A stretch of DNA of 64,000 nt from Streptomyces glaucescens. GTDB taxonomy: Bacteria > Actinomycetota > Actinomycetes > Streptomycetales > Streptomycetaceae. Positions 1 through 64,000 of the stretch are shown piece by piece (position 1 is the first letter of the stretch; every line of letters starts with the position of its first letter). The notes beneath the pieces were generated by a model. That model worked only from the letters and a program-made list of their open reading frames with translations. It was not told where the DNA came from and ran no database searches. Both the position numbers and the translations under genes were made by a program. The DNA lies in contig NZ_CP009438.1 of assembly GCF_000761215.1 (NCBI RefSeq), positions 1,396,501 through 1,460,500 on the forward strand, read 5' to 3'.

Positions 1-1257
1 TATGACCGTCGTGTGCAGCGACTGGTACATGTTGAACTTCGGCATCGCGATGTAGTCCTTGAACCGGCCGGGGACCGGGTTCCATCGCGCGTGCACCGTG
101 CCGAGGGCCGCGTAGCAGTCGCGGACGGTGTCCACGAGGACGCGGATGCCCACCAGGTCGTAGATCTCCGCGAAGTCACGGCCGCGGACGATCATCTTCT
201 GGTAGACGCTGTAGTAGTGCTTCGGGCGGCCGGTGACCGTCGCCTTGATCCGGGCGGCGCGCAGGTCCTGCTGGACCTCGTCGGTCACGATCGCCAGGTA
301 CTCGTCCCGCTTGGGGGCACGCTCCGCGACCAGGCGGACGATCTCGTCGTACATCTTGGGGTAGAGGATCGCGAAGGCGAGGTCCTCCAGCTCCCACTTG
401 ATGGTGTTCATGCCCAGGCGGTGGGCGAGCGGCGCGTAGATCTCCAGGGTCTCGCGCGCCTTCTTCTCCTGCTTCTCGCGCTTGAGGTAGCGCATGGTGC
501 GCATGTTGTGCAGGCGGTCGGCGAGCTTGATGACCAGGACGCGCGGGTCCTTGGCCATGGCGACGACCATCTTGCGCACGGTCTCGGCCTGGGCGGCCTC
601 ACCGAACTTGACCTTGTCCAGCTTGGTGACGCCGTCGACGAGCAGGGCGACCACGTCGCCGAAGTCGCGGCGCAGGTCCTCCAGGCCGTACTCGGTGTCC
701 TCGACGGTGTCGTGCAGCAGGCCCGCCATCAGCGTGGCCGGATCCATGCCCAGCTCGGCGAGGATGGTGGTGACGGCGAGGGGGTGCGTGATGTAGGGGT
801 CGCCGCTCTTGCGCTTCTGGCCGCGGTGCCAGCGCTCGGCGACCTGGTAGGCCCGCTCGATCTGGCGGAGCGTCGACGTCTCGATCTTGGGGTCGTTGCT
901 CCGGACTATCCGCAGCAGCGGCTCCAGCACGGGGTTGTACGGGTTCGCGCGCTGTACACCGAGCCGGGCGAGGCGGGCGCGCACCCGGTTGGAGGAGCCG
1001 GAGCGGGCGGGCTGCGGCGGCGTGGCCGGGCGGATCGGCGGCGCGGGGCGCTCGGCGGACGGGGACCCGCCCGCCCGGCCGGGGTCCGGAGCGGGGGACG
1101 GCTTGGGGCGGGCCTGCTCGGCGGAGTCGGCGGCGGACGCGGACCGGTCGTGCCGGGCCGTCCCGCGCGGCTCGTCCTTCGCGGGCGCGGGCTCGGCCGC
1201 GGGCTCCGAGGCTCGCTCGGGCTTGGCGGCGGTCAGGTGCTGGGCCTCGTCTGGCAA
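1..1257 (-). CDS. relA: RelA/SpoT-family (p)ppGpp synthetase/hydrolase, 3' part cut by window edge
   Basis: Stringent-response enzyme that makes and degrades (p)ppGpp; cytoplasmic. 419 codons are visible and the frame is still open at base 1, so only the N-terminal half is present (actinobacterial Rel proteins usually have roughly 800 residues). After a Pro/Ala-rich leader of about 90 residues comes the HD hydrolase domain, with the H-D and E-D pairs near residues 183-188 (LLHDTVEDT). The start of the synthetase domain follows ([13 protein letters not shown], then [18 protein letters not shown] at the edge). The hydrolase residues look intact, so a bifunctional enzyme is likely. I chose the TTG at 1257 because GAGGAG lies about 5 nt upstream and the product begins MPDEAQHLT, as I recall for Streptomyces RelA. 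It lies downstream of apt on the same strand. Confidence 0.96.
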
Positions 1258-1376
1258 GAGGGCTCCTCGTGCGCGATCCGGGTCCCCCGGTCAGGCTCCG
1301 GATACCCCATGGTAGCGATCCTGGGCACCGGGATCGCCTTCAGGCCAAAGTGGAAGTGGCCTACCGGGCAAACGCA

Positions 1377-1411
1377 TGAGGCGGGCACCGGATTCCTCCG
1401 GGCCCGCCTCA
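1377..1411 (-). terminator. Candidate terminator between apt and relA
   Basis: A perfect 10-bp inverted repeat (TGAGGCGGGC / GCCCGCCTCA) with a 15-nt loop lies about 40 nt past the apt stop codon. There is no T run, as is usual for high-GC actinomycete hairpins. It could attenuate rather than end transcription into relA. Confidence 0.45.
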
Positions 1412-1450
1412 GCGGTGCCGTACGGCCGTCCGGCCGCCGTCGCGGTGTGC

Positions 1451-1990
1451 TCAGACGACGAGCAGCGCCTCCAGGGGCGCTCCGTCGAGGGCCGGTGCCA
1501 GGCGGCTGCGGCCGTCGAGGAACGCCAGCTCCATCAGTACGGCGACGCCCGCGACCTGGGCGCCGGCCCGGCGGATCAGCTGGAGGGAGGCCTCGGCGGT
1601 GCCGCCGGTGGCCAGCACGTCGTCGATGACCAGGACGCGGTCCTGCGTGCTCAGGTCCTCGGCGTGCACCTCGATCTCCGCCGACCCGTACTCCAGGTCG
1701 TAGGACTGGCGCAGGGTGGCGCCGGGGAGCTTGCCCGCCTTGCGGACCGGGATGAACCCGACGCCCGCGCGGACGGCCACCGGGGCGCCGAGGATGAAAC
1801 CGCGGGCCTCCAAGCCGACGATCTTGGTGGCGCCGGTGCGCTCCACGATCCCGGCCAGCGCGTCGGTGAGCGCGGTGAACGCCGCCGGGTCCGCGAGGAG
1901 CGGGGTGATGTCCTTGAACATCACCCCGGGCTCCGGGTAGTCCGCGACATCGCGGATGCGGCTGAGCAGCAGCTCCTGGATGCCGGTCAT
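1451..1990 (-). CDS. apt: Adenine phosphoribosyltransferase
   Basis: Salvages adenine to AMP using PRPP. 179 residues, normal family length. The PRPP-binding signature VLVIDDVLATGGTA is near residue 125, and the adenine-side motifs VGLEARGFILG and PVRKAGKLPG are present. The ATG at 1990 overlaps the secF stop codon by four bases (ATGA), so the gene is translationally coupled behind secDF. The adjacency of apt to relA and secDF matches the usual Streptomyces order. Nothing unusual is seen. Confidence 0.96.
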   Translation of the reverse strand: MTGIQELLLSRIRDVADYPEPGVMFKDITPLLADPAAFTALTDALAGIVERTGATKIVGLEARGFILGAPVAVRAGVGFIPVRKAGKLPGATLRQSYDLEYGSAEIEVHAEDLSTQDRVLVIDDVLATGGTAEASLQLIRRAGAQVAGVAVLMELAFLDGRSRLAPALDGAPLEALLVV

Positions 1991-3102
1991 CGGCGCTTCC
2001 CGGAGGGGCGGCCCCGGCCGCGGGTGCGGGTCCCGGACTGGTCGCGGGGACCGACGACCGCGGGCGTGGCCTCGTCGGCGTACGCCTCGTCGCCGCCGTC
2101 GCCGGTCTGCGGCTCGTCGTGGTCGCCGCCCTGCGCCCGCTTGGCCAGGACGCGCTTGCGCAGCGCCTTCATCTGCGGCTCGCGCTCCTTGAGGTCGGCG
2201 ACGAGCGGCGTGGCGATGAAGATCGAGGAGTACGCGCCGGCCGCGAGGCCGACGAAGAGCGACAGCGAGATGTCGTTCAGCATGCCGGCGCCGAGGACAC
2301 CGCCGCCGATGAACAGCAGGCCCGCCACCGGCAGCAGCGCGACGACCGTGGTGTTGACCGAGCGGACCAGGGTGCTGTTGATCGACCGGTTGGCGATGTC
2401 GCTGTAGGTCCAGCGGGTCTGCTTGGTGATGTCCCTCGTCTGCTCCTTGAGGCTGTCGAAGACGACGACCGTGTCGTAGAGCGAGTAGCCGAGGATGGTC
2501 AGCAGACCGATCACCGTGCCCGGCGTCACCTCGAAGCCGACGAGGGCGTAGATGCCGACGGTGATGGTGATGTCGTGGATCAGGGCGACGAACGCCGCGA
2601 CCGCCATGCGCCACTCGAAGGCGATCGCCAGGTAGATCACCACGAGGATCAGGAAGATGCCGAGGCCCTGCCAGGCCTTGTTGGCGATCTGGTCGCCCCA
2701 GCTCGGGCCGACCAGCTCGGCGTTGATCGACTCGGGGTCGACCTTCATGTCCTCGGCGAGGGTGTCCTTGATCTGGTCGGCCCGCTCGGTGTCGATGCCG
2801 GCGACCTGGATCCGCAGGCTGCCGTCGTCGCCGTTGCCGAGCTTCTGGACGATGGCGTCGTGGCCGGATGCCTCTTCCGCGTACTCCTCGGCCTGCGAGA
2901 CGGAGACGGAGGTCTTGCCGGTGGTGAAGACGGCGCCGCCCTGGAACTCGATGCCCATGTTCAGGCCGCGCACCGCCAGGCCGACGATGGCCGTGATGGT
3001 GATCAGTATCGAGATGCCGTACCAGATCTTGCGGTTCTTGACGAAGTCGTAGCCGACCTCGCCACGGTGCAGTCGGGCGCCGAGGTTGCCGAGCTTCGAC
3101 AT
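1987..3102 (-). CDS. secF: Protein-export membrane protein SecF
   Basis: Subunit of the SecDF-YajC complex, which uses the proton-motive force to help pull secreted proteins through SecYEG. 371 residues. It has one N-terminal membrane segment (about residues 26-46), an external domain, then five more predicted membrane segments in the C-terminal half. The conserved RND-like motif GYSLYDTVVVFDSLKE is present. The C-terminus is a charged cytoplasmic tail ending GRPSGKRR. It begins one base after the secD stop and overlaps apt by four bases, consistent with one operon. Confidence 0.96.
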   Translation of the reverse strand: MSKLGNLGARLHRGEVGYDFVKNRKIWYGISILITITAIVGLAVRGLNMGIEFQGGAVFTTGKTSVSVSQAEEYAEEASGHDAIVQKLGNGDDGSLRIQVAGIDTERADQIKDTLAEDMKVDPESINAELVGPSWGDQIANKAWQGLGIFLILVVIYLAIAFEWRMAVAAFVALIHDITITVGIYALVGFEVTPGTVIGLLTILGYSLYDTVVVFDSLKEQTRDITKQTRWTYSDIANRSINSTLVRSVNTTVVALLPVAGLLFIGGGVLGAGMLNDISLSLFVGLAAGAYSSIFIATPLVADLKEREPQMKALRKRVLAKRAQGGDHDEPQTGDGGDEAYADEATPAVVGPRDQSGTRTRGRGRPSGKRR

Positions 3103-3103
3103 C

Positions 3104-4885
3104 TCAGGCCTCCTTCGTTTCGACGGGGCCGGCGGCGGGACGGCGGGTGCGGCGCAGCGGCGGACGGGCGCCCAGGCGCTTGGGGTCGAGGCCGGACCAG
3201 GGGTGGCCGTCCGCGAAGAACCTGCGGCGGGCGAGCAGCGTCAGGAGCGGCTTGGTGAAGAAGAACACGACCACGACGTCGAGGACGGTGGTCAGACCCA
3301 GCGTGAAGGCGAAGCCCTGGACCTTGCCGACGGTGACGATGAAGAGCACCGCCGCGGCGAGGAAGGACACGAAGTCGGAGACCAGGATGGTGCGCCGGGC
3401 GCGGGGCCAGGCGCGCTCGACGGCCGGGCGCAGGGTGCGGCCCTCGCGGATCTCGTCCCGGACCCGTTCGAAGTAGACGATGAACGAGTCCGCCGTGATG
3501 CCGATGGCGACGATGGCGCCGCAGACGGCCGGCAGGTTCAGCGCGAAGCCGATGGCCGGGCCGAGCAGCGACATGATCACGTAGGTGAGGGCGGCGGAGA
3601 CCAGCAGCGAGGCGATCGCGATGAGCGCCAGGCCGCGGTAGTAGACCACCAGGTAGAGCACGACCAGGGCGAGGCCGATGGCGCCGGCGATCAGGCCGGC
3701 CTCCAGCTGCTCGCCGCCGAGCGCCGCGGTCACGGTGGTGACGCTGTCCTCCTTGAAGGTCAGCGGGAGGGCGCCGTACGACAGCATGTTGGCGAGGCCC
3801 TGGGCCTCCTGCTGGGTGAAGCTGCCGGAGATCTCGGCGTTGCCGCCGGTGATCGCCTGGTTGACGTACGGGCTGGAGACGACCTCGCCGTCCAGGACGA
3901 TGCCGAACTGGTTCTGCGGCTGGGGGTTCTGCGCCAGCTTGGCGGTGATGTCGCCGAACTTCTTGTCGCCGCCGGAGGTGAAGTCCATCTGGACCTTCCA
4001 GCCGGCGCCGCTCTGGGTGTCGTAGACGGCCTGGGCCTTCTTGACGTCGGTGCCGTCGACGGCCGCCGGGCCGAGCAGGTACTTGTACCAGACGCCCTGG
4101 ATCTCGCCGCAGCCGACCGTGGTCTCCTCGGGCTTGGCGCCCTCGCCTGCCTTGGTGCGCTGGCTCTCGTTGGAGCAGTCGAGCGTGGCGTACGCGGCCT
4201 GCGCGTCGCTGCCGGAGTCGGTGCCGCCGCCGGCGCTCGCCGACGGGGAGGGGCTGGCCGCCGGGGAGCCGGAGGCGCTGCCGGACGGGGTGGGGTCGGC
4301 CTTGAGGGCGCCGGTGACCGCGCGGCCCTGGGTGGTGGCGGAGGCGGAGGGCGTGCCGGTCGCGGAGGCGGACGGGCTCGCGCCCTCCGTGGCCTTGTCC
4401 GTGGCCTTCTCGGAGGCGGCGGCGCTCGGGGAGCCGCTCGGCGTCCCGGTGGGCGAGGGAGTGGCGGGGGCGCCGCCGGTGGGCTCGGTGGCCAGCACCG
4501 GGCGGAAGTAGAGCTTGGCGGTGGTGCCGACCTGATCCCGGGCCTGCTTGGAGTTCGTGCCCTTGGGGATGTTCACGATGATGTTGTGCGTGCCCTGCGT
4601 CTGGACTTCCGCCTCGGAGACGCCAAGACCGTTGACCCGCCGCTCCATGATGGAGACCGCGGTGTCCATGTTGGTCTTGTTGATCGCTGCCTCGTTGCCG
4701 TCCTCCGCGACGGCGCGGAGCGTGATGCTCGTGCCGCCGGCCAGGTCGATGCCGAGCCGCGGAGTGGTGTGACCGGAGGCGAACATGCCCCCGGTGAGCG
4801 CCACGATGGCGATCAGGATCAGGGCCAGCGAGCGCCCCGGCTTGCTCTGGGCGCTCGCGTTCCGGCCCCTTTTAGGTGCTGCCAC
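3104..4885 (-). CDS. secD: Protein-export membrane protein SecD
   Basis: Larger RND-type subunit of SecDF. From the GTG at 4885 it has 593 residues. There is an N-terminal membrane segment (about 18-37), the GIDLAGGTSI motif (about 45-54), a large periplasm-equivalent domain, then five membrane segments from about residue 415 (GGEQLEAGLIAGAIGLALV onward). I prefer the GTG because MAAPKRGRNASAQ is the typical Streptomyces N-terminus and a GAGGGAG sequence lies just upstream; an in-frame ATG at 4945 would add 20 residues. Residues about 136-230 form a Ser/Pro/Thr/Ala-rich linker interrupting the extracytoplasmic domain, longer than in E. coli SecD. Confidence 0.95.
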   Translation of the reverse strand: MAAPKRGRNASAQSKPGRSLALILIAIVALTGGMFASGHTTPRLGIDLAGGTSITLRAVAEDGNEAAINKTNMDTAVSIMERRVNGLGVSEAEVQTQGTHNIIVNIPKGTNSKQARDQVGTTAKLYFRPVLATEPTGGAPATPSPTGTPSGSPSAAASEKATDKATEGASPSASATGTPSASATTQGRAVTGALKADPTPSGSASGSPAASPSPSASAGGGTDSGSDAQAAYATLDCSNESQRTKAGEGAKPEETTVGCGEIQGVWYKYLLGPAAVDGTDVKKAQAVYDTQSGAGWKVQMDFTSGGDKKFGDITAKLAQNPQPQNQFGIVLDGEVVSSPYVNQAITGGNAEISGSFTQQEAQGLANMLSYGALPLTFKEDSVTTVTAALGGEQLEAGLIAGAIGLALVVLYLVVYYRGLALIAIASLLVSAALTYVIMSLLGPAIGFALNLPAVCGAIVAIGITADSFIVYFERVRDEIREGRTLRPAVERAWPRARRTILVSDFVSFLAAAVLFIVTVGKVQGFAFTLGLTTVLDVVVVFFFTKPLLTLLARRRFFADGHPWSGLDPKRLGARPPLRRTRRPAAGPVETKEA

Positions 4886-5017
4886 CTTCTCGTACTCCCT
4901 CTCGGGCCGCTTCGCGCCGGGTGGGCGTGCGGGCGGCCATGACATGGTCTCGGGATCCCGCGCGGGATGCGCGTGTCCCGGGGCAGGCGAGTCCCGCCCG
5001 CGCGCCCCGGGACATCA

Positions 5018-5494
5018 CTACTTCGCGTCGGTGTCGCCGTCGGTCTTCTTCGGCGCCTCGTCCGCGGTGTCGTCGGAGGGCTCCGCGTCCTTCTTGCCGA
5101 GGTCGACGGCCTTGTCGTCGGAGGCGGCGGCAGCGTCGGAGTCGCCGTCGGTCTCGGTGAGGGCGGAGGCGTCGTCCGGGACGAGGTCCGAGTCGGACTT
5201 CAGGTCGTGCTCGATGCCGTGGACGATGCGGTTGTACTCGTCGTCGGAGAGAACGGCACCGATCGAGTTCTTCGCGAAGAGCAGTTCGACGCCCGGCCCG
5301 GCGTCGAGGAGGACCGTGTCCTCGCTGACCTCCTTGACCGTGGCGTACATGCCCCCGATGGTGCGGACGCCGGAACCGGGCTGCATCTGGTTCCGCATCT
5401 CGATGGCCTGCTGCTGCTTCTTCTTGGCCGACCGGGTCATCAGGATCATGGCCCCGATGAGCACGATGAACGGGAGGAGGGTCACGAGACTCAC
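5018..5494 (-). CDS. yajC: Preprotein translocase accessory subunit YajC
   Basis: Small single-span membrane partner of SecDF. 158 residues: an N-terminal hydrophobic segment (about 3-20), a basic stretch (RSAKKKQQQ), and the conserved YajC core with GSGVRTIGGMYATVKEV near residues 40-56. The C-terminal third (about 105-158) is a highly acidic Asp/Ala/Lys tail of the kind seen in actinobacterial YajC. It lies about 130 nt upstream of secD on the same strand, in the expected yajC-secD-secF order. Confidence 0.93.
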   Translation of the reverse strand: MSLVTLLPFIVLIGAMILMTRSAKKKQQQAIEMRNQMQPGSGVRTIGGMYATVKEVSEDTVLLDAGPGVELLFAKNSIGAVLSDDEYNRIVHGIEHDLKSDSDLVPDDASALTETDGDSDAAAASDDKAVDLGKKDAEPSDDTADEAPKKTDGDTDAK

Positions 5495-5657
5495 GGGTCG
5501 GTACTTCCTTCACACGACCGCGATGGTGAGCGGCCTGATGGTTGGGGGTGTGCGTGCCGCCGACTTAGGCGGCATCGGCGGAGTCTAAGCGAGTCCGCGC
5601 GCATGGAACAACGCTCAGCATGGCACCGGGGTTCCTGCTCGGGCGATTCCCTCGCCG

Positions 5658-6728
5658 TCACGCCCCGAACAGGTCCTGTTGTCCGTTTCCCCCGGCCTGC
5701 GGGCGGGGCGGGGTCAGGCCGAGATGCGCCCATGCGGCCGGGGTGGCGACCCGGCCGCGGGGGGTACGGGCCAGCAGGCCTTCTCGGACCAGGAAGGGCT
5801 CGGCCACCTCCTCGACGGTCTCGCGTTCCTCCCCCACCGCGACGGCGAGCGTCGACAGGCCGACCGGCCCGCCGCCGAACAGCTTGAGCAGGGCCTCCAG
5901 GACGGCGCGGTCGAGACGGTCGAGGCCGCGGGCGTCGACCTCGTAGACCGCGAGGGCGGCCGCGGCGATCTCCCGGGTGATGACGCCGTCCGCCTTGACC
6001 TGGGCGTAGTCCCGCACCCGGCGCAGCAGGCGGTTGGCGATCCGGGGCGTGCCCCGGGAGCGGCCGGCGATCTCCGCCGCGCCGTCGGTGTCGATCTCGA
6101 CGTCGAGCAGGCTGGCGGAGCGGTGGACGACCCGCCGCAGTTCGGCCGGTTCGTAGAACTCCATGTGGGCGGTGAAGCCGAAGCGGTCGCGCAGCGGGGG
6201 CGGCAGCAGGCCCGCCCGCGTGGTGGCGCCGACCAGGGTGAACGGCGGCAGCTCCAGGGGGATGGCGGTGGCGCCCGGGCCCTTGCCGACGATGACGTCG
6301 ACGCGGAAGTCCTCCATCGCCATGTAGAGCATCTCCTCGGCGGGCCGGGACATGCGGTGGATCTCGTCGAGGAAGAGCACCTCGCCCTCCTGGAGGGAGG
6401 AGAGGATCGCCGCGAGGTCGCCGGCGTGCTGGATGGCGGGGCCGGAGGTGATGCGGATGGGGGCGCCCATCTCGGCCGCGATGATCATCGAGAGGGTGGT
6501 CTTGCCGAGGCCGGGCGCGCCGGAGAGCAGGACGTGGTCGGCGGTGGCGCCGCGCGCGCGGGCGGCGCGCAGCACCAGGTCGAGCTGCTCCCGCACCTTC
6601 TCCTGGCCGATGAACTCGCCCAGGTCCTTCGGGCGCAGGGCGGCCTCGACGGCCTGGTCCTCGCGGTCGGCGACAGGGCCCACCAGCCGCTCGCCGGCGG
6701 AGGTGTCGGTCGTGTCGTCCCAGTTCAT
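5658..6728 (-). CDS. ruvB: Holliday junction branch-migration ATPase RuvB
   Basis: AAA+ motor that drives branch migration of Holliday junctions on RuvA. 356 residues. Walker A GAPGLGKT at 70-77, Walker B LFLDEIHR around 118-125, sensor 1 region GATTRAG, arginine finger region PLRDRFG, and a C-terminal winged-helix domain ([24 protein letters not shown]). It is the last gene of ruvC-ruvA-ruvB, about 120 nt after ruvA, and is followed by yajC after a 160-nt gap. Confidence 0.97.
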
Positions 6729-6847
6729 GGAGTGTGCCTCGGGGGGGTCGCGGTCGGATGGGGCGTACGCGGGTGGGGTCGCCGCCCGCGGGGTGCTTTC
6801 CGGCCGGATCGGCGGCCGGGCGCTGTCTCGCGCGGGCGGGGCGGGCG

Positions 6848-7453
6848 TCAGCGGGCCCGGTTCAGGGTCTGCAGCGCGGCCTTCAGCAGCGGGCCGATCT
6901 GGGGCGGGCCGTCGGCGGCCTCGGCCCGCGGGGTCACCGCGGCGACGGCCTCGTCGGCCTCGCGGGTGGCGTAGCCCAGGCCGATGAGCGCGGCGTGCAG
7001 CTGGTCGCGCCAGCCGGCGGTGACCGGAGCGCCGACGGACGGCGCGCCGAGGGGTTCACCGAGCCGGTCCTTCAGCTCCAGCAGCAGCTTCTGCGCGCCC
7101 TTCTTGCCGATGCCGGGCACCGCGGTGAGCGCCTTCTCGTCGCCGGTGGAGACCGCGCGGCGCAGGGCGTCGGGGGTGTGCACCGCGAGCATGGCCTGGG
7201 CCAGGCGGGGGCCGACGCCGCTCGCGGTCTGCAGCAGTTCGAAGACCTGGCGCTCGTCGTCGTCCGCGAAGCCGTACAGCGTGAGCGAGTCCTCCCGTAC
7301 CACCAGGGAGGTGGCGAGCTTCGCGGGCCGGCCCACCCGGAGGGTGGAGAGCGTGTTCGGCGTGCACTGGACGGCCATGCCGACGCCGCCGACCTCGATC
7401 ACCGCGGCGTCCGGGGCGAGGGCGGCGACCGTGCCGCTGACGAAGGCGATCAT
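6848..7453 (-). CDS. ruvA: Holliday junction DNA-binding protein RuvA
   Basis: Tetrameric junction-binding protein that loads RuvB. 201 residues. The N-terminal OB-fold starts [12 protein letters not shown], the paired helix-hairpin-helix motifs are visible as [16 protein letters not shown] and [23 protein letters not shown], and the C-terminal three-helix domain (residues about 150-201) is the RuvB contact. Its ATG overlaps the ruvC stop by four bases (ATGA), indicating translational coupling. Confidence 0.97.
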
Positions 7454-8016
7454 GTCGTACGGCCTTTCGTTGCGTGTGCGGTGTGCGGGGCGACCGCCTG
7501 CCGGGGGCGGCTTCGGGCGACGGCCTGCTGGAGGCGGTTCTGGGCGGGGGCGCGCCAGATGTGACAGATGGCGAGTGCGAGGGCGTCGGCCGCGTCGGCG
7601 GGCCTGGGCGGGGCGGCGAGCCGCAGCAGGCGGGTGACCATGGCGCCGACCTGGGCCTTGTCCGCGCGGCCGGTGCCGGTGACCGCGGCCTTGACCTCGC
7701 TGGGTGTGTGCAGGGCGACGGGAATGCCGCGGCGCGCGGCGCACAGCATGGCGACCGCGCTGGCCTGGGCGGTGCCCATCACGGTGCGGACGTTGTGCTG
7801 GCTGAAGACGCGCTCCACCGCCACGAACTCGGGCCGGTGCTCGTCGAGCCACTGCTCGATGCCCTGCTCGACGGCGACGAGCCGGTCCCCCAGCTCCGCG
7901 TCGGGCGGTGTGCGCACGACACCGACGCCGAGCATGGTCAGCGGTCTGCCGGGCACGCCCTCGACCACTCCGACACCGCACCGGGTCAGTCCCGGGTCCA
8001 CCCCCAGTACGCGCAC
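7450..8016 (-). CDS. ruvC: Crossover junction endodeoxyribonuclease RuvC
   Basis: Resolves Holliday junctions by paired nicking. 188 residues. The RNase-H-like catalytic carboxylates are visible: D7 (MRVLGVDPG), E68 (FVAVERVF) and the D141/D144 pair ([12 protein letters not shown]). The C-terminal 30 residues are a basic extension beyond the usual core. It heads the ruvC-ruvA-ruvB cluster, with a 126-nt gap from yebC upstream. Confidence 0.97.
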
Positions 8017-8142
8017 CCGCCCCTCCTTCGCTCGCCTGTTTGTGCAGGCTATCGGGTGCCACTGACAACCCCGCGCACGGCGACGGGCCGACGGGGTGTC
8101 TCCCGTCGGCCCGTTCGGCTCGCCGTGCTGCCCGGCCCGGGG

Positions 8143-8895
8143 TCAGGCGTCGACCTTCTCCATGACCTCGTCGCTGACGTCGAAGTTGGCGAAGACGTTC
8201 TGCACGTCGTCGCTGTCCTCCAGCGCGTCGATCAGCTTGAAGATCTTCTTGGCGCCCTCCTCGTCCAGCTCGACCTGCATGGTCGGGACGAAGTTGGCCT
8301 CCGCGGAGTCGTAGTCGATCCCGGCGTCCTGGAGGGCGGTGCGGACCGCGACCAGGTCGGTGGCCTCGCTGATCACCTCGAAGTTCTCGCCGAGGTCGTT
8401 GACCTCCTCGGCGCCCGCGTCCAGGACGGCGGCGAGGACGTCGTCCTCGGTCAGCTCGCCCTTGGGCACGATGATGACGCCCTTGCGGTTGAACAGGTAC
8501 GACACCGAGCCCGGGTCGGCCATGGAGCCGCCGTTGCGGGTCATGGCGACGCGGACCTCGGAGGCGGCGCGGTTGCGGTTGTCGGTGAGGCACTCGATGA
8601 GCACCGCGACACCGTTCGGACCGTAGCCCTCGTACATGATCGTCTCGTAGTCGGCGCCACCGGCCTCCAGGCCGGCGCCGCGCTTGACCGCGGAGTCGAT
8701 GTTCTTGTTCGGGACCGACGACTTCTTCGCCTTCTGGATGGCGTCGTACAGCGTCGGGTTGCCGTCCGGGTCGGCACCGCCCATCCGGGCCGCGACCTCG
8801 ATGTTCTTGATCAGCTTCGCGAAGAGCTTGCCGCGCTTGGCGTCGATCACGGCCTTCTTGTGCTTCGTCGTGGCCCATTTAGAGTGGCCGGACAT
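8143..8895 (-). CDS. yebC: YebC/PmpR-family protein (TACO1-like)
   Basis: 250 residues starting [21 protein letters not shown], the diagnostic YebC N-terminus; the [10 protein letters not shown] and [17 protein letters not shown] motifs follow. Family members have been described as transcriptional regulators and, in more recent work, as factors that help ribosomes through difficult sequences such as proline stretches. The adjacency to ruvC is ancient and widespread. Spacing to pdxT upstream is 48 nt. Confidence 0.94.
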
Positions 8896-8943
8896 CTGCC
8901 TGTCTCCTTCGCGTAACCCATCTCTGTACGAACGGCAGAGATC

Positions 8944-9555
8944 CTACAAGGACTCGCCCGCCCGGTACGCGCGGACCATGTCGACGAACAGGGAGTGCAC
9001 ACGGTGGTCGCCGGTCAGTTCCGGGTGGAACGACGTGGCCAGCGCGTTGCCCTGGCGGACCGCCACGATGTGACCCTCGTGCTCGGCGAGCACCTCCGTC
9101 CGCGCGCCGACGGACTCCACCCAGGGGGCCCGGATGAAGACGCCCTCCACGGGGCCGCCCTCGACGCCCCGGAGGGCGACGGCCGCCTCGAAGGACTCGT
9201 TCTGCCGCCCGAAGGCGTTGCGGCGGACGATCATGTCGATGCCGCCGATCGTCTCCTGGCCCGAGCGCGGGTCGAGGATCTTGTCGGCGAGCATGATCAT
9301 GCCCGCGCAGGTGCCGTAGACCGGCATGCCGCCTCGCACACGCGCGCGGAGGGGCTCCATCACTCCGAAGAGGACGGCCAGCTTGGAGATGGTGGTGGAC
9401 TCGCCGCCGGGCAGGACGAGGCCGTCGACCTCGGCGAGTTCCTCGGGGCGCCGGACCGGCCTGGCCACGGCGTCCGCCGCGGCCAGGGCGATCAGGTGCT
9501 CCCGTACGTCGCCCTGGAGGGCCAGGACGCCTATGACAGGGGCTTCGTTGTTCAT
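8944..9555 (-). CDS. pdxT: Pyridoxal 5'-phosphate synthase glutaminase subunit PdxT
   Basis: Glutaminase that supplies ammonia to PdxS for de novo PLP synthesis. 203 residues, class-I amidotransferase fold. The LPGGESTT motif is at 48-55, the nucleophile is C83 in YGTCAGMI, and the His-Glu pair is H177/E179 in SFHPELTGD. It lies 39 nt downstream of pdxS and the two are presumably cotranscribed, since the proteins work as one complex. Confidence 0.97.
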
Positions 9556-9594
9556 CAGGTGACTACCAGCTCGCTCGACGACCGGCTCGGGTGA

Positions 9595-10512
9595 TCACCA
9601 GCCGCGGTTGGCGTAGCGCTCGGCCTCGGGGAGGGTGTCGCAGTTGATGCCGACCATGGCCTCGCCGAGGTTGCGGGAGGCGTCCGCGATGATCTTCGGA
9701 TCGTCGTAGAAGGTGGTGGCCTTCACGATGGCGGCGGCACGCTTGGCCGGGTCGCCCGACTTGAAGATGCCGGAGCCGACGAAGACGCCCTCGGCGCCCA
9801 GCTGGCGCATCAGCGCGGCGTCGGCCGGGGTGGCCACGCCGCCGGCGGAGAACAGCACCACCGGGAGCTTGCCCAGCTCGGCGACCTCCTTGACCAGCTC
9901 GTACGGGGCGCGCAGCTCCTTGGCGGCGGCGTACAGCTCGTTGTTGTCGTAGCCGCGCAGCCGGGCGATCTCGTTCTTGATCTGGCGCAGGTGGCGGACG
10001 GCCTCGACGACGTTGCCGGTGCCGGCCTCGCCCTTGGAGCGGATCATCGCGGCGCCCTCGGCGATACGGCGCAGGGCCTCGCCCAGGTTGGTGGCGCCGC
10101 AGACGAAGGGCGTGGTGAACGCCCACTTGTCGGAGTGGTTCACCTCGTCGGCCGGGGTCAGTACCTCGGACTCGTCGATGTAGTCCACACCGAGGGACTG
10201 CAGCACCTGCGCCTCGACGAAGTGGCCGATCCGCGACTTGGCCATGACCGGGATCGAGACGGCGTCGATGATGCCCTCGATCATGTCCGGGTCGGACATG
10301 CGGGCCACCCCGCCGTCCTTGCGGATGTCGGCCGGGACGCGCTCCAGGGCCATGACCGCGACGGCGCCCGCGTCCTCGGCGATCTTCGCCTGCTCCGGCG
10401 TGACGACGTCCATGATCACACCGCCCTTGAGCTGCTCGGCCATGCCGCGCTTCACGCGCGCGGTGCCGGTCTCGGGGGTCTGGGCGGAGGAGTTGGGGAG
10501 CGTGGTGGACAC
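9595..10512 (-). CDS. pdxS: Pyridoxal 5'-phosphate synthase subunit PdxS
   Basis: Makes PLP from ribose 5-phosphate, glyceraldehyde 3-phosphate and ammonia from PdxT. 305 residues from the GTG at 10512 (MSTTLPNSS), the usual Streptomyces start; an in-frame ATG at 10584 would add an unconserved stretch. Catalytic D35 ([10 protein letters not shown]) and the K92 region ([15 protein letters not shown]) are present, as is the phosphate-binding [15 protein letters not shown]. The C-terminus ERYANRGW is typical. Confidence 0.97.
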
Positions 10513-10722
10513 GGGTATGACCTCACTGGGTGGAAGAGGGTTGCTGCTGCACCGAGGAAACGTGAGGGGCCCAGTCCACAGCAAGGGCCAATGGAGAGGC
10601 GGTGGCTCGTTTTTCCGGACGCGGGTGCTGGTGGGGGCCTTGGGAGAAGCGGGACAGGAGGGGCATGCGGAACGGGCTGGCGGGTGAGGTCCCCTCGGTA
10701 CGGCGCCGTCGCGCTCCGGCTC

Positions 10723-11265
10723 TCAGGCCACCCGGTCCGTCAGGGCCGTGGGAGGCTCGTCGTCCATCTCGAAGGCCAGCGGGAAGGGGGCGTGCCCGGC
10801 CAGCCGGAACCAGCGGACCTTGCGGTGCTCGCGGAGCCTGCGCGCCGCGCCGACCGCGTCGTTGTGGAACCGCCGGGCCATCGGCACCCTGCGCACGGCC
10901 TCCGCCAGCTCGCCGGCCGCCTCCTCGCCGCCGGGGGCCGCCCGGACCGCCTCCAGCTGCTGCGGTTCCGCGAAGACGGCCCGCAGGGCCTGGCTCAGCT
11001 CGCTCTCGGCGACCTCCCGGTGCTCCTCCTCCGCCTGCCGCGCGGCGTGGGCGGCCTCGTAGAGCACGATCGAGGCGGCCGGGTCGAGCACCCCGGACGT
11101 CGCCAGTTCCTGGGCCACCGACGCCCGGCGCAGCAGCTGGGCGTCGAGCGCGGCGCGGGCGGCGTCGATCCTGGCGTGCAGCCGGTCGAGCCGGCCGGCC
11201 GTCCAGCTCAGGTAGAGGCCGATCGCGACGAGGACGACGATGATCCAGATGAGGGTTTCGGTCAC
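10723..11265 (-). CDS. Membrane-anchored LemA-like hypothetical protein
   Basis: 180 residues from a GTG at 11265. An N-terminal membrane segment (about residues 5-22, LIWIIVVLVAIGLYLSW) is followed by a long helical region with the pattern RLDRLHARIDAARAALDAQLLRRASVAQELA, which resembles LemA-family coiled helices. The remainder (about 95-180) is Ala/Glu/Arg-rich. The type is conserved between pdxS and pimA in Streptomyces as far as I recall. No enzymatic motif is visible and the function is unknown. A longer in-frame reading up to 11499 lacks family features. Confidence 0.75.
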   Translation of the reverse strand: MTETLIWIIVVLVAIGLYLSWTAGRLDRLHARIDAARAALDAQLLRRASVAQELATSGVLDPAASIVLYEAAHAARQAEEEHREVAESELSQALRAVFAEPQQLEAVRAAPGGEEAAGELAEAVRRVPMARRFHNDAVGAARRLREHRKVRWFRLAGHAPFPLAFEMDDEPPTALTDRVA

Positions 11266-11511
11266 GGGCGGCAAGGCTACCGGGACGCTCCGCGAGACCG
11301 GCCAGTGTCCTGCCCGGCCGGCCCTCACCGGCACCCGCCGGGGGCTGCCGCTCCCTGACGGCACGGGTCGGCCGGTCAGGGCTCGTTCGCGCGGGCCGGT
11401 CCGCCGCGCGCCGGTGTCAGTCCCGCGCAGGCCGCAGCCGGGCCCGCAAGCCGGCACCGGTGACAGTCCCACGCCGGCCACAGCAGCCCGGGCCAGCAAC
11501 CGGCGCCGGTG

Positions 11512-12684
11512 TCAGTCGCGCGCCGGCCGCAGCCGGGCCAGCAGGCCGGTGGCGCCGCCGGCCGCGTCGTCCGCGGCCACCGCGGCCGCGCCGGCCGCCA
11601 CCGTCTCGTAGACCGACATGATGTCCGCGCCGACGGTCGCCCAGTCGAAGCGGCGGACGTGGGCGCTGCCCCGTGCGCTCAGCTCGGCACGGCGTGCCGG
11701 GTCGCCGAGCAGCCGCAGCGCCGCCTCGGCGAGCGCGTCGGCGTCCTCGTTGGCGAACAGTTCGCCCGCCGCGCCCCGGTCGAGGACCTGGGCGAACGCG
11801 TCGAGGTCGGAGGCCAGCACCGGTGCGCCCGCCGACATCGCCTCGACGAGGATGATGCCGAAGCTCTCGCCGCCGGTGTTGGGCGCCACGTACAGGTCGA
11901 CGCTGCGCAGGAGGCGTGCCTTGTCCGCGTCGCTGACCATGCCCAGGAACTCCACGCGCGAGCGCAGCTCGGCGGGCAGGGAGGCGACCGCCTCCTCCTC
12001 GTCGCCGCGCCCGGCGACCAGCAGCCGGGTGCGCGGGCGCTCGGCGAGGATGCGGGGCAGTGCCCGCATGAGCACGGGCAGGCCCTTGCGGGGCTCGTCG
12101 ATGCGCCCTATGAAGCCGATCGTGTCGCCCTGCCAGTCCGGGTTGGGCTCGGCCTTGGCGAAGAAGTCGACGTCGACGCCGTTGGGGATGACGACCGCGT
12201 CGCCGCCGAGGTGTTCCACCAGCGTGCGGCGGGCGTACTCGCTGACGGCGATCCGCGCGCTGATCTTCTCCAGGGCCGCCTGGAGGATCGAGTAGGCGGC
12301 GATCATGGCGCGCGAGCGCGGGTTGGACGTGTGGAAGGTGGCCACGATCGGCCCCTGCGCCGCCCAGCAGGCCAGCAGGCCCAGTGACGGGGAGGTCGGC
12401 TCGTGGATGTGGATGACGTCGAACGCGCCGTCGTGCAGCCATCGCCGCACCCGGGCCGCCGACAGGAAACCGAAGTTCAGCCGGGCCACCGAGCCGTTGT
12501 ACGGCACGGGCACCGCGCGGCCGGCCGAGACGACGTACGGCGGCAGCGGGGTGTCGTCGTCGGCGGGGGCGAGGACGGACACCTCGTGGCCGAGGCGGAC
12601 GAAGTACTCGGCGAGGTCGCGGATGTGGAACTGGACGCCGCCCGGTACGTCCCACGAGTAGGGGCAGACGATCCCGATCCTCAC
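11512..12684 (-). CDS. pimA: Phosphatidylinositol mannosyltransferase, PimA type (GT4)
   Basis: Probably transfers mannose from GDP-mannose to phosphatidylinositol, the first step of phosphatidylinositol-mannoside synthesis at the inner face of the membrane. 390 residues, GT-B fold: acceptor-domain start RIGIVCPYSWDVPGGVQFHI, the HEPTSPS loop, and the donor-domain signature GESFGIILVEAMSAGAPVLASD (E-x7-E). The GTG start overlaps the acyltransferase stop (GTGA), making a coupled pgsA-acyltransferase-pimA operon. The C-terminal 25 residues are Ala-rich. Exact sugar specificity is inferred from context. Confidence 0.88.
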   Translation of the reverse strand: MRIGIVCPYSWDVPGGVQFHIRDLAEYFVRLGHEVSVLAPADDDTPLPPYVVSAGRAVPVPYNGSVARLNFGFLSAARVRRWLHDGAFDVIHIHEPTSPSLGLLACWAAQGPIVATFHTSNPRSRAMIAAYSILQAALEKISARIAVSEYARRTLVEHLGGDAVVIPNGVDVDFFAKAEPNPDWQGDTIGFIGRIDEPRKGLPVLMRALPRILAERPRTRLLVAGRGDEEEAVASLPAELRSRVEFLGMVSDADKARLLRSVDLYVAPNTGGESFGIILVEAMSAGAPVLASDLDAFAQVLDRGAAGELFANEDADALAEAALRLLGDPARRAELSARGSAHVRRFDWATVGADIMSVYETVAAGAAAVAADDAAGGATGLLARLRPARD

Positions 12685-13601
12685 GAGCGGCCCTTCGCGG
12701 GGCCGGAAGCGGGGTCGAAATCCGAGAGCCACAAGCGCTGGAGCATGTGCCAGTCCTCCGGGTGGTCGGCGATTCCCTGGGCGAAGGCGTCCGCCAGCGC
12801 CTGCGTCATGACAGACGTCTTCTCGGCCCGGGTGCCTGTCTCCGGTACCTCGATCGGGGGATGCACCCGTCCCCGCATGACGGGCGAGTCGTCGTACCAC
12901 AGCGTCACCGGCAGCAGCAGCGCGCCGGTCTGCTGGGCGAGCAGCGCGGGCCCCGCGGGCATCCGCGCGGTGTCGCCGAAGAACCGGACCTCGACACCGG
13001 AGGCGGACAGGTCGCGGTCGGCGACCAGGCAGACCAGGCCCCCGTCGCGCAGCCGCCGGGCGAGCGCGCCGAAGGCGGAGCCGCCGTCGTGCGGCAGCAC
13101 CTCCATGCCGAGGCCCTGGCGGTAGGCGACGAAGCGGTCGTAGAGCGTCTCCGGCTTCAGGCGTTCCGCGACGGTGGTGAAGGGGATGTCCAGCGCGGTG
13201 GTCACCCAGGCGCCCGCGAGGTCCCAGTTGGCCAGGTGGGGCAGGGCCAGGACGACGCCCTTGCCGGCGGCCAGGCCGTCGGTGAGGTGGTGCAGGTCCT
13301 TGGCCTCGAAGCCGTTCCTGACGCGCTCGGCGCTCCAGGCCGGGAGCCGGAAGGACTCCATCCAGTAGCGCAGGTACGAGCGCATGCCCGCGCGGGACAG
13401 CTCCGCCAGCCGCTCGGGCGTGGCGTCGGGCACCACGCGCGCGTAGTTGCGTTCCAGCCGCAGGACGCCCTTGCCGCGCCGCTTCCAGGCGAGGTCCGCG
13501 ATGGTGCGGCCGAGCGCTGCGGCGGCCGGCTCGGGGAGCTTCTTCACCGTGCTCCAGCCGAGGCCGTACAGCCCGTCCGTCAGACGTTCCCGGGCGCTCA
13601 T
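12681..13601 (-). CDS. Phosphatidylinositol mannoside acyltransferase (LpxL/HtrB family)
   Basis: Likely adds a fatty acyl chain to the mannosylated phosphatidylinositol made by the neighbouring enzymes (PatA-type). 306 residues. The LpxL-family catalytic motif H-x4-D is at H122/D127 (LPHLANWDLAG), followed by the conserved VADRDLSASGVEVRFFG block and PVTLWYDD. It overlaps pgsA upstream (ATGA) and pimA downstream (GTGA) by four bases each, so all three are translated together. Confidence 0.86.
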   Translation of the reverse strand: MSARERLTDGLYGLGWSTVKKLPEPAAAALGRTIADLAWKRRGKGVLRLERNYARVVPDATPERLAELSRAGMRSYLRYWMESFRLPAWSAERVRNGFEAKDLHHLTDGLAAGKGVVLALPHLANWDLAGAWVTTALDIPFTTVAERLKPETLYDRFVAYRQGLGMEVLPHDGGSAFGALARRLRDGGLVCLVADRDLSASGVEVRFFGDTARMPAGPALLAQQTGALLLPVTLWYDDSPVMRGRVHPPIEVPETGTRAEKTSVMTQALADAFAQGIADHPEDWHMLQRLWLSDFDPASGPAKGRS

Positions 13602-14320
13602 GTCGCCTCGCTCCCGTGAGAGGCGTTCGCCTGCCCGTGGGGCGCGTCCTCGTGCCCCTGGGAGGCATTCTCCTCCCCCTGGGCGGCCGCCGCGTCGGCC
13701 TCCGCCGATTCCCTGCGGACCGTGACGACCCGCTGCACCAGCGTGACGAGACTGCCCACCGCGACCAGCCAGAGCGCGATCGGCAGCAGCACGTCGATGC
13801 CGGGCACGCCGAAGGCGTGCAGACCGGCCAGTCCGGCCGCGACCAGCGAGATCACCAGCCGCTCGGCGCGCTCGACGAGCCCGTTGACGGCCACCGGCAG
13901 TCCGATCGACTCGCCGCGGGCCTTGGTGTACGACACGACCTGGCCGCTGGCCAGGCAGAAGATGGACACCGCGCACAGCACGTTGTCGTTCCCGCCGCCC
14001 GCGTACCACAGGGCGAAGCCGCCGAAGATCGCGCCGTCCGCGACCCGGTCCAGGGTGGAGTCGAGGAAGGCGCCCCAGCGGCTGGAGCGGCCCATCTGGC
14101 GGGCCATGTTGCCGTCGACGAGGTCGGAGAAGACGAACAGCGTGATGACGATCGTGCCCCAGAAGAACTCGCCCCGGGGGAAGAAGACCAGCGCGCCCGC
14201 GATCACACCGGCGGTCCCGATCAGCGTGACCGTGTCGGGGCTCACGCCCCGGCGGATGAGAAACGCGGCGAACGGTGTGAGGACACGCGTGAAGAATGCA
14301 CGCGCGTACTTGTTCAGCAT
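13598..14320 (-). CDS. pgsA: CDP-alcohol phosphatidyltransferase (phosphatidylinositol phosphate synthase)
   Basis: Integral membrane enzyme joining CDP-diacylglycerol to an inositol-type alcohol. 240 residues from the ATG at 14320. The full CDP-alcohol motif is present: D69-G70-x2-A73-R74-x8-G83-x3-D87-x3-D91. Several membrane segments follow. The last 40 residues are a low-complexity Ala/Gln/His/Gly tail with the repeated theme GQANASHG. It heads the three-gene phospholipid operon. Inositol phosphate rather than glycerol phosphate is inferred from the adjacent pimA-like genes. Confidence 0.87.
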   Translation of the reverse strand: MLNKYARAFFTRVLTPFAAFLIRRGVSPDTVTLIGTAGVIAGALVFFPRGEFFWGTIVITLFVFSDLVDGNMARQMGRSSRWGAFLDSTLDRVADGAIFGGFALWYAGGGNDNVLCAVSIFCLASGQVVSYTKARGESIGLPVAVNGLVERAERLVISLVAAGLAGLHAFGVPGIDVLLPIALWLVAVGSLVTLVQRVVTVRRESAEADAAAAQGEENASQGHEDAPHGQANASHGSEAT

Positions 14321-14604
14321 GGCCTTCCCGAGGGTCGGTGTCGCCGGGCGGCCCCTGCTGGCCGCCGGCTGGCCCATCGTAGCCACGCGCGCGTGTGCGT
14401 GACCGCCGGGCACCCGCACCGGCCGGCGGGATCCGGCGGACGGGCCGCGGCGGGCGGTGGGAGGCGGGTTCCGGTCGTTCGTATGGACGCACCGTGACGG
14501 GAGTGGAAAGCTCGAAGGATCGCGGGCGTCGCCGGAGCCGCCCCACACGCGGCCCCCGCGTGTCCGCGCCCACAGTGACCTCACCGTGCACGGGAGGCAG
14601 GATC

Positions 14605-16803
14605 ATGGGCGACAAGGCACACACCCATCCCGGAGCCGCCGGCAGGGCTACGGCGGCCGACCACCCCGCGTCCGTACGGAATGTGGTGCTGGTCGGCCAC
14701 TCCGGATCGGGCAAGACGACCCTGGTGGAAGCTCTCGCGCTGACCGCGGGAGCGGTGAACCGGGCGGGCCGCGTGGAGGACGGCGGCACCGTCTCCGACT
14801 ACGACGACATCGAGCACCGCCAGCAGCGTTCGGTGCAGCTGTCGCTGGTGCCCGTCGAATGGGACGGCATCAAGATCAATATCCTCGACACGCCGGGATA
14901 CGCCGACTTCGTCGGGGAGCTGCGGGCCGGTCTGCGAGCGGCGGACGCGGCCCTCTTCGTCGTCTCGGCCTCCGACGGCGTCGACGGCTCGACCCGCATG
15001 GTGTGGGAGGAGTGCGCGGCCGTCGGCATGCCCCGCGCGATCGTGGTCACGCACCTGGAGGCCGCGCGCGCGGACTTCGAGGAGATGACCCGGATCTGCG
15101 CCGAGGCCTTCGGCGGCGACGACCCGGACGCCGTGCTGCCGCTGTACCTGCCGCTGCACGGTCCCGAGGCACCGGACGGGCACGCGCCCGTGACCGGGCT
15201 GATCGGGCTGCTCACCCAGAAGCTCTTCGACTACTCCGGCGGGGAGCGCAAGGAGTCCGAGCCGGGCGAGGACCGGCTCCCGCTGATCGAGGAGGCCCGC
15301 AACCGGCTGATCGAGGGGATCATCGCCGAGAGCGAGGACGAGACCCTCATGGACCGCTACCTGGGCGGCGAGGACATCGGCCTGGACACGCTGGTCGAGG
15401 ACCTGGAGCGGGCCGTGGCCCGGGGCACCTTCTTCCCGGTGCTGGCCGCGGCGCCGGCCGCCGAGGGTGCCCGCCAGGGCATCGGCACGGTCGAGCTGCT
15501 GGAGCTGATCACCGGCGGGTTCCCCACCCCCTTCGAACACCCCATGCCCGCCGTGACCACGATCGACGGCGAGCCGCGCGAGCTGAAACCCTGCGACACC
15601 GACGGCCCGCTGGTCGCGGAGGTCGTCAAGACCTCCTCGGACCCCTACGTCGGCCGGATCTCCCTGGTGCGGGTCTTCTCCGGCACCCTGCGGCCCGACC
15701 AGACCGTGCACGTCTCCGGGCACGGCCTCACCGACCGCGGCCACGAGGACCACGACGTGGACGAACGCGTCGGCGCGCTGTCCATGCCGTTCGGGAAGCA
15801 GCAGCGGCCCGTGACGCACGCCGTCGCGGGCGACCTGGTGTGCGTGGCGAAGCTCGGCCGCGCGGAGACCGGCGACACCCTCTCCGCCAAGGACGACCCG
15901 CTGCTGATGGAGCCCTGGCGGATGCCCGACCCGCTGCTGCCGCTCGCCGTCCAGGCGCACAGCAAGGCCGACGAGGACAAGCTCTCCCAGGGCCTGGCCC
16001 GGCTGGTCGCCGAGGACCCGACGATGCGGCTGGAGCAGAACCAGGACACCCACCAGGTGGTGCTCTGGTGCCTGGGCGAGGCCCACGCGGACGTCGTGCT
16101 GGAACGGCTGCGCAGCCGCTACGGCGTCCAGGTCGACGTCGTACCGCACCGGGTCCCCCTGCGGGAGACGTTCGCGGCGAAGTCGGCCGGGCGCGGACGG
16201 CACGTGAAGCAGTCCGGCGGGCACGGGCAGTACGCCATCTGCGAGATCGAGGTGGAGCCGCTGCCCGGCGGTTCCGGCATCGAGTTCGTCGACAAGGTGG
16301 TGGGCGGCGCCGTGCCGCGCCAGTTCATCCCGTCGGTGGAGAAGGGCGTCCGGGCCCAGGCCGCCAAGGGCGTCGCCGCCGGCTATCCGCTGATCGACGT
16401 CCGGGTCACGCTGCTGGACGGCAAGGCGCACTCCGTGGACTCCTCGGACGCCGCGTTCCAGACCGCCGGGGCGCTGGCCCTGCGGGAGGCCGCCGCCGAC
16501 GCGAAGATCCATCTGCTGGAACCGGTGGCCGAGGTGAGCGTCCTGGTCGGCGACGAGTACGTGGGCGCCGTGATGAGCGACCTGTCGGGGCGGCGCGGCC
16601 GGCTGCTCGGCACCGAGCAGACACCCGGGGGCCGCACGCTGGTGCGCGCCGAGGTGCCCGAGATCGAGATCGGGCGGTACGCCGTCGACCTGCGCTCCCT
16701 GTCGCACGGCACGGCGCGCTTCGACCGCCGCTACGCCCGGCACGAACCGATGCCCGCGCAGGTCGCCGCGCGGGTCCGTGAACAGGAGCGGGCCGCCTCC
16801 TAG
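14605..16803 (+). CDS. EF-G-like translational GTPase paralogue with degenerate G4
   Basis: 732 residues with the overall architecture of elongation factor G. It has G1 GHSGSGKT (31-38), G3 DTPGYADF (95-102), and the domain II-V order with GRGRHVKQSGGHGQYAICEIEVEPL and GYPLIDVRVTLLDGKAHSVDSSDAAFQTA. The G4 guanine-specificity motif NKxD is replaced by THLE (149-152). The G2/switch I region reads DIEHRQQRSVQLS instead of the ERGITI type. This is not the main fusA, which normally sits beside tufA and rpsG. The ATG at 14605 has a good GGGAGG site 8 nt upstream. Divergent from pgsA. Confidence 0.88.
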   Translation: MGDKAHTHPGAAGRATAADHPASVRNVVLVGHSGSGKTTLVEALALTAGAVNRAGRVEDGGTVSDYDDIEHRQQRSVQLSLVPVEWDGIKINILDTPGYADFVGELRAGLRAADAALFVVSASDGVDGSTRMVWEECAAVGMPRAIVVTHLEAARADFEEMTRICAEAFGGDDPDAVLPLYLPLHGPEAPDGHAPVTGLIGLLTQKLFDYSGGERKESEPGEDRLPLIEEARNRLIEGIIAESEDETLMDRYLGGEDIGLDTLVEDLERAVARGTFFPVLAAAPAAEGARQGIGTVELLELITGGFPTPFEHPMPAVTTIDGEPRELKPCDTDGPLVAEVVKTSSDPYVGRISLVRVFSGTLRPDQTVHVSGHGLTDRGHEDHDVDERVGALSMPFGKQQRPVTHAVAGDLVCVAKLGRAETGDTLSAKDDPLLMEPWRMPDPLLPLAVQAHSKADEDKLSQGLARLVAEDPTMRLEQNQDTHQVVLWCLGEAHADVVLERLRSRYGVQVDVVPHRVPLRETFAAKSAGRGRHVKQSGGHGQYAICEIEVEPLPGGSGIEFVDKVVGGAVPRQFIPSVEKGVRAQAAKGVAAGYPLIDVRVTLLDGKAHSVDSSDAAFQTAGALALREAAADAKIHLLEPVAEVSVLVGDEYVGAVMSDLSGRRGRLLGTEQTPGGRTLVRAEVPEIEIGRYAVDLRSLSHGTARFDRRYARHEPMPAQVAARVREQERAAS

Positions 16804-16853
16804 TTGGGACGCCGGAGCACTCAAGTGACGCGTGGGGACGCTCCGGTGCCGGA

Positions 16854-16881
16854 TCGGCGGACGGCTTCGGCCGTCCGCCGA
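16854..16881 (+). terminator. Terminator hairpin after EF-G-like gene
   Basis: A perfect 12-bp stem (TCGGCGGACGGC / GCCGTCCGCCGA) closed by a TTCG tetraloop, 50 nt after the stop codon. A weaker stem at 16812-16846 precedes it. There is no T run. Confidence 0.65.
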
Positions 16882-16986
16882 CGAATGCCGGTGCCTGCGG
16901 ATACGCTGATGACCTGATCAACAGGTGTGCGAACCGGGGAAGTCGGGAAGGCCGCAGGACGACAGTGGCGGCGAGTGGGGGCGGGT

Positions 16987-18642
16987 ATGACCGTTGAGAG
17001 CGGTTACGCGGACGCGTTCGGACCGCAGGTGCCGCGCACGGGCGACGAGGGCCAGACGGCGACCTTCGCGCTGGCCTCGGCGGCCTATCGGGACAATCCC
17101 GTGGAGGACATCAAGAAGGCCGACAACGAATGGCACCAGTCGGCCGTGAACCCGGGAAAGCTCGCGCTGTTCAAGCCGAACCTGGGCGAGGCCTTCTCCC
17201 GCGCGGTGGTCGACCGCATGCTGGGCGGCGACCGCAAGCCGCTCATCCAGTCCTTCGGCACCCAGCCGCAGGTGGTCGTCGAGCACTGCCTGGCCGCCAA
17301 CCGCATCCGCCGTGAGCGCGACAACAAGCTGACGGCGATCATGGCGCTGTGCGGGCTCGTGTTCCTGCCCGGCCTGCTGGTGTGGCTGCTGGTCTTCCAG
17401 CTGCGCACCACCATGACGAGGGGCGACAACAAGCGGGTCTCCGCGGCGGCCACCGCGCTGCTCGTCGCCGTCGGCGCACTGGCCGTGATCTTCCTGGTCC
17501 GGATGCCCTTCACCGGCTTCTGGGGGTGGTACGGGCGCGCGGCGGTCGTCGCACCCGTGGTCGGCTGGTTCTGGGCCAAGCGGGTCTGCGAGCACACCGC
17601 GGCGGACCTGAGGGCCCGCTGGGACGGCCTCCTGTCGGGCAGCAGCATCGGCGCCAAGGTGCCCGAGGCCGTGCCCAGCAATCCCGGCGAGACGGCCGCC
17701 GAGCAGCTGCGCCAGTCCCTGGCCAGGCTCAGCGCCGAACAGCAGTCGAACTCCGTGTTCTACGCCGGTCCCAAGGGCATCCTCGGCATGGGCACCCGCT
17801 GGGGTTCCTGGCAGCTCGCCGAGGACCTGGTGCCCGCCCACGCCGACCGCGAGATCCACCCGTTCCGCAGCTGGGACGTCATACGGTCGATCCACGACCA
17901 GCTCCGCATGCTGGAGCGCGGCCCGCTGAACACCGGCGGCTTCCCGACCCCGTCGATACGGCACTGGATCGTCACCCCGGTCGGCGAGAACGCCAAGGCG
18001 GTCTCCCGGCCCGAGGGCACCGACGTGGAGGCGTACCAGGTCAAGGCGCACGCCATACAGGAGATCTGCAACAAGCAGCAGTTCGGCGCGGGCGACCGGC
18101 ACTACCTCGGCGTGCAGTGGACGCTGTGGGACGGCCAGCTCGTGCTCACCATGCTGATCACCGTCACCGTGCTGCACGCCACCCTGCGCATCGAGGTCAC
18201 CGGCCACGCCCTCGGCCCCGTGAACGGCCTGTTCACCACCAAGTCGGAGGCGCCGACCAGGTCGGTCAGCAAGTCGTTCAAGCCGTGGGAGTCCCGCACC
18301 ATCAAGCTTCCGCTGGTGAACAGCGACGAGGTCGTCCGGCTGGCCGTCCGCGCGCCGATCAGCTGGTATCCCCCGCTGCTGAACTGGCTCGGCGGGTCGA
18401 TAGCCCTCCCGGAGCCGTTCGGCCTGCGGCACGCCTGGGCCGACCAGCCCTGGCGCCACCGCTTCATGGCCGACGACGCCCTGCGCGCCGCGACCCCGGT
18501 GCTGCGGGTGGTCCACGCCGCGGCGATCAAGGTCCTGGAGGAGAACGGCGTCGACACGGAGAAGTTCGGCAGCCGTTCCGCGTTCCTCAGCACGGCGGTG
18601 CAGGACCCGTCTCCGCGCAAGGCCGACGTGTACGACGCGTAG
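16987..18642 (+). CDS. Membrane protein of unknown function
   Basis: 551 residues from the ATG at 16987 (MTVESGYADAFGPQ); an in-frame ATG at 16927 would add 20 unconvincing residues. About 110 cytosolic residues are followed by three predicted membrane segments (LTAIMALCGLVFLPGLLVWLLVF, then an Ala/Val-rich segment, then GRAAVVAPVVGWFWA). A soluble C-terminal region of about 330 residues contains one further hydrophobic strand (QLVLTMLITVTVLH). I recognise no catalytic motif. It converges on the HIT gene with a strong hairpin between them. Confidence 0.8.
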   Translation: MTVESGYADAFGPQVPRTGDEGQTATFALASAAYRDNPVEDIKKADNEWHQSAVNPGKLALFKPNLGEAFSRAVVDRMLGGDRKPLIQSFGTQPQVVVEHCLAANRIRRERDNKLTAIMALCGLVFLPGLLVWLLVFQLRTTMTRGDNKRVSAAATALLVAVGALAVIFLVRMPFTGFWGWYGRAAVVAPVVGWFWAKRVCEHTAADLRARWDGLLSGSSIGAKVPEAVPSNPGETAAEQLRQSLARLSAEQQSNSVFYAGPKGILGMGTRWGSWQLAEDLVPAHADREIHPFRSWDVIRSIHDQLRMLERGPLNTGGFPTPSIRHWIVTPVGENAKAVSRPEGTDVEAYQVKAHAIQEICNKQQFGAGDRHYLGVQWTLWDGQLVLTMLITVTVLHATLRIEVTGHALGPVNGLFTTKSEAPTRSVSKSFKPWESRTIKLPLVNSDEVVRLAVRAPISWYPPLLNWLGGSIALPEPFGLRHAWADQPWRHRFMADDALRAATPVLRVVHAAAIKVLEENGVDTEKFGSRSAFLSTAVQDPSPRKADVYDA

Positions 18643-18660
18643 GGCTCGCGGGTACGTCAC

Positions 18661-18685
18661 GGCGCCCCGGCCCGGCCGGGGCGCC
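18661..18685. terminator. Bidirectional terminator hairpin
   Basis: An 11-bp perfect inverted repeat (GGCGCCCCGGC / GCCGGGGCGCC) with a 3-nt loop sits in the 52-nt gap between two convergent genes. Confidence 0.65.
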
Positions 18686-18694
18686 GGCGCGTTC

Positions 18695-19243
18695 TCAGAC
18701 CGCCGGCCAGGCCTCGGCCAGCATCTTCCGGGTGTCCGCCAGCAGCTGCGGCAGCACCTTGGTGTGCCCGACGACGGGCATGAAGTTCGTGTCGCCGCCC
18801 CACCGGGGCACGATGTGCTGGTGCAGGTGCGCGGCGATGCCCGCACCGGCAACCGAGCCCTGGTTCATGCCGATGTTGAAGCCGTGCGCCCCGGACGCGG
18901 TGCGCAGCGCCGTCATCGCCTGCTTGGTCAGCTCCGCCAGCTCGGCGGTCTCGGCGGCCGTCAGATCGGTGTAGTCGGCGACGTGGCGGTAGGGCACGGT
19001 CATCAGATGACCGCCGTTGTACGGGTACAGGTTCAGCACCGCGTACACCTGCTCACCGCGCCGGACGACGAGTCCGTCCTCGTCGGATTTGGCCGGGATG
19101 GAGCAGAAGGGGCAGCCGTCGTCGGCCCCGGGGCCGCTCGGCTTGTTCTCGCCCTGGATGTAGGCCATCCGGTGGGGGGTCCACAGGCGCTGGAACGCGT
19201 CCTGCGTCCCCACTCCGATCTGCTGCTCCGGCTCACTCGTCAT
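18695..19243 (-). CDS. HIT-family nucleotide hydrolase/phosphorylase
   Basis: 182 residues. The histidine triad HLHQHIVPRW is at 139-148 (HxHxHxx), and the CPFC pair at 44-47 is a probable metal site. The family member found beside thrS and pgsA in actinobacteria (Rv2613c in Mycobacterium) is a diadenosine tetraphosphate phosphorylase, so an Ap4A-cleaving role is plausible. I chose the ATG at 19243 (MTSEPEQQ) over the ATG at 19255. It follows thrS on the same strand, but with a strong hairpin in between. Confidence 0.88.
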   Translation of the reverse strand: MTSEPEQQIGVGTQDAFQRLWTPHRMAYIQGENKPSGPGADDGCPFCSIPAKSDEDGLVVRRGEQVYAVLNLYPYNGGHLMTVPYRHVADYTDLTAAETAELAELTKQAMTALRTASGAHGFNIGMNQGSVAGAGIAAHLHQHIVPRWGGDTNFMPVVGHTKVLPQLLADTRKMLAEAWPAV

Positions 19244-19416
19244 GCCATGCAGCATATGGCTTCGCCCGTTCGCGGCGTGTCGCCGGGGCCGCCCGCGGCG
19301 AGGCGGTGCGGCGCCGGCCCGGGCGCCCGCGGCCCGCGCCGCACCGCGGGAGCGATGTGTGCACGGGTCTGCCGGTGGGCCCGCCGGGTCGCGCGGGTGC
19401 GCTCCGCGTCCACGAC

Positions 19417-19450
19417 GGGAGGCCCCCGGAATGGATCCCGGGGGCCTCCC
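19417..19450 (-). terminator. Terminator hairpin after thrS
   Basis: A 13-bp perfect stem (GGGAGGCCCCCGG / CCGGGGGCCTCCC) with an 8-nt loop lies 31 nt downstream of the thrS stop codon on the minus strand. No T run. Confidence 0.75.
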
Positions 19451-19480
19451 CTGCGGCGCGGGTGTGCCGGACGGCGCGGA

Positions 19481-21457
<1,977 letters not shown>

Positions 21458-21515
21458 CGGTCTCTCCTGACTGAAGGCGGATGCGGCGCCATACCGGGAG
21501 CGCGCGCAGTACAGG

Positions 21516-21521
21516 ATCGTA
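21516..21521 (-). promoter_or_regulatory. Candidate -10 box of thrS
   Basis: On the minus strand a TACGAT hexamer lies about 60 nt upstream of the thrS start codon. A -35 match is weak (TTCGCC with a 19-nt spacer). No T-box antiterminator element was recognised in the short leader. Confidence 0.3.
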
Positions 21522-21547
21522 CCGAGCGTCCGGCCCGTCAGGCGAAA

Positions 21548-22756
21548 TCAGTCCCCGCCGCACCCCTCCCCGAAGAGGTCCAGGTTCTCCTGGAGCGACT
21601 TAGCCAGCCGGTCCCGATCCGCCTCGTCGACCTGCACCGGCGCGATGTCCGAGGCCCCGGCCAGCCACCGGAAGCCGCCCCGGCTCTCCAGCCGGCCGCG
21701 CACCCGCACCGGCACGCCGGCCAGGTGGGCGTGGCCGGCGAGGCGATAGTCGTCCTCGTCGAGGATGAGCCGGACGTACGGCACCTCGGCCCCCGCGAGC
21801 ACCCGCAGCCGCACGGTGCCCCCGCCGCGCGGCCCCGGGCGGCGCATGCGGACCACGGCGCCGGTGATCCGCACGGGGACGGAGGGTTCGGCCCGCCGGT
21901 AGCGGGCCCCGGCCTCGCGCAGCGCGGGCAGGTCGCCGGGCGAGAACTCGACCGCCTCGGCGGAGGTCGCCGTGGCCTCGGGTGGCCCGGTCCCGGGCGC
22001 CCAGGCGACGGCGATCCGGGCACCCTCGCTGCCGTGCACGAGGGCGATCAGCGCCTCGGTGAGTTCCCGGCTGACGCCCGCGCCGACCGCGCCGTCGAAG
22101 GCGTCCGCCCGGCCGGTGGCCCGCCGCAGGTCGATGGCCTCGCGGGCGGCGTACAGCGCCTGGTGGAGGCGGACGGCGAGAGGGCGTGCGGTGGCCACGG
22201 GCACGAAGGCGGTGAGGCGGTGCCCGCCGTCCCCGGGGCCGAGCAGGACGTCCTCCAGCAGGGCGGCGGCGGCCCGGCGGTGCCGGGCGCCGTGGTGGCC
22301 GGCCCGCGCGCGGGTGGCGAGCGCGGCGGCGAGCAGGGTCTGCCGTGCGGCGGTGCGCAGCCGCTCCTCGACGGGCCACGGGCCGGCGCCGGCCGGCCCG
22401 CCCGGGAACTCCCGCCACCAGCGGATCTCGTCGCTGGGGACGGTGAGGCCGAGCAGGATCTCCCGGGCGGAGGGGCTGTGGCTGCGGGTGAGGGCGGTGA
22501 GGGCTTCGCCGAGCAGGTCGTCGCCGTCGGGGAAGGCGCGGCTCTCGGGGACGAGCAGGCTGGTGCGGCCGCCGTCGGGGCCGGGCGGGGTCCAGCGGCC
22601 GTAGCGTCCTGGGCTGCCGCCGCGGCGCTGCCAGCCGTGCCGGCGCAGCAGGGCGCCGAGCACGGCGGGGTCGACGCGGGCGGGCTCGGGCGGCCGGTCC
22701 CAGCGGGTCTCGGGGTGGGCCGGCCGCGGGGGCTCGCCGGGCGGGCGGTGGGTCAT
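21548..22756 (-). CDS. Hypothetical protein paired with DUF4365 protein
   Basis: 402 residues, not recognised. The N-terminal 100 residues are Arg/Pro/Gly-rich, with LGALLRRHGWQRRGG and RYGRWTPPG. The centre is Ala/Arg-rich helical sequence (RTAARQTLLAAALATRARAGHHGARHRRAAAALLEDVLLG). The C-terminal third is strand-rich (VRLRVLAGAEVPYVRLILDEDDYRLAGHA) and resembles a small beta domain. It ends DLFGEGCGGD. No transmembrane segment or nuclease motif is obvious. The ATG overlaps the stop of the upstream DUF4365 gene by four bases, so the two products probably work together. Confidence 0.75.
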   Translation of the reverse strand: MTHRPPGEPPRPAHPETRWDRPPEPARVDPAVLGALLRRHGWQRRGGSPGRYGRWTPPGPDGGRTSLLVPESRAFPDGDDLLGEALTALTRSHSPSAREILLGLTVPSDEIRWWREFPGGPAGAGPWPVEERLRTAARQTLLAAALATRARAGHHGARHRRAAAALLEDVLLGPGDGGHRLTAFVPVATARPLAVRLHQALYAAREAIDLRRATGRADAFDGAVGAGVSRELTEALIALVHGSEGARIAVAWAPGTGPPEATATSAEAVEFSPGDLPALREAGARYRRAEPSVPVRITGAVVRMRRPGPRGGGTVRLRVLAGAEVPYVRLILDEDDYRLAGHAHLAGVPVRVRGRLESRGGFRWLAGASDIAPVQVDEADRDRLAKSLQENLDLFGEGCGGD

Positions 22757-23319
22757 GGTCTGCCTCCGGTGCCGACCCGCGTCATGATCTCGCACAGCGC
22801 CCGGTCGTCGAAGACGCGTGCGGTGGGGATCCGCACGGTGGTCCGGTGGCGGCCGGTGACGGGGTGTCCGGCGAGGTTGGTCCAGTAGCAGCAGTGCCTG
22901 AGGTCGAGGCGGTCGTGGCCGGCGCGCAGCCAGTCGTCCCGGGGCCGGGGCACGAGCATCACGACGAGGATCTTGTGCACCGAGACGGGGGTGCGGGCGA
23001 GCTTCGCCAGGTGGGCGTTGTCGAGCGTGAAGGAGAAGGTGCGGCCCGGCGGGTTCGGCGCGACCTGGTAGGTCGCCTTGAGCTGCACCTTGATGGTGGC
23101 CTCGTCGTCGGCGGTGTGGCCGGGCGCGCTGTGGCTGACGTGCCAGTCGATGCCGGTGTCGGGGAAGGGCTGGGAGAGCGAGCAGCCCGCGGCGGCGGCC
23201 ACGGCGTGCAGGTAGGCCACCTGCAGGGTCTCCATGCAGGCGGTGGTGGCGAGGGAACCGCGAAGGGGGCCCGCGCGGCCGGGCAGCAGCCCGCCCCGTT
23301 CGGGCTGCGCAACCGCCAT
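22753..23319 (-). CDS. DUF4365-type protein, possible PD-(D/E)xK-like fold
   Basis: 188 residues from the ATG at 23319 (MAVAQPERGG). The core resembles DUF4365: an N-terminal helix leading to GCSLSQPFPDTGIDWHV, with D58, then IKVQLKATYQ with Q79 and K81. This D...QxK arrangement is like that of restriction-endonuclease-like folds; that is my inference, and nuclease activity is untested. The central TFSFTLDNAHLAKLARTPVSVHKILVVMLVP block is typical of the family. It is coupled (ATGA) to the 402-residue unknown gene downstream. Confidence 0.72.
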   Translation of the reverse strand: MAVAQPERGGLLPGRAGPLRGSLATTACMETLQVAYLHAVAAAAGCSLSQPFPDTGIDWHVSHSAPGHTADDEATIKVQLKATYQVAPNPPGRTFSFTLDNAHLAKLARTPVSVHKILVVMLVPRPRDDWLRAGHDRLDLRHCCYWTNLAGHPVTGRHRTTVRIPTARVFDDRALCEIMTRVGTGGRP

Positions 23320-23486
23320 GGCCAACAGCCTTCCGCGCAACGTGTTTTGCGTGTGCCGGGCCGCTGAACTGCGTTGACCCGTACTCCTGTTGTCTCCGGG
23401 CGGCGTACGGCGCAAACAGCCCGGGTATCACCGAACCGGCAGAGACGGGACGTCAGCTGCCGTGGGTGATCGAGGAGTTGTTGGGT

Positions 23487-24215
23487 ATGACGCGCTGGTA
23501 CGAGGGCCCTTTGGCGGCATTCGACACGGAGACCACGGGCGTTGACGTCGAGAGCGACCGGATCGTGTCGGCCGCCCTCGTCGTCCAGGACGCCCCGGGC
23601 ACGCGGCCGCGGGTGAGCCGCTGGCTGGTGAACCCGGGCGTGCCGGTGCCCGCGGAGGCGACGGCGGTGCACGGGCTGACGGAGGATCACCTGGCGCGCA
23701 ACGGCCGCTGGCCGGCGCCGGTGATGCAGGAGATAGCCATGGGGCTGGCGGAGCAGGCCGGCCGGGGGCGTCCGCTGGTGGTGATGAACGCGCCGTTCGA
23801 TCTGACGCTGCTGGACCGTGAGCTGCGCCGGCACCGGGCGTCGTCGCTGGCGCGCTGGTTCGAGTCGACGCCGCTGCTGGTGCTGGACCCGCGGGTGCTG
23901 GACAAGCATCTGGACCGGTACCGCAAGGGCCGTCGCACGCTGGGCGATCTGTGCGAGCAGTACGGGGTGGCGCTGGACGGCGCGCACGACGCGGCGGCGG
24001 ACGCGCAGGCGGCACTGGAGGTGGTCCGGGCGGTCGGGCGGCGTTTCGCGTCCCGGCTGGAGCACCTCTCCCCCGCCGAGCTGCACACGTTGCAGGCGGT
24101 GTGGCACGCGGCACAGGCGCGGGGCCTGCAGGCGTGGTTCGCGCGCAGCGGTGTGGAGGAGGCCGTGGACCCGGCGTGGCCCCTGCGTCCGGATCTGCCG
24201 GCGGCGGCCGCGTAG
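23487..24215 (+). CDS. 3'-5' exonuclease, DEDDh family
   Basis: 242 residues. All three exonuclease motifs are present: Exo I FDTETTG (D13, E15), Exo II NAPFDLTLL, and Exo III HDAAADAQAA (H...D). This is a DnaQ/epsilon-like proofreading-type nuclease without other polymerase domains; the substrate is unknown. I chose the ATG at 23487 because GAGGAG precedes it and MTRWYEGPLAAFDTETTG starts right at the fold; a GTG at 23466 would add seven residues. It is divergent from the DUF4365 gene and faces a terminator and a minus-strand tRNA. Confidence 0.87.
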   Translation: MTRWYEGPLAAFDTETTGVDVESDRIVSAALVVQDAPGTRPRVSRWLVNPGVPVPAEATAVHGLTEDHLARNGRWPAPVMQEIAMGLAEQAGRGRPLVVMNAPFDLTLLDRELRRHRASSLARWFESTPLLVLDPRVLDKHLDRYRKGRRTLGDLCEQYGVALDGAHDAAADAQAALEVVRAVGRRFASRLEHLSPAELHTLQAVWHAAQARGLQAWFARSGVEEAVDPAWPLRPDLPAAAA

Positions 24216-24255
24216 GCGGCGGGGACGTCGGCCCGCGGCCCGGGGCGGTGCAAAA

Positions 24256-24283
24256 AGGCCGGTCCGCGCTGGCGGACCGGCCT
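24256..24283 (-). terminator. Rho-independent terminator of tRNA-Val(CAC), copy 1
   Basis: A 12-bp perfect stem (AGGCCGGTCCGC / GCGGACCGGCCT) with a 4-nt loop. On the minus strand it is followed directly by TTTTTG, a true T run. It also faces the end of the plus-strand exonuclease gene. Confidence 0.8.
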
Positions 24284-24290
24284 CTCCCGG

Positions 24291-24362
24291 TGGGCGATAC
24301 TGGGTTCGAACCAGTGACCTCTTCGGTGTGAACGAAGCGCTCTCCCACTGAGCTAATCGCCC
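24291..24362 (-). tRNA. tRNA-Val (anticodon CAC), copy 1
   Basis: 72 nt read on the minus strand. Acceptor GGGCGAT pairs with ATCGCCC, discriminator A. The anticodon stem CTTCG/CGAAG encloses TTCACAC, anticodon CAC. The T arm carries GGTTCGAACCC. CCA is not encoded. The sequence is identical to the copy at 34394-34465. Confidence 0.97.
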
Positions 24363-24401
24363 GGGAACGCACTGAACAATACAGGTCCCGGCGGCATTCG
24401 T

Positions 24402-24848
24402 TCAAACCGTTCGCAGGTGGGCCGCCAGTCCCCGCCGCCCGGCGCGCATCATCAGCCAGTGGTTGGCGCGGAAGAGCGGGCGTCCCGGCACGGCGAGGCG
24501 CCGCAGCAGCGGCTTGCGCGCGTCGACCTCCTGTTCGTAGCGCACGAGGCTGCCCGTGCCGTGGGCGGTGACGGTCCAGCGCGACCAGCCGTCGACGTCC
24601 CCGGAGAGCGCGGCCTCCAGCACGCCCGCCGCGGGGTCGCGGCGCACCTCCCGGACGGTGCAGGCCATGTCGTACGGCAGCAGGGAGCGGATGCGGATCG
24701 CCGCGGTGTGCCCGTCGAGCGGGGTGACCTCGCGCACCTGCGGCCACCAGCGGGGATAGTCCTCGACCCGGACGAGCGCGGCGTACACGGCGGCGGGCGG
24801 GGCGGGCAGCAGCCAGAGGCTGCGGAAGCGGTGGTGCGTCCAGTCCAT
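24402..24848 (-). CDS. SRPBCC (START-like) family protein
   Basis: 148 residues starting MDWTHHRFRSLWLLPAPPAAVYAALVRVEDYPRWWPQVREV, the usual beginning of polyketide-cyclase/SRPBCC lipid-binding folds. The strand pattern continues with DGHTAAIRIRSLLPYDMACTVREV and GTGSLVRYEQEVD. These proteins bind hydrophobic ligands in a deep pocket; the ligand here is unknown. It lies just upstream of the tRNA-Val copy on the same strand and is divergent from the large membrane protein. Confidence 0.8.
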   Translation of the reverse strand: MDWTHHRFRSLWLLPAPPAAVYAALVRVEDYPRWWPQVREVTPLDGHTAAIRIRSLLPYDMACTVREVRRDPAAGVLEAALSGDVDGWSRWTVTAHGTGSLVRYEQEVDARKPLLRRLAVPGRPLFRANHWLMMRAGRRGLAAHLRTV

Positions 24849-24913
24849 GGGCGGAGTCTGTCCTGTCCGGCGCCCGGTATCCGTGACTGAGTACGTTCTG
24901 AGTACGCACGCTC

Positions 24914-27277
24914 ATGCCCGTGTCCGTGACGCCCGCCACACTCGCGGTCATGACCCACATTCCGTCCCCGGCCGAGGAGTTGCGGCTCCTCGACGCCGAG
25001 CTGTACCGACTGGACGCCCGCCGGGCCCAGTTGCTGGCGCGTCGCGGCTGGCTGCTCTCGCAGCTCCCGCCGGTGCCGCCACTGCCGGCCGCCGTTCCGC
25101 CGCGTCCCGAGGCCAGCGGGCCCCGGGTGCAGAACGTTCTGCTGGTGCTGGGCGGGGTGCTGCTCACCCTCGCCGCGGCGGCGTTCACGCTGGTCGGCTG
25201 GGGCCACCTGGGGATCACCGGGCGGGCCGCGGTGCTGGGCGCGGTCACGGCGGCGGCGCTGGCCGCGCCGGTGCCGCTGCTGAAGCGGGGCCTGCGCTCG
25301 ACGGCCGAGTCGGTGGCGGGCCTGGGCCTGGCGCTGACGGTGCTGGACGCGTACGCCCTGTACGCCGCGGCCCTCACGGAGGCGGACGCGACGGGCTACG
25401 CGGCGGGCGCCACGGCGGTGCTGGCGGCCGGGTGGGCGGCGTACGGTCTGCTGCTCCCCCGTGCGGCGGGCCGGCCGCTGCTGCTGCCCGCCCCGGCCGC
25501 CGTCGGGGTGGCCCAGCTCCCGCTGGTCCTGCTGGCCGTCGCGGTGGGCGCGGACGCCACCGGGACCGCGGCCGCGCTGCTGGTGACGGCGGCGGCGGAC
25601 ACGGCGCTGGCGCTGCGCGTGATGTCCGGGCCGGCCCGGATCGCCGCCGTCGCGGGTGCGTACGGTCTGGGCGGCTGGGGCGTACTGACGGCCGCCGGAC
25701 CCGGGTGGACGGCGGCGGGTCCGGGGGCCGCCGCGCCCGCGGCCGGGCTCCTGCTGCTGGCGGCGGGCATCGCGCTGGCCGGGGCGTGGGCACCGCGCGC
25801 GGGGACGGCGCGGGGCAACGCGGCCGTGGCGGGTCTGCTCGCGGTGGCGGCGCTCGGCGCGGTACCGCGGACGGTGGTGTCGGAGAGCTGGGTGGTGCCG
25901 GTGTACCTCGGCTGGGGCATCGCCCTGCTGGCCCTGCCGCGCGTCGCCCGGATCCCCGGGGTGGTGCGCCTCGGGCTCGGCGTGGCTTCGGGGGTGGTGC
26001 AGGCGCTGGCCGTGGTGGCGGCGCTGCCGGCCGTGGCCGTGGCGCTGCTCGGGCCGCTCGGCGCGCCGCTGCGCGTCTGGTCGGGGGTGCCCGCTGACGC
26101 GCGGGCGGCGGTGACGGCCGATCTGCCGTGGCCGCCCGCGAGCGGGACGGCCGTGCTGGTGCCTGCCGCGGTCGCGGCGGTCCTGGTGTGCGCGGTGCGC
26201 GAGCCCCTGTGGCGGCCGCGGGCCCTGGACGCGGCGACGGTCCTGGGATGGGCGGCGGTGCTGGTCCTGCCGCCGGTGCTGCGCCTGCCGTACGCCGTCG
26301 CGCTGGCGGTCCTGGTGGTGACGGCGGCGGCGCTGGCGGCCTGGAAGCGGCTGCTGCCGACGGTGCTCGCCCTGGTCACCTCGCTCGTCGCGGGTCTGCT
26401 CTCGCTCGCCGCCGAACCGGCCACGCTGTTGGTGTTCGCGCTGCTCACGGTCGTGTTCGCGGTGGGCGCCCGCCGTCCGGCGCCCGTGGCGGCGGCCGCG
26501 GCGTACGCCACCGCGCTGCTCTGCGCGGCGGGTGCCGCGTTCGGCTGGCAGCCCTCGCACCTCGCGCCGCCGGTGCTGCTGGTGCCGGTGGCGGCGGCGC
26601 TGTGGGCGGCGCGTACCGCGGGCGCGACCCGGGTGAGTGCCGAGGTGTCAGGCGGCGTCGCGGCCCTGGTCGCGGTCGGCCTGGCGGTGCCGGACGCGCC
26701 GATGCTGGCGCTGGTGCTGGCCCTGACCGGGGTGATCGTCGCGGGTACGGCCGTACGGCCGGACCGGCGGTTCGCCGGGCAGGTGGCGGCCGCGCTGTTC
26801 GTGCTGGCGGCGTGGGTGCGGCTGGCCGCCTGGGAGGTGGCCGTCCCGGAGGCGTACGCGCTGCCGGTGGCCGTTCCCGCCCTGGTGGTGGGCGTGCTGC
26901 GGCGGCGCCGTGACCCGCGGGCGTCGTCCTGGACGGCGTACGGTCCCGCGCTCGCCGCCGGTCTGCTGCCGAGCCTGGCCGCGGTCTGGGGTGACGCGCA
27001 CTGGCAGCGGCCCCTGCTGCTGGGCGTGGCGGCGCTGCTGGTCACGCTGGCCGGTGCCCGTCACCACCTGCAGGCGCCGCTGCTGCTGGGCGGATCGGTG
27101 CTCGCCCTGGTGGCCCTGCACGAGCTGGCCCCGTACCTGGTGCAGGTGGCGGGGGCGCTGCCCCGCTGGGCGCCTCCCGCGCTCGCCGGAGCGCTGCTGC
27201 TCGCCCTCGGAGCGACGTACGAGCAGCGGCTGCGGGAGGTCCGGCGGGTGCGGGAGACGCTGGGGCGGATGGACTAG
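24914..27277 (+). CDS. Large polytopic membrane protein, Ala/Val/Leu-rich
   Basis: 787 residues (an in-frame ATG at 24950 gives 775). The N-terminal 60 residues are soluble and helical (AEELRLLDAELYRLDARRAQLLARRGWLLSQLP). They are followed by an almost unbroken run of about 20 or more hydrophobic segments from NVLLVLGGVLLTLAAAAFTLVGW to LAGALLLALGATY. The final 20 residues are basic. The N-terminal layout with its first segments recalls DUF2157-like or SCO7322-type permeases, but I cannot name a substrate. It converges on the YetA-like gene with only 10 nt between stops. Confidence 0.78.
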   Translation: MPVSVTPATLAVMTHIPSPAEELRLLDAELYRLDARRAQLLARRGWLLSQLPPVPPLPAAVPPRPEASGPRVQNVLLVLGGVLLTLAAAAFTLVGWGHLGITGRAAVLGAVTAAALAAPVPLLKRGLRSTAESVAGLGLALTVLDAYALYAAALTEADATGYAAGATAVLAAGWAAYGLLLPRAAGRPLLLPAPAAVGVAQLPLVLLAVAVGADATGTAAALLVTAAADTALALRVMSGPARIAAVAGAYGLGGWGVLTAAGPGWTAAGPGAAAPAAGLLLLAAGIALAGAWAPRAGTARGNAAVAGLLAVAALGAVPRTVVSESWVVPVYLGWGIALLALPRVARIPGVVRLGLGVASGVVQALAVVAALPAVAVALLGPLGAPLRVWSGVPADARAAVTADLPWPPASGTAVLVPAAVAAVLVCAVREPLWRPRALDAATVLGWAAVLVLPPVLRLPYAVALAVLVVTAAALAAWKRLLPTVLALVTSLVAGLLSLAAEPATLLVFALLTVVFAVGARRPAPVAAAAAYATALLCAAGAAFGWQPSHLAPPVLLVPVAAALWAARTAGATRVSAEVSGGVAALVAVGLAVPDAPMLALVLALTGVIVAGTAVRPDRRFAGQVAAALFVLAAWVRLAAWEVAVPEAYALPVAVPALVVGVLRRRRDPRASSWTAYGPALAAGLLPSLAAVWGDAHWQRPLLLGVAALLVTLAGARHHLQAPLLLGGSVLALVALHELAPYLVQVAGALPRWAPPALAGALLLALGATYEQRLREVRRVRETLGRMD

Positions 27278-27287
27278 GGTCAGCCGG

Positions 27288-30026
27288 TCACGAGGGCATC
27301 CGGTCGCCGAGGAGGGCCAGGTTCTCGATGGCGGCGAGGCCGTACAGCGCGGTGTCGTTGGTGGACACCCAGGTGGCCTCGCTGCCCTCGACGAGGGCCA
27401 TGGGCCCGGTGACCTTCTCGGTCCTCCAGGGCGCGGACTCCCTGTAGCCGTCGGAGTTGTAGAACTTGCTCCAGGCCCGCTCGGCGAGCTTCGCGTCACC
27501 GGTCTTGACGGCGGCGTAGGCGTCGAGGCGGGAGTGGCCCTGGAAGAGGATCAGGCTGCCGAAGTGGGAGCCGTAGCGGGCGGCCTGTTCGGCCTTGGTG
27601 GCGTTGAAGTAGCGGCAGTAGTCGAAGTAGGCCTCGTTGAACTCCGGCATGTCGACCAGGTCGATGAGCTCGGCGCACAGCTCGTTCAGGCCGAAGACGG
27701 CGGAGAGGTGCGAGACCCCGACGACCGGCTCGTCGGCGACGGCGAACCGGCCGGTGTCCAGGTCGTACAGGCCGGTGCCCTGGACGAAGCCGTTGGGCTG
27801 GGCGGCGATGGTCTCCATGGTGGACAGCACGCGCGCCCTGGCCTTCTCCCACTTGGGGCCCCTGCGCTCCCACTCGGTGAGCCACGCCGAGACCAGTCCG
27901 CTCCAGTCGGTGCCGAAGCCGATGGACAGGGCGTGCCGGTCGGGGGTGTACGGCTCGGTGCGGATCTTGCGGATGGGGTCGAGGACGAGGAAGGTCTCGT
28001 CGGAGTCGACGTTGGCGTGCATGAGGTCGCCGACGCGTTCGTCCGCGGTGAGGAAGTAGTAGTGGCGGCGGTAGGTGGTGTTCGCGATGCGCTGCTGCTT
28101 CGCGCTGTCGGCGTAGTGCTGGACGCCGTGCCGGGTGCCGAGGCCGGCCCAGGTGCCGAGGTGGTAGACGTCGACCTCGCCGGTGTGCCGGGTCATGGCC
28201 TCGGCGAAGCGGAAGATGTCGGCGCGGCCGGAACGCAGGTAGGCGTACCAGAGCCACAGGTCGGGCGACAGCTCGGAGTTGTCCCAGGCGTAGCCGCCGA
28301 CGTCGTAGCGCCACTGGTGCCGCACCGTGTCGTAGGTGTGCATGATGTCGCCGTAGTCCCAGAAGCCGTACCACCGGCGCATCTCCACCTGGTCCTTGTA
28401 GTAGGTGAAGAGGAAGTCGAGGTGGTCCTCGATCCTGGCCTTGGCGGGGGTGGAGCGGTCGGGTTCGGCGTACAGGCCCTTGCCGAAGACGCCCGCCGCG
28501 ATGAGGCGGCTGGGCGGGGCGGCGAGCTGGGGCAGGACGCGGACGGCTTCGGCCTGCTCGGCGAGCGTCTCGGCGCTCGGGGTGGACTCGTTGGCCCAGA
28601 AGAGGAGTTCGGAGGTCCGGGCGATGCCGTAGGGGGTGCCGAACCCGGGTTCGTAGTCCTCGTACGTGATGTTGAGGCCTTCGAGCTGCTCCGGGTAGGT
28701 GTCCTGGCCCAGTCCGTCGTGGTAGAAGCGCAGGTCCATGGGCTGCGCCTCGGGCGACCACAGCCAGATGGTGACCTGGGCCTCGTCGGTGTGGGCGTCG
28801 CGGATGTCGAGCTGGGCGGGGAACTTCTCCCAGAAGTCGCGCAGTCCGAACGAGAGGCCGCCGCTCGCGCCGCCGACGTAGCCGAAGCCGGAGGCGCGCC
28901 GGCCGCCGCCCGCGGCGATCCAGCCGTGCCCCTTCTTGGTGCGCTTGCGCACGGTGAAGCCGTCGGCGGAGAGCTGGGAGAGGGTGTAGTCGCCCCATTC
29001 GGGGATGTACGGGAGCCGGGTGGTGACGCGCTGGTCCCACGTCGACGGGTCGGGCAGCTTCCTGCCCTCGTACTGCGCGCCCTGCACCGCCTGGCCGGGG
29101 TCGCGGCGCAGTCCGGTGATGCCCTGGACGGCCTCGCGGAGCATGCCGGTGCCCTCGCCGCCGAGGCGGATGTGGCGGTCGTAGGACCGGTCGCGCATCG
29201 GCACGGTGAAGCGGACGCCGATGCCGCGGATGAAGTCGCCGCTGGCCTTGCCGGGTTCCTGGGTGCCGTCGTAGGTGATGGTGTGCACCATGCGGAAGGA
29301 GTCGGCGCCCGCGTAGAAGTAGAGGCGGACGGAGAACGGCAGCCAGCCGCGGTGGCCCTTGCGGTGCTTGCCGTCGATGCGGACGACGGCGCGCACCGGG
29401 CCCTCCTGCTCGACCCTCACCTCGGAGATGGCGCTGTCGAAGCGCTCGTACGTGACCGTGCCCTGGTCGCCGTCCTCGATCTCCGGCTGGCGCAGCAGCA
29501 CCAGGCGGCCGTTCCTCGCGATCTCGGTGGCGCCGCGGGTGACGGACCTGACCAGGGTGGAGCCGGACGTGCCGAGCCTGGCGGTGATGACACCGGTGGA
29601 GACGTCGATGGTGCCGCCGCGCCGGCCGACGGTGACGGCCCTGGCGGGGGTCGCGGGCCGGCCGGGGGTCAGGGTGAGCTTGCCGGTGCCGGAGCTGACG
29701 GCGTGCGCGGTCCACTTCAGGGAGCCGTCGGGCCAGTAGGCGATCGGCCAGGACTGGACGGGGACCGCGGTGCCGTTCTCGTCGGTGAGGGCGAAGCTCT
29801 GGCCCTCCTGGTGGACGCCCTTGGGCCAGGGCACGCCGAGGGTGGAGCCGGGCGCGGCGCCGAGGCCGCCTTCCTCCAGCCAGTCCAGGACGACCGGTTC
29901 CGCGTCGGTGGTCCCGGCCGCGGGCGCGGCCTCGGCGTCTCGGGCGCCGAGCGCCCAGCTGAACTGGGCGGCGGCGCCGGCGACGGCGGCCGCCTTGAGG
30001 AGGGACCTGCGGGGGATCGGGGACAT
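27288..30026 (-). CDS. Tat-exported YetA/exo-rhamnogalacturonan-lyase-like protein (PL26-like)
   Basis: 912 residues from the ATG at 30026. A twin-arginine signal MSPIPRRSLLK is followed by a hydrophobic Ala-rich core and a probable cut after ARDAEA, so the protein is secreted folded. Length and order (N-terminal beta domain with LGVPWPKGVHQEGQ and SWPIAYWPDGSLKWT, a central beta-sandwich, and a C-terminal alpha/alpha toroid from about residue 500 with HQWRYDVGGYAWDNSELS) fit the PcRGLX/YetA family. One member of that family, PL26, removes unsaturated units from rhamnogalacturonan. The assignment is by pattern recall, so activity is inferred. It is the last gene of the sugar-transport operon. 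Confidence 0.68.
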   Translation of the reverse strand: MSPIPRRSLLKAAAVAGAAAQFSWALGARDAEAAPAAGTTDAEPVVLDWLEEGGLGAAPGSTLGVPWPKGVHQEGQSFALTDENGTAVPVQSWPIAYWPDGSLKWTAHAVSSGTGKLTLTPGRPATPARAVTVGRRGGTIDVSTGVITARLGTSGSTLVRSVTRGATEIARNGRLVLLRQPEIEDGDQGTVTYERFDSAISEVRVEQEGPVRAVVRIDGKHRKGHRGWLPFSVRLYFYAGADSFRMVHTITYDGTQEPGKASGDFIRGIGVRFTVPMRDRSYDRHIRLGGEGTGMLREAVQGITGLRRDPGQAVQGAQYEGRKLPDPSTWDQRVTTRLPYIPEWGDYTLSQLSADGFTVRKRTKKGHGWIAAGGGRRASGFGYVGGASGGLSFGLRDFWEKFPAQLDIRDAHTDEAQVTIWLWSPEAQPMDLRFYHDGLGQDTYPEQLEGLNITYEDYEPGFGTPYGIARTSELLFWANESTPSAETLAEQAEAVRVLPQLAAPPSRLIAAGVFGKGLYAEPDRSTPAKARIEDHLDFLFTYYKDQVEMRRWYGFWDYGDIMHTYDTVRHQWRYDVGGYAWDNSELSPDLWLWYAYLRSGRADIFRFAEAMTRHTGEVDVYHLGTWAGLGTRHGVQHYADSAKQQRIANTTYRRHYYFLTADERVGDLMHANVDSDETFLVLDPIRKIRTEPYTPDRHALSIGFGTDWSGLVSAWLTEWERRGPKWEKARARVLSTMETIAAQPNGFVQGTGLYDLDTGRFAVADEPVVGVSHLSAVFGLNELCAELIDLVDMPEFNEAYFDYCRYFNATKAEQAARYGSHFGSLILFQGHSRLDAYAAVKTGDAKLAERAWSKFYNSDGYRESAPWRTEKVTGPMALVEGSEATWVSTNDTALYGLAAIENLALLGDRMPS

Positions 30027-30152
30027 GGCCTTTCCTTTCCGTACGGGTACGGGGTTGCCAAGGGCATGACAGAGAGAGGTACGGCGTCCGGGGCGCCGCC
30101 CTTGCGCGGGGGTGGTGGGCACAGGTGAACGGGGGCGGCGCGCACACGCGGG

Positions 30153-30752
30153 TCAGCGGTGCCGGTACCGCTCCTCCACGGCGACGCCGGCCGCCGCGAC
30201 GGTCCCGAGGACGGGCACCGCCAGGGGCGCGGCGAACAGGGCGGACAGGGCCACGACGGCCAGTCCGCCGACGATCAGGAAGGACCCGGCGGGGTCGAGC
30301 ACGGTCCGCCGCCCGGCGGCCGTGAGCAGCCGGCGCCAGGAGGTGCCCGGGGTCCAGACCGCCGCCGCCCGCAGCAGCGCCACGGCGCAGCCGATCAGCG
30401 CGACGAGGCCGACGGCCCCGACGAGCGGCCCGCCGGGCAGACCCGCCCGGGCGGCCTCGACGTCCACCCACACCGCGGCGGCCACCACCCATCCGGCGAG
30501 CCCGACGGCCCACCCGCCGCGCGCGGCCGCCCGGAAGTCCGCGAGGAACTCCCGCCACCCGCCCGCGACATGGGACGTACGGCGCCGCAGGTGCCGGGCG
30601 CCCGCGGCGAACGCGGCGGGGTAGGTGACCAGCCCGAGGCAGGCCACGGCGATCCACACGCCGGTGAGCAGGCACTCGGCGAAGACACCGAACCGTTCGC
30701 CGGGGAAAGGTGCCTTGCGGGCGGAGCGGGCTCTCGCGCTTGCGTGCGCCAT
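30153..30752 (-). CDS. DUF624 (YesL-like) membrane protein
   Basis: 199 residues with four or five hydrophobic segments (CLLTGVWIAVACLGLVTYPAAFAAGARHL; GGWAVGLAGWVVAAAVWVD; GPLVGAVGLVALIGCAVALL; a C-terminal pair). DUF624 proteins typically lie in YesOPQ/Lpl-type sugar ABC operons of Gram-positive bacteria, including the B. subtilis rhamnogalacturonan cluster (yesL); their role is not settled. It lies just downstream of the two permeases and upstream of the YetA-like enzyme, which supports the assignment. Confidence 0.78.
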   Translation of the reverse strand: MAHASARARSARKAPFPGERFGVFAECLLTGVWIAVACLGLVTYPAAFAAGARHLRRRTSHVAGGWREFLADFRAAARGGWAVGLAGWVVAAAVWVDVEAARAGLPGGPLVGAVGLVALIGCAVALLRAAAVWTPGTSWRRLLTAAGRRTVLDPAGSFLIVGGLAVVALSALFAAPLAVPVLGTVAAAGVAVEERYRHR

Positions 30753-30762
30753 GGTGACCGTC

Positions 30763-31638
30763 TCAGCCCTTCAGTCCGGAGGTGGCCATGCCGTCGATGA
30801 GGTAGCGCTGGAAGGCCATGAAGAAGGCGATCACCGGTACGAGCGCCACCAGCGACATCGCGATCATGCTCCCGTAGTCGGAGATGCCCTCCTGGTCGCG
30901 GAACATCATCAGGCCGAGGGAGACGGTGTACTTCTCGGGGGTGTTGAGGTAGATCAACGGCCCCATGAAGTCGTTCCAGGCGTTGATGAAGGTGAAGATG
31001 GCGCTGGTGATGACGGCGGGGCGGCTCAGCGGCAGCACGATGGCCCAGTAGGTGCGCAGGTGCCCGCAGCCGTCGAGCTTGGCGGCCTCGTCCAGCTCAC
31101 GCGGCAGCCCGCGCATGAACTGCACCATCAGGAAGACGAAGAAGGCCTCGGTGGCCAGGAACTTGCCCGCGACCAGCGGCACCAGGGTGTCGGTGAGCTC
31201 CAGGTTCCGGAAGAGCACGTACTGCGGGATGAGCAGCACGTGGTACGGCAGCAGCAGCGTGCCGATCATCAGCGTGAACAGCAGGTTCCGCCCGGCGAAC
31301 CGGATCTTGGCGAAGGCGTACGCGGTCAGCGAGCTGGACAGCACGACACCGGCGACGGCGAGCAGCGCGTACACCAGCGAGTTCCAGAAGAAGCTGCTGA
31401 TGGAGATGCCGGAGATGCCGTCGGCGAGTCCGGAGAAGTTCTCCCAGACCGGCTCGGTGGGCAGCAGGTCGAGGCTGGCGATGATGTCCTTGCTCGGCTT
31501 GAACGAGGCGCCGACCACCCAGATCACGGGGTACAGGACCACCGCGAGGACGAGGAGCGCGCCCGCGTGCCAGGCGATCGAACCCGTGCGCCGTCGCTCG
31601 CCGGCGCCGCGCACGGCAGTGGGGGTGGCAGTGGTCAC
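30763..31638 (-). CDS. Carbohydrate ABC transporter permease (MalG/YesQ type)
   Basis: 291 residues from a GTG at 31638. Six membrane segments. The binding-protein-dependent permease signature is ELDEAAKLDGCGHLRTYWAIVLPLSRPAV (EAA loop, about residues 195-223), and the C-terminus YLIDGMATSGLKG is typical of CUT1-family MalG-like subunits. The GTG overlaps the stop of the partner permease (GTGA). No ATP-binding subunit is encoded here, so a shared MsiK-type ATPase is likely, as is common in Streptomyces. Confidence 0.92.
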   Translation of the reverse strand: MTTATPTAVRGAGERRRTGSIAWHAGALLVLAVVLYPVIWVVGASFKPSKDIIASLDLLPTEPVWENFSGLADGISGISISSFFWNSLVYALLAVAGVVLSSSLTAYAFAKIRFAGRNLLFTLMIGTLLLPYHVLLIPQYVLFRNLELTDTLVPLVAGKFLATEAFFVFLMVQFMRGLPRELDEAAKLDGCGHLRTYWAIVLPLSRPAVITSAIFTFINAWNDFMGPLIYLNTPEKYTVSLGLMMFRDQEGISDYGSMIAMSLVALVPVIAFFMAFQRYLIDGMATSGLKG

Positions 31639-32591
31639 TTGGCGGCCTCCTCGTAGTGCACCCACTTCTTCTGCGACCAGAACAGGACCGCCGTGACGAG
31701 GGCCACCGCGACCACCAGCGTCCAGGCCATGGCGGAGGCGAAGCCCATCTGGGCCTCCTTGAAGCCCTTCTGGTAGAGGTAACAGGTGTAGACGAGCGTG
31801 GCGTCGGCCGGCCCGCACCTGGTGTCGGAGACGACGTACGCGGAGCCGAACACCTGGAACGCGTGGATGGACTCCAGCAGCACGTTGAAGAACAGCACCG
31901 GCGAGATCATCGGCAGCGTGATGTTCCAGAACCGCCGCAGCGGGCCCGCCCCGTCCACCTCGGCGGCCTCGTACAGCTCCTGCGGGACCTGCTTGAGCCC
32001 GGCGAGGAAGATGACCATGGGCGCGCCGAACTGCCAGATGCTCAGGGCGACCAGGGCGTAGAGGACGTAGTCCGGGTTGCCGATCCAGCCCCCGGCGTCG
32101 AGCCCGAAGACCTTCTGCGTACGGTCCACGACCGCGTCGTCCGAGAACAGCGCCCGCCACACGAAGCCCACGGAGACACTGGCGCCGATCAGCGACGGCA
32201 TGTAGAACGCGGCCCGGTACAGCCCCTGTCCGCGCCGCTTCTGCGCGAGCAGCAGCGCGACGCCGAGCGCGAGCAGCAGCTTCAGCGGCGTGGCCACGAC
32301 GACGTACTTCAGCGTCACCTCGACCGACTTCTGCCAGCGCGGGTCCTGGAACATCGTCGTGAAGTTGTCCAGCCCCACCCACTTCGGCGGCGTGAACAGG
32401 TTGTAGCTGGTGAACGCGTAGTACAGCGACGCGATCATCGGCCCCGCCGTGAGCAGCAGGAATCCCGCGATCCACGGCGACATGAACAGATAGCCGGCGA
32501 GGTTCTCGCGGCGCCGTCCGCGCCGCCCCGCGGCGGGTGGGGCGGACCGCTTCCCGGCCGGGCGCACGGGCGCTTCCTTGACGAGCGTCAT
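31635..32591 (-). CDS. Carbohydrate ABC transporter permease (MalF/YesP type)
   Basis: 318 residues. A basic N-terminus (KRSAPPAAGRRGRRRENLAGYLFMSPW) precedes six membrane segments. The EAA loop reads ELYEAAEVDGAGPLRRFWNITLPMISPV. This is the CUT1 partner of the downstream permease. It lies 14 nt after the solute-binding-protein gene. Confidence 0.92.
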   Translation of the reverse strand: MTLVKEAPVRPAGKRSAPPAAGRRGRRRENLAGYLFMSPWIAGFLLLTAGPMIASLYYAFTSYNLFTPPKWVGLDNFTTMFQDPRWQKSVEVTLKYVVVATPLKLLLALGVALLLAQKRRGQGLYRAAFYMPSLIGASVSVGFVWRALFSDDAVVDRTQKVFGLDAGGWIGNPDYVLYALVALSIWQFGAPMVIFLAGLKQVPQELYEAAEVDGAGPLRRFWNITLPMISPVLFFNVLLESIHAFQVFGSAYVVSDTRCGPADATLVYTCYLYQKGFKEAQMGFASAMAWTLVVAVALVTAVLFWSQKKWVHYEEAAK

Positions 32592-32605
32592 GGTGGTACG
32601 TCCCC

Positions 32606-33892
32606 TCAGCCCGCGAACGCGGCCTTGGCCTCGCTGAACAGCGCCTTGGCGGCGTCGGCCGGCTTCGTCTTGCCCTGGGCGACCTCACCGCCGAGCCGCA
32701 GGAACGCCGCCTCGACGACGTCGGCGCCGGACGGGTGCGGGGTGATCTTCCCGAGCACGCCGGCCGCGGCGACGTCCTCCTCGTAGGCCTTGACGCCCTG
32801 GTTGGTCTCGTCGGCGGGGGCGAACGCCTCGTACTGCTCGGTCGTGGCGAGGATGCCGCGGTCGTAGCCCATGATCCTGCCGACCTCGGGGTCGTGCACC
32901 ATGAAGTCGATGAACTGGGCGACCTCCTTGGGGTGCTCGGTCCCGGAGAAGGCGCTGAGCATCAGCGAGCCGAGGTACTGGCCGGTGTCCTTCCCGTTCG
33001 TCGTGGGGATCGGCGCGAGCCCGTAGTCCGACTCGCCCTCGCCCTCGTAGCGGATGGAGAAGTTGTCCCAGGTGAACTCGGAGGCGGCGAGACCGGCCGA
33101 GAGACCGGACTTGGGCGCGACCTGCTCGATCTTCTTCGGGTCGGCGACGAGCCCGGAGCGCACGCGCTTGTAGCCGTCCTCCCACCACTGCGTCAGGTCG
33201 TCCTCGGTGAAGCCGAGCTCGGTCTCGGTGAAGAAGGCTTTGCCGTTCTGACGCAGGTACAGGTCGTAGAGGTACATGATGCCGAAGTAGCCGGTGTCGC
33301 CGGCGATCCTCAGCTTGTCCTGGATCGTCTGCAGCGCGTCGAAGTACTCGTCCCAGGTCCAGCCGAACTCCGGCTCCACGCCCGCCTTCTCGAACGCCTT
33401 GCGGTCGATGACCAGCGCCATGGTGTTGGCGCCGACGGGGATGCCGATCTGCTTGCCGTCGACCTGACCGTTCGCCAGGACGCCGTTGCGGAAGTTCTCC
33501 AGGTTCAGATGTCCCGCGTCGGCCTGCGACTTCAGGTCCATGAGGACGCCGCGCCTGTCGTACTTGCGCAGGAAGCCGACCGCATTCTGGAAAACGTCCG
33601 GCGGATTTCCACCGGAGGCCTGGGTCTGGAACTTCTCCCAGAAGGCCGCGTAGTCGGTGAATTCCGGCTTGATCTTGATTTTCGGGTACTTCTTCTCGAA
33701 GAGCGCGATGGTCTTCCTGATGGCGATCGTGCGCGGCTCGCCGCCCCACCACGCATAACGGAGCGTCACCGTCCCGTCGGCCGACGCCCCTGCGCCGCCA
33801 CCGCAGCCGGTCGTCGCGGCCAGCCCGAGCGTGGCCGCCGAGGCTCCCGCCGCCTTGAGGATCGTGCGCCTCTCCATACTTTTGCCTGCCAC
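32606..33892 (-). CDS. Sugar ABC transporter solute-binding protein (lipoprotein, Tat-type signal)
   Basis: 428 residues from the GTG at 33892, which has GGGGAGGGG 7 nt upstream; an internal ATG (MERRTILK) is the alternative. The signal carries a twin-arginine (ERRTILK) and ends with TTGCGGG. This is an atypical lipobox because position -3 is Thr. The mature part is a family-1 extracellular binding protein (RYAWWGGEPRTIAIRKTIALFEKKYPKIKIK ... ASGGNPPDVFQNAVGFLRKYD). First gene of the operon; it captures the sugar ligand, probably an oligosaccharide from plant pectin given the YetA-like enzyme downstream. Confidence 0.9.
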   Translation of the reverse strand: MAGKSMERRTILKAAGASAATLGLAATTGCGGGAGASADGTVTLRYAWWGGEPRTIAIRKTIALFEKKYPKIKIKPEFTDYAAFWEKFQTQASGGNPPDVFQNAVGFLRKYDRRGVLMDLKSQADAGHLNLENFRNGVLANGQVDGKQIGIPVGANTMALVIDRKAFEKAGVEPEFGWTWDEYFDALQTIQDKLRIAGDTGYFGIMYLYDLYLRQNGKAFFTETELGFTEDDLTQWWEDGYKRVRSGLVADPKKIEQVAPKSGLSAGLAASEFTWDNFSIRYEGEGESDYGLAPIPTTNGKDTGQYLGSLMLSAFSGTEHPKEVAQFIDFMVHDPEVGRIMGYDRGILATTEQYEAFAPADETNQGVKAYEEDVAAAGVLGKITPHPSGADVVEAAFLRLGGEVAQGKTKPADAAKALFSEAKAAFAG

Positions 33893-33929
33893 CGTCAGAC
33901 CCCTCCCCGCGGCGCCCTCGCCGCTCGCA

Positions 33930-33954
33930 TGAATCGTTTCAAGTAAGCGCTTGC
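33930..33954 (-). promoter_or_regulatory. Two LacI-type palindromic operator candidates
   Basis: Two adjacent palindromes with a central CG lie at and just after the predicted start site of the sugar operon. One is AGCAAGCGCTTACT (33941-33954, one symmetric base pair mismatched). The other is TGAAACGATTCA (33930-33941, also nearly symmetric). Both fit the style of LacI/CcpA-family operators. Their position downstream of the -10 box is suited to repression. No LacI gene lies in this window. Confidence 0.6.
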
Positions 33955-33960
33955 TGGCAC

Positions 33961-33989
33961 AAGGTACGGAGGGGTGCGGGGTGCGTCAA
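33961..33989 (-). promoter_or_regulatory. Vegetative-type promoter of the sugar operon
   Basis: On the minus strand TTGACG (33984-33989) is separated by 17 nt from TACCTT (33961-33966). This is a strong match to the -35 and -10 of the principal sigma factor. The start site would fall near 33954, inside the first operator palindrome and about 60 nt upstream of the binding-protein start codon. Confidence 0.65.
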
Positions 33990-34350
33990 TGATTCGGACA
34001 GGAATATCTCGCCGCCCGGGGCGGCGGTTCGGCGGACCGCGGCGCACCCGGCGGACGACGACCGGAGTGACTTCGCAGGTCGGGACAGCGCGATCGACCC
34101 ACCGGACGCGATGCGGCCCACCGCGGCGAGCGGTCCTCCGGCCGGACATCGCCGGATGGCCCAGGCAGGGCGCGGGGCGGGAACGGCGGACCGACGGAGA
34201 CGACGGGTCGCGCGGGAGGCACGCCGGGAGCGGACGGGCGGACGGCGGCGGGGCGCGGGGGCCTGACGGAAGGGCGCGCACACCGGGCGCCGCCACCCCC
34301 GGACGGGACGTGCACGCCGGGCGCCACCGCCCCGAACCGGGCGGGAACGA
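33990..34350. other. Gap without recognised gene
   Basis: About 360 nt of GC-rich sequence between the sugar-operon promoter and the terminator of tRNA-Val copy 2. Short open frames exist on both strands but lack ribosome-binding sites and family resemblance. No regulator gene was found. Confidence 0.5.
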
Positions 34351-34386
34351 CGGCGGCCCGTCTGCGTTGTCGCAGACGGGCCGCCG
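34351..34386 (-). terminator. Terminator hairpin after tRNA-Val(CAC), copy 2
   Basis: A 16-bp perfect stem (CGGCGGCCCGTCTGCG / CGCAGACGGGCCGCCG) with a TTGT loop, 7 nt past the 3' end of the minus-strand tRNA. Confidence 0.75.
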
Positions 34387-34393
34387 TGCCGGG

Positions 34394-34465
34394 TGGGCGA
34401 TACTGGGTTCGAACCAGTGACCTCTTCGGTGTGAACGAAGCGCTCTCCCACTGAGCTAATCGCCC
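34394..34465 (-). tRNA. tRNA-Val (anticodon CAC), copy 2
   Basis: 72 nt on the minus strand, identical base for base to the tRNA at 24291-24362 (anticodon loop TTCACAC). Only the terminator downstream differs. CCA is not encoded. Confidence 0.97.
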
Positions 34466-34544
34466 GGGCGCAGGAAGAACATTACCCCATGTCAGGGGGT
34501 CCGCGTGACCACCCTGGGCGGCCCGCCCACGCCCTCGCCGCGGA

Positions 34545-35009
34545 TCACTGATCCTTGATCTTCCACGGCATGACGAGGCCGAACTTCCACAGGTAGATCC
34601 CGGCCAGCACTCCCACGATCACCAGACCGAGCACGGTCAGGATGATGTTGCGCCGGCGCACCTTGGGGTCGAGGGCGCGCTGGGCGGCCTCGGTGACCTT
34701 GCGCTTGGTCCAGCGCAGCACCAGCTGGGCCCAGACGAACTCGGTCGCCCAGATCGCCATGCCGCCGAAGATCACCACCCAGCCCGGTCCGGGCAGGGGC
34801 AGCATGATGATGCCGGCCACGACGACGGCCAGGCCGACGACGAAGACACCGACCTGCCAGCTCACATGGAGCACCCGCCGCGCCTTGATGAACTCCGGCG
34901 CCCGGGATCCGAGCCCCGGCTCGCCCTCCTGCTCGCTGTGCACCCCGTTCGCCCTCATGTCGTCGGCAGCCACGGCGACCTCGCCAGGCTCGTCACTCCC
35001 CGTATTCAT
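34545..35009 (-). CDS. PGPGW-motif membrane protein (TIGR02611-like)
   Basis: 154 residues from the ATG at 35009 (MNTGSDEPGE). After an acidic N-terminus there are two membrane segments flanking LPLPGPGWVVIFGGMAIWATEF, the PGPGW signature, and a third hydrophobic segment near the C-terminus (IILTVLGLVIVGVLAGIYLW). It is a small integral membrane protein of unknown function and is divergent from ssgB. A TAGGGT hexamer lies 8 nt before the ATG, so translation from a leaderless or near-leaderless transcript is possible. Confidence 0.8.
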   Translation of the reverse strand: MNTGSDEPGEVAVAADDMRANGVHSEQEGEPGLGSRAPEFIKARRVLHVSWQVGVFVVGLAVVVAGIIMLPLPGPGWVVIFGGMAIWATEFVWAQLVLRWTKRKVTEAAQRALDPKVRRRNIILTVLGLVIVGVLAGIYLWKFGLVMPWKIKDQ

Positions 35010-35200
35010 ACGGCCAAACCCTACCGGACCGAAAGCGATCACCGGAACGGGCGCACCGGGCGAACACACTCTCGGCCGGAAGAGTTACGTAAACCCACGC
35101 AAAACACTCAGAGGGGTTTACAACGGCACCGTAGGTGGCATGTCGATTTCGCCGACGTGCGAATCCCCGAGCGCACACTGAGCGAAAGGCCCTGGCGCTT

Positions 35201-35614
35201 ATGAACACCACGGTCAGCTGCGAGCTGCACCTGCGCCTCGTTGTGTCGAGCGAGTCCTCCCTGCCCGTCCCGGCAGGCCTGCGGTACGACACGGCCGACC
35301 CCTACGCCGTGCACGCCACCTTCCACACCGGAGCCGAAGAGACCGTCGAGTGGGTGTTCGCCCGCGACCTCCTCGCCGAGGGTCTTCACCGGCCCACCGG
35401 TACCGGCGACGTCCGCGTCTGGCCGTCGCGCAGCCACGGTCAGGGCGTGGTCTGCATCGCCCTGAGCTCTCCCGAGGGAGAGGCACTGCTCGAGGCCCCT
35501 GCGCGGGCCCTGGAGTCGTTTCTGAAGCGAACGGACGCCGCCGTGCCCCCGGGCACGGAGCACCGGCACTTCGACCTGGATCAGGAGCTGTCGCACATCC
35601 TGGCGGAGAGCTGA
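35201..35614 (+). CDS. ssgB: Sporulation-specific cell division protein SsgB
   Basis: SsgA-like protein that marks future septum sites and recruits FtsZ during sporulation-specific division of aerial hyphae. 137 residues, the normal length. The sequence MNTTVSCELHLRLVVSSESSLPV and the block VWPSRSHGQGVVCIALSSPEGEALLEAP are as I remember for the near-invariant Streptomyces SsgB. The ATG at 35201 is preceded by AAAGG. The published S. coelicolor gene depends on SigH. A GTTT(N14)GGTGGCAT arrangement around 35115 could be a divergent match, but I would not rely on it. Confidence 0.96.
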   Translation: MNTTVSCELHLRLVVSSESSLPVPAGLRYDTADPYAVHATFHTGAEETVEWVFARDLLAEGLHRPTGTGDVRVWPSRSHGQGVVCIALSSPEGEALLEAPARALESFLKRTDAAVPPGTEHRHFDLDQELSHILAES

Positions 35615-35919
35615 ACGAATCCCACAAGCAGCCCGGCGCCGTCCACTCGGGGAGACGGCTCGGGCCAGGACAACCGCATACGGCACACCACGGCGCCGTC
35701 CCCGCACGCACCCGCGGGGCCGGCGCCCATGCGCGCGCACCGGCAGTCGGGGCAGTCGGCGCCGCGTAACCGCAGCGCTGCTCCGGGTGCCGGCGCCAGG
35801 GCTGCCCGGCACCGTCGGCGGTGACGCTGCGTGATGGAGGAGTGCGGCGTCGGGCGGTCCGTGAGGGGGTCCGCACGTGGTGGGCGGACGACGGGCCGGG
35901 GCGCGGGCGCCGACGGGGT

Positions 35920-36195
35920 GGAGTGCGCAGGCAGTGACCCGCCCGCTGGGGTGCGCGGTGGTGCGCGGCTGGGATGCGCAGCAGCGATGCGCTGGGGTCC
36001 CCGATGCGACAGGGCTCGGTGGCGGCAGCGATGCGCTGGGTGTGCGTCGACGACGCGGCTCGGTGACGGCAGCGACCCGCCGGGGTCCCCGATGGCGGAA
36101 GGGCTCGGGTGCGCAGCAGCGACCCGCCCCCTGGGGTGCGCGGTGGGAAAGGGTGGTGCGCAGCAGCGCCCGCCCGCTGAGCTGCCCGGTGGCGA
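35920..36195. repeat. Imperfect tandem array, unit about 46 nt, six copies
   Basis: A core like GCAGCGACCCGC (variant GCAGCGATGCGC) recurs near 35928, 35974, 36021, 36066, 36110 and 36157, at spacings of 42-49 nt. Copies are joined by phrases such as CTGGGGTGCGCGGT and GGGGTCCCCGATG, which themselves recur. The array lies in an 866-nt stretch (35615-36480) between ssgB and the CGNR gene where I find no convincing coding frame. Open frames cross it on both strands but without ribosome-binding sites or family resemblance. Confidence 0.65.
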
Positions 36196-36480
36196 CGCGG
36201 CCCGGTGGGCGGCGGCGAGGCGGCGGGGGCGCGACCGAGGGTGGTGAAGCGTTGGGCGACCGGGAGCGTGAACTCCGTGAGCGCGGTCAGGGCCCGCCCG
36301 ACCGGGTCGGCCCGGGCTTCCGCCCTGGACGGGAAAATCCCTGTCGGTGGCAACACCGCAGGCCGGAGCACCGTCGCGGGGGCCGTCGCGGGCACGCGCG
36401 GACCGGTGGCCGCCGGGAGCCACTACCATCGGCCAGCATCGGCGGGCGTCCGCCCGACCCCCCAGGCCAGGGAGCGAAAC

Positions 36481-37041
36481 GTGCTGATCACCCACGACAC
36501 CCGGTGCGCGCTCGACACGGTGGTCGATCTGGTGAACACCGCACCGGAGGACGACACGTCACCGGACGGGCTGCCGGATGTCGCGGCCCTCGGCGAGTTC
36601 GTGCGCACGCACAAGATCAGCGATGTGGGGGTGCTGTCGGAGTTCGATCTCTCCGCGGTGCGCAAGGTGCGCGGCCGATTCGCGGGGATCTTCGCGGCTC
36701 CCGACGCCCGCACCGCCGCCGGCATGATCAACGAGCTGGTGGCCGCCGCGGGCACCACCCCCCGCCTCACCGACCACGACGGCTACGACTGGCACGTCCA
36801 CTACTTCGCGCCCGGTGCCTCGGTCGCCGACCACCTGGCGGCCGACTGCGGCATGGCGCTGGCGTTCTTCGTGGTGGCCGGTGAGCAGGAGCGGCTGCGG
36901 CGCTGTGAGGCTCCCGACTGCCGGCGCGCCTTCGTCGACCTGTCCCGGAACCGGTCCCGGCGCTACTGCGACAGCCGCACCTGCGGCAACCGCCTGCACG
37001 TGGCCGCCTACCGCGCCCGGCGCAAGGAGGCGGCGGGCTGA
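36481..37041 (+). CDS. ABATE/CGNR zinc-finger protein, putative transcriptional regulator
   Basis: 186 residues from the GTG at 36481 (AGGGAG 7 nt upstream). The N-terminal ABATE-like domain (DTVVDLVNT ... LGEFVRTHKIS ... LSEFDLSAVRKVRGRFAGIF) is followed by a C-terminal zinc finger with C142, C147, C163 and C168, the last in the diagnostic CGNRLHVAAYRARRK. The family is thought to bind a ligand through ABATE and DNA through the finger; targets are unknown. It stands alone downstream of the repeat array. Confidence 0.88.
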   Translation: MLITHDTRCALDTVVDLVNTAPEDDTSPDGLPDVAALGEFVRTHKISDVGVLSEFDLSAVRKVRGRFAGIFAAPDARTAAGMINELVAAAGTTPRLTDHDGYDWHVHYFAPGASVADHLAADCGMALAFFVVAGEQERLRRCEAPDCRRAFVDLSRNRSRRYCDSRTCGNRLHVAAYRARRKEAAG

Positions 37042-37107
37042 CGGCCGGGCCGGACGGCGATGCCGTCGCGGGCCCCGGCGGGTGACGCCGGGGACCACGG
37101 GTACGGC

Positions 37108-37260
37108 TCACAGCAACAGCAGATCGTGCAGCGCAGCCATGAGCAGCAGACACCCGATCACCGCAAGGAAGATCATCAGCGGTGGCTGGGAAAGGGCGAA
37201 GAGACACCCGCGCGGCTCGTCCTGACGCGGCGCGGAATCGCTCTGTGTCGTATCCAGCAT
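37108..37260 (-). CDS. Small C-terminally anchored membrane protein
   Basis: 50 residues from the ATG at 37260 (MLDTTQSDSAPRQDEPRG). A polar first half is followed by one membrane segment to the very end (LMIFLAVIGCLLLMAALHDLLLL). A longer frame to 37362 adds a basic, unconserved-looking stretch. The ribosome-binding site is weak. Convergent with the CGNR gene. I believe a similar small hydrophobic protein is found here in other Streptomyces, but this needs alignment. Confidence 0.5.
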   Translation of the reverse strand: MLDTTQSDSAPRQDEPRGCLFALSQPPLMIFLAVIGCLLLMAALHDLLLL

Positions 37261-37426
37261 CTCGCGGTGATGATGGCGCAATCCGCACCCTTGACGCGCC
37301 CGGGCCGCCCGCCGAACGAGGGACGTCGTTCCGAACAGGTGGTCTCGCGGGGCGGCACTCACTACGCTTCGCGCGCACCGCCGGCGACGAGGACCCCTGG
37401 GACGATTCAGAGGCCCGTGCCGTGCC

Positions 37427-37870
37427 TCATATGCCGTGCTTCTTGAGGATGGCCTCGATGTCGCTGAAGTCGTCCGCGGCGTCGGTCCGGGAGGCCGGGC
37501 CCGGCCGGGCCGCCGGGCGCGCGGACTGGCCCAGGGAGGGCGCCGATGCCTGCGGGGCCACCGCGTCGGGCCGCGCGCCCGCCGCCGCGGCCGCCTTGCG
37601 GTTCCGCCGGCCGCCGCGCCGGCGCTCCACGGCCCGCGTGCCGACGAACAACAGCCATGCGCCGCCGAGCACGCCGAAGCCCGCCCAGGCGGTGGGGCTG
37701 AAGGCAGTGTCGGCCGCCCACTCGACCGCTCCGGTCATCACCAGGCCGATGGGGACGAGGGCGTAGGCGGCGATCCGGGCGGCCATCAGGAAGCGCCTGC
37801 GGTACGCCGTGACCGCCGCGATGCCCAGGCCCGCCGCGGAGACGGCGGAGCAGACGGTCTCGGCAATCAT
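37427..37870 (-). CDS. Hypothetical membrane protein
   Basis: 147 residues from the ATG at 37870 with GGAGG 6 nt upstream. Three hydrophobic segments (VCSAVSAAGLGIAAVTAY; MAARIAAYALVPIGLVMTG; PTAWAGFGVLGGAWLLFVGT) are followed by a basic stretch (RRRGGRRNRK), an Ala/Pro-rich linker and a conserved-looking acidic C-terminus DDFSDIEAILKKHGI, which could be a protein-binding tail. Function unknown. Confidence 0.75.
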   Translation of the reverse strand: MIAETVCSAVSAAGLGIAAVTAYRRRFLMAARIAAYALVPIGLVMTGAVEWAADTAFSPTAWAGFGVLGGAWLLFVGTRAVERRRGGRRNRKAAAAAGARPDAVAPQASAPSLGQSARPAARPGPASRTDAADDFSDIEAILKKHGI

Positions 37871-38209
37871 CCGGTCCTCCAGCGTGGGCTCGGTCGGTCG
37901 GGGCGCTCGGTCCCCTTCCATCCTGCACCGCGCGAGCCCTGCCCGGCCATGCTCCGCCCCGACATCAGGGACATCTCCGGGTCGCCTCCTCCCCAGGGAG
38001 CCCACGGACGTCACGACTCGGGATCGGATCAGGGCCGGGCGGGGACGGACCGGGGGCCGGACGGATCCGGGGCCGCGGTCACGGTCGTACGTCAGCCGGG
38101 GCGGCTCGCGCCCGACCGCCGGGCCGCCGGGTGGAGCCCGCAGGTGGAGCCGGCGGGCGGAGTGCTGGGCCGGTGTGATGCGCGGCCGGCGGGCTGGGAG
38201 ACTGAGGGC
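37871..38209. other. Divergent intergenic region, no gene recognised
   Basis: About 340 nt between the membrane protein and the DsbA-like gene. Long frames run through it but show no ribosome-binding site or domain. It must hold both promoters; I could not pick out confident -35/-10 pairs. Confidence 0.4.
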
Positions 38210-38731
38210 ATGAGCGACACCTCCTCCGCCCGGCCGGCAGCCGTTCTCGACGTCTGGTGCGAGCTGCAGTGCCCCGACTGCCGCACTGCCCTCGACGATC
38301 TCCGCGCCCTGCGCGCCCGCTACGGCGACCGGCTGGAGGTGCGGCTGCGGCACTTCCCGCTGGAGAAGCACAAGCACGCCTTCGCCGCCGCCCAGGCCGC
38401 CGAGGAGGCACTGGAGCAGGGCAAGGGCTGGGAGTACGTCGAGGCGGTGCTGGGCCGGGTCGAGGAGCTGGAGCGCGGGGGCGAGCCCTTCCTGGTCGGG
38501 GTGGCCCGGGAACTCGGCCTGGACGCTGAGGAGTTCGACACCGCGCTGATCGACGGCCGGCACATCCTGGTCGTGGACGCCGACCAGGCCGAGGGCAAGG
38601 CGATCGGCGTGACCGGCACCCCGACCTACGTCATCGGCGGCGAGCGGCTCGACGGCGGCAAGAGCCAGGAGGGCCTGCGCGAGCGCGTCGAGGAGATCGC
38701 GGACCGGCTGCTGGCCGAGCAGCGGGCCTGA
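38210..38731 (+). CDS. DsbA-family thioredoxin-like protein
   Basis: 173 residues, cytoplasmic (no signal peptide). An early strand is followed by WCELQCPDCRTALDDLRAL with the CPDC active-site pair (about residues 21-24). An all-helical insert comes next (AFAAAQAAEEALEQGKGWEYVEAVL), then the cis-proline loop GVTGTPTYVIGGERLDG. This is the DsbA/FrnE-like arrangement of a disulfide or dithiol oxidoreductase. It converges with the GNAT gene, with three bases between stop codons. Confidence 0.88.
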   Translation: MSDTSSARPAAVLDVWCELQCPDCRTALDDLRALRARYGDRLEVRLRHFPLEKHKHAFAAAQAAEEALEQGKGWEYVEAVLGRVEELERGGEPFLVGVARELGLDAEEFDTALIDGRHILVVDADQAEGKAIGVTGTPTYVIGGERLDGGKSQEGLRERVEEIADRLLAEQRA

Positions 38732-38734
38732 CGG

Positions 38735-39562
38735 CTACAGCAGCGGCTTCTGCAGGGCGTACCGCGTCGTCTCGTAGCCCAGGGACGCGTACAGCCGCTC
38801 GGCCGGTGTGTTCCCGGCGAACACGTTCAGGCCGAGGACGCGCCGTCCGGCGGAGATCGTCTGTGTCTCCGCCAAGAGCATGAGGGCCCGGCCGTGGCCC
38901 CGGCCGCGGTGGGCCTCGTCCGCCTCCACCTTGAAGACGAACCCCTGGTCGTCGCGCAGCGCGAGCCAGAGGATCCCCACCCGGGTGCCCTCGTGCTCCA
39001 GGACGCTGAACCGCATGTCCTCGGTGGCCAGCCCCCGCGGCAGCAGGGTCTCCTGGTCGCGCCGCGCCTTGCCGTACGCCGCGGCCTCGGGCACTCCGCG
39101 CTCGATCCAGCTGCGCGCGTACTGCTCCCACTCGTCGGCGTGCCACACCGCGAACTCGGCCTCGGTCATGGCCCGCGCGCGGCTGCCGGCGGGCAGGGCG
39201 GGCGGGCTGTCGCCGAGCCGTTTCTCCATGCCGCGGTTGCGGACCGTGTAGCCGAGTGCCTGGACGAGCCGCAGGGCGGGCGCCGCGTCGGCGGGGACGG
39301 TCGTCTCGATGCGGGTGCAGCCCCAGCCGCGTGCCACCTCCTCCGCGGCGAGCAGGGCCACCGTGCCGCGGCCCCGTCCGCGGTCGGGCTCCTCGATGCG
39401 CAGGTCGCGGACGCACGCCACCGAGTCGCCGAAGGCGGCGGAGGTGCCGAGGTGGAGGGTGCCTACGGGACGGCTGTTCACGCAGACCTGGTAGTGGCGC
39501 GAGCGGGTCCCGTCGGCGTGCTGCTGGAGCGGCCCGGACGGCCGTAGGGTCGTGGTCATCAC
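38735..39562 (-). CDS. Protein with two GNAT acetyltransferase domains
   Basis: 275 residues. The first GNAT domain spans about 20-115 (RDLRIEEPDRGRGRGTVALLAAEEVARGWG, an R/Q-x-x-G-x-G/A acetyl-CoA loop). The second spans about 130-275 (KVEADEAHRGRGHGRALMLLAETQTISAGRRVLGLNVFAGNTPAERLYASLGYETTRYALQKPL) and is the better match. Tandem GNATs of this kind often resemble mycothiol synthase MshD, but the substrate cannot be assigned here. The start is GTG at 39562 or the ATG directly after it. Confidence 0.85.
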   Translation of the reverse strand: MMTTTLRPSGPLQQHADGTRSRHYQVCVNSRPVGTLHLGTSAAFGDSVACVRDLRIEEPDRGRGRGTVALLAAEEVARGWGCTRIETTVPADAAPALRLVQALGYTVRNRGMEKRLGDSPPALPAGSRARAMTEAEFAVWHADEWEQYARSWIERGVPEAAAYGKARRDQETLLPRGLATEDMRFSVLEHEGTRVGILWLALRDDQGFVFKVEADEAHRGRGHGRALMLLAETQTISAGRRVLGLNVFAGNTPAERLYASLGYETTRYALQKPLL

Positions 39563-39633
39563 GGGTGTTCTACCCCGGCAGGGGCCCCGGGGCAGCCGAA
39601 TATCCCGACGGCCCCGGCGACCGCCACCGGCCG

Positions 39634-40455
39634 TCAGGGGTCGAGGTCGTCCCCGGAGCGCTCCTCGAAGATCCGCATGGCCTTGGCCGTCACCGGGCCC
39701 GGCGTGCCGGGCAGTTCGCGGTCGTCGACGCGGTGCACGGCCTGGACGTCACGCAGGGTGGAGGTGAGGAAGACCTCCTCGGCCCGTTCCAGGACGTCCA
39801 GCGGGAGGTCGGTCTCCCGGGCGCCGGTCCACTCGATCGTCAGCTCGCGGGTGATGCCCGCGAGGCAGCCGGAGGCCAGCGGCGGGGTGTGGATCTCGCC
39901 GTCCAGGACGACGAAGACGTTCGACCCGGTGCCCTCGCAGAGCCGGCCGGTGGTGTTGGCGAACAGCGCCTCCGAGGCGCCCTGTTCGTGGGCGCGGGCG
40001 AGGGCGACCACGTTCTCGCCGTACGAGGTGGTCTTCAGGCCGGCGAGCGCGCTGCGCTCGTTGCGGGTCCACGGCACGGTGACCACGGCGGTGGAGTCGG
40101 GGCGTCGGGCGGCCGCGCCGAGCGCGACGACCAGCGTGGGGCCGTCCTCGCCGCGGTCGGAGCCGAGCGGGCCGTGGCCGCCGGTGTAGGTGATGCGCAG
40201 CCGGCCCAGCGGCATCGGGTTGGCCTCCAGGACGGCGGCGCAGGCGCGGCGGACCTCGTCGAGGTCGGGGTCGGGCAGGCCGAGGCCGCGGGCGGAGCGG
40301 CTGAGCCGGTCCAGGTGGCGGGTGAGGGCGAACGGGCGGCCGTCCACCGCCTTCACCGTCTCGAAGACGCCGTCGCCCACGGTGAGCCCGTGGTCGAAGA
40401 CGGAGACACGGGCCGACTCGGTGTCCTCGAGCCCGCCGTCGAGCCAAACCTTCAC
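39634..40455 (-). CDS. pabC: Aminodeoxychorismate lyase / class IV aminotransferase
   Basis: PLP enzyme releasing p-aminobenzoate and pyruvate from aminodeoxychorismate for folate synthesis. 273 residues. The class IV core is clear: SVFDHGLTVGDGVFETVKAVDGRPF, the catalytic lysine in GLKTTSYGENVVALARAHEQGASEALF, and GTGSNVFVVLDGEIHTPPLASGCLAGITRE. It lies 48 nt downstream of the pabB-like gene on the same strand, which favours lyase over branched-chain aminotransferase activity. Confidence 0.87.
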   Translation of the reverse strand: MKVWLDGGLEDTESARVSVFDHGLTVGDGVFETVKAVDGRPFALTRHLDRLSRSARGLGLPDPDLDEVRRACAAVLEANPMPLGRLRITYTGGHGPLGSDRGEDGPTLVVALGAAARRPDSTAVVTVPWTRNERSALAGLKTTSYGENVVALARAHEQGASEALFANTTGRLCEGTGSNVFVVLDGEIHTPPLASGCLAGITRELTIEWTGARETDLPLDVLERAEEVFLTSTLRDVQAVHRVDDRELPGTPGPVTAKAMRIFEERSGDDLDP

Positions 40456-40503
40456 TGGTCCCTACCTCGCCTCGTTCTGCCGGGCGACGTGCCGCGCGGC
40501 ACG

Positions 40504-41550
40504 TCAGTCCCGCTCCATGGCCTCGTACGTACCCGACGCTACCGCGAGCAGCCGGGACGCCTTCAGCTCGGTCTCCCGCCACTCCCCCTCCGGGTCCGAG
40601 CCCCAGGTGATCCCGGCACCGGTGCCGAACCGCAGCAGGGGCCCGTCCCCGCAGGCGCGGTCGATCCAGAAGGTGCGGATGCCGACGGCCAGCTCTCCCA
40701 CGCCCCGGTCGGCGTCGACCCAGCCGATGCCGCCGCAGTAGGGGCCGCGCGGGGCGGTCTCCAGCGCGTCGATGATCCGCAGGGCGCTCGACTTGGGGGC
40801 GCCGGTGACCGAGCCGGGCGGGAAGGCGGCGGCCAGCGTCTCCGGCCAGCCGGCGCCGTCGCGCAGTGTGCCGCGGACGGTGGAGACGAGGTGGACCAGG
40901 CCGGGGTGCTTCTCCACGACGCACAGCTCGGGGACGGTGACGCTGCCGGTGGCGCAGACCCGCCCGATGTCGTTGCGGACCAGGTCCACGATCATCACGT
41001 TCTCGGCGTAGTCCTTCTCCTGGAGGTCCGCCTCGGTGCGGCCGGTGCCCTTGATCGGCCCGGACTCGACGGTGCGCCCCTCCCGGCGCAGGAACAGCTC
41101 CGGGGAGGCGGTGGCTATCTCCACCCCGTGCTCCGGCAGGCGGATTGTTCCTGCATAGGGCGCCGGGTTGCCGCGGGCGAGCAGCGCGGTGAGGGCGTCC
41201 ACGTCCGCGTCCGGGCCGACCGGCGCGGAGAGGACCCGGCAGAGGTTCGCCTGGTAGACCTCACCGGCCGCGATGTGCTCCCGGATCCGCCGTACGCCCG
41301 CCGTGTACGCGGCGCGGTCGAGGGAGGACGTCCAGTCGCCGGCCGCGGGACCCCGCCAGGCCCCCGGCACGGGGGCGGGTACCGGCTGCTCGCGCACGTC
41401 CGCGAAGCGGGCGCAGGTCAGCCGGCCCTCGAAGTCCGCGGCGACGGCCCAGAAGCCGGTGGAGTCCAGGGCCGCGGGATCGCCGGTGACGTCCAGGAGA
41501 CCGGTGGCGACGCGGTCGCCGAAGCGGGCGAGGGGAACGAGGTCGAGCAC
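40504..41550 (-). CDS. pabB: Aminodeoxychorismate synthase component I (chorismate-binding)
   Basis: Aminates chorismate in p-aminobenzoate/folate synthesis. 348 residues from the GTG at 41550 (MLDLVPLARFGDRVATG). Signature blocks are IREHIAAGEVYQANLCRVL, ATASPELFLRREGRTVESGPIKGTGR (PIKGT is the PabB-type lysine motif), DYAENVMIVDLVRNDIGRVC and GAPKSSALRIIDALE. The frame stays open upstream to 41790 through 24-nt tandem repeats; no ribosome-binding site precedes the GTG, so the true start is uncertain. A separate amidotransferase partner would be encoded elsewhere. Confidence 0.9.
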   Translation of the reverse strand: MLDLVPLARFGDRVATGLLDVTGDPAALDSTGFWAVAADFEGRLTCARFADVREQPVPAPVPGAWRGPAAGDWTSSLDRAAYTAGVRRIREHIAAGEVYQANLCRVLSAPVGPDADVDALTALLARGNPAPYAGTIRLPEHGVEIATASPELFLRREGRTVESGPIKGTGRTEADLQEKDYAENVMIVDLVRNDIGRVCATGSVTVPELCVVEKHPGLVHLVSTVRGTLRDGAGWPETLAAAFPPGSVTGAPKSSALRIIDALETAPRGPYCGGIGWVDADRGVGELAVGIRTFWIDRACGDGPLLRFGTGAGITWGSDPEGEWRETELKASRLLAVASGTYEAMERD

Positions 41551-41586
41551 GGTGTCGAGTCTATGGCGGGTGTCCGGCGGGTGGCC

Positions 41587-41706
41587 CCGGCGTGACCTGC
41601 GGGCGGGCGTCCCCGGCGTGACCTGGGCGGGCGTCCCCGGCGTGACCTGGGCGGGCGCCCCGGGCGTGACCTGGGCGGGCGCCCCGGGCGTGACCTGGGG
41701 GCGGCC
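41587..41706. repeat. Tandem repeat, 24-nt unit, about 4.5 copies
   Basis: CGTGACCTG recurs at 41591, 41617, 41641, 41665 and 41689: one 26-nt step and then three exact 24-nt steps, with the unit CGTGACCTGGGCGGGCGYCCCSGG. The array lies between the pabB start and the tRNA-operon promoter. Because 24 is a multiple of three, it stays open in the pabB frame and would read as repeated QVTPGAPA. Confidence 0.85.
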
Positions 41707-41755
41707 GGACGGGTCCTTCGGCCGGCGCACCGCAGCACGCTGCGCAAACGCGTTT

Positions 41756-41783
41756 TTGTACTGGCCGGGGAATCCGCTAGAGT
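41756..41783 (+). promoter_or_regulatory. Promoter of the five-gene tRNA operon
   Basis: TTGTAC (41756-41761), a 16-nt spacer and TAGAGT (41778-41783). The start site would be near 41790, about 35 nt before tRNA-Gly. Confidence 0.55.
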
Positions 41784-41824
41784 TCAACACGTCGCCGGGA
41801 CGCGCAAGCGGACCGAAACGACAG

Positions 41825-41897
41825 GCGGACGTAGCTCAGTTGGTAGAGCGCAACCTTGCCAAGGTTGAGGTCGCGAGTTCGAACCTCGTCGTCCGCT
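41825..41897 (+). tRNA. tRNA-Gly (anticodon GCC)
   Basis: 73 nt. Acceptor GCGGACG pairs with CGTCCGC, discriminator T. The anticodon stem CAACC/GGTTG encloses TTGCCAA, anticodon GCC. First gene of the tRNA operon. Confidence 0.97.
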
Positions 41898-41935
41898 CGC
41901 AGGAACAGGGGGTCTTCCCGGCCCCGTGCACTCCT

Positions 41936-42006
41936 GGTGGAGTGGCCGAGAGGCGAGGCAACGGCCTGCAAAGCCGTCTACACGGGTTCAAATCCCGTCT
42001 CCACCT
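41936..42006 (+). tRNA. tRNA-Cys (anticodon GCA)
   Basis: 71 nt. Acceptor GGTGGAG pairs with CTCCACC. The discriminator is T (U73), the identity base for cysteine. The anticodon stem ACGGC/GCCGT encloses CTGCAAA, anticodon GCA. Confidence 0.96.
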
Positions 42007-42010
42007 CCAA

Positions 42011-42082
42011 GGACGATTAGCTCAGCGGGAGAGCGCTTCCCTGACACGGAAGAGGTCACTGGTTCAATCCCAGTATCGTCCA
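42011..42082 (+). tRNA. tRNA-Val (anticodon GAC), copy 1
   Basis: 72 nt. Acceptor GGACGAT/ATCGTCC, discriminator A. The anticodon stem CTTCC/GGAAG encloses CTGACAC, anticodon GAC. It begins four bases after tRNA-Cys. Confidence 0.97.
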
Positions 42083-42122
42083 CTGGATCTCCGGATCCCG
42101 GATCTTCTCGAAGGTCCCACCC

Positions 42123-42194
42123 GCGCGATTAGCTCAGCGGGAGAGCGCTTCCCTGACACGGAAGAGGTCACTGGTTCAATCCCAGTATCGCGCA
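42123..42194 (+). tRNA. tRNA-Val (anticodon GAC), copy 2, variant acceptor stem
   Basis: 72 nt. The body is identical to the other two GAC copies, but the acceptor stem is GCGCGAT/ATCGCGC: pairs 2 and 3 are changed on both sides so that pairing is kept. Discriminator A. Confidence 0.97.
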
Positions 42195-42236
42195 CGCAGT
42201 GCCCATGATCCGCTTCATGAGCGGTCGTGGTCCCGA

Positions 42237-42308
42237 GGACGATTAGCTCAGCGGGAGAGCGCTTCCCTGACACGGAAGAGGTCACTGGTTCAATCCCAGT
42301 ATCGTCCA
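42237..42308 (+). tRNA. tRNA-Val (anticodon GAC), copy 3
   Basis: 72 nt, identical to copy 1 at 42011-42082 (acceptor GGACGAT/ATCGTCC). Last gene of the operon, followed at once by a strong hairpin. Confidence 0.97.
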
Positions 42309-42315
42309 CCGCCGA

Positions 42316-42348
42316 AAGCCCCCGGTCGTCTCGAACGACCGGGGGCTT
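42316..42348. terminator. Terminator of the tRNA operon, bidirectional
   Basis: A 14-bp perfect stem (AAGCCCCCGGTCGT / ACGACCGGGGGCTT) with a 5-nt loop, 8 nt after the last tRNA and 16 nt after the end of the minus-strand zinc-protein gene that converges on it. The ends are A/T-rich relative to the core, suiting both directions. Confidence 0.8.
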
Positions 42349-42363
42349 CGCCGTGCTCGGGTC

Positions 42364-42654
42364 TCAGCTGGAGAAGAGCATGTGGCCGAAGCTCTTGTGA
42401 CGCTTGTGGCCGTAGTGGCCGTGGCCGCCCTGCGGGGCACCCCAGGCGGGGGCGGGCGGGGCCGGGTAGGCCTGCGGGGCGGGCGGCGCCGGCGGCGCCT
42501 GCGGGGCGGGCTGCGCCCACTGGGACTCCAGCCGGGTCAGTGCCTCCAGCTCGCCGTAGTCGAGGAAGATCCCGCGGCAGTTGCTGCACTGCTCGATCTG
42601 GACTCCGTTGCGGTTGTAGGTGTGCATTGCGGCACGGCACTTGGGGCACTGCAC
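42364..42654 (-). CDS. Small TFIIB-type zinc-ribbon protein
   Basis: 96 residues from the GTG at 42654 (MQCPKCRAAM; GAGGAG about 11 nt upstream); an ATG at 42690 would add 12 residues. The zinc ribbon is CPKC...CSNCRGIFLDYGELEAL (zf-TFIIB family). A Pro/Ala/Gln linker and a Gly/His/Lys-rich C-terminus (GGHGHYGHKRHKSFGHMLFSS) follow and may bind metal. Function unknown. It lies beside the tRNA operon. Confidence 0.85.
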   Translation of the reverse strand: MQCPKCRAAMHTYNRNGVQIEQCSNCRGIFLDYGELEALTRLESQWAQPAPQAPPAPPAPQAYPAPPAPAWGAPQGGHGHYGHKRHKSFGHMLFSS

Positions 42655-42733
42655 GGTCGGCTCAACTCCTCGCCGGTAATCCTGCTTCATGTGTCGCCAG
42701 CACAGACTCTGTCCGGCTGCTGTCGGTTGCACC

Positions 42734-43681
42734 CTACTTCGCGAAGTTCTCCGCCAAGTCCGTGGGCAGGGCCGGCATTCGCTCACAGGCGTCCACGAGG
42801 CACTGCTCGACCTCGTCCAGCGGCCGGGCAGCGGACAGGGCCCTGGTGACGGCCTGGGCCGCGGCCTGCACGGTGAGCGCGCGGGCCGGGACGTCAAGGG
42901 CGGGCCAGGGGTCGCCGTCGGCCGGGACGGCCGGGCCCCCGGCGGCGCGGTAGGCGTCCAGGAAGCGGGTCCACTCGCCGGGCGGGAGCAGACCGCAGGC
43001 GTACCAGGCCGCCGGGCGCGCCAGGTCCCAGGCGGCCACCCCCACCCCGAGGTCGTCGACGTCGATGAGCCGCCACGGGCCGTCCGGGGCCGGGTGCCGG
43101 ACGAGCTGTCCGAGGTGCAGGTCGCCGTGACACAGGGTCGCCGTGTCCGGCATGGGCGCCTCCCCGCGGGCCCAGGCGGGCAGGGCGGACCATGCCTTCA
43201 GGACGGTGGGCGTGGCGGTGTGCGGGGCGGCGGCCGTCAGGCGGGCGACGGCGCGGGCGGCCTTCTCGGGGCCGCGCATCGGGGGCAGCGGGGTCGGCGC
43301 GGGGGCGCGGTGCAGGCGGGCGAGGAGCGTGGCGGCGGCCTCCCAGGGGGCGGCGTCGGGGTCGTCGGGGTCCACGGGGGCGCCGTAGGGCCAGAAGGTG
43401 ACCAGGCGGCCGTGGAGGGTGACCGGGGCCGGGTCGGCCGGGGGCAGGAGGACCTCGGGGAGCCGGGAGGCCGTGGTGAGCCGCGCGGCGAGCAGGCCGG
43501 GGTCCGTACCGGGGGCGTGCGCCTTGGCGACCGTGGCCGCGTGGCGGACCACGGTCGCGTCCGCGCGGTCGGCGAGGGTCGTGACGGTGGCTGCGCCGCA
43601 GAGGCAGGCGTCGGGTGCCGGGTGGGCGACGGCGCCTGCCTCGGCCGTGAGTGCGGTGAGGAGCGGGGGTGTCGTCGTCAT
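42734..43681 (-). CDS. Aminoglycoside phosphotransferase-like (APH) kinase
   Basis: 315 residues. The kinase-like catalytic loop LCHGDLHLGQLV (Brenner-type HGD motif, about residues 183-194) and the metal-binding IDVDDLGVGVAAWDLARPAAW fit the APH/choline-kinase fold. The N-lobe is degenerate and lacks a clear glycine loop, as is usual in the family. The substrate cannot be predicted; resistance to aminoglycosides should not be assumed. Confidence 0.83.
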   Translation of the reverse strand: MTTTPPLLTALTAEAGAVAHPAPDACLCGAATVTTLADRADATVVRHAATVAKAHAPGTDPGLLAARLTTASRLPEVLLPPADPAPVTLHGRLVTFWPYGAPVDPDDPDAAPWEAAATLLARLHRAPAPTPLPPMRGPEKAARAVARLTAAAPHTATPTVLKAWSALPAWARGEAPMPDTATLCHGDLHLGQLVRHPAPDGPWRLIDVDDLGVGVAAWDLARPAAWYACGLLPPGEWTRFLDAYRAAGGPAVPADGDPWPALDVPARALTVQAAAQAVTRALSAARPLDEVEQCLVDACERMPALPTDLAENFAK

Positions 43682-44003
43682 GCGGGTTCCCGGGGAGTGA
43701 GGGCGGTGACGGTGAGGGTACGCCGGGGTGACGGCGGCCGTGACGGTACGCCCGGGCGGCGAGGGCCGTGGCCCTTGGCCGGTGCCCAGGGAGGGAGACC
43801 TGGCGCGGGCTCCTGGGCGGTGCCCGTGGCAGGAGTGCGCAGGTCAGCCGGTGGCGGTCCCCTGGGCGGTGAGTCAGGACCGGTCGCCCGGGAGGTCAGC
43901 CGGGGCTGTGATCGCGGCGGGGGTTCGCCCGAGGGGTGCGTCCCGGACCGTCTGCGTCGTTTCGCGGCCGTGGTGGCCGCAGCCGGGCGAGCCGGGAAAG
44001 GCA
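43682..44003. other. Gap without recognised gene
   Basis: About 320 nt of very GC-rich sequence upstream of the APH-like gene. I see no ribosome-binding site or family resemblance in the short frames. Confidence 0.4.
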
Positions 44004-44035
44004 ATGCCGGCGCAGCTCCCCAGCTGCGCCGGCAT
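44004..44035 (-). terminator. Terminator hairpin after the 68-residue membrane protein gene
   Basis: A 14-bp perfect stem (ATGCCGGCGCAGCT / AGCTGCGCCGGCAT) with a CCCC loop lies about 85 nt past the stop codon of the minus-strand gene. Confidence 0.65.
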
Positions 44036-44121
44036 CTGTGCCGTCCGCCGCACCCCCGTCCCCACGGGGTTATGGGTGGATGTCCCCGCCCGGACCGCTC
44101 TTCCGGGCCTGGGGTCGCCGC

Positions 44122-44328
44122 TCAGCGCCCCAGCATCACGCCCACGGACGACGCCTGTGTGGCCACTGTCTCCCAGCCGTCGAAGACGACGAGGAGCAGG
44201 ACCGCCAGGGGAAGGGCCATCAGCGTCGCCACCAGGGGGTGGCGGCGGCCCTGACGGCGCGGACGGAGCGCGGCGTACGCCCTGCGCCCCTCCTCGCGGA
44301 CCAGCGTCCGCGGTGCCGTGTGGGCCAT
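44122..44328 (-). CDS. Small single-span membrane protein
   Basis: 68 residues from the ATG at 44328, which has GGAGAGGG immediately upstream. A basic N-terminal half (MAHTAPRTLVREEGRRAYAALRPRRQGRRH) is followed by one membrane segment (PLVATLMALPLAVLLLVVFDGW) and a short outer tail ending SSVGVMLGR. Function unknown. A TAGATT hexamer (44418-44423, minus strand) about 90 nt upstream may be its -10 box. Confidence 0.7.
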   Translation of the reverse strand: MAHTAPRTLVREEGRRAYAALRPRRQGRRHPLVATLMALPLAVLLLVVFDGWETVATQASSVGVMLGR

Positions 44329-44526
44329 GGTCCCTCTCCTGAACCTGCTTGGTTGTGGTTGGCAGCGGCGGGTGTCTGACCTCGGGGGACGAGTGCTGCA
44401 CCCGCCGCTTGACCTCAAATCTAGGTTCGCGGCGGGCACCCCACGTCATGCCCTCGTACCGATCTGCGGGCCTCCCGGAGGATGAGCCGTGGGCGGGGGC
44501 CTACTCCCCTGGGTGGAGACGGGCTC

Positions 44527-44802
44527 CTACGTCTCGGGGTCTTCCCGGAGGGGACGTCCGGTCTGCCCCTGCTTTTCCGAGCCGTCCTCCCGGGGCACCG
44601 GCTGCTCGACGAGGGCGAGGACCCGGTTCGCCATGAAGCGTGCCGTGCGGACCACGGCACCGGTACGGGTGACTTCGCTCACTTCCACCACCCCTCGTCG
44701 CACCGCCGTCTCCACGCGGCGGCCCGCCCTGCTCGCCACCACCTCGTAGGTCCGTGTCGTGTCGCCGGCGTCGACGACTATTTCCACGCGGTCACCCTTC
44801 AC
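44527..44802 (-). CDS. Small conserved-looking hypothetical protein
   Basis: 91 residues from the GTG at 44802 (MKGDRVEIVVDAGDTTRTYEVVASRAGRRVETAVRRGVVEVSEV), with AAGGGGGA 8 nt upstream. Strand-rich with no membrane segment; the last 20 residues are polar and charged (PREDGSEKQGQTGRPLREDPET). Function unknown. Divergent from the Ser/Thr kinase gene. Confidence 0.7.
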   Translation of the reverse strand: MKGDRVEIVVDAGDTTRTYEVVASRAGRRVETAVRRGVVEVSEVTRTGAVVRTARFMANRVLALVEQPVPREDGSEKQGQTGRPLREDPET

Positions 44803-44998
44803 GGGTCCAATCCCCCTTCTGCGACGGACGGTTGACAGCCCGGACGGGACGAAGTCGTCCTGCTCGGGGGCTCTCTGACCACTCTTCAAGTGTCCCACCC
44901 GGCACTGACAATCGATCGGGGCGAGAGGGCGCGGCCTCTGCGCGCGGGCGGCCGGGGAAACGTAAGCTGTGGCACGTCACACGGACCGGGCAGCGGGG

Positions 44999-46513
44999 AT
45001 GAACATGGCGATGATGCGCCTGAGGCGCGAGGACCCGCGCGTCGTCGGCTCGTTCAAGCTTCACCGACGGCTCGGCGCGGGCGGCATGGGTGTGGTCTAC
45101 CTGGGCTCCGACAAGAAGGGGCAGCGGGTCGCCCTGAAGGTGATCCGGCCCGACCTGGCGGAGGATCAGGAGTTCCGGTCGCGGTTCGCCCGTGAGGTGT
45201 CGGCCGCCCGGCGGATCCGGGGCGGGTGCACGGCCCGGCTGGTGGCGGCGGACCTCGACGCGGAGCGGCCGTGGTTCGCCACGCAGTACGTGCCCGGCCC
45301 GTCCCTGCACGACAAGGTGGCCGACGAGGGCCCGCTGGCCGCCGCCGAGGTGGCTGCCATCGGGGCGGCCCTGTCGGAGGGCCTGGTGGCCGTGCACGAG
45401 GCGGGGGTCGTCCACCGGGACCTCAAGCCGTCCAACATCCTGCTGTCCCCCAAGGGGCCGCGGATCATCGACTTCGGCATCGCCTGGGCGACCGGGGCCT
45501 CCACGCTCACCCATGTCGGCACGGCGGTCGGCTCGCCGGGTTTCCTCGCCCCCGAGCAGGTGCGGGGCGCCGCGGTCACCCCGGCCACGGACGTGTTCTC
45601 GCTGGGCGCCACGCTCGCCTACGCCTGCACCGGTGACTCGCCCTTCGGGCACGGCAGTTCCGAGGTGATGCTCTACCGCGTGGTCCATGAGGAGCCGCAG
45701 CTGCACGGTGTCCCGGACGCGCTGGCCCCGCTGGTCCGGGCGTGCCTGGCCAAGGACCCCGAGGAGCGGCCCAGCACGCTGGACCTGTCGCTGCGGCTGA
45801 AGGAGATCGCGGCCCGCGAGGCCCAGGGCCTGATCGACGGGCGTCCGCCCGCGCCGCGCGGTGGCGAGGCGGACCGGCTCACCGGACGGCTCGCCGACAC
45901 CTATCCGGAGCAGCAGCGCGGCGGCCCGGTGTCCCGGCGCCCGCAGGGGCCGCCGGGCGCGCCCGGCCCCCGGACCGGCGGGCGCGGGCCGGCGCCGGTG
46001 CGGGGCGGGGCGCCGTCCCGGGGCGGTCCGGTGCCCTCGCGCGGCGGCGGGGCGCCGCGGAGCACGGGGTCGTCGTCGCGGTCGGGGGCGCGGCCCACGC
46101 CGGTCTCCCGGAACACGCCGGTGCCCAGGGAGACACCGGCGGGCAGGAACACGCCGGTCCCGCGCGACACGCCCGCCTCGCGCGGCGGACGTTCCCGCAA
46201 CGGGAAGCGTCCCGTGCCGCGCGGCGGCACCGGGCGGCCGGCGCCCCGGAGCACCGGGACCGGGCTGCGGCCCGCCAATCCCCGGCTGCTGCGGCAGCGG
46301 CTGTTCGTGTTCGTCGTGGTCACCTTGCTGGTGGCCCTGGGCATCGCCGTGGTGCAGGGCTGCCAGGGACCGGCCCGGGGGCTCGGCGACGAGCCGGGCG
46401 GGGGCCGCGAGCGGCAGGAGCGGGTGCGGACCGTGCGGACCGACTACCGCCCGCTGGACCGGGAGCCGTTGATGTCCCAGCGGTACGAGTCCACGTTCGA
46501 GCTGCCGGAGTAG
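44999..46513 (+). CDS. Membrane-anchored Ser/Thr protein kinase (PknB-like catalytic domain)
   Basis: 504 residues from the ATG at 44999. Hanks motifs are complete: glycine loop LGAGGMGVVYLG (25-36), ATP-binding K47 (VALKVI), catalytic HRDLKPSN (139-146), DFG (158-160) and LAPEQ. A Pro/Gly/Arg/Ser-rich juxtamembrane region of about 150 residues follows and contains repeats of the form RNTPVPR-E/D-TPA. One membrane segment lies at about 433-452 (FVFVVVTLLVALGIAVV). The 51-residue outer tail lacks PASTA domains, so the sensed signal is unknown. Confidence 0.92.
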   Translation: MNMAMMRLRREDPRVVGSFKLHRRLGAGGMGVVYLGSDKKGQRVALKVIRPDLAEDQEFRSRFAREVSAARRIRGGCTARLVAADLDAERPWFATQYVPGPSLHDKVADEGPLAAAEVAAIGAALSEGLVAVHEAGVVHRDLKPSNILLSPKGPRIIDFGIAWATGASTLTHVGTAVGSPGFLAPEQVRGAAVTPATDVFSLGATLAYACTGDSPFGHGSSEVMLYRVVHEEPQLHGVPDALAPLVRACLAKDPEERPSTLDLSLRLKEIAAREAQGLIDGRPPAPRGGEADRLTGRLADTYPEQQRGGPVSRRPQGPPGAPGPRTGGRGPAPVRGGAPSRGGPVPSRGGGAPRSTGSSSRSGARPTPVSRNTPVPRETPAGRNTPVPRDTPASRGGRSRNGKRPVPRGGTGRPAPRSTGTGLRPANPRLLRQRLFVFVVVTLLVALGIAVVQGCQGPARGLGDEPGGGRERQERVRTVRTDYRPLDREPLMSQRYESTFELPE

Positions 46514-46530
46514 CCGTACGGCTCGGCGGC

Positions 46531-46650
46531 GGGGGTCCGGGCCGTACTCGTCACGGCCGGGGGCGTCCGGGCCGTACTCGTCACGGCCGGGGGCGTCCGG
46601 GCCGCGGTCGTCACGGCTCGCGGCGTCCGGGCCGCGGTCGTCACGGCTGG
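46531..46650. repeat. Tandem repeat, exact 30-nt period, four copies
   Basis: Four units of the form GGGCGTCCGGGCCGTACTCG + TCACGGCCGG begin at 46531, 46561, 46591 and 46621. Units 1-2 carry GTACTCG and units 3-4 carry GCGGTCG. The array fills the gap between the convergent kinase and SpoU genes, and its last 10 bases lie inside the 3' end of the SpoU gene. Confidence 0.9.
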
Positions 46651-47459
46651 GGGCGGTGCGTCGCGACCGCGTAGAAGGCGACCGCCGCCGCGGCGCCCAC
46701 GTTGAGCGAGTCCACGCCGTGCGACATCGGGATGCGGACCCGTTCGTCGGCGGCGGCCAGCGCCCGGCGGGTCAGGCCGTCGCCCTCCGCGCCGAGCATC
46801 AGGGCGACCCGGTCCATGCGGTGCGGGGCGGCCTCGTCGAGGGTCCGCGCCTCCTCGTCGGGGGTGAGGGCGAGCAGGGTGAAGCCGGCCTCGCGGACCC
46901 GCTCCAGGCTCTTGGGCCAGCCGTCGAGACGGGCGTACGGGACGGAGAAGACCGCGCCCATGGAGACCTTCACGCTGCGGCGGTAGAGAGGGTCGGCACA
47001 GTCCGGGGACAGCAGCACCGCGTCCATGCCGAGGGCCGCCGCCGAGCGGAAGATGGCGCCGATGTTGGTGTGGTCGTTGACCCCCTCCATGACCACCACG
47101 CGGCGGGCGGTGCGGAGCAGGCCGGCCGCCGTGGGCAGCGGCTTGCGCTGCATGGAGGCGAGGGCGCCGCGGTGCACGTGGTAGCCGGTGACGCGTTCGG
47201 CGATTTCCGGTTCGACCACGTACACGGGGGCCGGGAGGTCGTCGACGACGTCGCGCATGGCGTCGACCCACCTGGCGGAGAGCAGCATCGACCGCATCTC
47301 GTACCCGGCGTCCTTGGCCCGCCGGATGACCTTCTCGCCCTCGGCGACGAACAGGCCCTCGGCGGGTTCGCGTCTGCGGCGCAGCTCGACATCGGTCAGG
47401 CCGGTGTAGTCGTGCAGGCGCGGATCGTCGGGGTCCTCGACGGTGATGAGATCGGCCAC
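46641..47459 (-). CDS. SpoU/TrmH-family RNA 2'-O-methyltransferase
   Basis: 272 residues from the GTG at 47459. An N-terminal L30e-like RNA-binding part (GLFVAEGEKVIRRAKDAGYEMRSMLLS) is followed by the SPOUT knot with all three motifs: NDHTNIGAIFRSAAALGMDAVLL, LMLGAEGDGL and IPMSHGVDSLNVGAAAAVAFY. It methylates ribose in rRNA or tRNA using SAM; the exact nucleotide is unknown. The 3' end touches a 30-nt tandem repeat. It lies downstream of siroheme synthase. Confidence 0.9.
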   Translation of the reverse strand: MADLITVEDPDDPRLHDYTGLTDVELRRRREPAEGLFVAEGEKVIRRAKDAGYEMRSMLLSARWVDAMRDVVDDLPAPVYVVEPEIAERVTGYHVHRGALASMQRKPLPTAAGLLRTARRVVVMEGVNDHTNIGAIFRSAAALGMDAVLLSPDCADPLYRRSVKVSMGAVFSVPYARLDGWPKSLERVREAGFTLLALTPDEEARTLDEAAPHRMDRVALMLGAEGDGLTRRALAAADERVRIPMSHGVDSLNVGAAAAVAFYAVATHRPQP

Positions 47460-47524
47460 GGGGTGGTACCGCCTTGCTGTGGATGGGCTGCGATCGACGG
47501 GGAAACGGCCCCGGTCACTCCGGG

Positions 47525-48757
47525 CTACGCCGAGGGGGCGGGGCCGACGCCGACGACCTCTCCGATGACGATCACCGCGGGCGGCCTGACCTCCTGGGCA
47601 CGGACCGTCTCGGCGACCGTGGCCAGGGTGGCGTCGACCCGGCGCTGGGCCGCCGTCGTGCCCTCCTGCACCAGGGCGACCGGGGTCAGCGGGGACTTGC
47701 CGTGCGCGATCAGGGTCTCGGCGATCTTGCCGATCTTGTCGACGCCCATGAGGACCACCAGCGTGCCGGTGAGCCTGGCGAGCGACGGCCAGTCGACCAG
47801 CGAGCGCTCGTCGTCCGGGGCGACATGGCCGCTGACCACCGTGAACTCGTGGGCGACGCCCCGGTGGGTGACCGGGATGCCCGCCGCGCCCGGGACCGAG
47901 ATCGAGCTGGAGATGCCGGGGACGACCGTGCAGGGGATGCCCGCCTCGGCGAGTGCCTGGAGTTCCTCCATGCCGCGGCCGAACACGTACGGGTCGCCGC
48001 CCTTCAGCCGGACGACCGACTTGCCCTGCTTGGCGTGCTCGATGAGCGCGTTGTTGATGGCCTCCTGCGCCATGAAACGGCCGTACGGGATCTTCGCCGC
48101 GTCGATCACCTCGACGTGCGGGGGCAGCTCCGCGAGGAGGTCGCGCGGACCGAGGCGGTCGGCGATGACCACGTCCGCCTCCGCGAGCAGGCGCCGGCCG
48201 CGGACCGTGATCAGGTCCGGGTCGCCGGGCCCGCCGCCGACCAGGGCGACGCCCGGGGTGCGGGTGCGGTGGTGCGGGGCGACGAGGGTGCCGTCGCGCA
48301 GTCCCTCCACCACCGCGTCGCGCACGGCGGCGGTGTGGCGGGGATCGCGGGACCTGCGGTCGGTGGTGAGGACCGCGACCGTGACGCCCTCGCTGTGGCC
48401 CGTGGCCGGCGTCCAGGCGGTGGCGGCGTCCGCGTCGTCGGAGCGCACGCACCACACCCGGTGGCGTTCCGCCTCGGCGGACGCGGCCCGGTTGGCCTCG
48501 GTGTCGCTGGTGGCGATCAGGGCGTACCAGGCGTCGGCGAGGTCGCCGTCGGCGTACGGGCGCCGCTCCCAGGTGATCTCGCCCGCGTCGGCCATCGCCT
48601 CCACGGAGGGGGTGGCCTCGGGGGAGACGAGGCGGATGTCGGCGCCCGCCGCGATCAGGGCCGGGAGACGGCGCTGGGCGACCTGGCCGCCGCCGAGGAC
48701 GACGACCCGGCGGCCGGTCAGGCGGAGGCCTACGGGATAGGCGGGGTGTTCGGCCAT
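47525..48757 (-). CDS. cobA: Siroheme synthase: uroporphyrinogen-III C-methyltransferase fused to a CysG-type N-domain
   Basis: 410 residues from the ATG at 48757. Residues about 1-155 form a Met8/CysG-like dehydrogenase-ferrochelatase domain (GRRVVVLGGGQVAQRRLPALIAAGADIRLV). Residues about 165-410 are the SUMT domain (VALVGGGPGDPDLITVRGRRLL ... AQEAINNALIEHAKQGKSVVRLKGGDPYVFGRG ... VVPGISSSISVPGAAGIPVTHRG). It makes precorrin-2 and probably siroheme, linking sulfite/nitrite reduction and B12 synthesis. It lies in a B12-related neighbourhood with bluB-cobT and cobL. Confidence 0.92.
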   Translation of the reverse strand: MAEHPAYPVGLRLTGRRVVVLGGGQVAQRRLPALIAAGADIRLVSPEATPSVEAMADAGEITWERRPYADGDLADAWYALIATSDTEANRAASAEAERHRVWCVRSDDADAATAWTPATGHSEGVTVAVLTTDRRSRDPRHTAAVRDAVVEGLRDGTLVAPHHRTRTPGVALVGGGPGDPDLITVRGRRLLAEADVVIADRLGPRDLLAELPPHVEVIDAAKIPYGRFMAQEAINNALIEHAKQGKSVVRLKGGDPYVFGRGMEELQALAEAGIPCTVVPGISSSISVPGAAGIPVTHRGVAHEFTVVSGHVAPDDERSLVDWPSLARLTGTLVVLMGVDKIGKIAETLIAHGKSPLTPVALVQEGTTAAQRRVDATLATVAETVRAQEVRPPAVIVIGEVVGVGPAPSA

Positions 48758-48896
48758 GAGGGGATGGCTCCTCGTGCGGGCAGGCGGGGGCGCTTCGGCA
48801 TCGGAGCAGCCCTGACGTGCGGATTTTAGAGTGCGCGGGGGGCAGGCGGCAGGGGCGGTCCGATGGCTGAACACCGGACCGCCCCGCGGGGCGCGC

Positions 48897-51800
48897 CTAC
48901 TTCTCGGTGACGCCCGCCGAGTCGAACGTCGCCACCTCGTGCATCGCCCGGGCCGTGCTCTGGACCATCGGCAGGGCCAGGAGGGCGCCGGTGCCCTCGC
49001 CGAGCCGGAGGTCGAGGTCCACCAGCGGGCGCAGGCCCAGCTTGTTCAGGGCGGCCACGTGGCCGGGCTCCGCGCTGCGGTGGCCCGCGATGCAGGCCGC
49101 CAGCACCTCGGGCGCGATCGCGCGGGCCACGAGGGCCGCGGCGCCCGCGCTGACGCCGTCGAGGATCACCGGCGTCCGCAGGGAGGCGCCGCCGAGGAGC
49201 AGGCCGACCATGGCCGCGTGCTCCAGGCCGCCGATCGCGGCGAGGACGCCGATCGGGTCGGCCGGGTCCGGCTGGTGCAGTTCGATGGCGCGGCGCACCA
49301 CCTCGGTCTTGCGGGCCAGCGTCTCGTCGTTGATGCCGGTGCCGCGGCCGGTCACCTCGGCCGGGTCGGTGCCCGTGAAGACGGAGATCAGCGCGGCGGA
49401 GGCGGTGGTGTTCGCGATGCCCATCTCGCCGGTCAGCAGCGCCTTGTTGCCGGCCGCGACCAGGTCACGGGCGGTCTCGATGCCGACCTCGATGGCCTGC
49501 TTGACCTCCTCGCGCGTCAGCGCCGGGCCGGTTGTCATGTCGGCCGTGCCCGGCCGGACCTTGCGGGGCAGCAGGCCGGGGGTGGCCGGGAGGTCGGCGG
49601 CGACACCGACGTCGACGATGCAGACCTCGGCGCCCACCTGGTTGGCGAACGCGTTGCAGACCGCTCCCCCGCCGAGGAAGTTCGCCACCATCTGCGCGGT
49701 GACCTCCTGCGGCCACGGTGTGACGCCCTGGGCGTGCACACCGTGGTCGCCGGCGAAGATCGCGACGGCCGCGGGCTCCGGGATCGGCGGCGGGCACTGG
49801 CGGGACAGCCCGGCCAGCTGCGCGGAGATGATCTCCAGCATGCCGAGCGCGCCGGCCGGCTTCGTCATCCGCTTCTGCCGCTCCCACGCCTCGCCGAGCG
49901 CCTTCGCGTCGAGCGGGCGGATCTGGGCGACGGTCTCCGCGAGCAGGTCGTGCGGCTCCTCGCCGGGCAGCGCGCGACGGCCGTACGTCTCCTCGTGGAC
50001 CACCCAGGACAGCGGGCGGCGCTTGGACCAGCCGGCCTGCATCAGCTCGGGCTCGTCCGGGAACTCGTCGACGTACCCGACGCACAGGTACGCGATGACC
50101 TCCAGGTGCTCGGGCAGGTCGAGGGCACGGACCATCTCGCGCTCGTCGAAGAAGCTGACCCAGCCGACCCCGAGGCCCTCCGCGCGGGCGGCGAGCCACA
50201 GGTTCTCCACCGCGAGGGCGGCGGAGTACGGCGCCATCTGCGGCTGGGTGTGGCGGCCGAGGGTGTGACGGCCGCCGCGGGTCGGGTCCGCGGTGACGAC
50301 GATGTTCACCGGGGTGTCGAGGATCGCCTCGATCTTCAGTTCCTTGAACTGCTTGGCCCGGCCCTTGGGCAGCGACTTCGCGTACGCCTCCCGCTGGCGC
50401 ATGGCCAGCTCGTGCATCGTGCGGCGGGTCTCCGCCGAGCGGATGACGACGAAGTCCCAGGGCTGCGAGTGGCCCACGGAGGGCGCGGTGTGGGCCGCCT
50501 CCAGGACGCGCAGCAGCACCTCGTGCGGGATGGGGTCGCTGCGGAAGCCGTTGCGGATGTCGCGCCGCTCGCGCATGACCTTGAGGACGGCCTCGCGCTC
50601 GGCGTCGTCGTAGGCGGGCGCGGCGGGGCCGGTGGACTGTCGTGCTTCTGCCACGGGGGCCGTGCCCTCTGCTTCCTGGTCTTCCTGGCCGGCGCCCCGG
50701 GTGTCCAGGTCGTCGGCCTGCTGTACGAGTGCCGCGTCCGCCTCCGCCGCCGCGGGGGCGGGCACCGGTTCCGCCTCGCGCGGCGCGGGGACCGTGACGG
50801 CGGGCTGCGGCTGCGGCTGCGGCGGGACCGCGGCCTGGCCGTCCGGAACCGCCACCGCGCCGTGCGGCGGGGTGGGGGCGCCCGGCACGGTGCCGTCCAC
50901 CGGGACCAGCCGGCCGAGCGGCTGCTGGGGGGCGGGACCGTCCTCGGCGGGAGCCGGCGCGGAGTCCGGTACGGGCTGTGGGCCGGGCGCGGGTGCCTCG
51001 GCGGGGGGTGCGGCCGCCACGGGTACGCCGGCCACGGGAACGTCCGGTGCGGGGTCCGTCGCGGGGGCCTCGGCGGCGGGCGCGGGCGCTTCGGTGGCGG
51101 GCTCCTCGGTGGCGGGCGCCTCGGGGTGGGCCGCGGGCCGGTCGTCCGGCGCGGGGGCGGCGGAGCCGGCGGTGACGTCCGCGGCGCCCGCCGGGGTGGG
51201 CTGCTCGGGGGCCGGCTGCGGGGCCGCGTCCGCGGGCTGCGGGGCGGGGGTGGGTACGGCCTCCGCCGCGAGCGCGGCGGTGGGCGCCTGCGGGGCCGGC
51301 GCGACGGGGGCGACGGCTTCGGCAGCCTCCGGGACTTCCGAGGTCTCGGAGGTCTCCGAGGTCTCGGTGGCGGTCGGCTCGGGGGTGGGAGCCGCCTCGG
51401 GCGTCACGGGCTGGGGAGCCTGGGCTGCCCCGGGCACGACGGCCTCGGGGGCCTCCTGGCCCTCGTGAACCTGCGGGGTGGCCTCCGGTGCGAACGGCTC
51501 ATCGGCGGTCACCGGTGCTTGCTCGGCCACGGCCTGCGCGGGCGCCTGGTGCGTCTCCGTCCCGGCCGTCCCGGCGGTTTCCGGTGCCTCGGGCGTCTGG
51601 ACCGCGGCGGGTGCCGCTGTCTCCGGCGCCCCGGGGGCCTCGGGAGCGGCCTGCCGCTCGGGCGCCGCGGTCTCCTGCGCCGCCTCGGGCGCGGGGGTCG
51701 CCTCGGGCGCGGGGACCGACTCGGGCGCGGGGGCCGCCTCGGAGGGGGCGTCGGGACCCTGATCCTGGACCGGCACGGCGACCGGACCCTGTACGGGTTC

Positions 51801-53108
51801 GGCGGGCTGCGGCTGGACCGGCTCGGCGGGCTGCGGCAGCGGCTGCTCCGCCTCCACGGCGGGAACGGCGCCCTCCGCAGCGACGAGGGGCTGCTCGGCG
51901 GGAACGTCACCTTCCGCCACGGGAGCGGTCTGCTCCACGGGGACGTCACCCTCCGCGGCGGCGAGGGCCTGCTCGGCGGGGACGGCGTCCGCGCCCTGGG
52001 GGGCCTCGGCGGGGAGCGGCGCGGCGGCGGGAGCCTGGTCGGTGTCGGCCGGAACGGGCGTGGCGGCGGCAGCCTGGTCCGCGCCGGCCTCGGCGGGCAC
52101 CTGGCCGGCGTCGTCCGCGACGGCTGCCGGGGCGGGAGCCTCTGCGGCGTCCTCGGCGACTGCGGCGGGCGCCTCGGCAGCGGCGTCCGCCACGGGGGCG
52201 GCAGCCGGGTCCTCCCCGCCCGCCTCGGCGACCGGGGCCACGGCGGACGCCGCGCCGGCGTCACCGGCCGGGGCGGCGACGGCGGGAGTCCCGGCCGTGG
52301 GGTCCGTGGCCGGCTGCGAGCCGTCGGCGGCCGGCGGGGCCGCGCCTTCGGCGGCCTCCGGGGCCTCGGCGTGGGGCGCGGTGTCCGGGACCTGCGTGCC
52401 GGTGCCGGGGAGGTGAGCGGCCTCCGGTGCCGTGGCGGGGGCCGCCGCTTCCTGGGCGGGCGGGACCGCCGCCTGGGTGGCGAGGCGGGCCATCGTCGCC
52501 TGGGCCGCGTCGGCGGGCTCAGGCAGGGGTGCCGCGGGGGCGGCCGCTTCCACGGGTGCGGACTCGGGTGCCGCCTCGGGGGCGGCCGGCGCCGGGGCCT
52601 GCGCGCCCCACGGCGCGGCGACCTGCGGCGCGGCGACCTGCGGGGCGTCGAGGTACTCGGGGCCGGTGGTCGCCGGGCCGGGCTGACGGACCGGTGCGCC
52701 CGCGGGCCCGCGGTCGGCGAGGGAGCGGACCGGGCTGGCGGAGGCGTCGGGGATGGGCGGGCCGAGGTGGAGCGGACGGCGCGGGGTGATCGGCGGGATC
52801 GGCGTCGTCGGCGCGGTCGGCGGGGTGTGGTTCGGCAGGCGGACGCCGCCGAGGTCGACGGAGCCGCTGTCCCGCCCGCCCAGCTCGTGCGGGCCGGGCT
52901 CGTGGACGGCCTCGACGACCGGCTCGGGGGCGGGCGGGGGGACCTCGTTGCCCCAGGCGCCCTGGGCGCCGGGGAGCAGCAGGTCTTCGTCCTCGGCGGG
53001 TGTCTCGGAGAGGTAGGTGTACGCCCCGGGCGCGGCGACGCCCGGCTGCTCCACCATGCCTGCGTTCTCCGGCTGCCCCTCGCCCGGGACCTGGCCGGTG
53101 TCGGTCAT
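48897..53108 (-). CDS. cobT: BluB-CobT fusion with long disordered N-terminal extension
   Basis: 1403 residues. Residues about 832-1050 are a BluB-type flavin destructase (RERRDIRNGFRSDPIPHEVLLRVLEAAHTAPSVGHSQPWDFV ... SFFDERE), which makes dimethylbenzimidazole. Residues about 1054-1403 are CobT (FAGDHGVHAQGVTPWP, MTTGPAL, GEMGIANTTASAAL), with the catalytic glutamate in LRLGEGTGALLALPMV; CobT activates DMB for the lower ligand of cobalamin. The first about 830 residues are almost only Ala, Pro, Glu, Gln, Thr and Val, with no predicted fold. The fusion couples lower-ligand synthesis to use. The ATG at 53108 follows a GGCGAGGGG sequence. Confidence 0.93.
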   Translation of the reverse strand: MTDTGQVPGEGQPENAGMVEQPGVAAPGAYTYLSETPAEDEDLLLPGAQGAWGNEVPPPAPEPVVEAVHEPGPHELGGRDSGSVDLGGVRLPNHTPPTAPTTPIPPITPRRPLHLGPPIPDASASPVRSLADRGPAGAPVRQPGPATTGPEYLDAPQVAAPQVAAPWGAQAPAPAAPEAAPESAPVEAAAPAAPLPEPADAAQATMARLATQAAVPPAQEAAAPATAPEAAHLPGTGTQVPDTAPHAEAPEAAEGAAPPAADGSQPATDPTAGTPAVAAPAGDAGAASAVAPVAEAGGEDPAAAPVADAAAEAPAAVAEDAAEAPAPAAVADDAGQVPAEAGADQAAAATPVPADTDQAPAAAPLPAEAPQGADAVPAEQALAAAEGDVPVEQTAPVAEGDVPAEQPLVAAEGAVPAVEAEQPLPQPAEPVQPQPAEPVQGPVAVPVQDQGPDAPSEAAPAPESVPAPEATPAPEAAQETAAPERQAAPEAPGAPETAAPAAVQTPEAPETAGTAGTETHQAPAQAVAEQAPVTADEPFAPEATPQVHEGQEAPEAVVPGAAQAPQPVTPEAAPTPEPTATETSETSETSEVPEAAEAVAPVAPAPQAPTAALAAEAVPTPAPQPADAAPQPAPEQPTPAGAADVTAGSAAPAPDDRPAAHPEAPATEEPATEAPAPAAEAPATDPAPDVPVAGVPVAAAPPAEAPAPGPQPVPDSAPAPAEDGPAPQQPLGRLVPVDGTVPGAPTPPHGAVAVPDGQAAVPPQPQPQPAVTVPAPREAEPVPAPAAAEADAALVQQADDLDTRGAGQEDQEAEGTAPVAEARQSTGPAAPAYDDAEREAVLKVMRERRDIRNGFRSDPIPHEVLLRVLEAAHTAPSVGHSQPWDFVVIRSAETRRTMHELAMRQREAYAKSLPKGRAKQFKELKIEAILDTPVNIVVTADPTRGGRHTLGRHTQPQMAPYSAALAVENLWLAARAEGLGVGWVSFFDEREMVRALDLPEHLEVIAYLCVGYVDEFPDEPELMQAGWSKRRPLSWVVHEETYGRRALPGEEPHDLLAETVAQIRPLDAKALGEAWERQKRMTKPAGALGMLEIISAQLAGLSRQCPPPIPEPAAVAIFAGDHGVHAQGVTPWPQEVTAQMVANFLGGGAVCNAFANQVGAEVCIVDVGVAADLPATPGLLPRKVRPGTADMTTGPALTREEVKQAIEVGIETARDLVAAGNKALLTGEMGIANTTASAALISVFTGTDPAEVTGRGTGINDETLARKTEVVRRAIELHQPDPADPIGVLAAIGGLEHAAMVGLLLGGASLRTPVILDGVSAGAAALVARAIAPEVLAACIAGHRSAEPGHVAALNKLGLRPLVDLDLRLGEGTGALLALPMVQSTARAMHEVATFDSAGVTEK

Positions 53109-53210
53109 GCGTACCCCTCGCCCATCGGTTGATGCTTCTACGACCAGCTCACCCGGAACGGCGCACCGACCGCCCGTGGTGAAGAACGAGCGTGCGTGCC
53201 CAGCGGCACG

Positions 53211-53264
53211 AACGACCGCCCGGAAAAGGCGACAAAGCCATTCAGTGGCATTGTCGCGGTCGTT
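53211..53264. other. Nested inverted repeat upstream of bluB-cobT
   Basis: In the 346-nt gap between cobT and cobL there is a nested hairpin: AACGACC (53211-53217) pairs with GGTCGTT (53258-53264), GCGACAA (53229-53235) with TTGTCGC (53251-53257), and GCCA (53237-53240) with TGGC (53246-53249), around a 5-nt loop. A single A-A mismatch and an 11-nt bulge interrupt it. Read on the minus strand it would lie about 100-155 nt upstream of the cobT start. A 58-codon frame with a plausible ribosome-binding site (53138-53314, minus) crosses it. Confidence 0.5.
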
Positions 53265-53454
53265 CCGCCGTCAGGACAGCTCGATCCACGACGGCCCGCT
53301 GTGGACTGCGCCACGTTGCGCGTCCTCCCGGTTGTCGCCGTACCGCACACACCCCAAGGCGGGCGCGTTCCCGGGACATTGACCGACGGGGTGCCGGGTG
53401 TCCGAGTGCGGTGCAGCGATCGGCCAGCCTACCGCGCGCGGTACGACAACCCGA

Positions 53455-54681
53455 TCACGGGGCGCGGTCCGGGAGAACCCCGCTGAGCAGGAACGCCACG
53501 CTCCGCTCCGTCTCCGTCCAGTGGCGGGTGTCGAGTTCCACGGACTGCAGCAGGGCGCACTGGACGCGGTAGCCGTGCTCCGTCAGGTCGCGGCCGACGA
53601 GTTCGGCGGCGTCGCGGGTGCCGGCGTGGGTGACGATGCGCTGCGGGCGGCGGTCGGCGACCGCGGACACCACGGCCGCTCCCCCGCCGCCGATCCGGAC
53701 GACGTCCGGTTCCGGCAGGTTCTCCAGCGCGTGCGGGGCGGTGCCGTGGACGACCTGGAGCTGGACGCCGAAGCGGCGGGCCGCGGCGTCGGCGCGGGCG
53801 CAGGCGGCGGGGTCCCGGTCGACGGCGATGACGGCGGCGCCGGCCCGGGCGGCCTCGACGGCGAAGGCGCCGGAGCCGGATCCGATGTCCCACACGAGGT
53901 CGCCCGGGCGGGGACCGAGGCGGGCGAGCTGGGCGGCGCGCAGCGGTTCGGTCTCGCCCTCGCCGAGGGCGGTCTCCTGGCCGGGCCCGGTGCCGTAGAC
54001 CTCGGCGGGCAGGGTCCAGCCGCGGGGACCGGCCGCCGGGTCGCGGCCGGCGATCCAGCCGCCGCCCTCCGTGCCGGCGGGTCCGCCGATGACGATGACG
54101 ACGTTCGGGTCGCGCCAGGTGTGGTCGGCGGCCTTGTCGGAGGTGACGACGGTGACCTGTTCCCGTTCGGTGCCCAGTTCCTCGCAGATGACGAAGGTGC
54201 GGTGGACGCCGTCCAGCAGCAGGCCGAGTTCGGCGGGGCCCGCCCCCGGGGCGGTGAGGACGGCCACCTTGGTGTGGGCGCGGCATACGTTGACCGCGCG
54301 GCGCAGGGTGCGGGGGTGTGCGACGACCACGTGGGCGTCGTCCCAGGGCATGCCGGCGCGGGCGAAGGCGGCGGCGACGGAGGAGACCGCGGGGACGACT
54401 TCGACCTCCAGGCCGAACTCGGGCGCGCGCAGGGTCCGCACGACGCCGAAGAAGCCGGGGTCGCCGTCGGCGAACACCACGGCCGTGCCGCGGTGGGCGG
54501 CGATGCGGCGGGCGGCGAGGGTGACGCTGCCGAGGCGGACGCGCTCCGCGGCGGGCGGTACCTCGGGCAGGGCGAGGTGGTGGGGTGCGCCGGCCACCAG
54601 GGTGGCGGCGCCGAGCGCGGCGCGTGCCGCGTCGGTCAGCGGAGAACCGTCCCAGCCGATCACCGTGACCCGGTCGGCCAT
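53455..54681 (-). CDS. cobL: Precorrin-6Y C5,15-methyltransferase (decarboxylating), CbiE-CbiT fusion
   Basis: 408 residues. The N-terminal CbiE half (about 1-205: MADRVTVIGWDGSPLTDAARAALGAATLVAGAPHHL, FADGDPGFFGVVRTL, VVPAVSSVAAAFARAGMPWDDAHVVVAHPR) methylates C5. The C-terminal CbiT half (about 215-408) has the SAM-binding VWDIGSGSGAFAVEAARAGAAVIAVDRD and methylates C15 with decarboxylation. It acts in the corrin ring pathway and lies upstream of bluB-cobT on the same strand. Confidence 0.94.
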   Translation of the reverse strand: MADRVTVIGWDGSPLTDAARAALGAATLVAGAPHHLALPEVPPAAERVRLGSVTLAARRIAAHRGTAVVFADGDPGFFGVVRTLRAPEFGLEVEVVPAVSSVAAAFARAGMPWDDAHVVVAHPRTLRRAVNVCRAHTKVAVLTAPGAGPAELGLLLDGVHRTFVICEELGTEREQVTVVTSDKAADHTWRDPNVVIVIGGPAGTEGGGWIAGRDPAAGPRGWTLPAEVYGTGPGQETALGEGETEPLRAAQLARLGPRPGDLVWDIGSGSGAFAVEAARAGAAVIAVDRDPAACARADAAARRFGVQLQVVHGTAPHALENLPEPDVVRIGGGGAAVVSAVADRRPQRIVTHAGTRDAAELVGRDLTEHGYRVQCALLQSVELDTRHWTETERSVAFLLSGVLPDRAP

Positions 54682-54777
54682 CGTCGTCAGTCTCCCGTGG
54701 TTCGCGCAGGTCGTCGGGCGGGCTTGGTGAGGGTACCCGGTGGGTGCGGGGGCGCGGCGGGTGGCCTCGCCGGTGGT

Positions 54778-55413
54778 TCAGTTCCAATCGGAGTACGCCG
54801 CGAAACCTCCGGTGTCGGCCAGTTCCTCGGCGACGCCGGCCAGGTCCTCCGGGAGCAGGCTCCAGACGATCACGTCGGTGCGTACGTCGGTCCACCCGGC
54901 CTCGGTGCGGGCGCGCGCTATCCAGGCGCCGCGCAGGACGCCCTCGCTGATGCAGCCGATTTTCTGGGCGACCTGCTGGGCGGCGGTGTTGTCGGCGGCC
55001 GTGCGCAGTTCCAGGCGTTCGAACTTCTGGTCGTTGAAGACCCACTGGGCGGTGGCCAGGGCGGCTTCGGAGGCGTAGCCCTCGCCGCGGGCCCAGGGGG
55101 CGACGACGTAGGCGAGTTCGCTGGAGCGGACCCGCCAGTCGGTGTTGCGCAGCTGGACGACGCCGACCAGACGCTGGGTCAGGAACTCGGTGACGGCGAA
55201 GACGATGCCGCGGCCCTCGGTGCGTTCGGCGGGGGCGGTCGCGGTGATCCAGTCGCGGGCGTCGGCCTCGGTGCAGGGGTGCGGTACGGAGGTCCAGGCG
55301 ACGACGAGTTCGTCGTTCATCATCTCGGCGAAGGCCTCGGTGTCCGGCTCCTCGAAGGGGCGCAGGACCAACCGCTCCGTGCTGATGGAGATGTTGGGGA
55401 AGGTGCTCGTCAT
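54778..55413 (-). CDS. GNAT acetyltransferase, RimJ/RimL type
   Basis: 211 residues. ISTERLVLRPFEEPDTEAFAEMMND is the usual RimJ/RimL opening. ELAYVVAPWARGEGYASEAALATAQWVFNDQKFERLELRTAADNTAAQQVAQKIGCISEGVLRGAW contains the acetyl-CoA loop and the conserved Asn/Ala region. It probably acetylates a protein N-terminus or a small amine; the substrate is unknown. It is separated from metQ upstream by a strong terminator. Confidence 0.88.
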   Translation of the reverse strand: MTSTFPNISISTERLVLRPFEEPDTEAFAEMMNDELVVAWTSVPHPCTEADARDWITATAPAERTEGRGIVFAVTEFLTQRLVGVVQLRNTDWRVRSSELAYVVAPWARGEGYASEAALATAQWVFNDQKFERLELRTAADNTAAQQVAQKIGCISEGVLRGAWIARARTEAGWTDVRTDVIVWSLLPEDLAGVAEELADTGGFAAYSDWN

Positions 55414-55490
55414 GGCGCCGCTCCGTAACCTTTTGAACCGTCAGGACCTGCTGAACTGCCCAGCATGCAGCATGAAAGCACCGCACCGCA

Positions 55491-55527
55491 CCACGGGGGC
55501 CCCTCCTCGCCGGAGGGGCCCCCGTGG
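55491..55527 (-). terminator. Terminator of the metNIQ operon
   Basis: A 16-bp perfect stem (CCACGGGGGCCCCTCC / GGAGGGGCCCCCGTGG) with a 5-nt loop, about 40 nt past the metQ stop codon on the minus strand. Confidence 0.8.
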
Positions 55528-55565
55528 TCGTGCGGGGCCGGGTGGCCGGGGCAGCGGGCCGTGGG

Positions 55566-56390
55566 TCAGAAGGAGGCGACGACCGATCCGGCGTACTCGT
55601 CCTCGATGAACTTCTTCACCTCGGGGGAGGTGAGCAGCTCGGCGAGCTTCTTCACGCGCGGGTCCTTCTCGCTGCCCTCCTTGACGGCGAGGAAGTTGCC
55701 GTACGGGTTGTTCTCGGCGGACTCCAGCACGAGCGCGTCCTCGGCGGGCTTGAGGTCGGCCTCGATGGCGTAGTTGCCGTTGACGACGGCGGCGTCCACG
55801 TCGTCCAGGGAGCGCGGGGTCTGGGCCGCCTCCAGCTCCTTGAACTTGAGCTGCTTGGGGTTCTTGGTGATGTCCGCGGGGGTCGCCTCGTTGCCCACGC
55901 CGTCCTTGAGGGTGATCAGACCGTTGTCGGCGAGCAGCTTGAGGGCGCGCGCCTCGTTGACGGTGTCGTTGGGGACGGCGATGGTGGCACCGCTCTTGAG
56001 GTCGTCGGCGCTCTTGACCTTGTGGGAGTACAGGCCGAGCGGCTCCAGGTGGACCGTGACGACGGGCACGATGTGGGTGCCGTTCTTCTTGTTGAAGTCG
56101 TCGAGGTACGGCTGGTTCTGGAAGTAGTTGGCGTCGACGGAGCCGTCCTCCGTGGCCGTGTTCGGCGTCACGTAGTCGGTGAACTCCCGGACCTCCAGCT
56201 CCAGGCCCGCGTCCTTGGCGAGGTTGTCCCGGACGTAGTTCAGGATCTCGGCGTGCGGGGTGGGGCTGGCGGCGACGACCAGGGGGCCGTCGGAGCCGGA
56301 GCCGGAGTCGGAGGAACCGCAGGCGGTGAGCCCGAAGGTGAGGGCTCCGGCGGCGAGGACGGCGGTGGTGATCTTGGCGGTGTTACGCAC
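55566..56390 (-). CDS. metQ: Methionine ABC transporter solute-binding lipoprotein MetQ
   Basis: 274 residues. A lipoprotein signal (MRNTAKITTAVLAAGALTFGLTAC, lipobox LTAC) is followed by an NlpA-family core (VAASPTPHAEILNYV, FTDYVTPNTATEDGSVDANYFQNQPYLDDFNKKNGT, PNDTVNEARALKLLADNGLI, VNGNYAIEADLKP). It captures methionine outside the membrane for MetNI. Third gene of metN-metI-metQ, followed by a strong terminator. Confidence 0.94.
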   Translation of the reverse strand: MRNTAKITTAVLAAGALTFGLTACGSSDSGSGSDGPLVVAASPTPHAEILNYVRDNLAKDAGLELEVREFTDYVTPNTATEDGSVDANYFQNQPYLDDFNKKNGTHIVPVVTVHLEPLGLYSHKVKSADDLKSGATIAVPNDTVNEARALKLLADNGLITLKDGVGNEATPADITKNPKQLKFKELEAAQTPRSLDDVDAAVVNGNYAIEADLKPAEDALVLESAENNPYGNFLAVKEGSEKDPRVKKLAELLTSPEVKKFIEDEYAGSVVASF

Positions 56391-56475
56391 GAAAAGTGCC
56401 TTTCCTTATGGGTGGTGCGACCCCGTCGTGGGTGGACGGGGAGTCTGGGGGCGTCTTACGCGGCGGTACGGGGGC

Positions 56476-57213
56476 TCACGCGACCTTGCCGATGTCGGCC
56501 GCCGCCGGCTCCTTCGCCTTGAGCAGGCGGAGCCTCGGGCCGGGGCCGGAGCGGGCGCCGCGGCGGTGCACGGCGCGGGCCGCGTAGTCGCCGGCGAACT
56601 GGATGAGGGAGATCACCACGGCGAGGACCGCCACGGTGACCCACATCAGCCCGGTCTCGAAGCGCTGGAAGCCGTAGCGGACCGCGAGGTCGCCGAGGCC
56701 ACCGCCGCCGACCGTGCCGGCCATGGCGGAGTAGCCGATGAGGGCGATGACCGTGGTGGTGGTGCTGGCGATCAGGGAGGGCAGGGCCTCGGGGACCAGC
56801 ACCTTGCGGACGATGGTCCAGGTGTTGCCGCCCATCGACTGCACGGCCTCGACCAGCCCGTGGTCCACCTCGCGCACGGCGGTCTCGACGAGCCGGGCGA
56901 AGAACGGGATGCCGCCGATGGCGAGCGGCACGATCGCGGCGTAGCTGCCGATGGTCGTGCCGGTGATCCAGCGGGTGAAGTTCATCAGGGCGACCATCAG
57001 GATGATGAACGGCATCGAGCGGCCGATGTTCACGACCTGCCCGATGACCTTGTTCACCACGGTGTTCTCGAGCAGTCCGCCCTTGTCGGTGAGGACCAGC
57101 AGGACGCCCAGCGGCAGCCCGGCGACCACGGCGATCAGGGTCGACCAGCCGACCATGATCAGCGTCTCGGTACAGGCCTGCTCCAGCAGCGGCTGCATCT
57201 CGGACCAGGTCAC
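56476..57213 (-). CDS. metI: Methionine ABC transporter permease MetI
   Basis: 245 residues, GTG start at 57213 overlapping the metN stop (GTGA). Five membrane segments. The EAA motif is EAVQSMGGNTWTIVRKVLVPEALPSL. NIGRSMPFIILMVALM is typical of MetI. The C-terminus is a basic cytoplasmic tail. It forms the channel with MetN as the ATPase. Confidence 0.94.
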   Translation of the reverse strand: MTWSEMQPLLEQACTETLIMVGWSTLIAVVAGLPLGVLLVLTDKGGLLENTVVNKVIGQVVNIGRSMPFIILMVALMNFTRWITGTTIGSYAAIVPLAIGGIPFFARLVETAVREVDHGLVEAVQSMGGNTWTIVRKVLVPEALPSLIASTTTTVIALIGYSAMAGTVGGGGLGDLAVRYGFQRFETGLMWVTVAVLAVVISLIQFAGDYAARAVHRRGARSGPGPRLRLLKAKEPAAADIGKVA

Positions 57214-58247
57214 TTGGCACCTTCCTTCACCAGGGCGGGCTGCTCCGCGCCGACGACGTCGACCTGCAGGCCGTGCTCGCGCAGGAAGCCGACGGGCACG
57301 ACGTTGTCCTCGTAGCGGCCGGGCAGCTCGATGCGCATCCGGCCGACCTGGAGGCCGCCTACGGTGTCGATGGCCGCGCCGAGGATGGAGATGTCGATGT
57401 TGTAGGTGCGGGCGAGCTGGGAGATGACCGGCTGGGTGGCGGCCTCGCCGTGGAAGGTGACGTCGAGGACGGTCCGGTCGTCGGCGGAGGCCTCGCCGCC
57501 GACGGGGAACAGCGCGGCGGCGAGCTGGGAGCCGGGGGTGGCGAGCAGTTCGCTGACCGTGCCGGACTCCACGATGCGGCCCCGTTCCATCAGCGCGGCC
57601 GAGTCGCAGATCGACTTCACGACGTCCATCTCGTGGGTGATGAGCAGGACGGTCAGGCCCAGTTGCCGGTTGAGGTCGCGCAGCAGCTGGAGGATGGAGC
57701 GGGTGGTCTCCGGGTCGAGGGCGCTGGTGGCCTCGTCGGAGAGCAGCACCTTGGGGTCGCCGGCCAGGGCGCGGGCGATGCCGACGCGCTGCTTCTGGCC
57801 GCCGGAGAGCTGGGCGGGGTAGGCCTTGGCCTTGTCGGCGAGGCCGACGAGGTCGAGGAGTTCGAGGGCCTTGCGGGACCGGTCCTTGCCGGACGTGCCG
57901 AGGATCTCCAGCGGCAGCTCCACGTTGTCCTGGACGGTCCGCGAGGACAGCAGGTTGAAGTGCTGGAAGACCATGCCGATCCGGCTGCGCGCCTGCCGCA
58001 GCTCACGGCCGGCGCGGGGGCCGCGGCCGGCGAGCGCGGTGAGGTCCTGCCCGGCGACGGTGACCGTGCCGGCGGTGGGGCGCTCCAGGAGGTTGACGCA
58101 GCGGATGAGCGAGGACTTGCCGGCGCCGGACTGGCCGATGACGCCGTACACCTCGCCTTCGCGGACGTGCAGGTCGACGCCGTCGAGGGCGGTGACCTCG
58201 CGGCCGCGTGAGCGGTAGACCTTGGTCAGGCCCGATGTGGTGATCAC
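57210..58247 (-). CDS. metN: Methionine ABC transporter ATP-binding protein MetN
   Basis: 345 residues from the GTG at 58247 (MITTSGLTKVYRSRG); a longer frame to 58334 adds a basic unconserved stretch. Walker A GQSGAGKS (38-45), signature LSGGQKQRVGIARAL, Walker B KVLLSDEATSALD and switch histidine THEMD are present. The C-terminal NIL domain (VLDVTFHGEAATQPVISQLARTYNIDISILGAAIDTVGG) senses methionine inside the cell and inhibits transport in E. coli MetN. It follows a Cys/Met-rich leader peptide gene. Confidence 0.95.
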   Translation of the reverse strand: MITTSGLTKVYRSRGREVTALDGVDLHVREGEVYGVIGQSGAGKSSLIRCVNLLERPTAGTVTVAGQDLTALAGRGPRAGRELRQARSRIGMVFQHFNLLSSRTVQDNVELPLEILGTSGKDRSRKALELLDLVGLADKAKAYPAQLSGGQKQRVGIARALAGDPKVLLSDEATSALDPETTRSILQLLRDLNRQLGLTVLLITHEMDVVKSICDSAALMERGRIVESGTVSELLATPGSQLAAALFPVGGEASADDRTVLDVTFHGEAATQPVISQLARTYNIDISILGAAIDTVGGLQVGRMRIELPGRYEDNVVPVGFLREHGLQVDVVGAEQPALVKEGAK

Positions 58248-58468
58248 GTGGATTCCGTCACTGTCGAGTGCGCGGCGCGGGGGTGGGCGCCGGGCACGGG
58301 GCGTTGTTCTTCGGGGGGCTTCGGAACGCGGCACGGTTCTCGCATGGCGGGAGACCGGGGAGATACCGGTGCGCGGGGGCGGCGGCTCGGTGCCGGGCGC
58401 GGGGCGCCACGGCGGACACGAGCGGGCACTCGCTTCGGGGCGCGAGGCTCAGGTGGTGCGGGGGCCCT

Positions 58469-58561
58469 CTAGAAGGCGCACATTCGGCACGGACACATAC
58501 AAGCAGCACCGGGCGTCATGGTCGCCTCGGTCGCCAGGGTGCGGCTGCTCGTCGTGGTCAT
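58469..58561 (-). CDS. Cys/Met-rich leader peptide upstream of metNIQ
   Basis: A 30-codon frame begins at the ATG at 58561 and ends TAG at 58469, 221 nt before metN. The first 20 residues are Thr/Ala/Ser-rich. The last ten are C-M-C-P-C-R-M-C-A-F: four Cys and two Met, after a further Met at position 15. There is no Shine-Dalgarno sequence. A TTTACT hexamer ends 6 nt before the ATG, so a leaderless transcript is possible. Clustering of the two sulfur amino acids just before the stop, in front of a methionine importer, suggests attenuation by ribosome stalling. This is inferred from sequence only. Confidence 0.6.
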   Translation of the reverse strand: MTTTSSRTLATEATMTPGAACMCPCRMCAF

Positions 58562-58644
58562 GCGATCAGTAAAGCAGACCGCCGGGGCAAACCGGTCACC
58601 GCTGTCCGCATGGTGGACAGTGGTGGGACGGCGGCGGGACCGGG

Positions 58645-59292
58645 TCAGTCCCGTACGGCGATCTCCACCGACCCGTCGGTGACCAGGAGCGACAGGGCCG
58701 ACAGGTCCCGGACCACCAGGTCGGCGTCGAGGGCGTCGGCGGGGTGGGTTGTGGCCAAGGCCACGGTGGTCATCCCGGCGGCGCGGCCCGCGGCGAGCCC
58801 GGCGGGGGCGTCCTCGAAGACGACGCAGGCGGCCGGGTCTGCACCCAGGGCGCGGGCGCCCAGCAGATAGGGCTCGGGATCGGGCTTGCCGCGGGTGATG
58901 TCGTCGGCGGCGATCAGGGTCTTGGGCAGGATGCCGACGGCGTGGAGGCGGGCCTCGGCGAGCCGGCGGGTGGCCGAGGTGACGACGGCCCAGCGGTCGG
59001 CGGGGAGCGCGGCGAGGAAGTCCCGGGTACCGGGCAGCAGCCGTACGCCGCCGGGCACGTCGTCGACCTCCAGCTGCTCGATGCGGGCGACGGCCTCCGG
59101 CACCACCTCAGCGGGCAGCAGGTCGGCGGCTATCTCGGCGGCCGGGCGCCCGTGCAGGGCGACCCGGCGGAACCGCTCCGCCGTGATGCCGTACTCCCCC
59201 GCCCACCTCGTCCAGCAGCGCTCCACGGATTCCAGGGAGGAGACGAGCGTGCCGTCGTTGTCGAACAGGAGTGCCTGTGCGCTGATCTTCAT
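58645..59292 (-). CDS. HAD-superfamily sugar-phosphatase-like hydrolase
   Basis: 215 residues from the ATG at 59292. Motif I LLFDNDGTLVSS has Asn between the two catalytic aspartates (DNDGT), a variant seen in some sugar phosphatases. Motif II is VVTSA, motif III K in TRGKPDPEPYLLGA and motif IV VVFEDAPAGLAAGRAAGM. The C1 cap lies between residues about 18 and 80. It resembles the GPP/YfbT group acting on small sugar or polyol phosphates; the substrate is unknown. Divergent from the small membrane-protein pair. Confidence 0.87.
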   Translation of the reverse strand: MKISAQALLFDNDGTLVSSLESVERCWTRWAGEYGITAERFRRVALHGRPAAEIAADLLPAEVVPEAVARIEQLEVDDVPGGVRLLPGTRDFLAALPADRWAVVTSATRRLAEARLHAVGILPKTLIAADDITRGKPDPEPYLLGARALGADPAACVVFEDAPAGLAAGRAAGMTTVALATTHPADALDADLVVRDLSALSLLVTDGSVEIAVRD

Positions 59293-59386
59293 GCCCTCGA
59301 CCCTACGGGGCGGCGCCGGAGGGCCGTGCCGGCCGAGCGCCGGGGGTGACGGCGGGGTGTCCGTTGCGTCGTAATAAGGTCGCTGC

Positions 59387-59746
59387 ATGCTTGATGCCCT
59401 GACGCTGCTGACCGGGGTCGCCGCGCTGCTGCTCGCCGCGTGGTGCGGCTGGGCGGCGTACCGAGACCAGCCGACGAAGGACTGGCACTTCATCGGGATG
59501 GCCGTGGTGACCGCGCTGGCCCTGATCCAGCTCGTCGTCGGCGTCGTGCAGCTCGCCCGGGGCGAGAAGCCGGACCAGGGGACGACGATCTTCGTGGCGT
59601 ATCTGCTGGGCGCGTTCGCGTGCGTGCCGGCCGCCGGGTTCCTGTCGCTGGGCGAACGCTCCAAGTGGGGCTCGGTGACCGTGGCCGCGAGCGGTGTCGT
59701 GCTCGCCGTGCTGGAGGTGCGGCTTCATGACATCTGGGGAGGCTGA
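59387..59746 (+). CDS. Hypothetical membrane protein, four-span type
   Basis: 119 residues with about four hydrophobic segments (LTLLTGVAALLLAAWCGWAAY; FIGMAVVTALALIQLVVGVVQL; TIFVAYLLGAFACVPAAGFLSL; VTVAASGVVLAVLEVRL). Upstream TAATAAGGT(N8)ATG includes a possible -10 box and an AAGG site. No catalytic motif. It overlaps the next membrane-protein gene by 20 nt, so the pair is probably cotranslated. Confidence 0.78.
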   Translation: MLDALTLLTGVAALLLAAWCGWAAYRDQPTKDWHFIGMAVVTALALIQLVVGVVQLARGEKPDQGTTIFVAYLLGAFACVPAAGFLSLGERSKWGSVTVAASGVVLAVLEVRLHDIWGG

Positions 59747-60173
59747 GGTGAGCACGGTCCGGGGAAGGCGGCTGGCCGGCGGGCCCGGGACGCTGCTCGT
59801 CTGGCTGTACGGCGTGATGGTCGTCGGCGCGGTGTCGCGCTCGGTGTACCAGATCGCCACCGAGTTCGACCGGGCGCCGCTCGCCTACGCGCTGTCGGCG
59901 GTGGCCGGCGTGGTCTACGGCTTCATCACCTGCACGCTGGTGCGGGGCGGGGAGAAGGCCCGCAGGGCGGCGCTGGTGTGCTGCGCGGCCGAACTGGTGG
60001 GCGTGCTGGTCGTCGGCGCCTGGACCCTGGTGGAGCCGTCGGCGTTCCCCGATGCCACCGTGTGGTCGGACTTCGGGATGGGCTACCTCTTCATCCCGGT
60101 GATCCTGCCGGTGTCCGCGCTGTTCTGGCTGCGGCCGGCGCGGGCCGGGCGGCCGGGACTCACCGGCGCCTGA
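59727..60173 (+). CDS. Hypothetical membrane protein
   Basis: 148 residues from the ATG at 59727 (GAGGTG upstream); a GTG at 59748 is an alternative with GGGGAGG upstream. Four hydrophobic segments (TLLVWLYGVMVVGAVSRSVY; LAYALSAVAGVVYGFITCTLV; AALVCCAAELVGVLVVGAWTLV; GYLFIPVILPVSALFWL). The layout resembles small conserved actinobacterial integral membrane proteins of unknown role. Its stop codon lies in a 39-nt direct duplication shared with the convergent NTPase gene. Confidence 0.78.
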   Translation: MTSGEAEVSTVRGRRLAGGPGTLLVWLYGVMVVGAVSRSVYQIATEFDRAPLAYALSAVAGVVYGFITCTLVRGGEKARRAALVCCAAELVGVLVVGAWTLVEPSAFPDATVWSDFGMGYLFIPVILPVSALFWLRPARAGRPGLTGA

Positions 60174-60232
60174 ACCGGCGGTGCCGGCCGGACGGGACTC
60201 ACCGGCGCCTGAACCGGCGGTGCCGGCCGGAC
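60155..60232. repeat. Perfect 39-nt tandem duplication covering two convergent stop codons
   Basis: A 39-nt unit beginning GGGACTCACCGGCGCCTGAA occurs twice head to tail (60155-60193 and 60194-60232) without a mismatch. Each copy holds TGA for the plus-strand frame and TCA (TGA on the other strand) for the minus-strand frame. The plus gene stops in copy 1 and the minus gene stops in copy 2. Confidence 0.92.
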
Positions 60233-63200
60233 GGCTCGGAGGTCGCGGGGGCGGCCGCGGCGTCCTTCGACGGCGTACGCGTGCGCTCGGCCATCGCTCC
60301 CCAGAAGCGGGCGAGTTCACGGTTGGTCGTGCCCTGCCAGCCCGCCCTCCTGCGGCGCAGTGTCCGCCGGCTCACCAGCGCCTGCTGCTGCCGGCAGAAG
60401 GGCTCACGCAGCTCACCGCCCGGCTGTTCGCCCTTCGCCGGGTAGGGGCACAGTTCGAACTTGCAGCCGCGCAGGCAGCTCGTGCCGGGCTCGGCCGTTC
60501 CGGGCATGCCGACCGTCCGCTCGGGACGCAGGGCCGTACGGTCCGTCCGCAGACAGGGCGGCAGCTCCGTCCGGCTGGTCCGCTGCAGCCGGTCGTCCAC
60601 CATGAAGCCGTCCCGTTCCGTGAGGTTGAGCAGCAGCAGGACGTCGGCGAGGAGCTGCTGGGCGCGCGGGTGCAGGGTGCTCCAGCCCTGCGACGGGGGG
60701 ATCCACAGGTTGTGCTTGCGGTGGATCGTCGCGTCCGCGGGGCTGGACCCGATCTTGAGCGTGGCCCCGCGCTCGTCGATCCAGACGAACCGCTCCGGGT
60801 GCCCCGTCCGCAGCGCCAGCGCCGCGAGGTCGCCGGCCTCGGCGACGAAGGGGTGCAGGCGCCTGGCCGCCTCGCCCCGCGTCTCGTCCGCGGGCCGGTC
60901 GCCCGGGGCCTGGGCACTGCCGGCCATGCTCAGCCAGCGCTCCACCGCGCGCAGCGGCTCGGTACCGGAGCGCCTGCCGGCCGGCGGGCCGTCCCGCATC
61001 CCGGCGTCGTCCCCGCTGTCCGGCAACTCCCAGAGGCACAGCGCGTGGACGAGCGTGAGCTGCGTGTACCAGTACCGTGCGTGGGTGAGCATGCGTTCCG
61101 CCTGCTCGATGAGGTACTCGCGGGTCTCGTCGGAGGTCGCCGGGTGGCGCTTGCGGCGGTTGGCGGCCCCCTTGAACCCCTGCGCGAGGGCGATCTCCAG
61201 GGAGATGGGCAGATCCGCCTTCCCCGTCGCGGGGTTCGGCGTCAGGTGCCGCAGCCACAGGTCCAGCCGTTCCCGGGCCACGGCCCGGCGGTCGGTGCCC
61301 ACGGAGCCCACCACCATGGGAACCAGCCAGGCCCGCATGACGAACTCGCGCCACACCTCGACCGCGGTCCGCCGGCCGGCCGGCTGCGGGACATCGGCCG
61401 GGGCGAGCGGGATCAGCCTCTCCTCGCGTTCCAGGCCCTCCTCGTACTTCAGGTCGGCCATGGCCTTCTTGTACTGCTCCCAGGGGTCGTAGTGGTCGGT
61501 GCCGGACTCCTCCTTCCGCCTCGGCCAGGGGAAGAGCTGGCGCAGTGCGTCGAACGCGTTGTCCCCGCCCGCGCCGATCTCCTGGGCGATGGCCAGCCGG
61601 ACCGGATAGCCGGGCTCCTTCCAGCTGATGCGCATGAGCTGCCCGTAGGAGGGCCGCACGAACCGGGTCGCGTCCGGGCTCCGGCTCGCCCGGTCCAGCC
61701 GGCGGGCCGCCTCCCCGAACCGCTGCACGAGTCTCAGCTTGGCCTCGCCGAGCGTTCTGGCGTCGCCGTCCTTGAGGTCCGGCCAGCGCCGCAGGAGCGT
61801 GCTGGCGATGAGGTGGTGTGCCGAGTCGTCGATCCGCCCGGTGTCGATCTCCAGTGCCGCGGCGTACAGGTCGAACGCCTTGTCGTCCAGGCGGCCTTCC
61901 GCCGCTTCCAGCAGCAGGTCGACCGTGGCGCGCTGGGGGGTGGGCCGATCGCCCTGGGCGCGCATGACGAAGGCCATGAGGAGTTCACGGCCCGGGTCGG
62001 CCAGGGCGGTCGCGAGGGCGTCACCGGTGCTGCGCTGGAGGACGTCGAGGAACCCGGAGCCGAGATAGGCCTGGATGATGCTGTGCGGGAACCGCACCTT
62101 GCGGCTGTACGCCTCGACCAGGCCGAGTTGCTCCCCGCGCTCCGCGAACCGCGACAGCACGCTCCGCCAGCAGGCCCCCGAGGCGGTGGGCGACGGCAGG
62201 TCCGCGACCCGTCCGGCCAGCTCCTCGAGGATCTCCGGGTGGCGGACCTCGGGTTCCCCGGTCCGCCCGCCGCCTGCCCGCCAGTCGATCAGCTCGTCGA
62301 ATCCGACCTCCTGCCGGTCGTTGAGCAGACCGATGCAGGCCAGCGCCGACACCAGGGCGACGGTCTCGCGGCGCTCCTCCTGCGAGATGCCGAACTGGGC
62401 GCGCAGGTGGCCGTCGACCAGGGCCTCCACCCATGACCTCAGGAGCCGTACGCGGATGCCCGCACGGTCGCTTCCCCGGGTGTCGATCGGCTCCCGTGGC
62501 CTGGCTCCCTGGAGGTGTTCGAGGAGCTGGTGCTGCCGCAGCTGCCGTACGAGCTGCAGGTAGAGCGGCGACTCGGCGACGGCGGCCGTCTCCACGATCC
62601 AGTCGAGCCGCCGGTCGTCCGCCCCGGGGCCCTGCTCCACGAGGTACGTGAGCGCGGCCTCGTCGCTGAGCGGTTCGAGGTCGATCACCGCGGCCCGGGT
62701 GCCTTCGAGCGCGGCGTGCGGCCGTGAGGCGATCACGAGCGGGATCCCCTGCTGCTCGGCTCGTTCGACGGCCCGGCGGATCAGGCCGTCCCGCTCCGCC
62801 TCCCGTTCGTCGTCGGAGAAGGCCTCCTCCAGTCCGTCCGCGATGATGACGGCCTTGTCGTCCATGCACAGCTGCCGCCACACGCGTTCGGCCTGCGACC
62901 GGGACAGGACGCCGGGGTCGACCTGGTCGCAGAACCGTTTCTTGGCCAGTTCGCTGAAGTTGAACTCGCCGTTGTCGAGGTCCGCCCTGCGCAGATGGAC
63001 GGGGACGGGAAGTGCTCCCTTCTCGGCCAGTACCTGCGTCAACTGCACCAGCACCGCCGTCTTTCCGCTGCCGACACCGCCGACGAGCACGTACGGCCGG
63101 CGCCAGCGGCGGCTGCGGAGGGCCTGGGCGATGACCGAGCACAGCTCCTTCCTGCCGACCACCTCGTCGATGATCGAACCGGCGGTGGGCACCAGGTCCC

Positions 63201-63645
63201 GCGGTCTGCGCCGCGCGATCCGCCGCACCCGCCGGACGGTCCTGAGGTGCTGCAGGTAGAGGAAGGTGACGACGCTCAGCCCGAGGGCGAGGAGCGGCGT
63301 CACGAAGCTGGTGACCGCGCCGCAGGAGAAGGGGTTGTTCGCGCACTCCTCCTCGACGACGCGGGGTCCGGGTCCGGCGATCACCGACACGGCCAGTCCC
63401 ACCCAGGCAAGGAACGCCACCGCGGCGACGGTCGCGAAGACGCGGAGGAAGGTGGCGGGAGTCTTCCGCAGGTGCCAGCGGCGGGCGAGGGGGACCCGGC
63501 GCTCCACCTGCCGTTGAATGCGCAACATCCGCGAGCGCTGGAGCCACTGGGTGGCCAGCCGGGACAGGCGGCGTCCACCGCGCAACAGGAAGGATTCGTT
63601 CGGCGGGCGGCGCTTCCCCTCGGGGTGCCGGATGACCTGACTCAT
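60199..63645 (-). CDS. Membrane-anchored NACHT/STAND-type NTPase with C-terminal four-cysteine motif
   Basis: 1148 residues from the ATG at 63645. The basic N-terminus is cytosolic, followed by two membrane segments (about 66-91 and 110-131) and then the NTPase: Walker A GGVGSGKT (189-196), Walker B AVIIADGLEE (265-274) and a sensor-like VIASRPHAALEGT. A STAND-like helical region and a long helical repeat-like C-terminal half follow. At the end are C1057, C1061, C1066 and C1084 (C-x3-C-x4-C-x17-C, with the phrase LCPYPAKGE), possibly binding zinc or an iron-sulfur cluster. Proteins of this build are ligand-activated switches, some in antiphage defence; the role here is unknown. No partner effector is adjacent. 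Confidence 0.78.
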   Translation of the reverse strand: MSQVIRHPEGKRRPPNESFLLRGGRRLSRLATQWLQRSRMLRIQRQVERRVPLARRWHLRKTPATFLRVFATVAAVAFLAWVGLAVSVIAGPGPRVVEEECANNPFSCGAVTSFVTPLLALGLSVVTFLYLQHLRTVRRVRRIARRRPRDLVPTAGSIIDEVVGRKELCSVIAQALRSRRWRRPYVLVGGVGSGKTAVLVQLTQVLAEKGALPVPVHLRRADLDNGEFNFSELAKKRFCDQVDPGVLSRSQAERVWRQLCMDDKAVIIADGLEEAFSDDEREAERDGLIRRAVERAEQQGIPLVIASRPHAALEGTRAAVIDLEPLSDEAALTYLVEQGPGADDRRLDWIVETAAVAESPLYLQLVRQLRQHQLLEHLQGARPREPIDTRGSDRAGIRVRLLRSWVEALVDGHLRAQFGISQEERRETVALVSALACIGLLNDRQEVGFDELIDWRAGGGRTGEPEVRHPEILEELAGRVADLPSPTASGACWRSVLSRFAERGEQLGLVEAYSRKVRFPHSIIQAYLGSGFLDVLQRSTGDALATALADPGRELLMAFVMRAQGDRPTPQRATVDLLLEAAEGRLDDKAFDLYAAALEIDTGRIDDSAHHLIASTLLRRWPDLKDGDARTLGEAKLRLVQRFGEAARRLDRASRSPDATRFVRPSYGQLMRISWKEPGYPVRLAIAQEIGAGGDNAFDALRQLFPWPRRKEESGTDHYDPWEQYKKAMADLKYEEGLEREERLIPLAPADVPQPAGRRTAVEVWREFVMRAWLVPMVVGSVGTDRRAVARERLDLWLRHLTPNPATGKADLPISLEIALAQGFKGAANRRKRHPATSDETREYLIEQAERMLTHARYWYTQLTLVHALCLWELPDSGDDAGMRDGPPAGRRSGTEPLRAVERWLSMAGSAQAPGDRPADETRGEAARRLHPFVAEAGDLAALALRTGHPERFVWIDERGATLKIGSSPADATIHRKHNLWIPPSQGWSTLHPRAQQLLADVLLLLNLTERDGFMVDDRLQRTSRTELPPCLRTDRTALRPERTVGMPGTAEPGTSCLRGCKFELCPYPAKGEQPGGELREPFCRQQQALVSRRTLRRRRAGWQGTTNRELARFWGAMAERTRTPSKDAAAAPATSEPSGRHRRFRRR

Positions 63646-63932
63646 CGGTCTTGCCTCGCTGGCCCGGATGAAGATGGTGCCAGGACCAACGCTACGCGGA
63701 CCCCGGCGCCCCCGCACCGGGGAGCCGGGGGCGCTCGGGCACCGCTGCCAGGGCCTGTCGTTCGGATCACCCCGGCGTCGCGGGGCCTGGCACGCGCATC
63801 TGCGGCGTTGTCGCCGGTCGCCGACGCTCCGCGTCGACTCCCTCCTCCGCCTCGCAGCCGCACGCACCAGACCCCGCTCGGGTCGGTCGAGAGGCTCCGG
63901 AACTCAAGCCGGGCTGATCCAAACGAAAGACC

Positions 63933-64000
63933 CTAGGCCGTCTGGGCGTACGCTCCCGCCTGCTTCTCCAGGATGACCATCGGGACGCCGTCCGCGCCCT
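63933..64000 (-). CDS. C-terminal fragment of an unidentified protein, cut by window edge
   Basis: The minus strand reads into a TAG at 63933-63935, preceded by a frame ending GVPMVILEKQAGAYAQTA. This has the codon bias of a real gene, but only about 21 residues are visible and I cannot assign a family. The 287-nt gap to the NTPase start (63646-63932) shows no other gene. Confidence 0.55.
   Translation of the reverse strand, partial: GADGVPMVILEKQAGAYAQTA

Follow-up and report, generated by a model that had tools for sequence, protein, structure and literature searches.

The window analysed here, a 64,000-nucleotide stretch of the Streptomyces glaucescens genome, carries on its minus strand a methionine importer operon preceded by a short open reading frame (ORF). 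The gene metN, encoding the methionine ABC importer ATPase, occupies positions 57210 to 58247 and has orthologues in relatives; it is followed by metI (56476 to 57213), which from its position and sequence we take to encode the permease, and by metQ (55566 to 56390), on the same grounds presumably the gene for the binding lipoprotein. Between the metN GTG start codon (58247-58245) and the stop codon (TAG) of a 30-codon frame at 58469 to 58561, which reads MTTTSSRTLATEATMTPGAACMCPCRMCAF, lie 221 nt. The original prediction, made from the letters of the window, had placed a Cys/Met-rich frame at exactly this position and at this distance upstream of metNIQ, and the ORF list bears out both. Homologues and frame-preserving length differences, described below, further mark the frame as a leader peptide ORF, homologous to metL of Streptomyces lividans. 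The prediction had also pointed to a TTTACT just ahead of the ATG; this -10-like hexamer (58568 to 58573) lies 6 nt 5' of the start codon, a placement that suggests a leaderless-type start. It is present in 115 of 120 distinct Streptomyces leaders and in variant form in 4 more, with a spacer of 6 or 7 nt in those 119; a generic sigma-70 scan gave no match. The gene 5' of the leader (58645 to 59664, minus strand), presumably encoding a HAD-type hydrolase from the look of its sequence, stops 83 nt short of the leader ATG, which puts the leader promoter in a short intergenic gap.

The leader, and the idea that it acts by attenuation, are already in print. In its available text, the 2021 reannotation of S. 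lividans TK24 (PMC8079986) gives metL (SLIV_29928), MSTTSDRTPATEATTTPGARCMCRRMCAF, as the leader peptide of metNIQ, with a transcript that is leaderless by RNA-seq, "several methionines and threonines," and hairpins without a typical terminator, and reads it as a Met/Thr-dependent attenuator in that one strain. The leader of the window is the same gene in another species, likewise in front of metNIQ and likewise without a typical terminator. Four loci in our collection (L034, L038, L040, and L138) encode a peptide identical to that of S. lividans.

Conservation within the genus was assessed in a sample of every fourth of 295 genomes, 75 including the window's own, in which loci were located by a MetN search and the peptide played no part in the choice. 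MetN was matched at E up to 1e-90 in 73 of the 75; in one of these (G050) metN begins at a contig end, so that 72 upstream regions could be examined. A leader homologue was found in every one of them, 71 by script and the last (L097), with an insert over the script's length limit, by eye. Because a homologue precedes metN in 72 of 72 regions, we judge the leader ORF to be far beyond chance. The original prediction was to stand or fall in part with the persistence of the frame and of its terminal Cys/Met codons among relatives; the frame persists in all these regions, and in 100 distinct peptides neither residue near the stop falls to zero. In a second draw, the consensus peptide was matched (E up to 0.1) in 125 of 132 same-genus genomes, and 3 of the 7 nonmatching genomes (G202, G319, and G343) carry the leader by the core model, with metN behind it. 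Six genomes, G022 and G110 from the first draw together with G322, G358, G359, and G394, yielded only weak core-model matches (E 0.011-0.85) and have no metN orthologue, their best MetN matches being at 43-48% identity. Leader and metN orthologue were co-present or co-absent in every case examined. Among 58 further loci, 40 of them chosen for a weak peptide match, the script recovered 55 leaders; the 3 that it dropped carry the leader on direct reading, one of them in sequence truncated by a contig end. The pooled set comprises 126 leaders, 120 of them distinct. One Streptomyces genome (G002; loci L055 and L220) has two metN copies, each with a leader block. We conclude that the leader ORF is real and conserved, and that it is probably regulatory.

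Length variation bears on translation. The distances from the start codon to a conserved ACCGAGG block and from that block to the motif CGAATG are multiples of 3 in all 119 leaders measured, with the second distance falling into 8 length classes from 39 to 69 nt; from the CGA to the stop codon there are 18 nt in 118 of 120 leaders. Past the stop codon this periodicity is lost: the gaps to metN, 156-265 nt long, are spread over the three phases as 41, 40, and 39 of 120, and the distance from GGGC to the hairpin P4 described below (12-28 nt, 107 measured) does not vary in multiples of 3. One reservation is that the collection admitted only open frames 22-50 codons long that carry a conserved motif, although no leader of the every-fourth sample was lost thereby. 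Because length differences within the ORF are multiples of three and the spacings after the stop are not, sequence comparison indicates that the leader ORF is translated.

The last 12 residues of 100 distinct peptides contain on average 2.86 Cys and 1.87 Met, and never zero of either. Set against the 27 coding-like ORFs of the window, in which Cys makes up 0.79% of codons and Met 1.35%, this amounts to an enrichment of about 30-fold for Cys and about 11-fold for Met. The predicted Cys/Met-rich ending thus holds for both residues, with the correction that Cys is the more enriched of the two and indeed the most enriched residue near the stop. As in cysteine attenuators of the mycobacterial type, Cys codons cluster close to the stop (mean 2.86, minimum 1). 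No Cys codon is invariant; position -4 is TGY in 86 leaders, CGC in 33, and another codon in 1. The near-invariant feature is the codon pair CGA-ATG (Arg-Met; 58481 to 58486 in the window), found in 119 of 120 leaders, as are CGA and ATG when counted codon by codon. In some leaders the last 12 residues include just 1 Cys or just 1 Met, which is weak for the sensing of starvation. Codon choice is skewed as well: TGT outnumbers TGC by 242 to 123 in the leaders and stands at 11 to 102 in the window ORFs, where CGA is rare (48 of 1253 Arg codons). The TGT bias and the fixation of a codon as rare as CGA suggest that the leader codons are constrained at the level of RNA or decoding as well as by the amino acid.

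At the RNA level, the constant codons of the leader ORF make up a three-way junction, with some covariation. Its basal helix, P1, pairs codons 3-5 with codons 19-21; the 5' strand ACGAGCAGC (58544 to 58552) was placed from the fold of leader L031 and the genus alignment and is shifted by one codon in the window relative to most relatives, and the 3' strand GCUGCUUGU (58499 to 58507; fold of L031) ends at the first Cys codon. Within the junction, a small hairpin, Pa (CGC...GCG; 58532 to 58543), joins codons 7-8 to codons 9-10, and P2, ACCG(A)GGCG / CGCCCGGU (58508 to 58531), joins codons 11-13 to codons 16-18 with a bulged A and a variable loop, both by fold and genus alignment. The variable codons 6, 8-9, and 14-15 fall in the junction joint and the loops. 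Across an alignment of all 92 distinct cores from 118 standard-layout leaders, 96.7% of cells were paired and 5 pairs showed both-sided changes, in 12 cells, a level reached by none of 500 shuffles, the model having been derived from the same sequences on which its pairing was counted. All 8 pairs of P2 are kept in 92 of 92 sequences, with 4 both-sided changes. Extra pair types were not above shuffles (185 of 500), and sliding the junction cuts pairing to 49% or less, a slide of -2 still giving 12 both-sided cells. Compensatory cases include 3 sequences in which GCG has become GCA and the partner C has become U, and L049, in which GAG has become GAA and CCC has become CUC, an amino acid change on one side answering a synonymous change on the other. 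The window retains P1 through its one-codon register shift. By itself, RNAalifold detected P2 but no other helix of the junction, and no more than part of the hairpin P5 described below.

Beside the stop codon lies GGGCCC (58462 to 58467), followed by the hairpin P4, CUCGC-GCCCCGAA-GCGAG (58429 to 58446), whose loop is present in 117 of 120 leaders and is common to Actinomadura. Of 120 leaders, 116 have both GGG[CT]CC and the P4 loop and 3 have neither; the remaining leader has GGGCCT with the loop. In an alignment of 39 stretches, taken from 40 that were selected out of 105 to represent diversity and without L132, whose stop is shifted, P4 shows two both-sided changes, one of them from outside the genus. 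A further hairpin, P5 (58268 to 58297), stands just 5' of the metN start region. In 91 of the 105 stretches, 14 being left out, some of them divergent, it has 57 both-sided cells against 18.4 in shuffles and a score of 0.208 against 0.088, with the count of pairs showing a both-sided change not clearly above shuffles (66 of 500). P5 held when the 14 were added: with all 105 stretches, 91.1% of cells are paired, with 62 both-sided cells against 19.5 in 300 shuffles. Four loci (L105, L110, L098, and L112) reach only 4-6 of its 9 pairs, and in L105 and L110 (4-5 pairs) it is not formed. Covariation in the stems downstream of the ORF, named beforehand as a check on the leader, is seen in P5 and, as two both-sided changes, in P4.

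Individual loci depart from this layout. In L118, additional sequence containing an inverted repeat splits the 5' strand of P4 just past the leader stop, so that the hairpin seems to have been disrupted naturally. In L105, L110, and L097, the post-stop stretch ahead of P4 repeats the ACCGAGGCGA of the ORF, and in L105 and L110 the block before metN is also different. A second ORF in the Streptomyces pre-metN block was considered and set aside: its GTGC-to-TGA spacing, read by eye in, for example, L064, L032, and L031, differs by non-multiples of three, so that the frame is lost, and the block is hairpin P5.

A search of positions 54000-62000 of the window against Rfam families gave no match at E up to 5, to a SAM riboswitch or any other, in agreement with the original prediction that the leader has no SAM riboswitch. 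Intrinsic terminators, a hairpin followed by a T run as in classical trp-type attenuators, were found in none of the 120 Streptomyces leaders, the window's included. The spacer between P4 and P5 is rich in C (46%, with G at 28%) and would suit Rho, but C also accounts for 38% at the start of metN.

A model of the block formed by CGAATG, the stop, GGGCCC, and P4 (R1) was carried beyond the genus. Of the named Actinomadura metN loci it matches 7 of 7, and of the genomes of a related genus (g106) 4 of 5. When genomes were drawn from across the class, 31 of 296 gave a match with E no higher than 0.01; 28 of these belong to Streptomyces, G622 is a strong match, and G424 and G572 (E 0.003) are weak ones. 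The match in G424 (locus L258, E 5e-6) has no CGAATG and no metN signature in its stretch and was taken as probably due to chance. In 41 relatives of G542 the search returned nothing, in keeping with the different leader type of that lineage. The 13 Actinomadura-type peptides end in CRMC.. or RRMC.. and hold 3.4 Cys and 1.9 Met in their last 12 residues, with a different N-terminal half; these loci were collected for having the block, and because their starts were picked by a -10-like motif, that motif is not independent evidence. Two basal Streptomyces leaders end SARCCRCRMC.

A wider sample was drawn from one family, by its named records the Actinomadura-Planobispora-Nonomuraea group, which we take to be the Streptosporangiaceae. 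metN was found in 46 of 90 genomes, and in the best 30 of these loci a frame with at least 4 Cys and Met in its last 15 codons lies upstream of metN in 17; the reverse complements yield 0 of 30, and shuffling yields 0.3. Among 19 loci with weaker MetN matches (10 Streptosporangiaceae and 9 from other families), 2 have such a frame, L171 (Streptosporangiaceae) and L185 (another family), against 1 of 19 reverse complements. Cys/Met-rich leaders thus precede metN in 18 of 40 Streptosporangiaceae loci; many other members of this family, to which we limit the claim, have leaders different from the Streptomyces type. Terminator candidates occur in 2 of 20 loci of the Streptosporangiaceae set, and one leader of the family has a sub-threshold Pfam match.

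Between leader and metN, Streptosporangiaceae loci contain a second conserved small ORF, for example MNCPADTLVLRRLSHLPFHPGTR or MIFQRHLLSHAPYPPGRA, that ends near a P-x-x-P-G motif; such a motif resembles ribosome-stalling sequences. It was seen in L171, L172, L189-L194, L196, L204, L208, L209, L211, L216, and L217 and in the named loci L263-L269, L272-L274, L276, L279, and L282. Two examples had no NCBIfam match and one no Pfam match. A query with it gave no significant match in 5 Streptomyces genomes, the same query missing the Actinomadura-type version in G622, G668, and G659, and the SHxP/FPPG-type strings in 16 of 120 Streptomyces leaders look like chance.

Homology, translation, Cys/Met enrichment, the RNA helices, and the fixed geometry of CGAATG, stop, and GGGCCC are all products of comparison among relatives. 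The reading that we prefer, and consider likely with room for doubt, is that the leader is a translated, leaderless-type regulatory ORF at whose Cys/Met codons stalling ribosomes would control metNIQ, turning it ON at a shortage of sulfur amino acids. A methionine (and threonine) attenuator, which would read charged tRNA-Met and contain Cys only incidentally, is the arrangement proposed for S. lividans, the available text of PMC8079986 assigning metL to Met/Thr. It accords with an operon that imports methionine, with a last Met codon that is among the most constant of the sense codons (119 of 120), and with ten leaders of other Streptosporangiaceae whose last 24 residues hold on average 4.4 Met and 3.0 Cys. 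However, Cys is enriched more than Met over background, the Actinomadura-type and basal Streptomyces endings given above are likewise dominated by Cys, and the Thr codons sit in the junction RNA, away from the stop. We regard a signal from methionine and threonine alone as rather unlikely.

The constancy of Arg-Met, which far exceeds that of Cys or Met codon numbers, and the fixation of a CGA that is rare elsewhere in the window would be natural in a nascent-chain arrest peptide, whose C-R-M tail stalls the ribosome upon a metabolite such as SAM or Met and not in response to tRNA charging. We think this improbable: the same nucleotides are constant across families, so a constraint on the RNA can explain them, and the N-terminal residues differ in Actinomadura. 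A riboswitch-like structured RNA with an incidental ORF draws on the compensatory changes in the junction, P4, and P5, but it would have to accommodate length differences that preserve the frame, junction helices that stay constant between variable loops and joints (an aptamer would show the opposite), and the empty Rfam search, and we give it very little credence. Still harder to credit is a small Cys-rich protein with a function of its own, such as metal binding, cotranscribed with metNIQ: the window copy does space its Cys residues as CxCxC, but the Cys pattern is not conserved, there is no NCBIfam or Pfam match, and the codons are constrained as RNA.

Under the preferred model of control by stalling at Cys/Met codons, the 5'-terminal AUG would recruit the ribosome, and scarcity of charged tRNA-Cys (mainly) or tRNA-Met would slow it at C-M-C..C-R-M-C, 3-10 codons before the stop. 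A ribosome slowed there would hold P1 open and leave the stop-adjacent GGGCCC uncovered, and one that reaches the stop would let P1 re-form and would cover GGGCCC. The downstream leader RNA, consisting of P4, the C-rich spacer, and P5, would relay the difference, with the result that the importer is made at a shortage of sulfur amino acids; premature, perhaps Rho-dependent, termination and translation of metN are the candidate readouts. The stalling itself, the footprint argument, Cys as the main signal, and the ON state under starvation are what we infer.

Folding with a ribosome in place is consistent with part of this scheme. With the ribosome at the last Met codon, the mean probability of P1 drops from 0.88 to 0.16, and with the ribosome at the stop it is 0.90 (104 leaders, with an assumed footprint length); for the window's own sequence the value is 0, owing to the shifted register. 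Openness of the metN Shine-Dalgarno (SD) sequence is 0.51-0.53 whichever of the four ribosome states is modelled; for the whole start region it is 0.43 with no ribosome and 0.47-0.48 with a ribosome anywhere (104 leaders). The prediction that stalling refolds the RNA between 58248 and 58468 thus finds conserved hairpins there, but predicted access to the SD sequence and start of metN is practically unchanged by ribosome position. A long-range pairing (B:R) between the leader codons UGU-CGA-AUG-UGC and GCGCACUCGACA before metN was also considered. In 84 of the 120 leaders, the segment that pairs best with the leader 3' end begins between -35 and -31 relative to the metN GTG, and the observed mean energy is reached by shuffled ends in 2.8% of cases; the pairing has a probability of 0.43 on average and is likely in most Streptomyces. 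As a switch of the ribosome-binding site (RBS) it was rejected, having an A.C mismatch, a probability of 0.02 in the window's own sequence, no prediction in Streptosporangiaceae, and no effect on RBS access, and it is kept as a lead.

A more specific version of translation-gated control is possible, although we hold it only tentatively. Here, ribosome position on the Cys/Met codons would decide whether GGGCCC pairs with the CCCC loop of P4 in a predicted pseudoknot, P1 would serve as a second switch-like helix, and the ..SH.P..PG small ORF of Streptosporangiaceae would add a further ribosome input. The co-occurrence of the two elements in 116 of 120 leaders supports this pairing, as do the GGGCCT leader, which still fits, and the fixed distance from CGA to stop next to a variable one from GGGC to P4.

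Among known systems, the polycysteine leaderless short ORFs of mycobacteria, reportedly the subject of work by Canestrari and colleagues in 2020, come closest. In a mycobacterial-type attenuator, a stalled ribosome opens a structure that hides a downstream RBS. A review, in the portion available, describes mycobacterial leaderless ORFs with contiguous Cys codons that regulate through Cys supply, and the accessible text of PMC4633059 reports Cys-rich upstream ORFs with ribosome occupancy in Mycobacterium smegmatis. Like these, the leader of the window is leaderless in type, has Cys codons near its stop, and stands before genes for sulfur amino acids, and by analogy it most likely works as they do. 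It differs in the Met and Arg codons mixed in among the Cys codons, in its target, a methionine importer, and in the specific block of CGAATG, stop, GGGCCC, and P4, and release of the RBS, as opposed to the mycobacterial case, is not supported by folding here. Seliverstov et al. (2005; PMC1262725), in the text available, described Cys leader peptides in Mycobacterium, Propionibacterium, and Bifidobacterium that likewise have Cys codons near the stop and no terminator hairpin, with Rho suggested; these precede other operons, and no conserved RNA structure was found upstream of methionine operons.

The original prediction of a translated, conserved, leaderless-type Cys/Met-rich leader peptide before metNIQ, with conserved RNA structure in and after the ORF, is therefore upheld, and its attenuation idea had already been published for S. 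lividans. Unlike the present analysis, the available text of that account (PMC8079986) reports no conservation, junction within the ORF, P4, P5, or Cys bias. Streptomyces transcript-boundary papers name no metN leader in the main text available, and nothing on the RNA parts, the Cys bias, or a core shared across families came up in the literature searched, supplements and most subscription papers apart. Added here are the Cys bias with its near-invariant CGA-ATG, the junction within the ORF, the block common to Actinomadura, the Streptosporangiaceae leaders, and P5 ahead of metN.

What had been an annotation in one strain now becomes a regulatory element with defined parts that spans the genus and in part crosses families. 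For high-GC actinomycetes, the leader provides a clean system in which to test how leader peptides exert control when no intrinsic terminator is present, a point left open in the 2005 and 2021 papers. The findings further suggest that Cys, and not Met alone, controls the import of methionine in Streptomyces.
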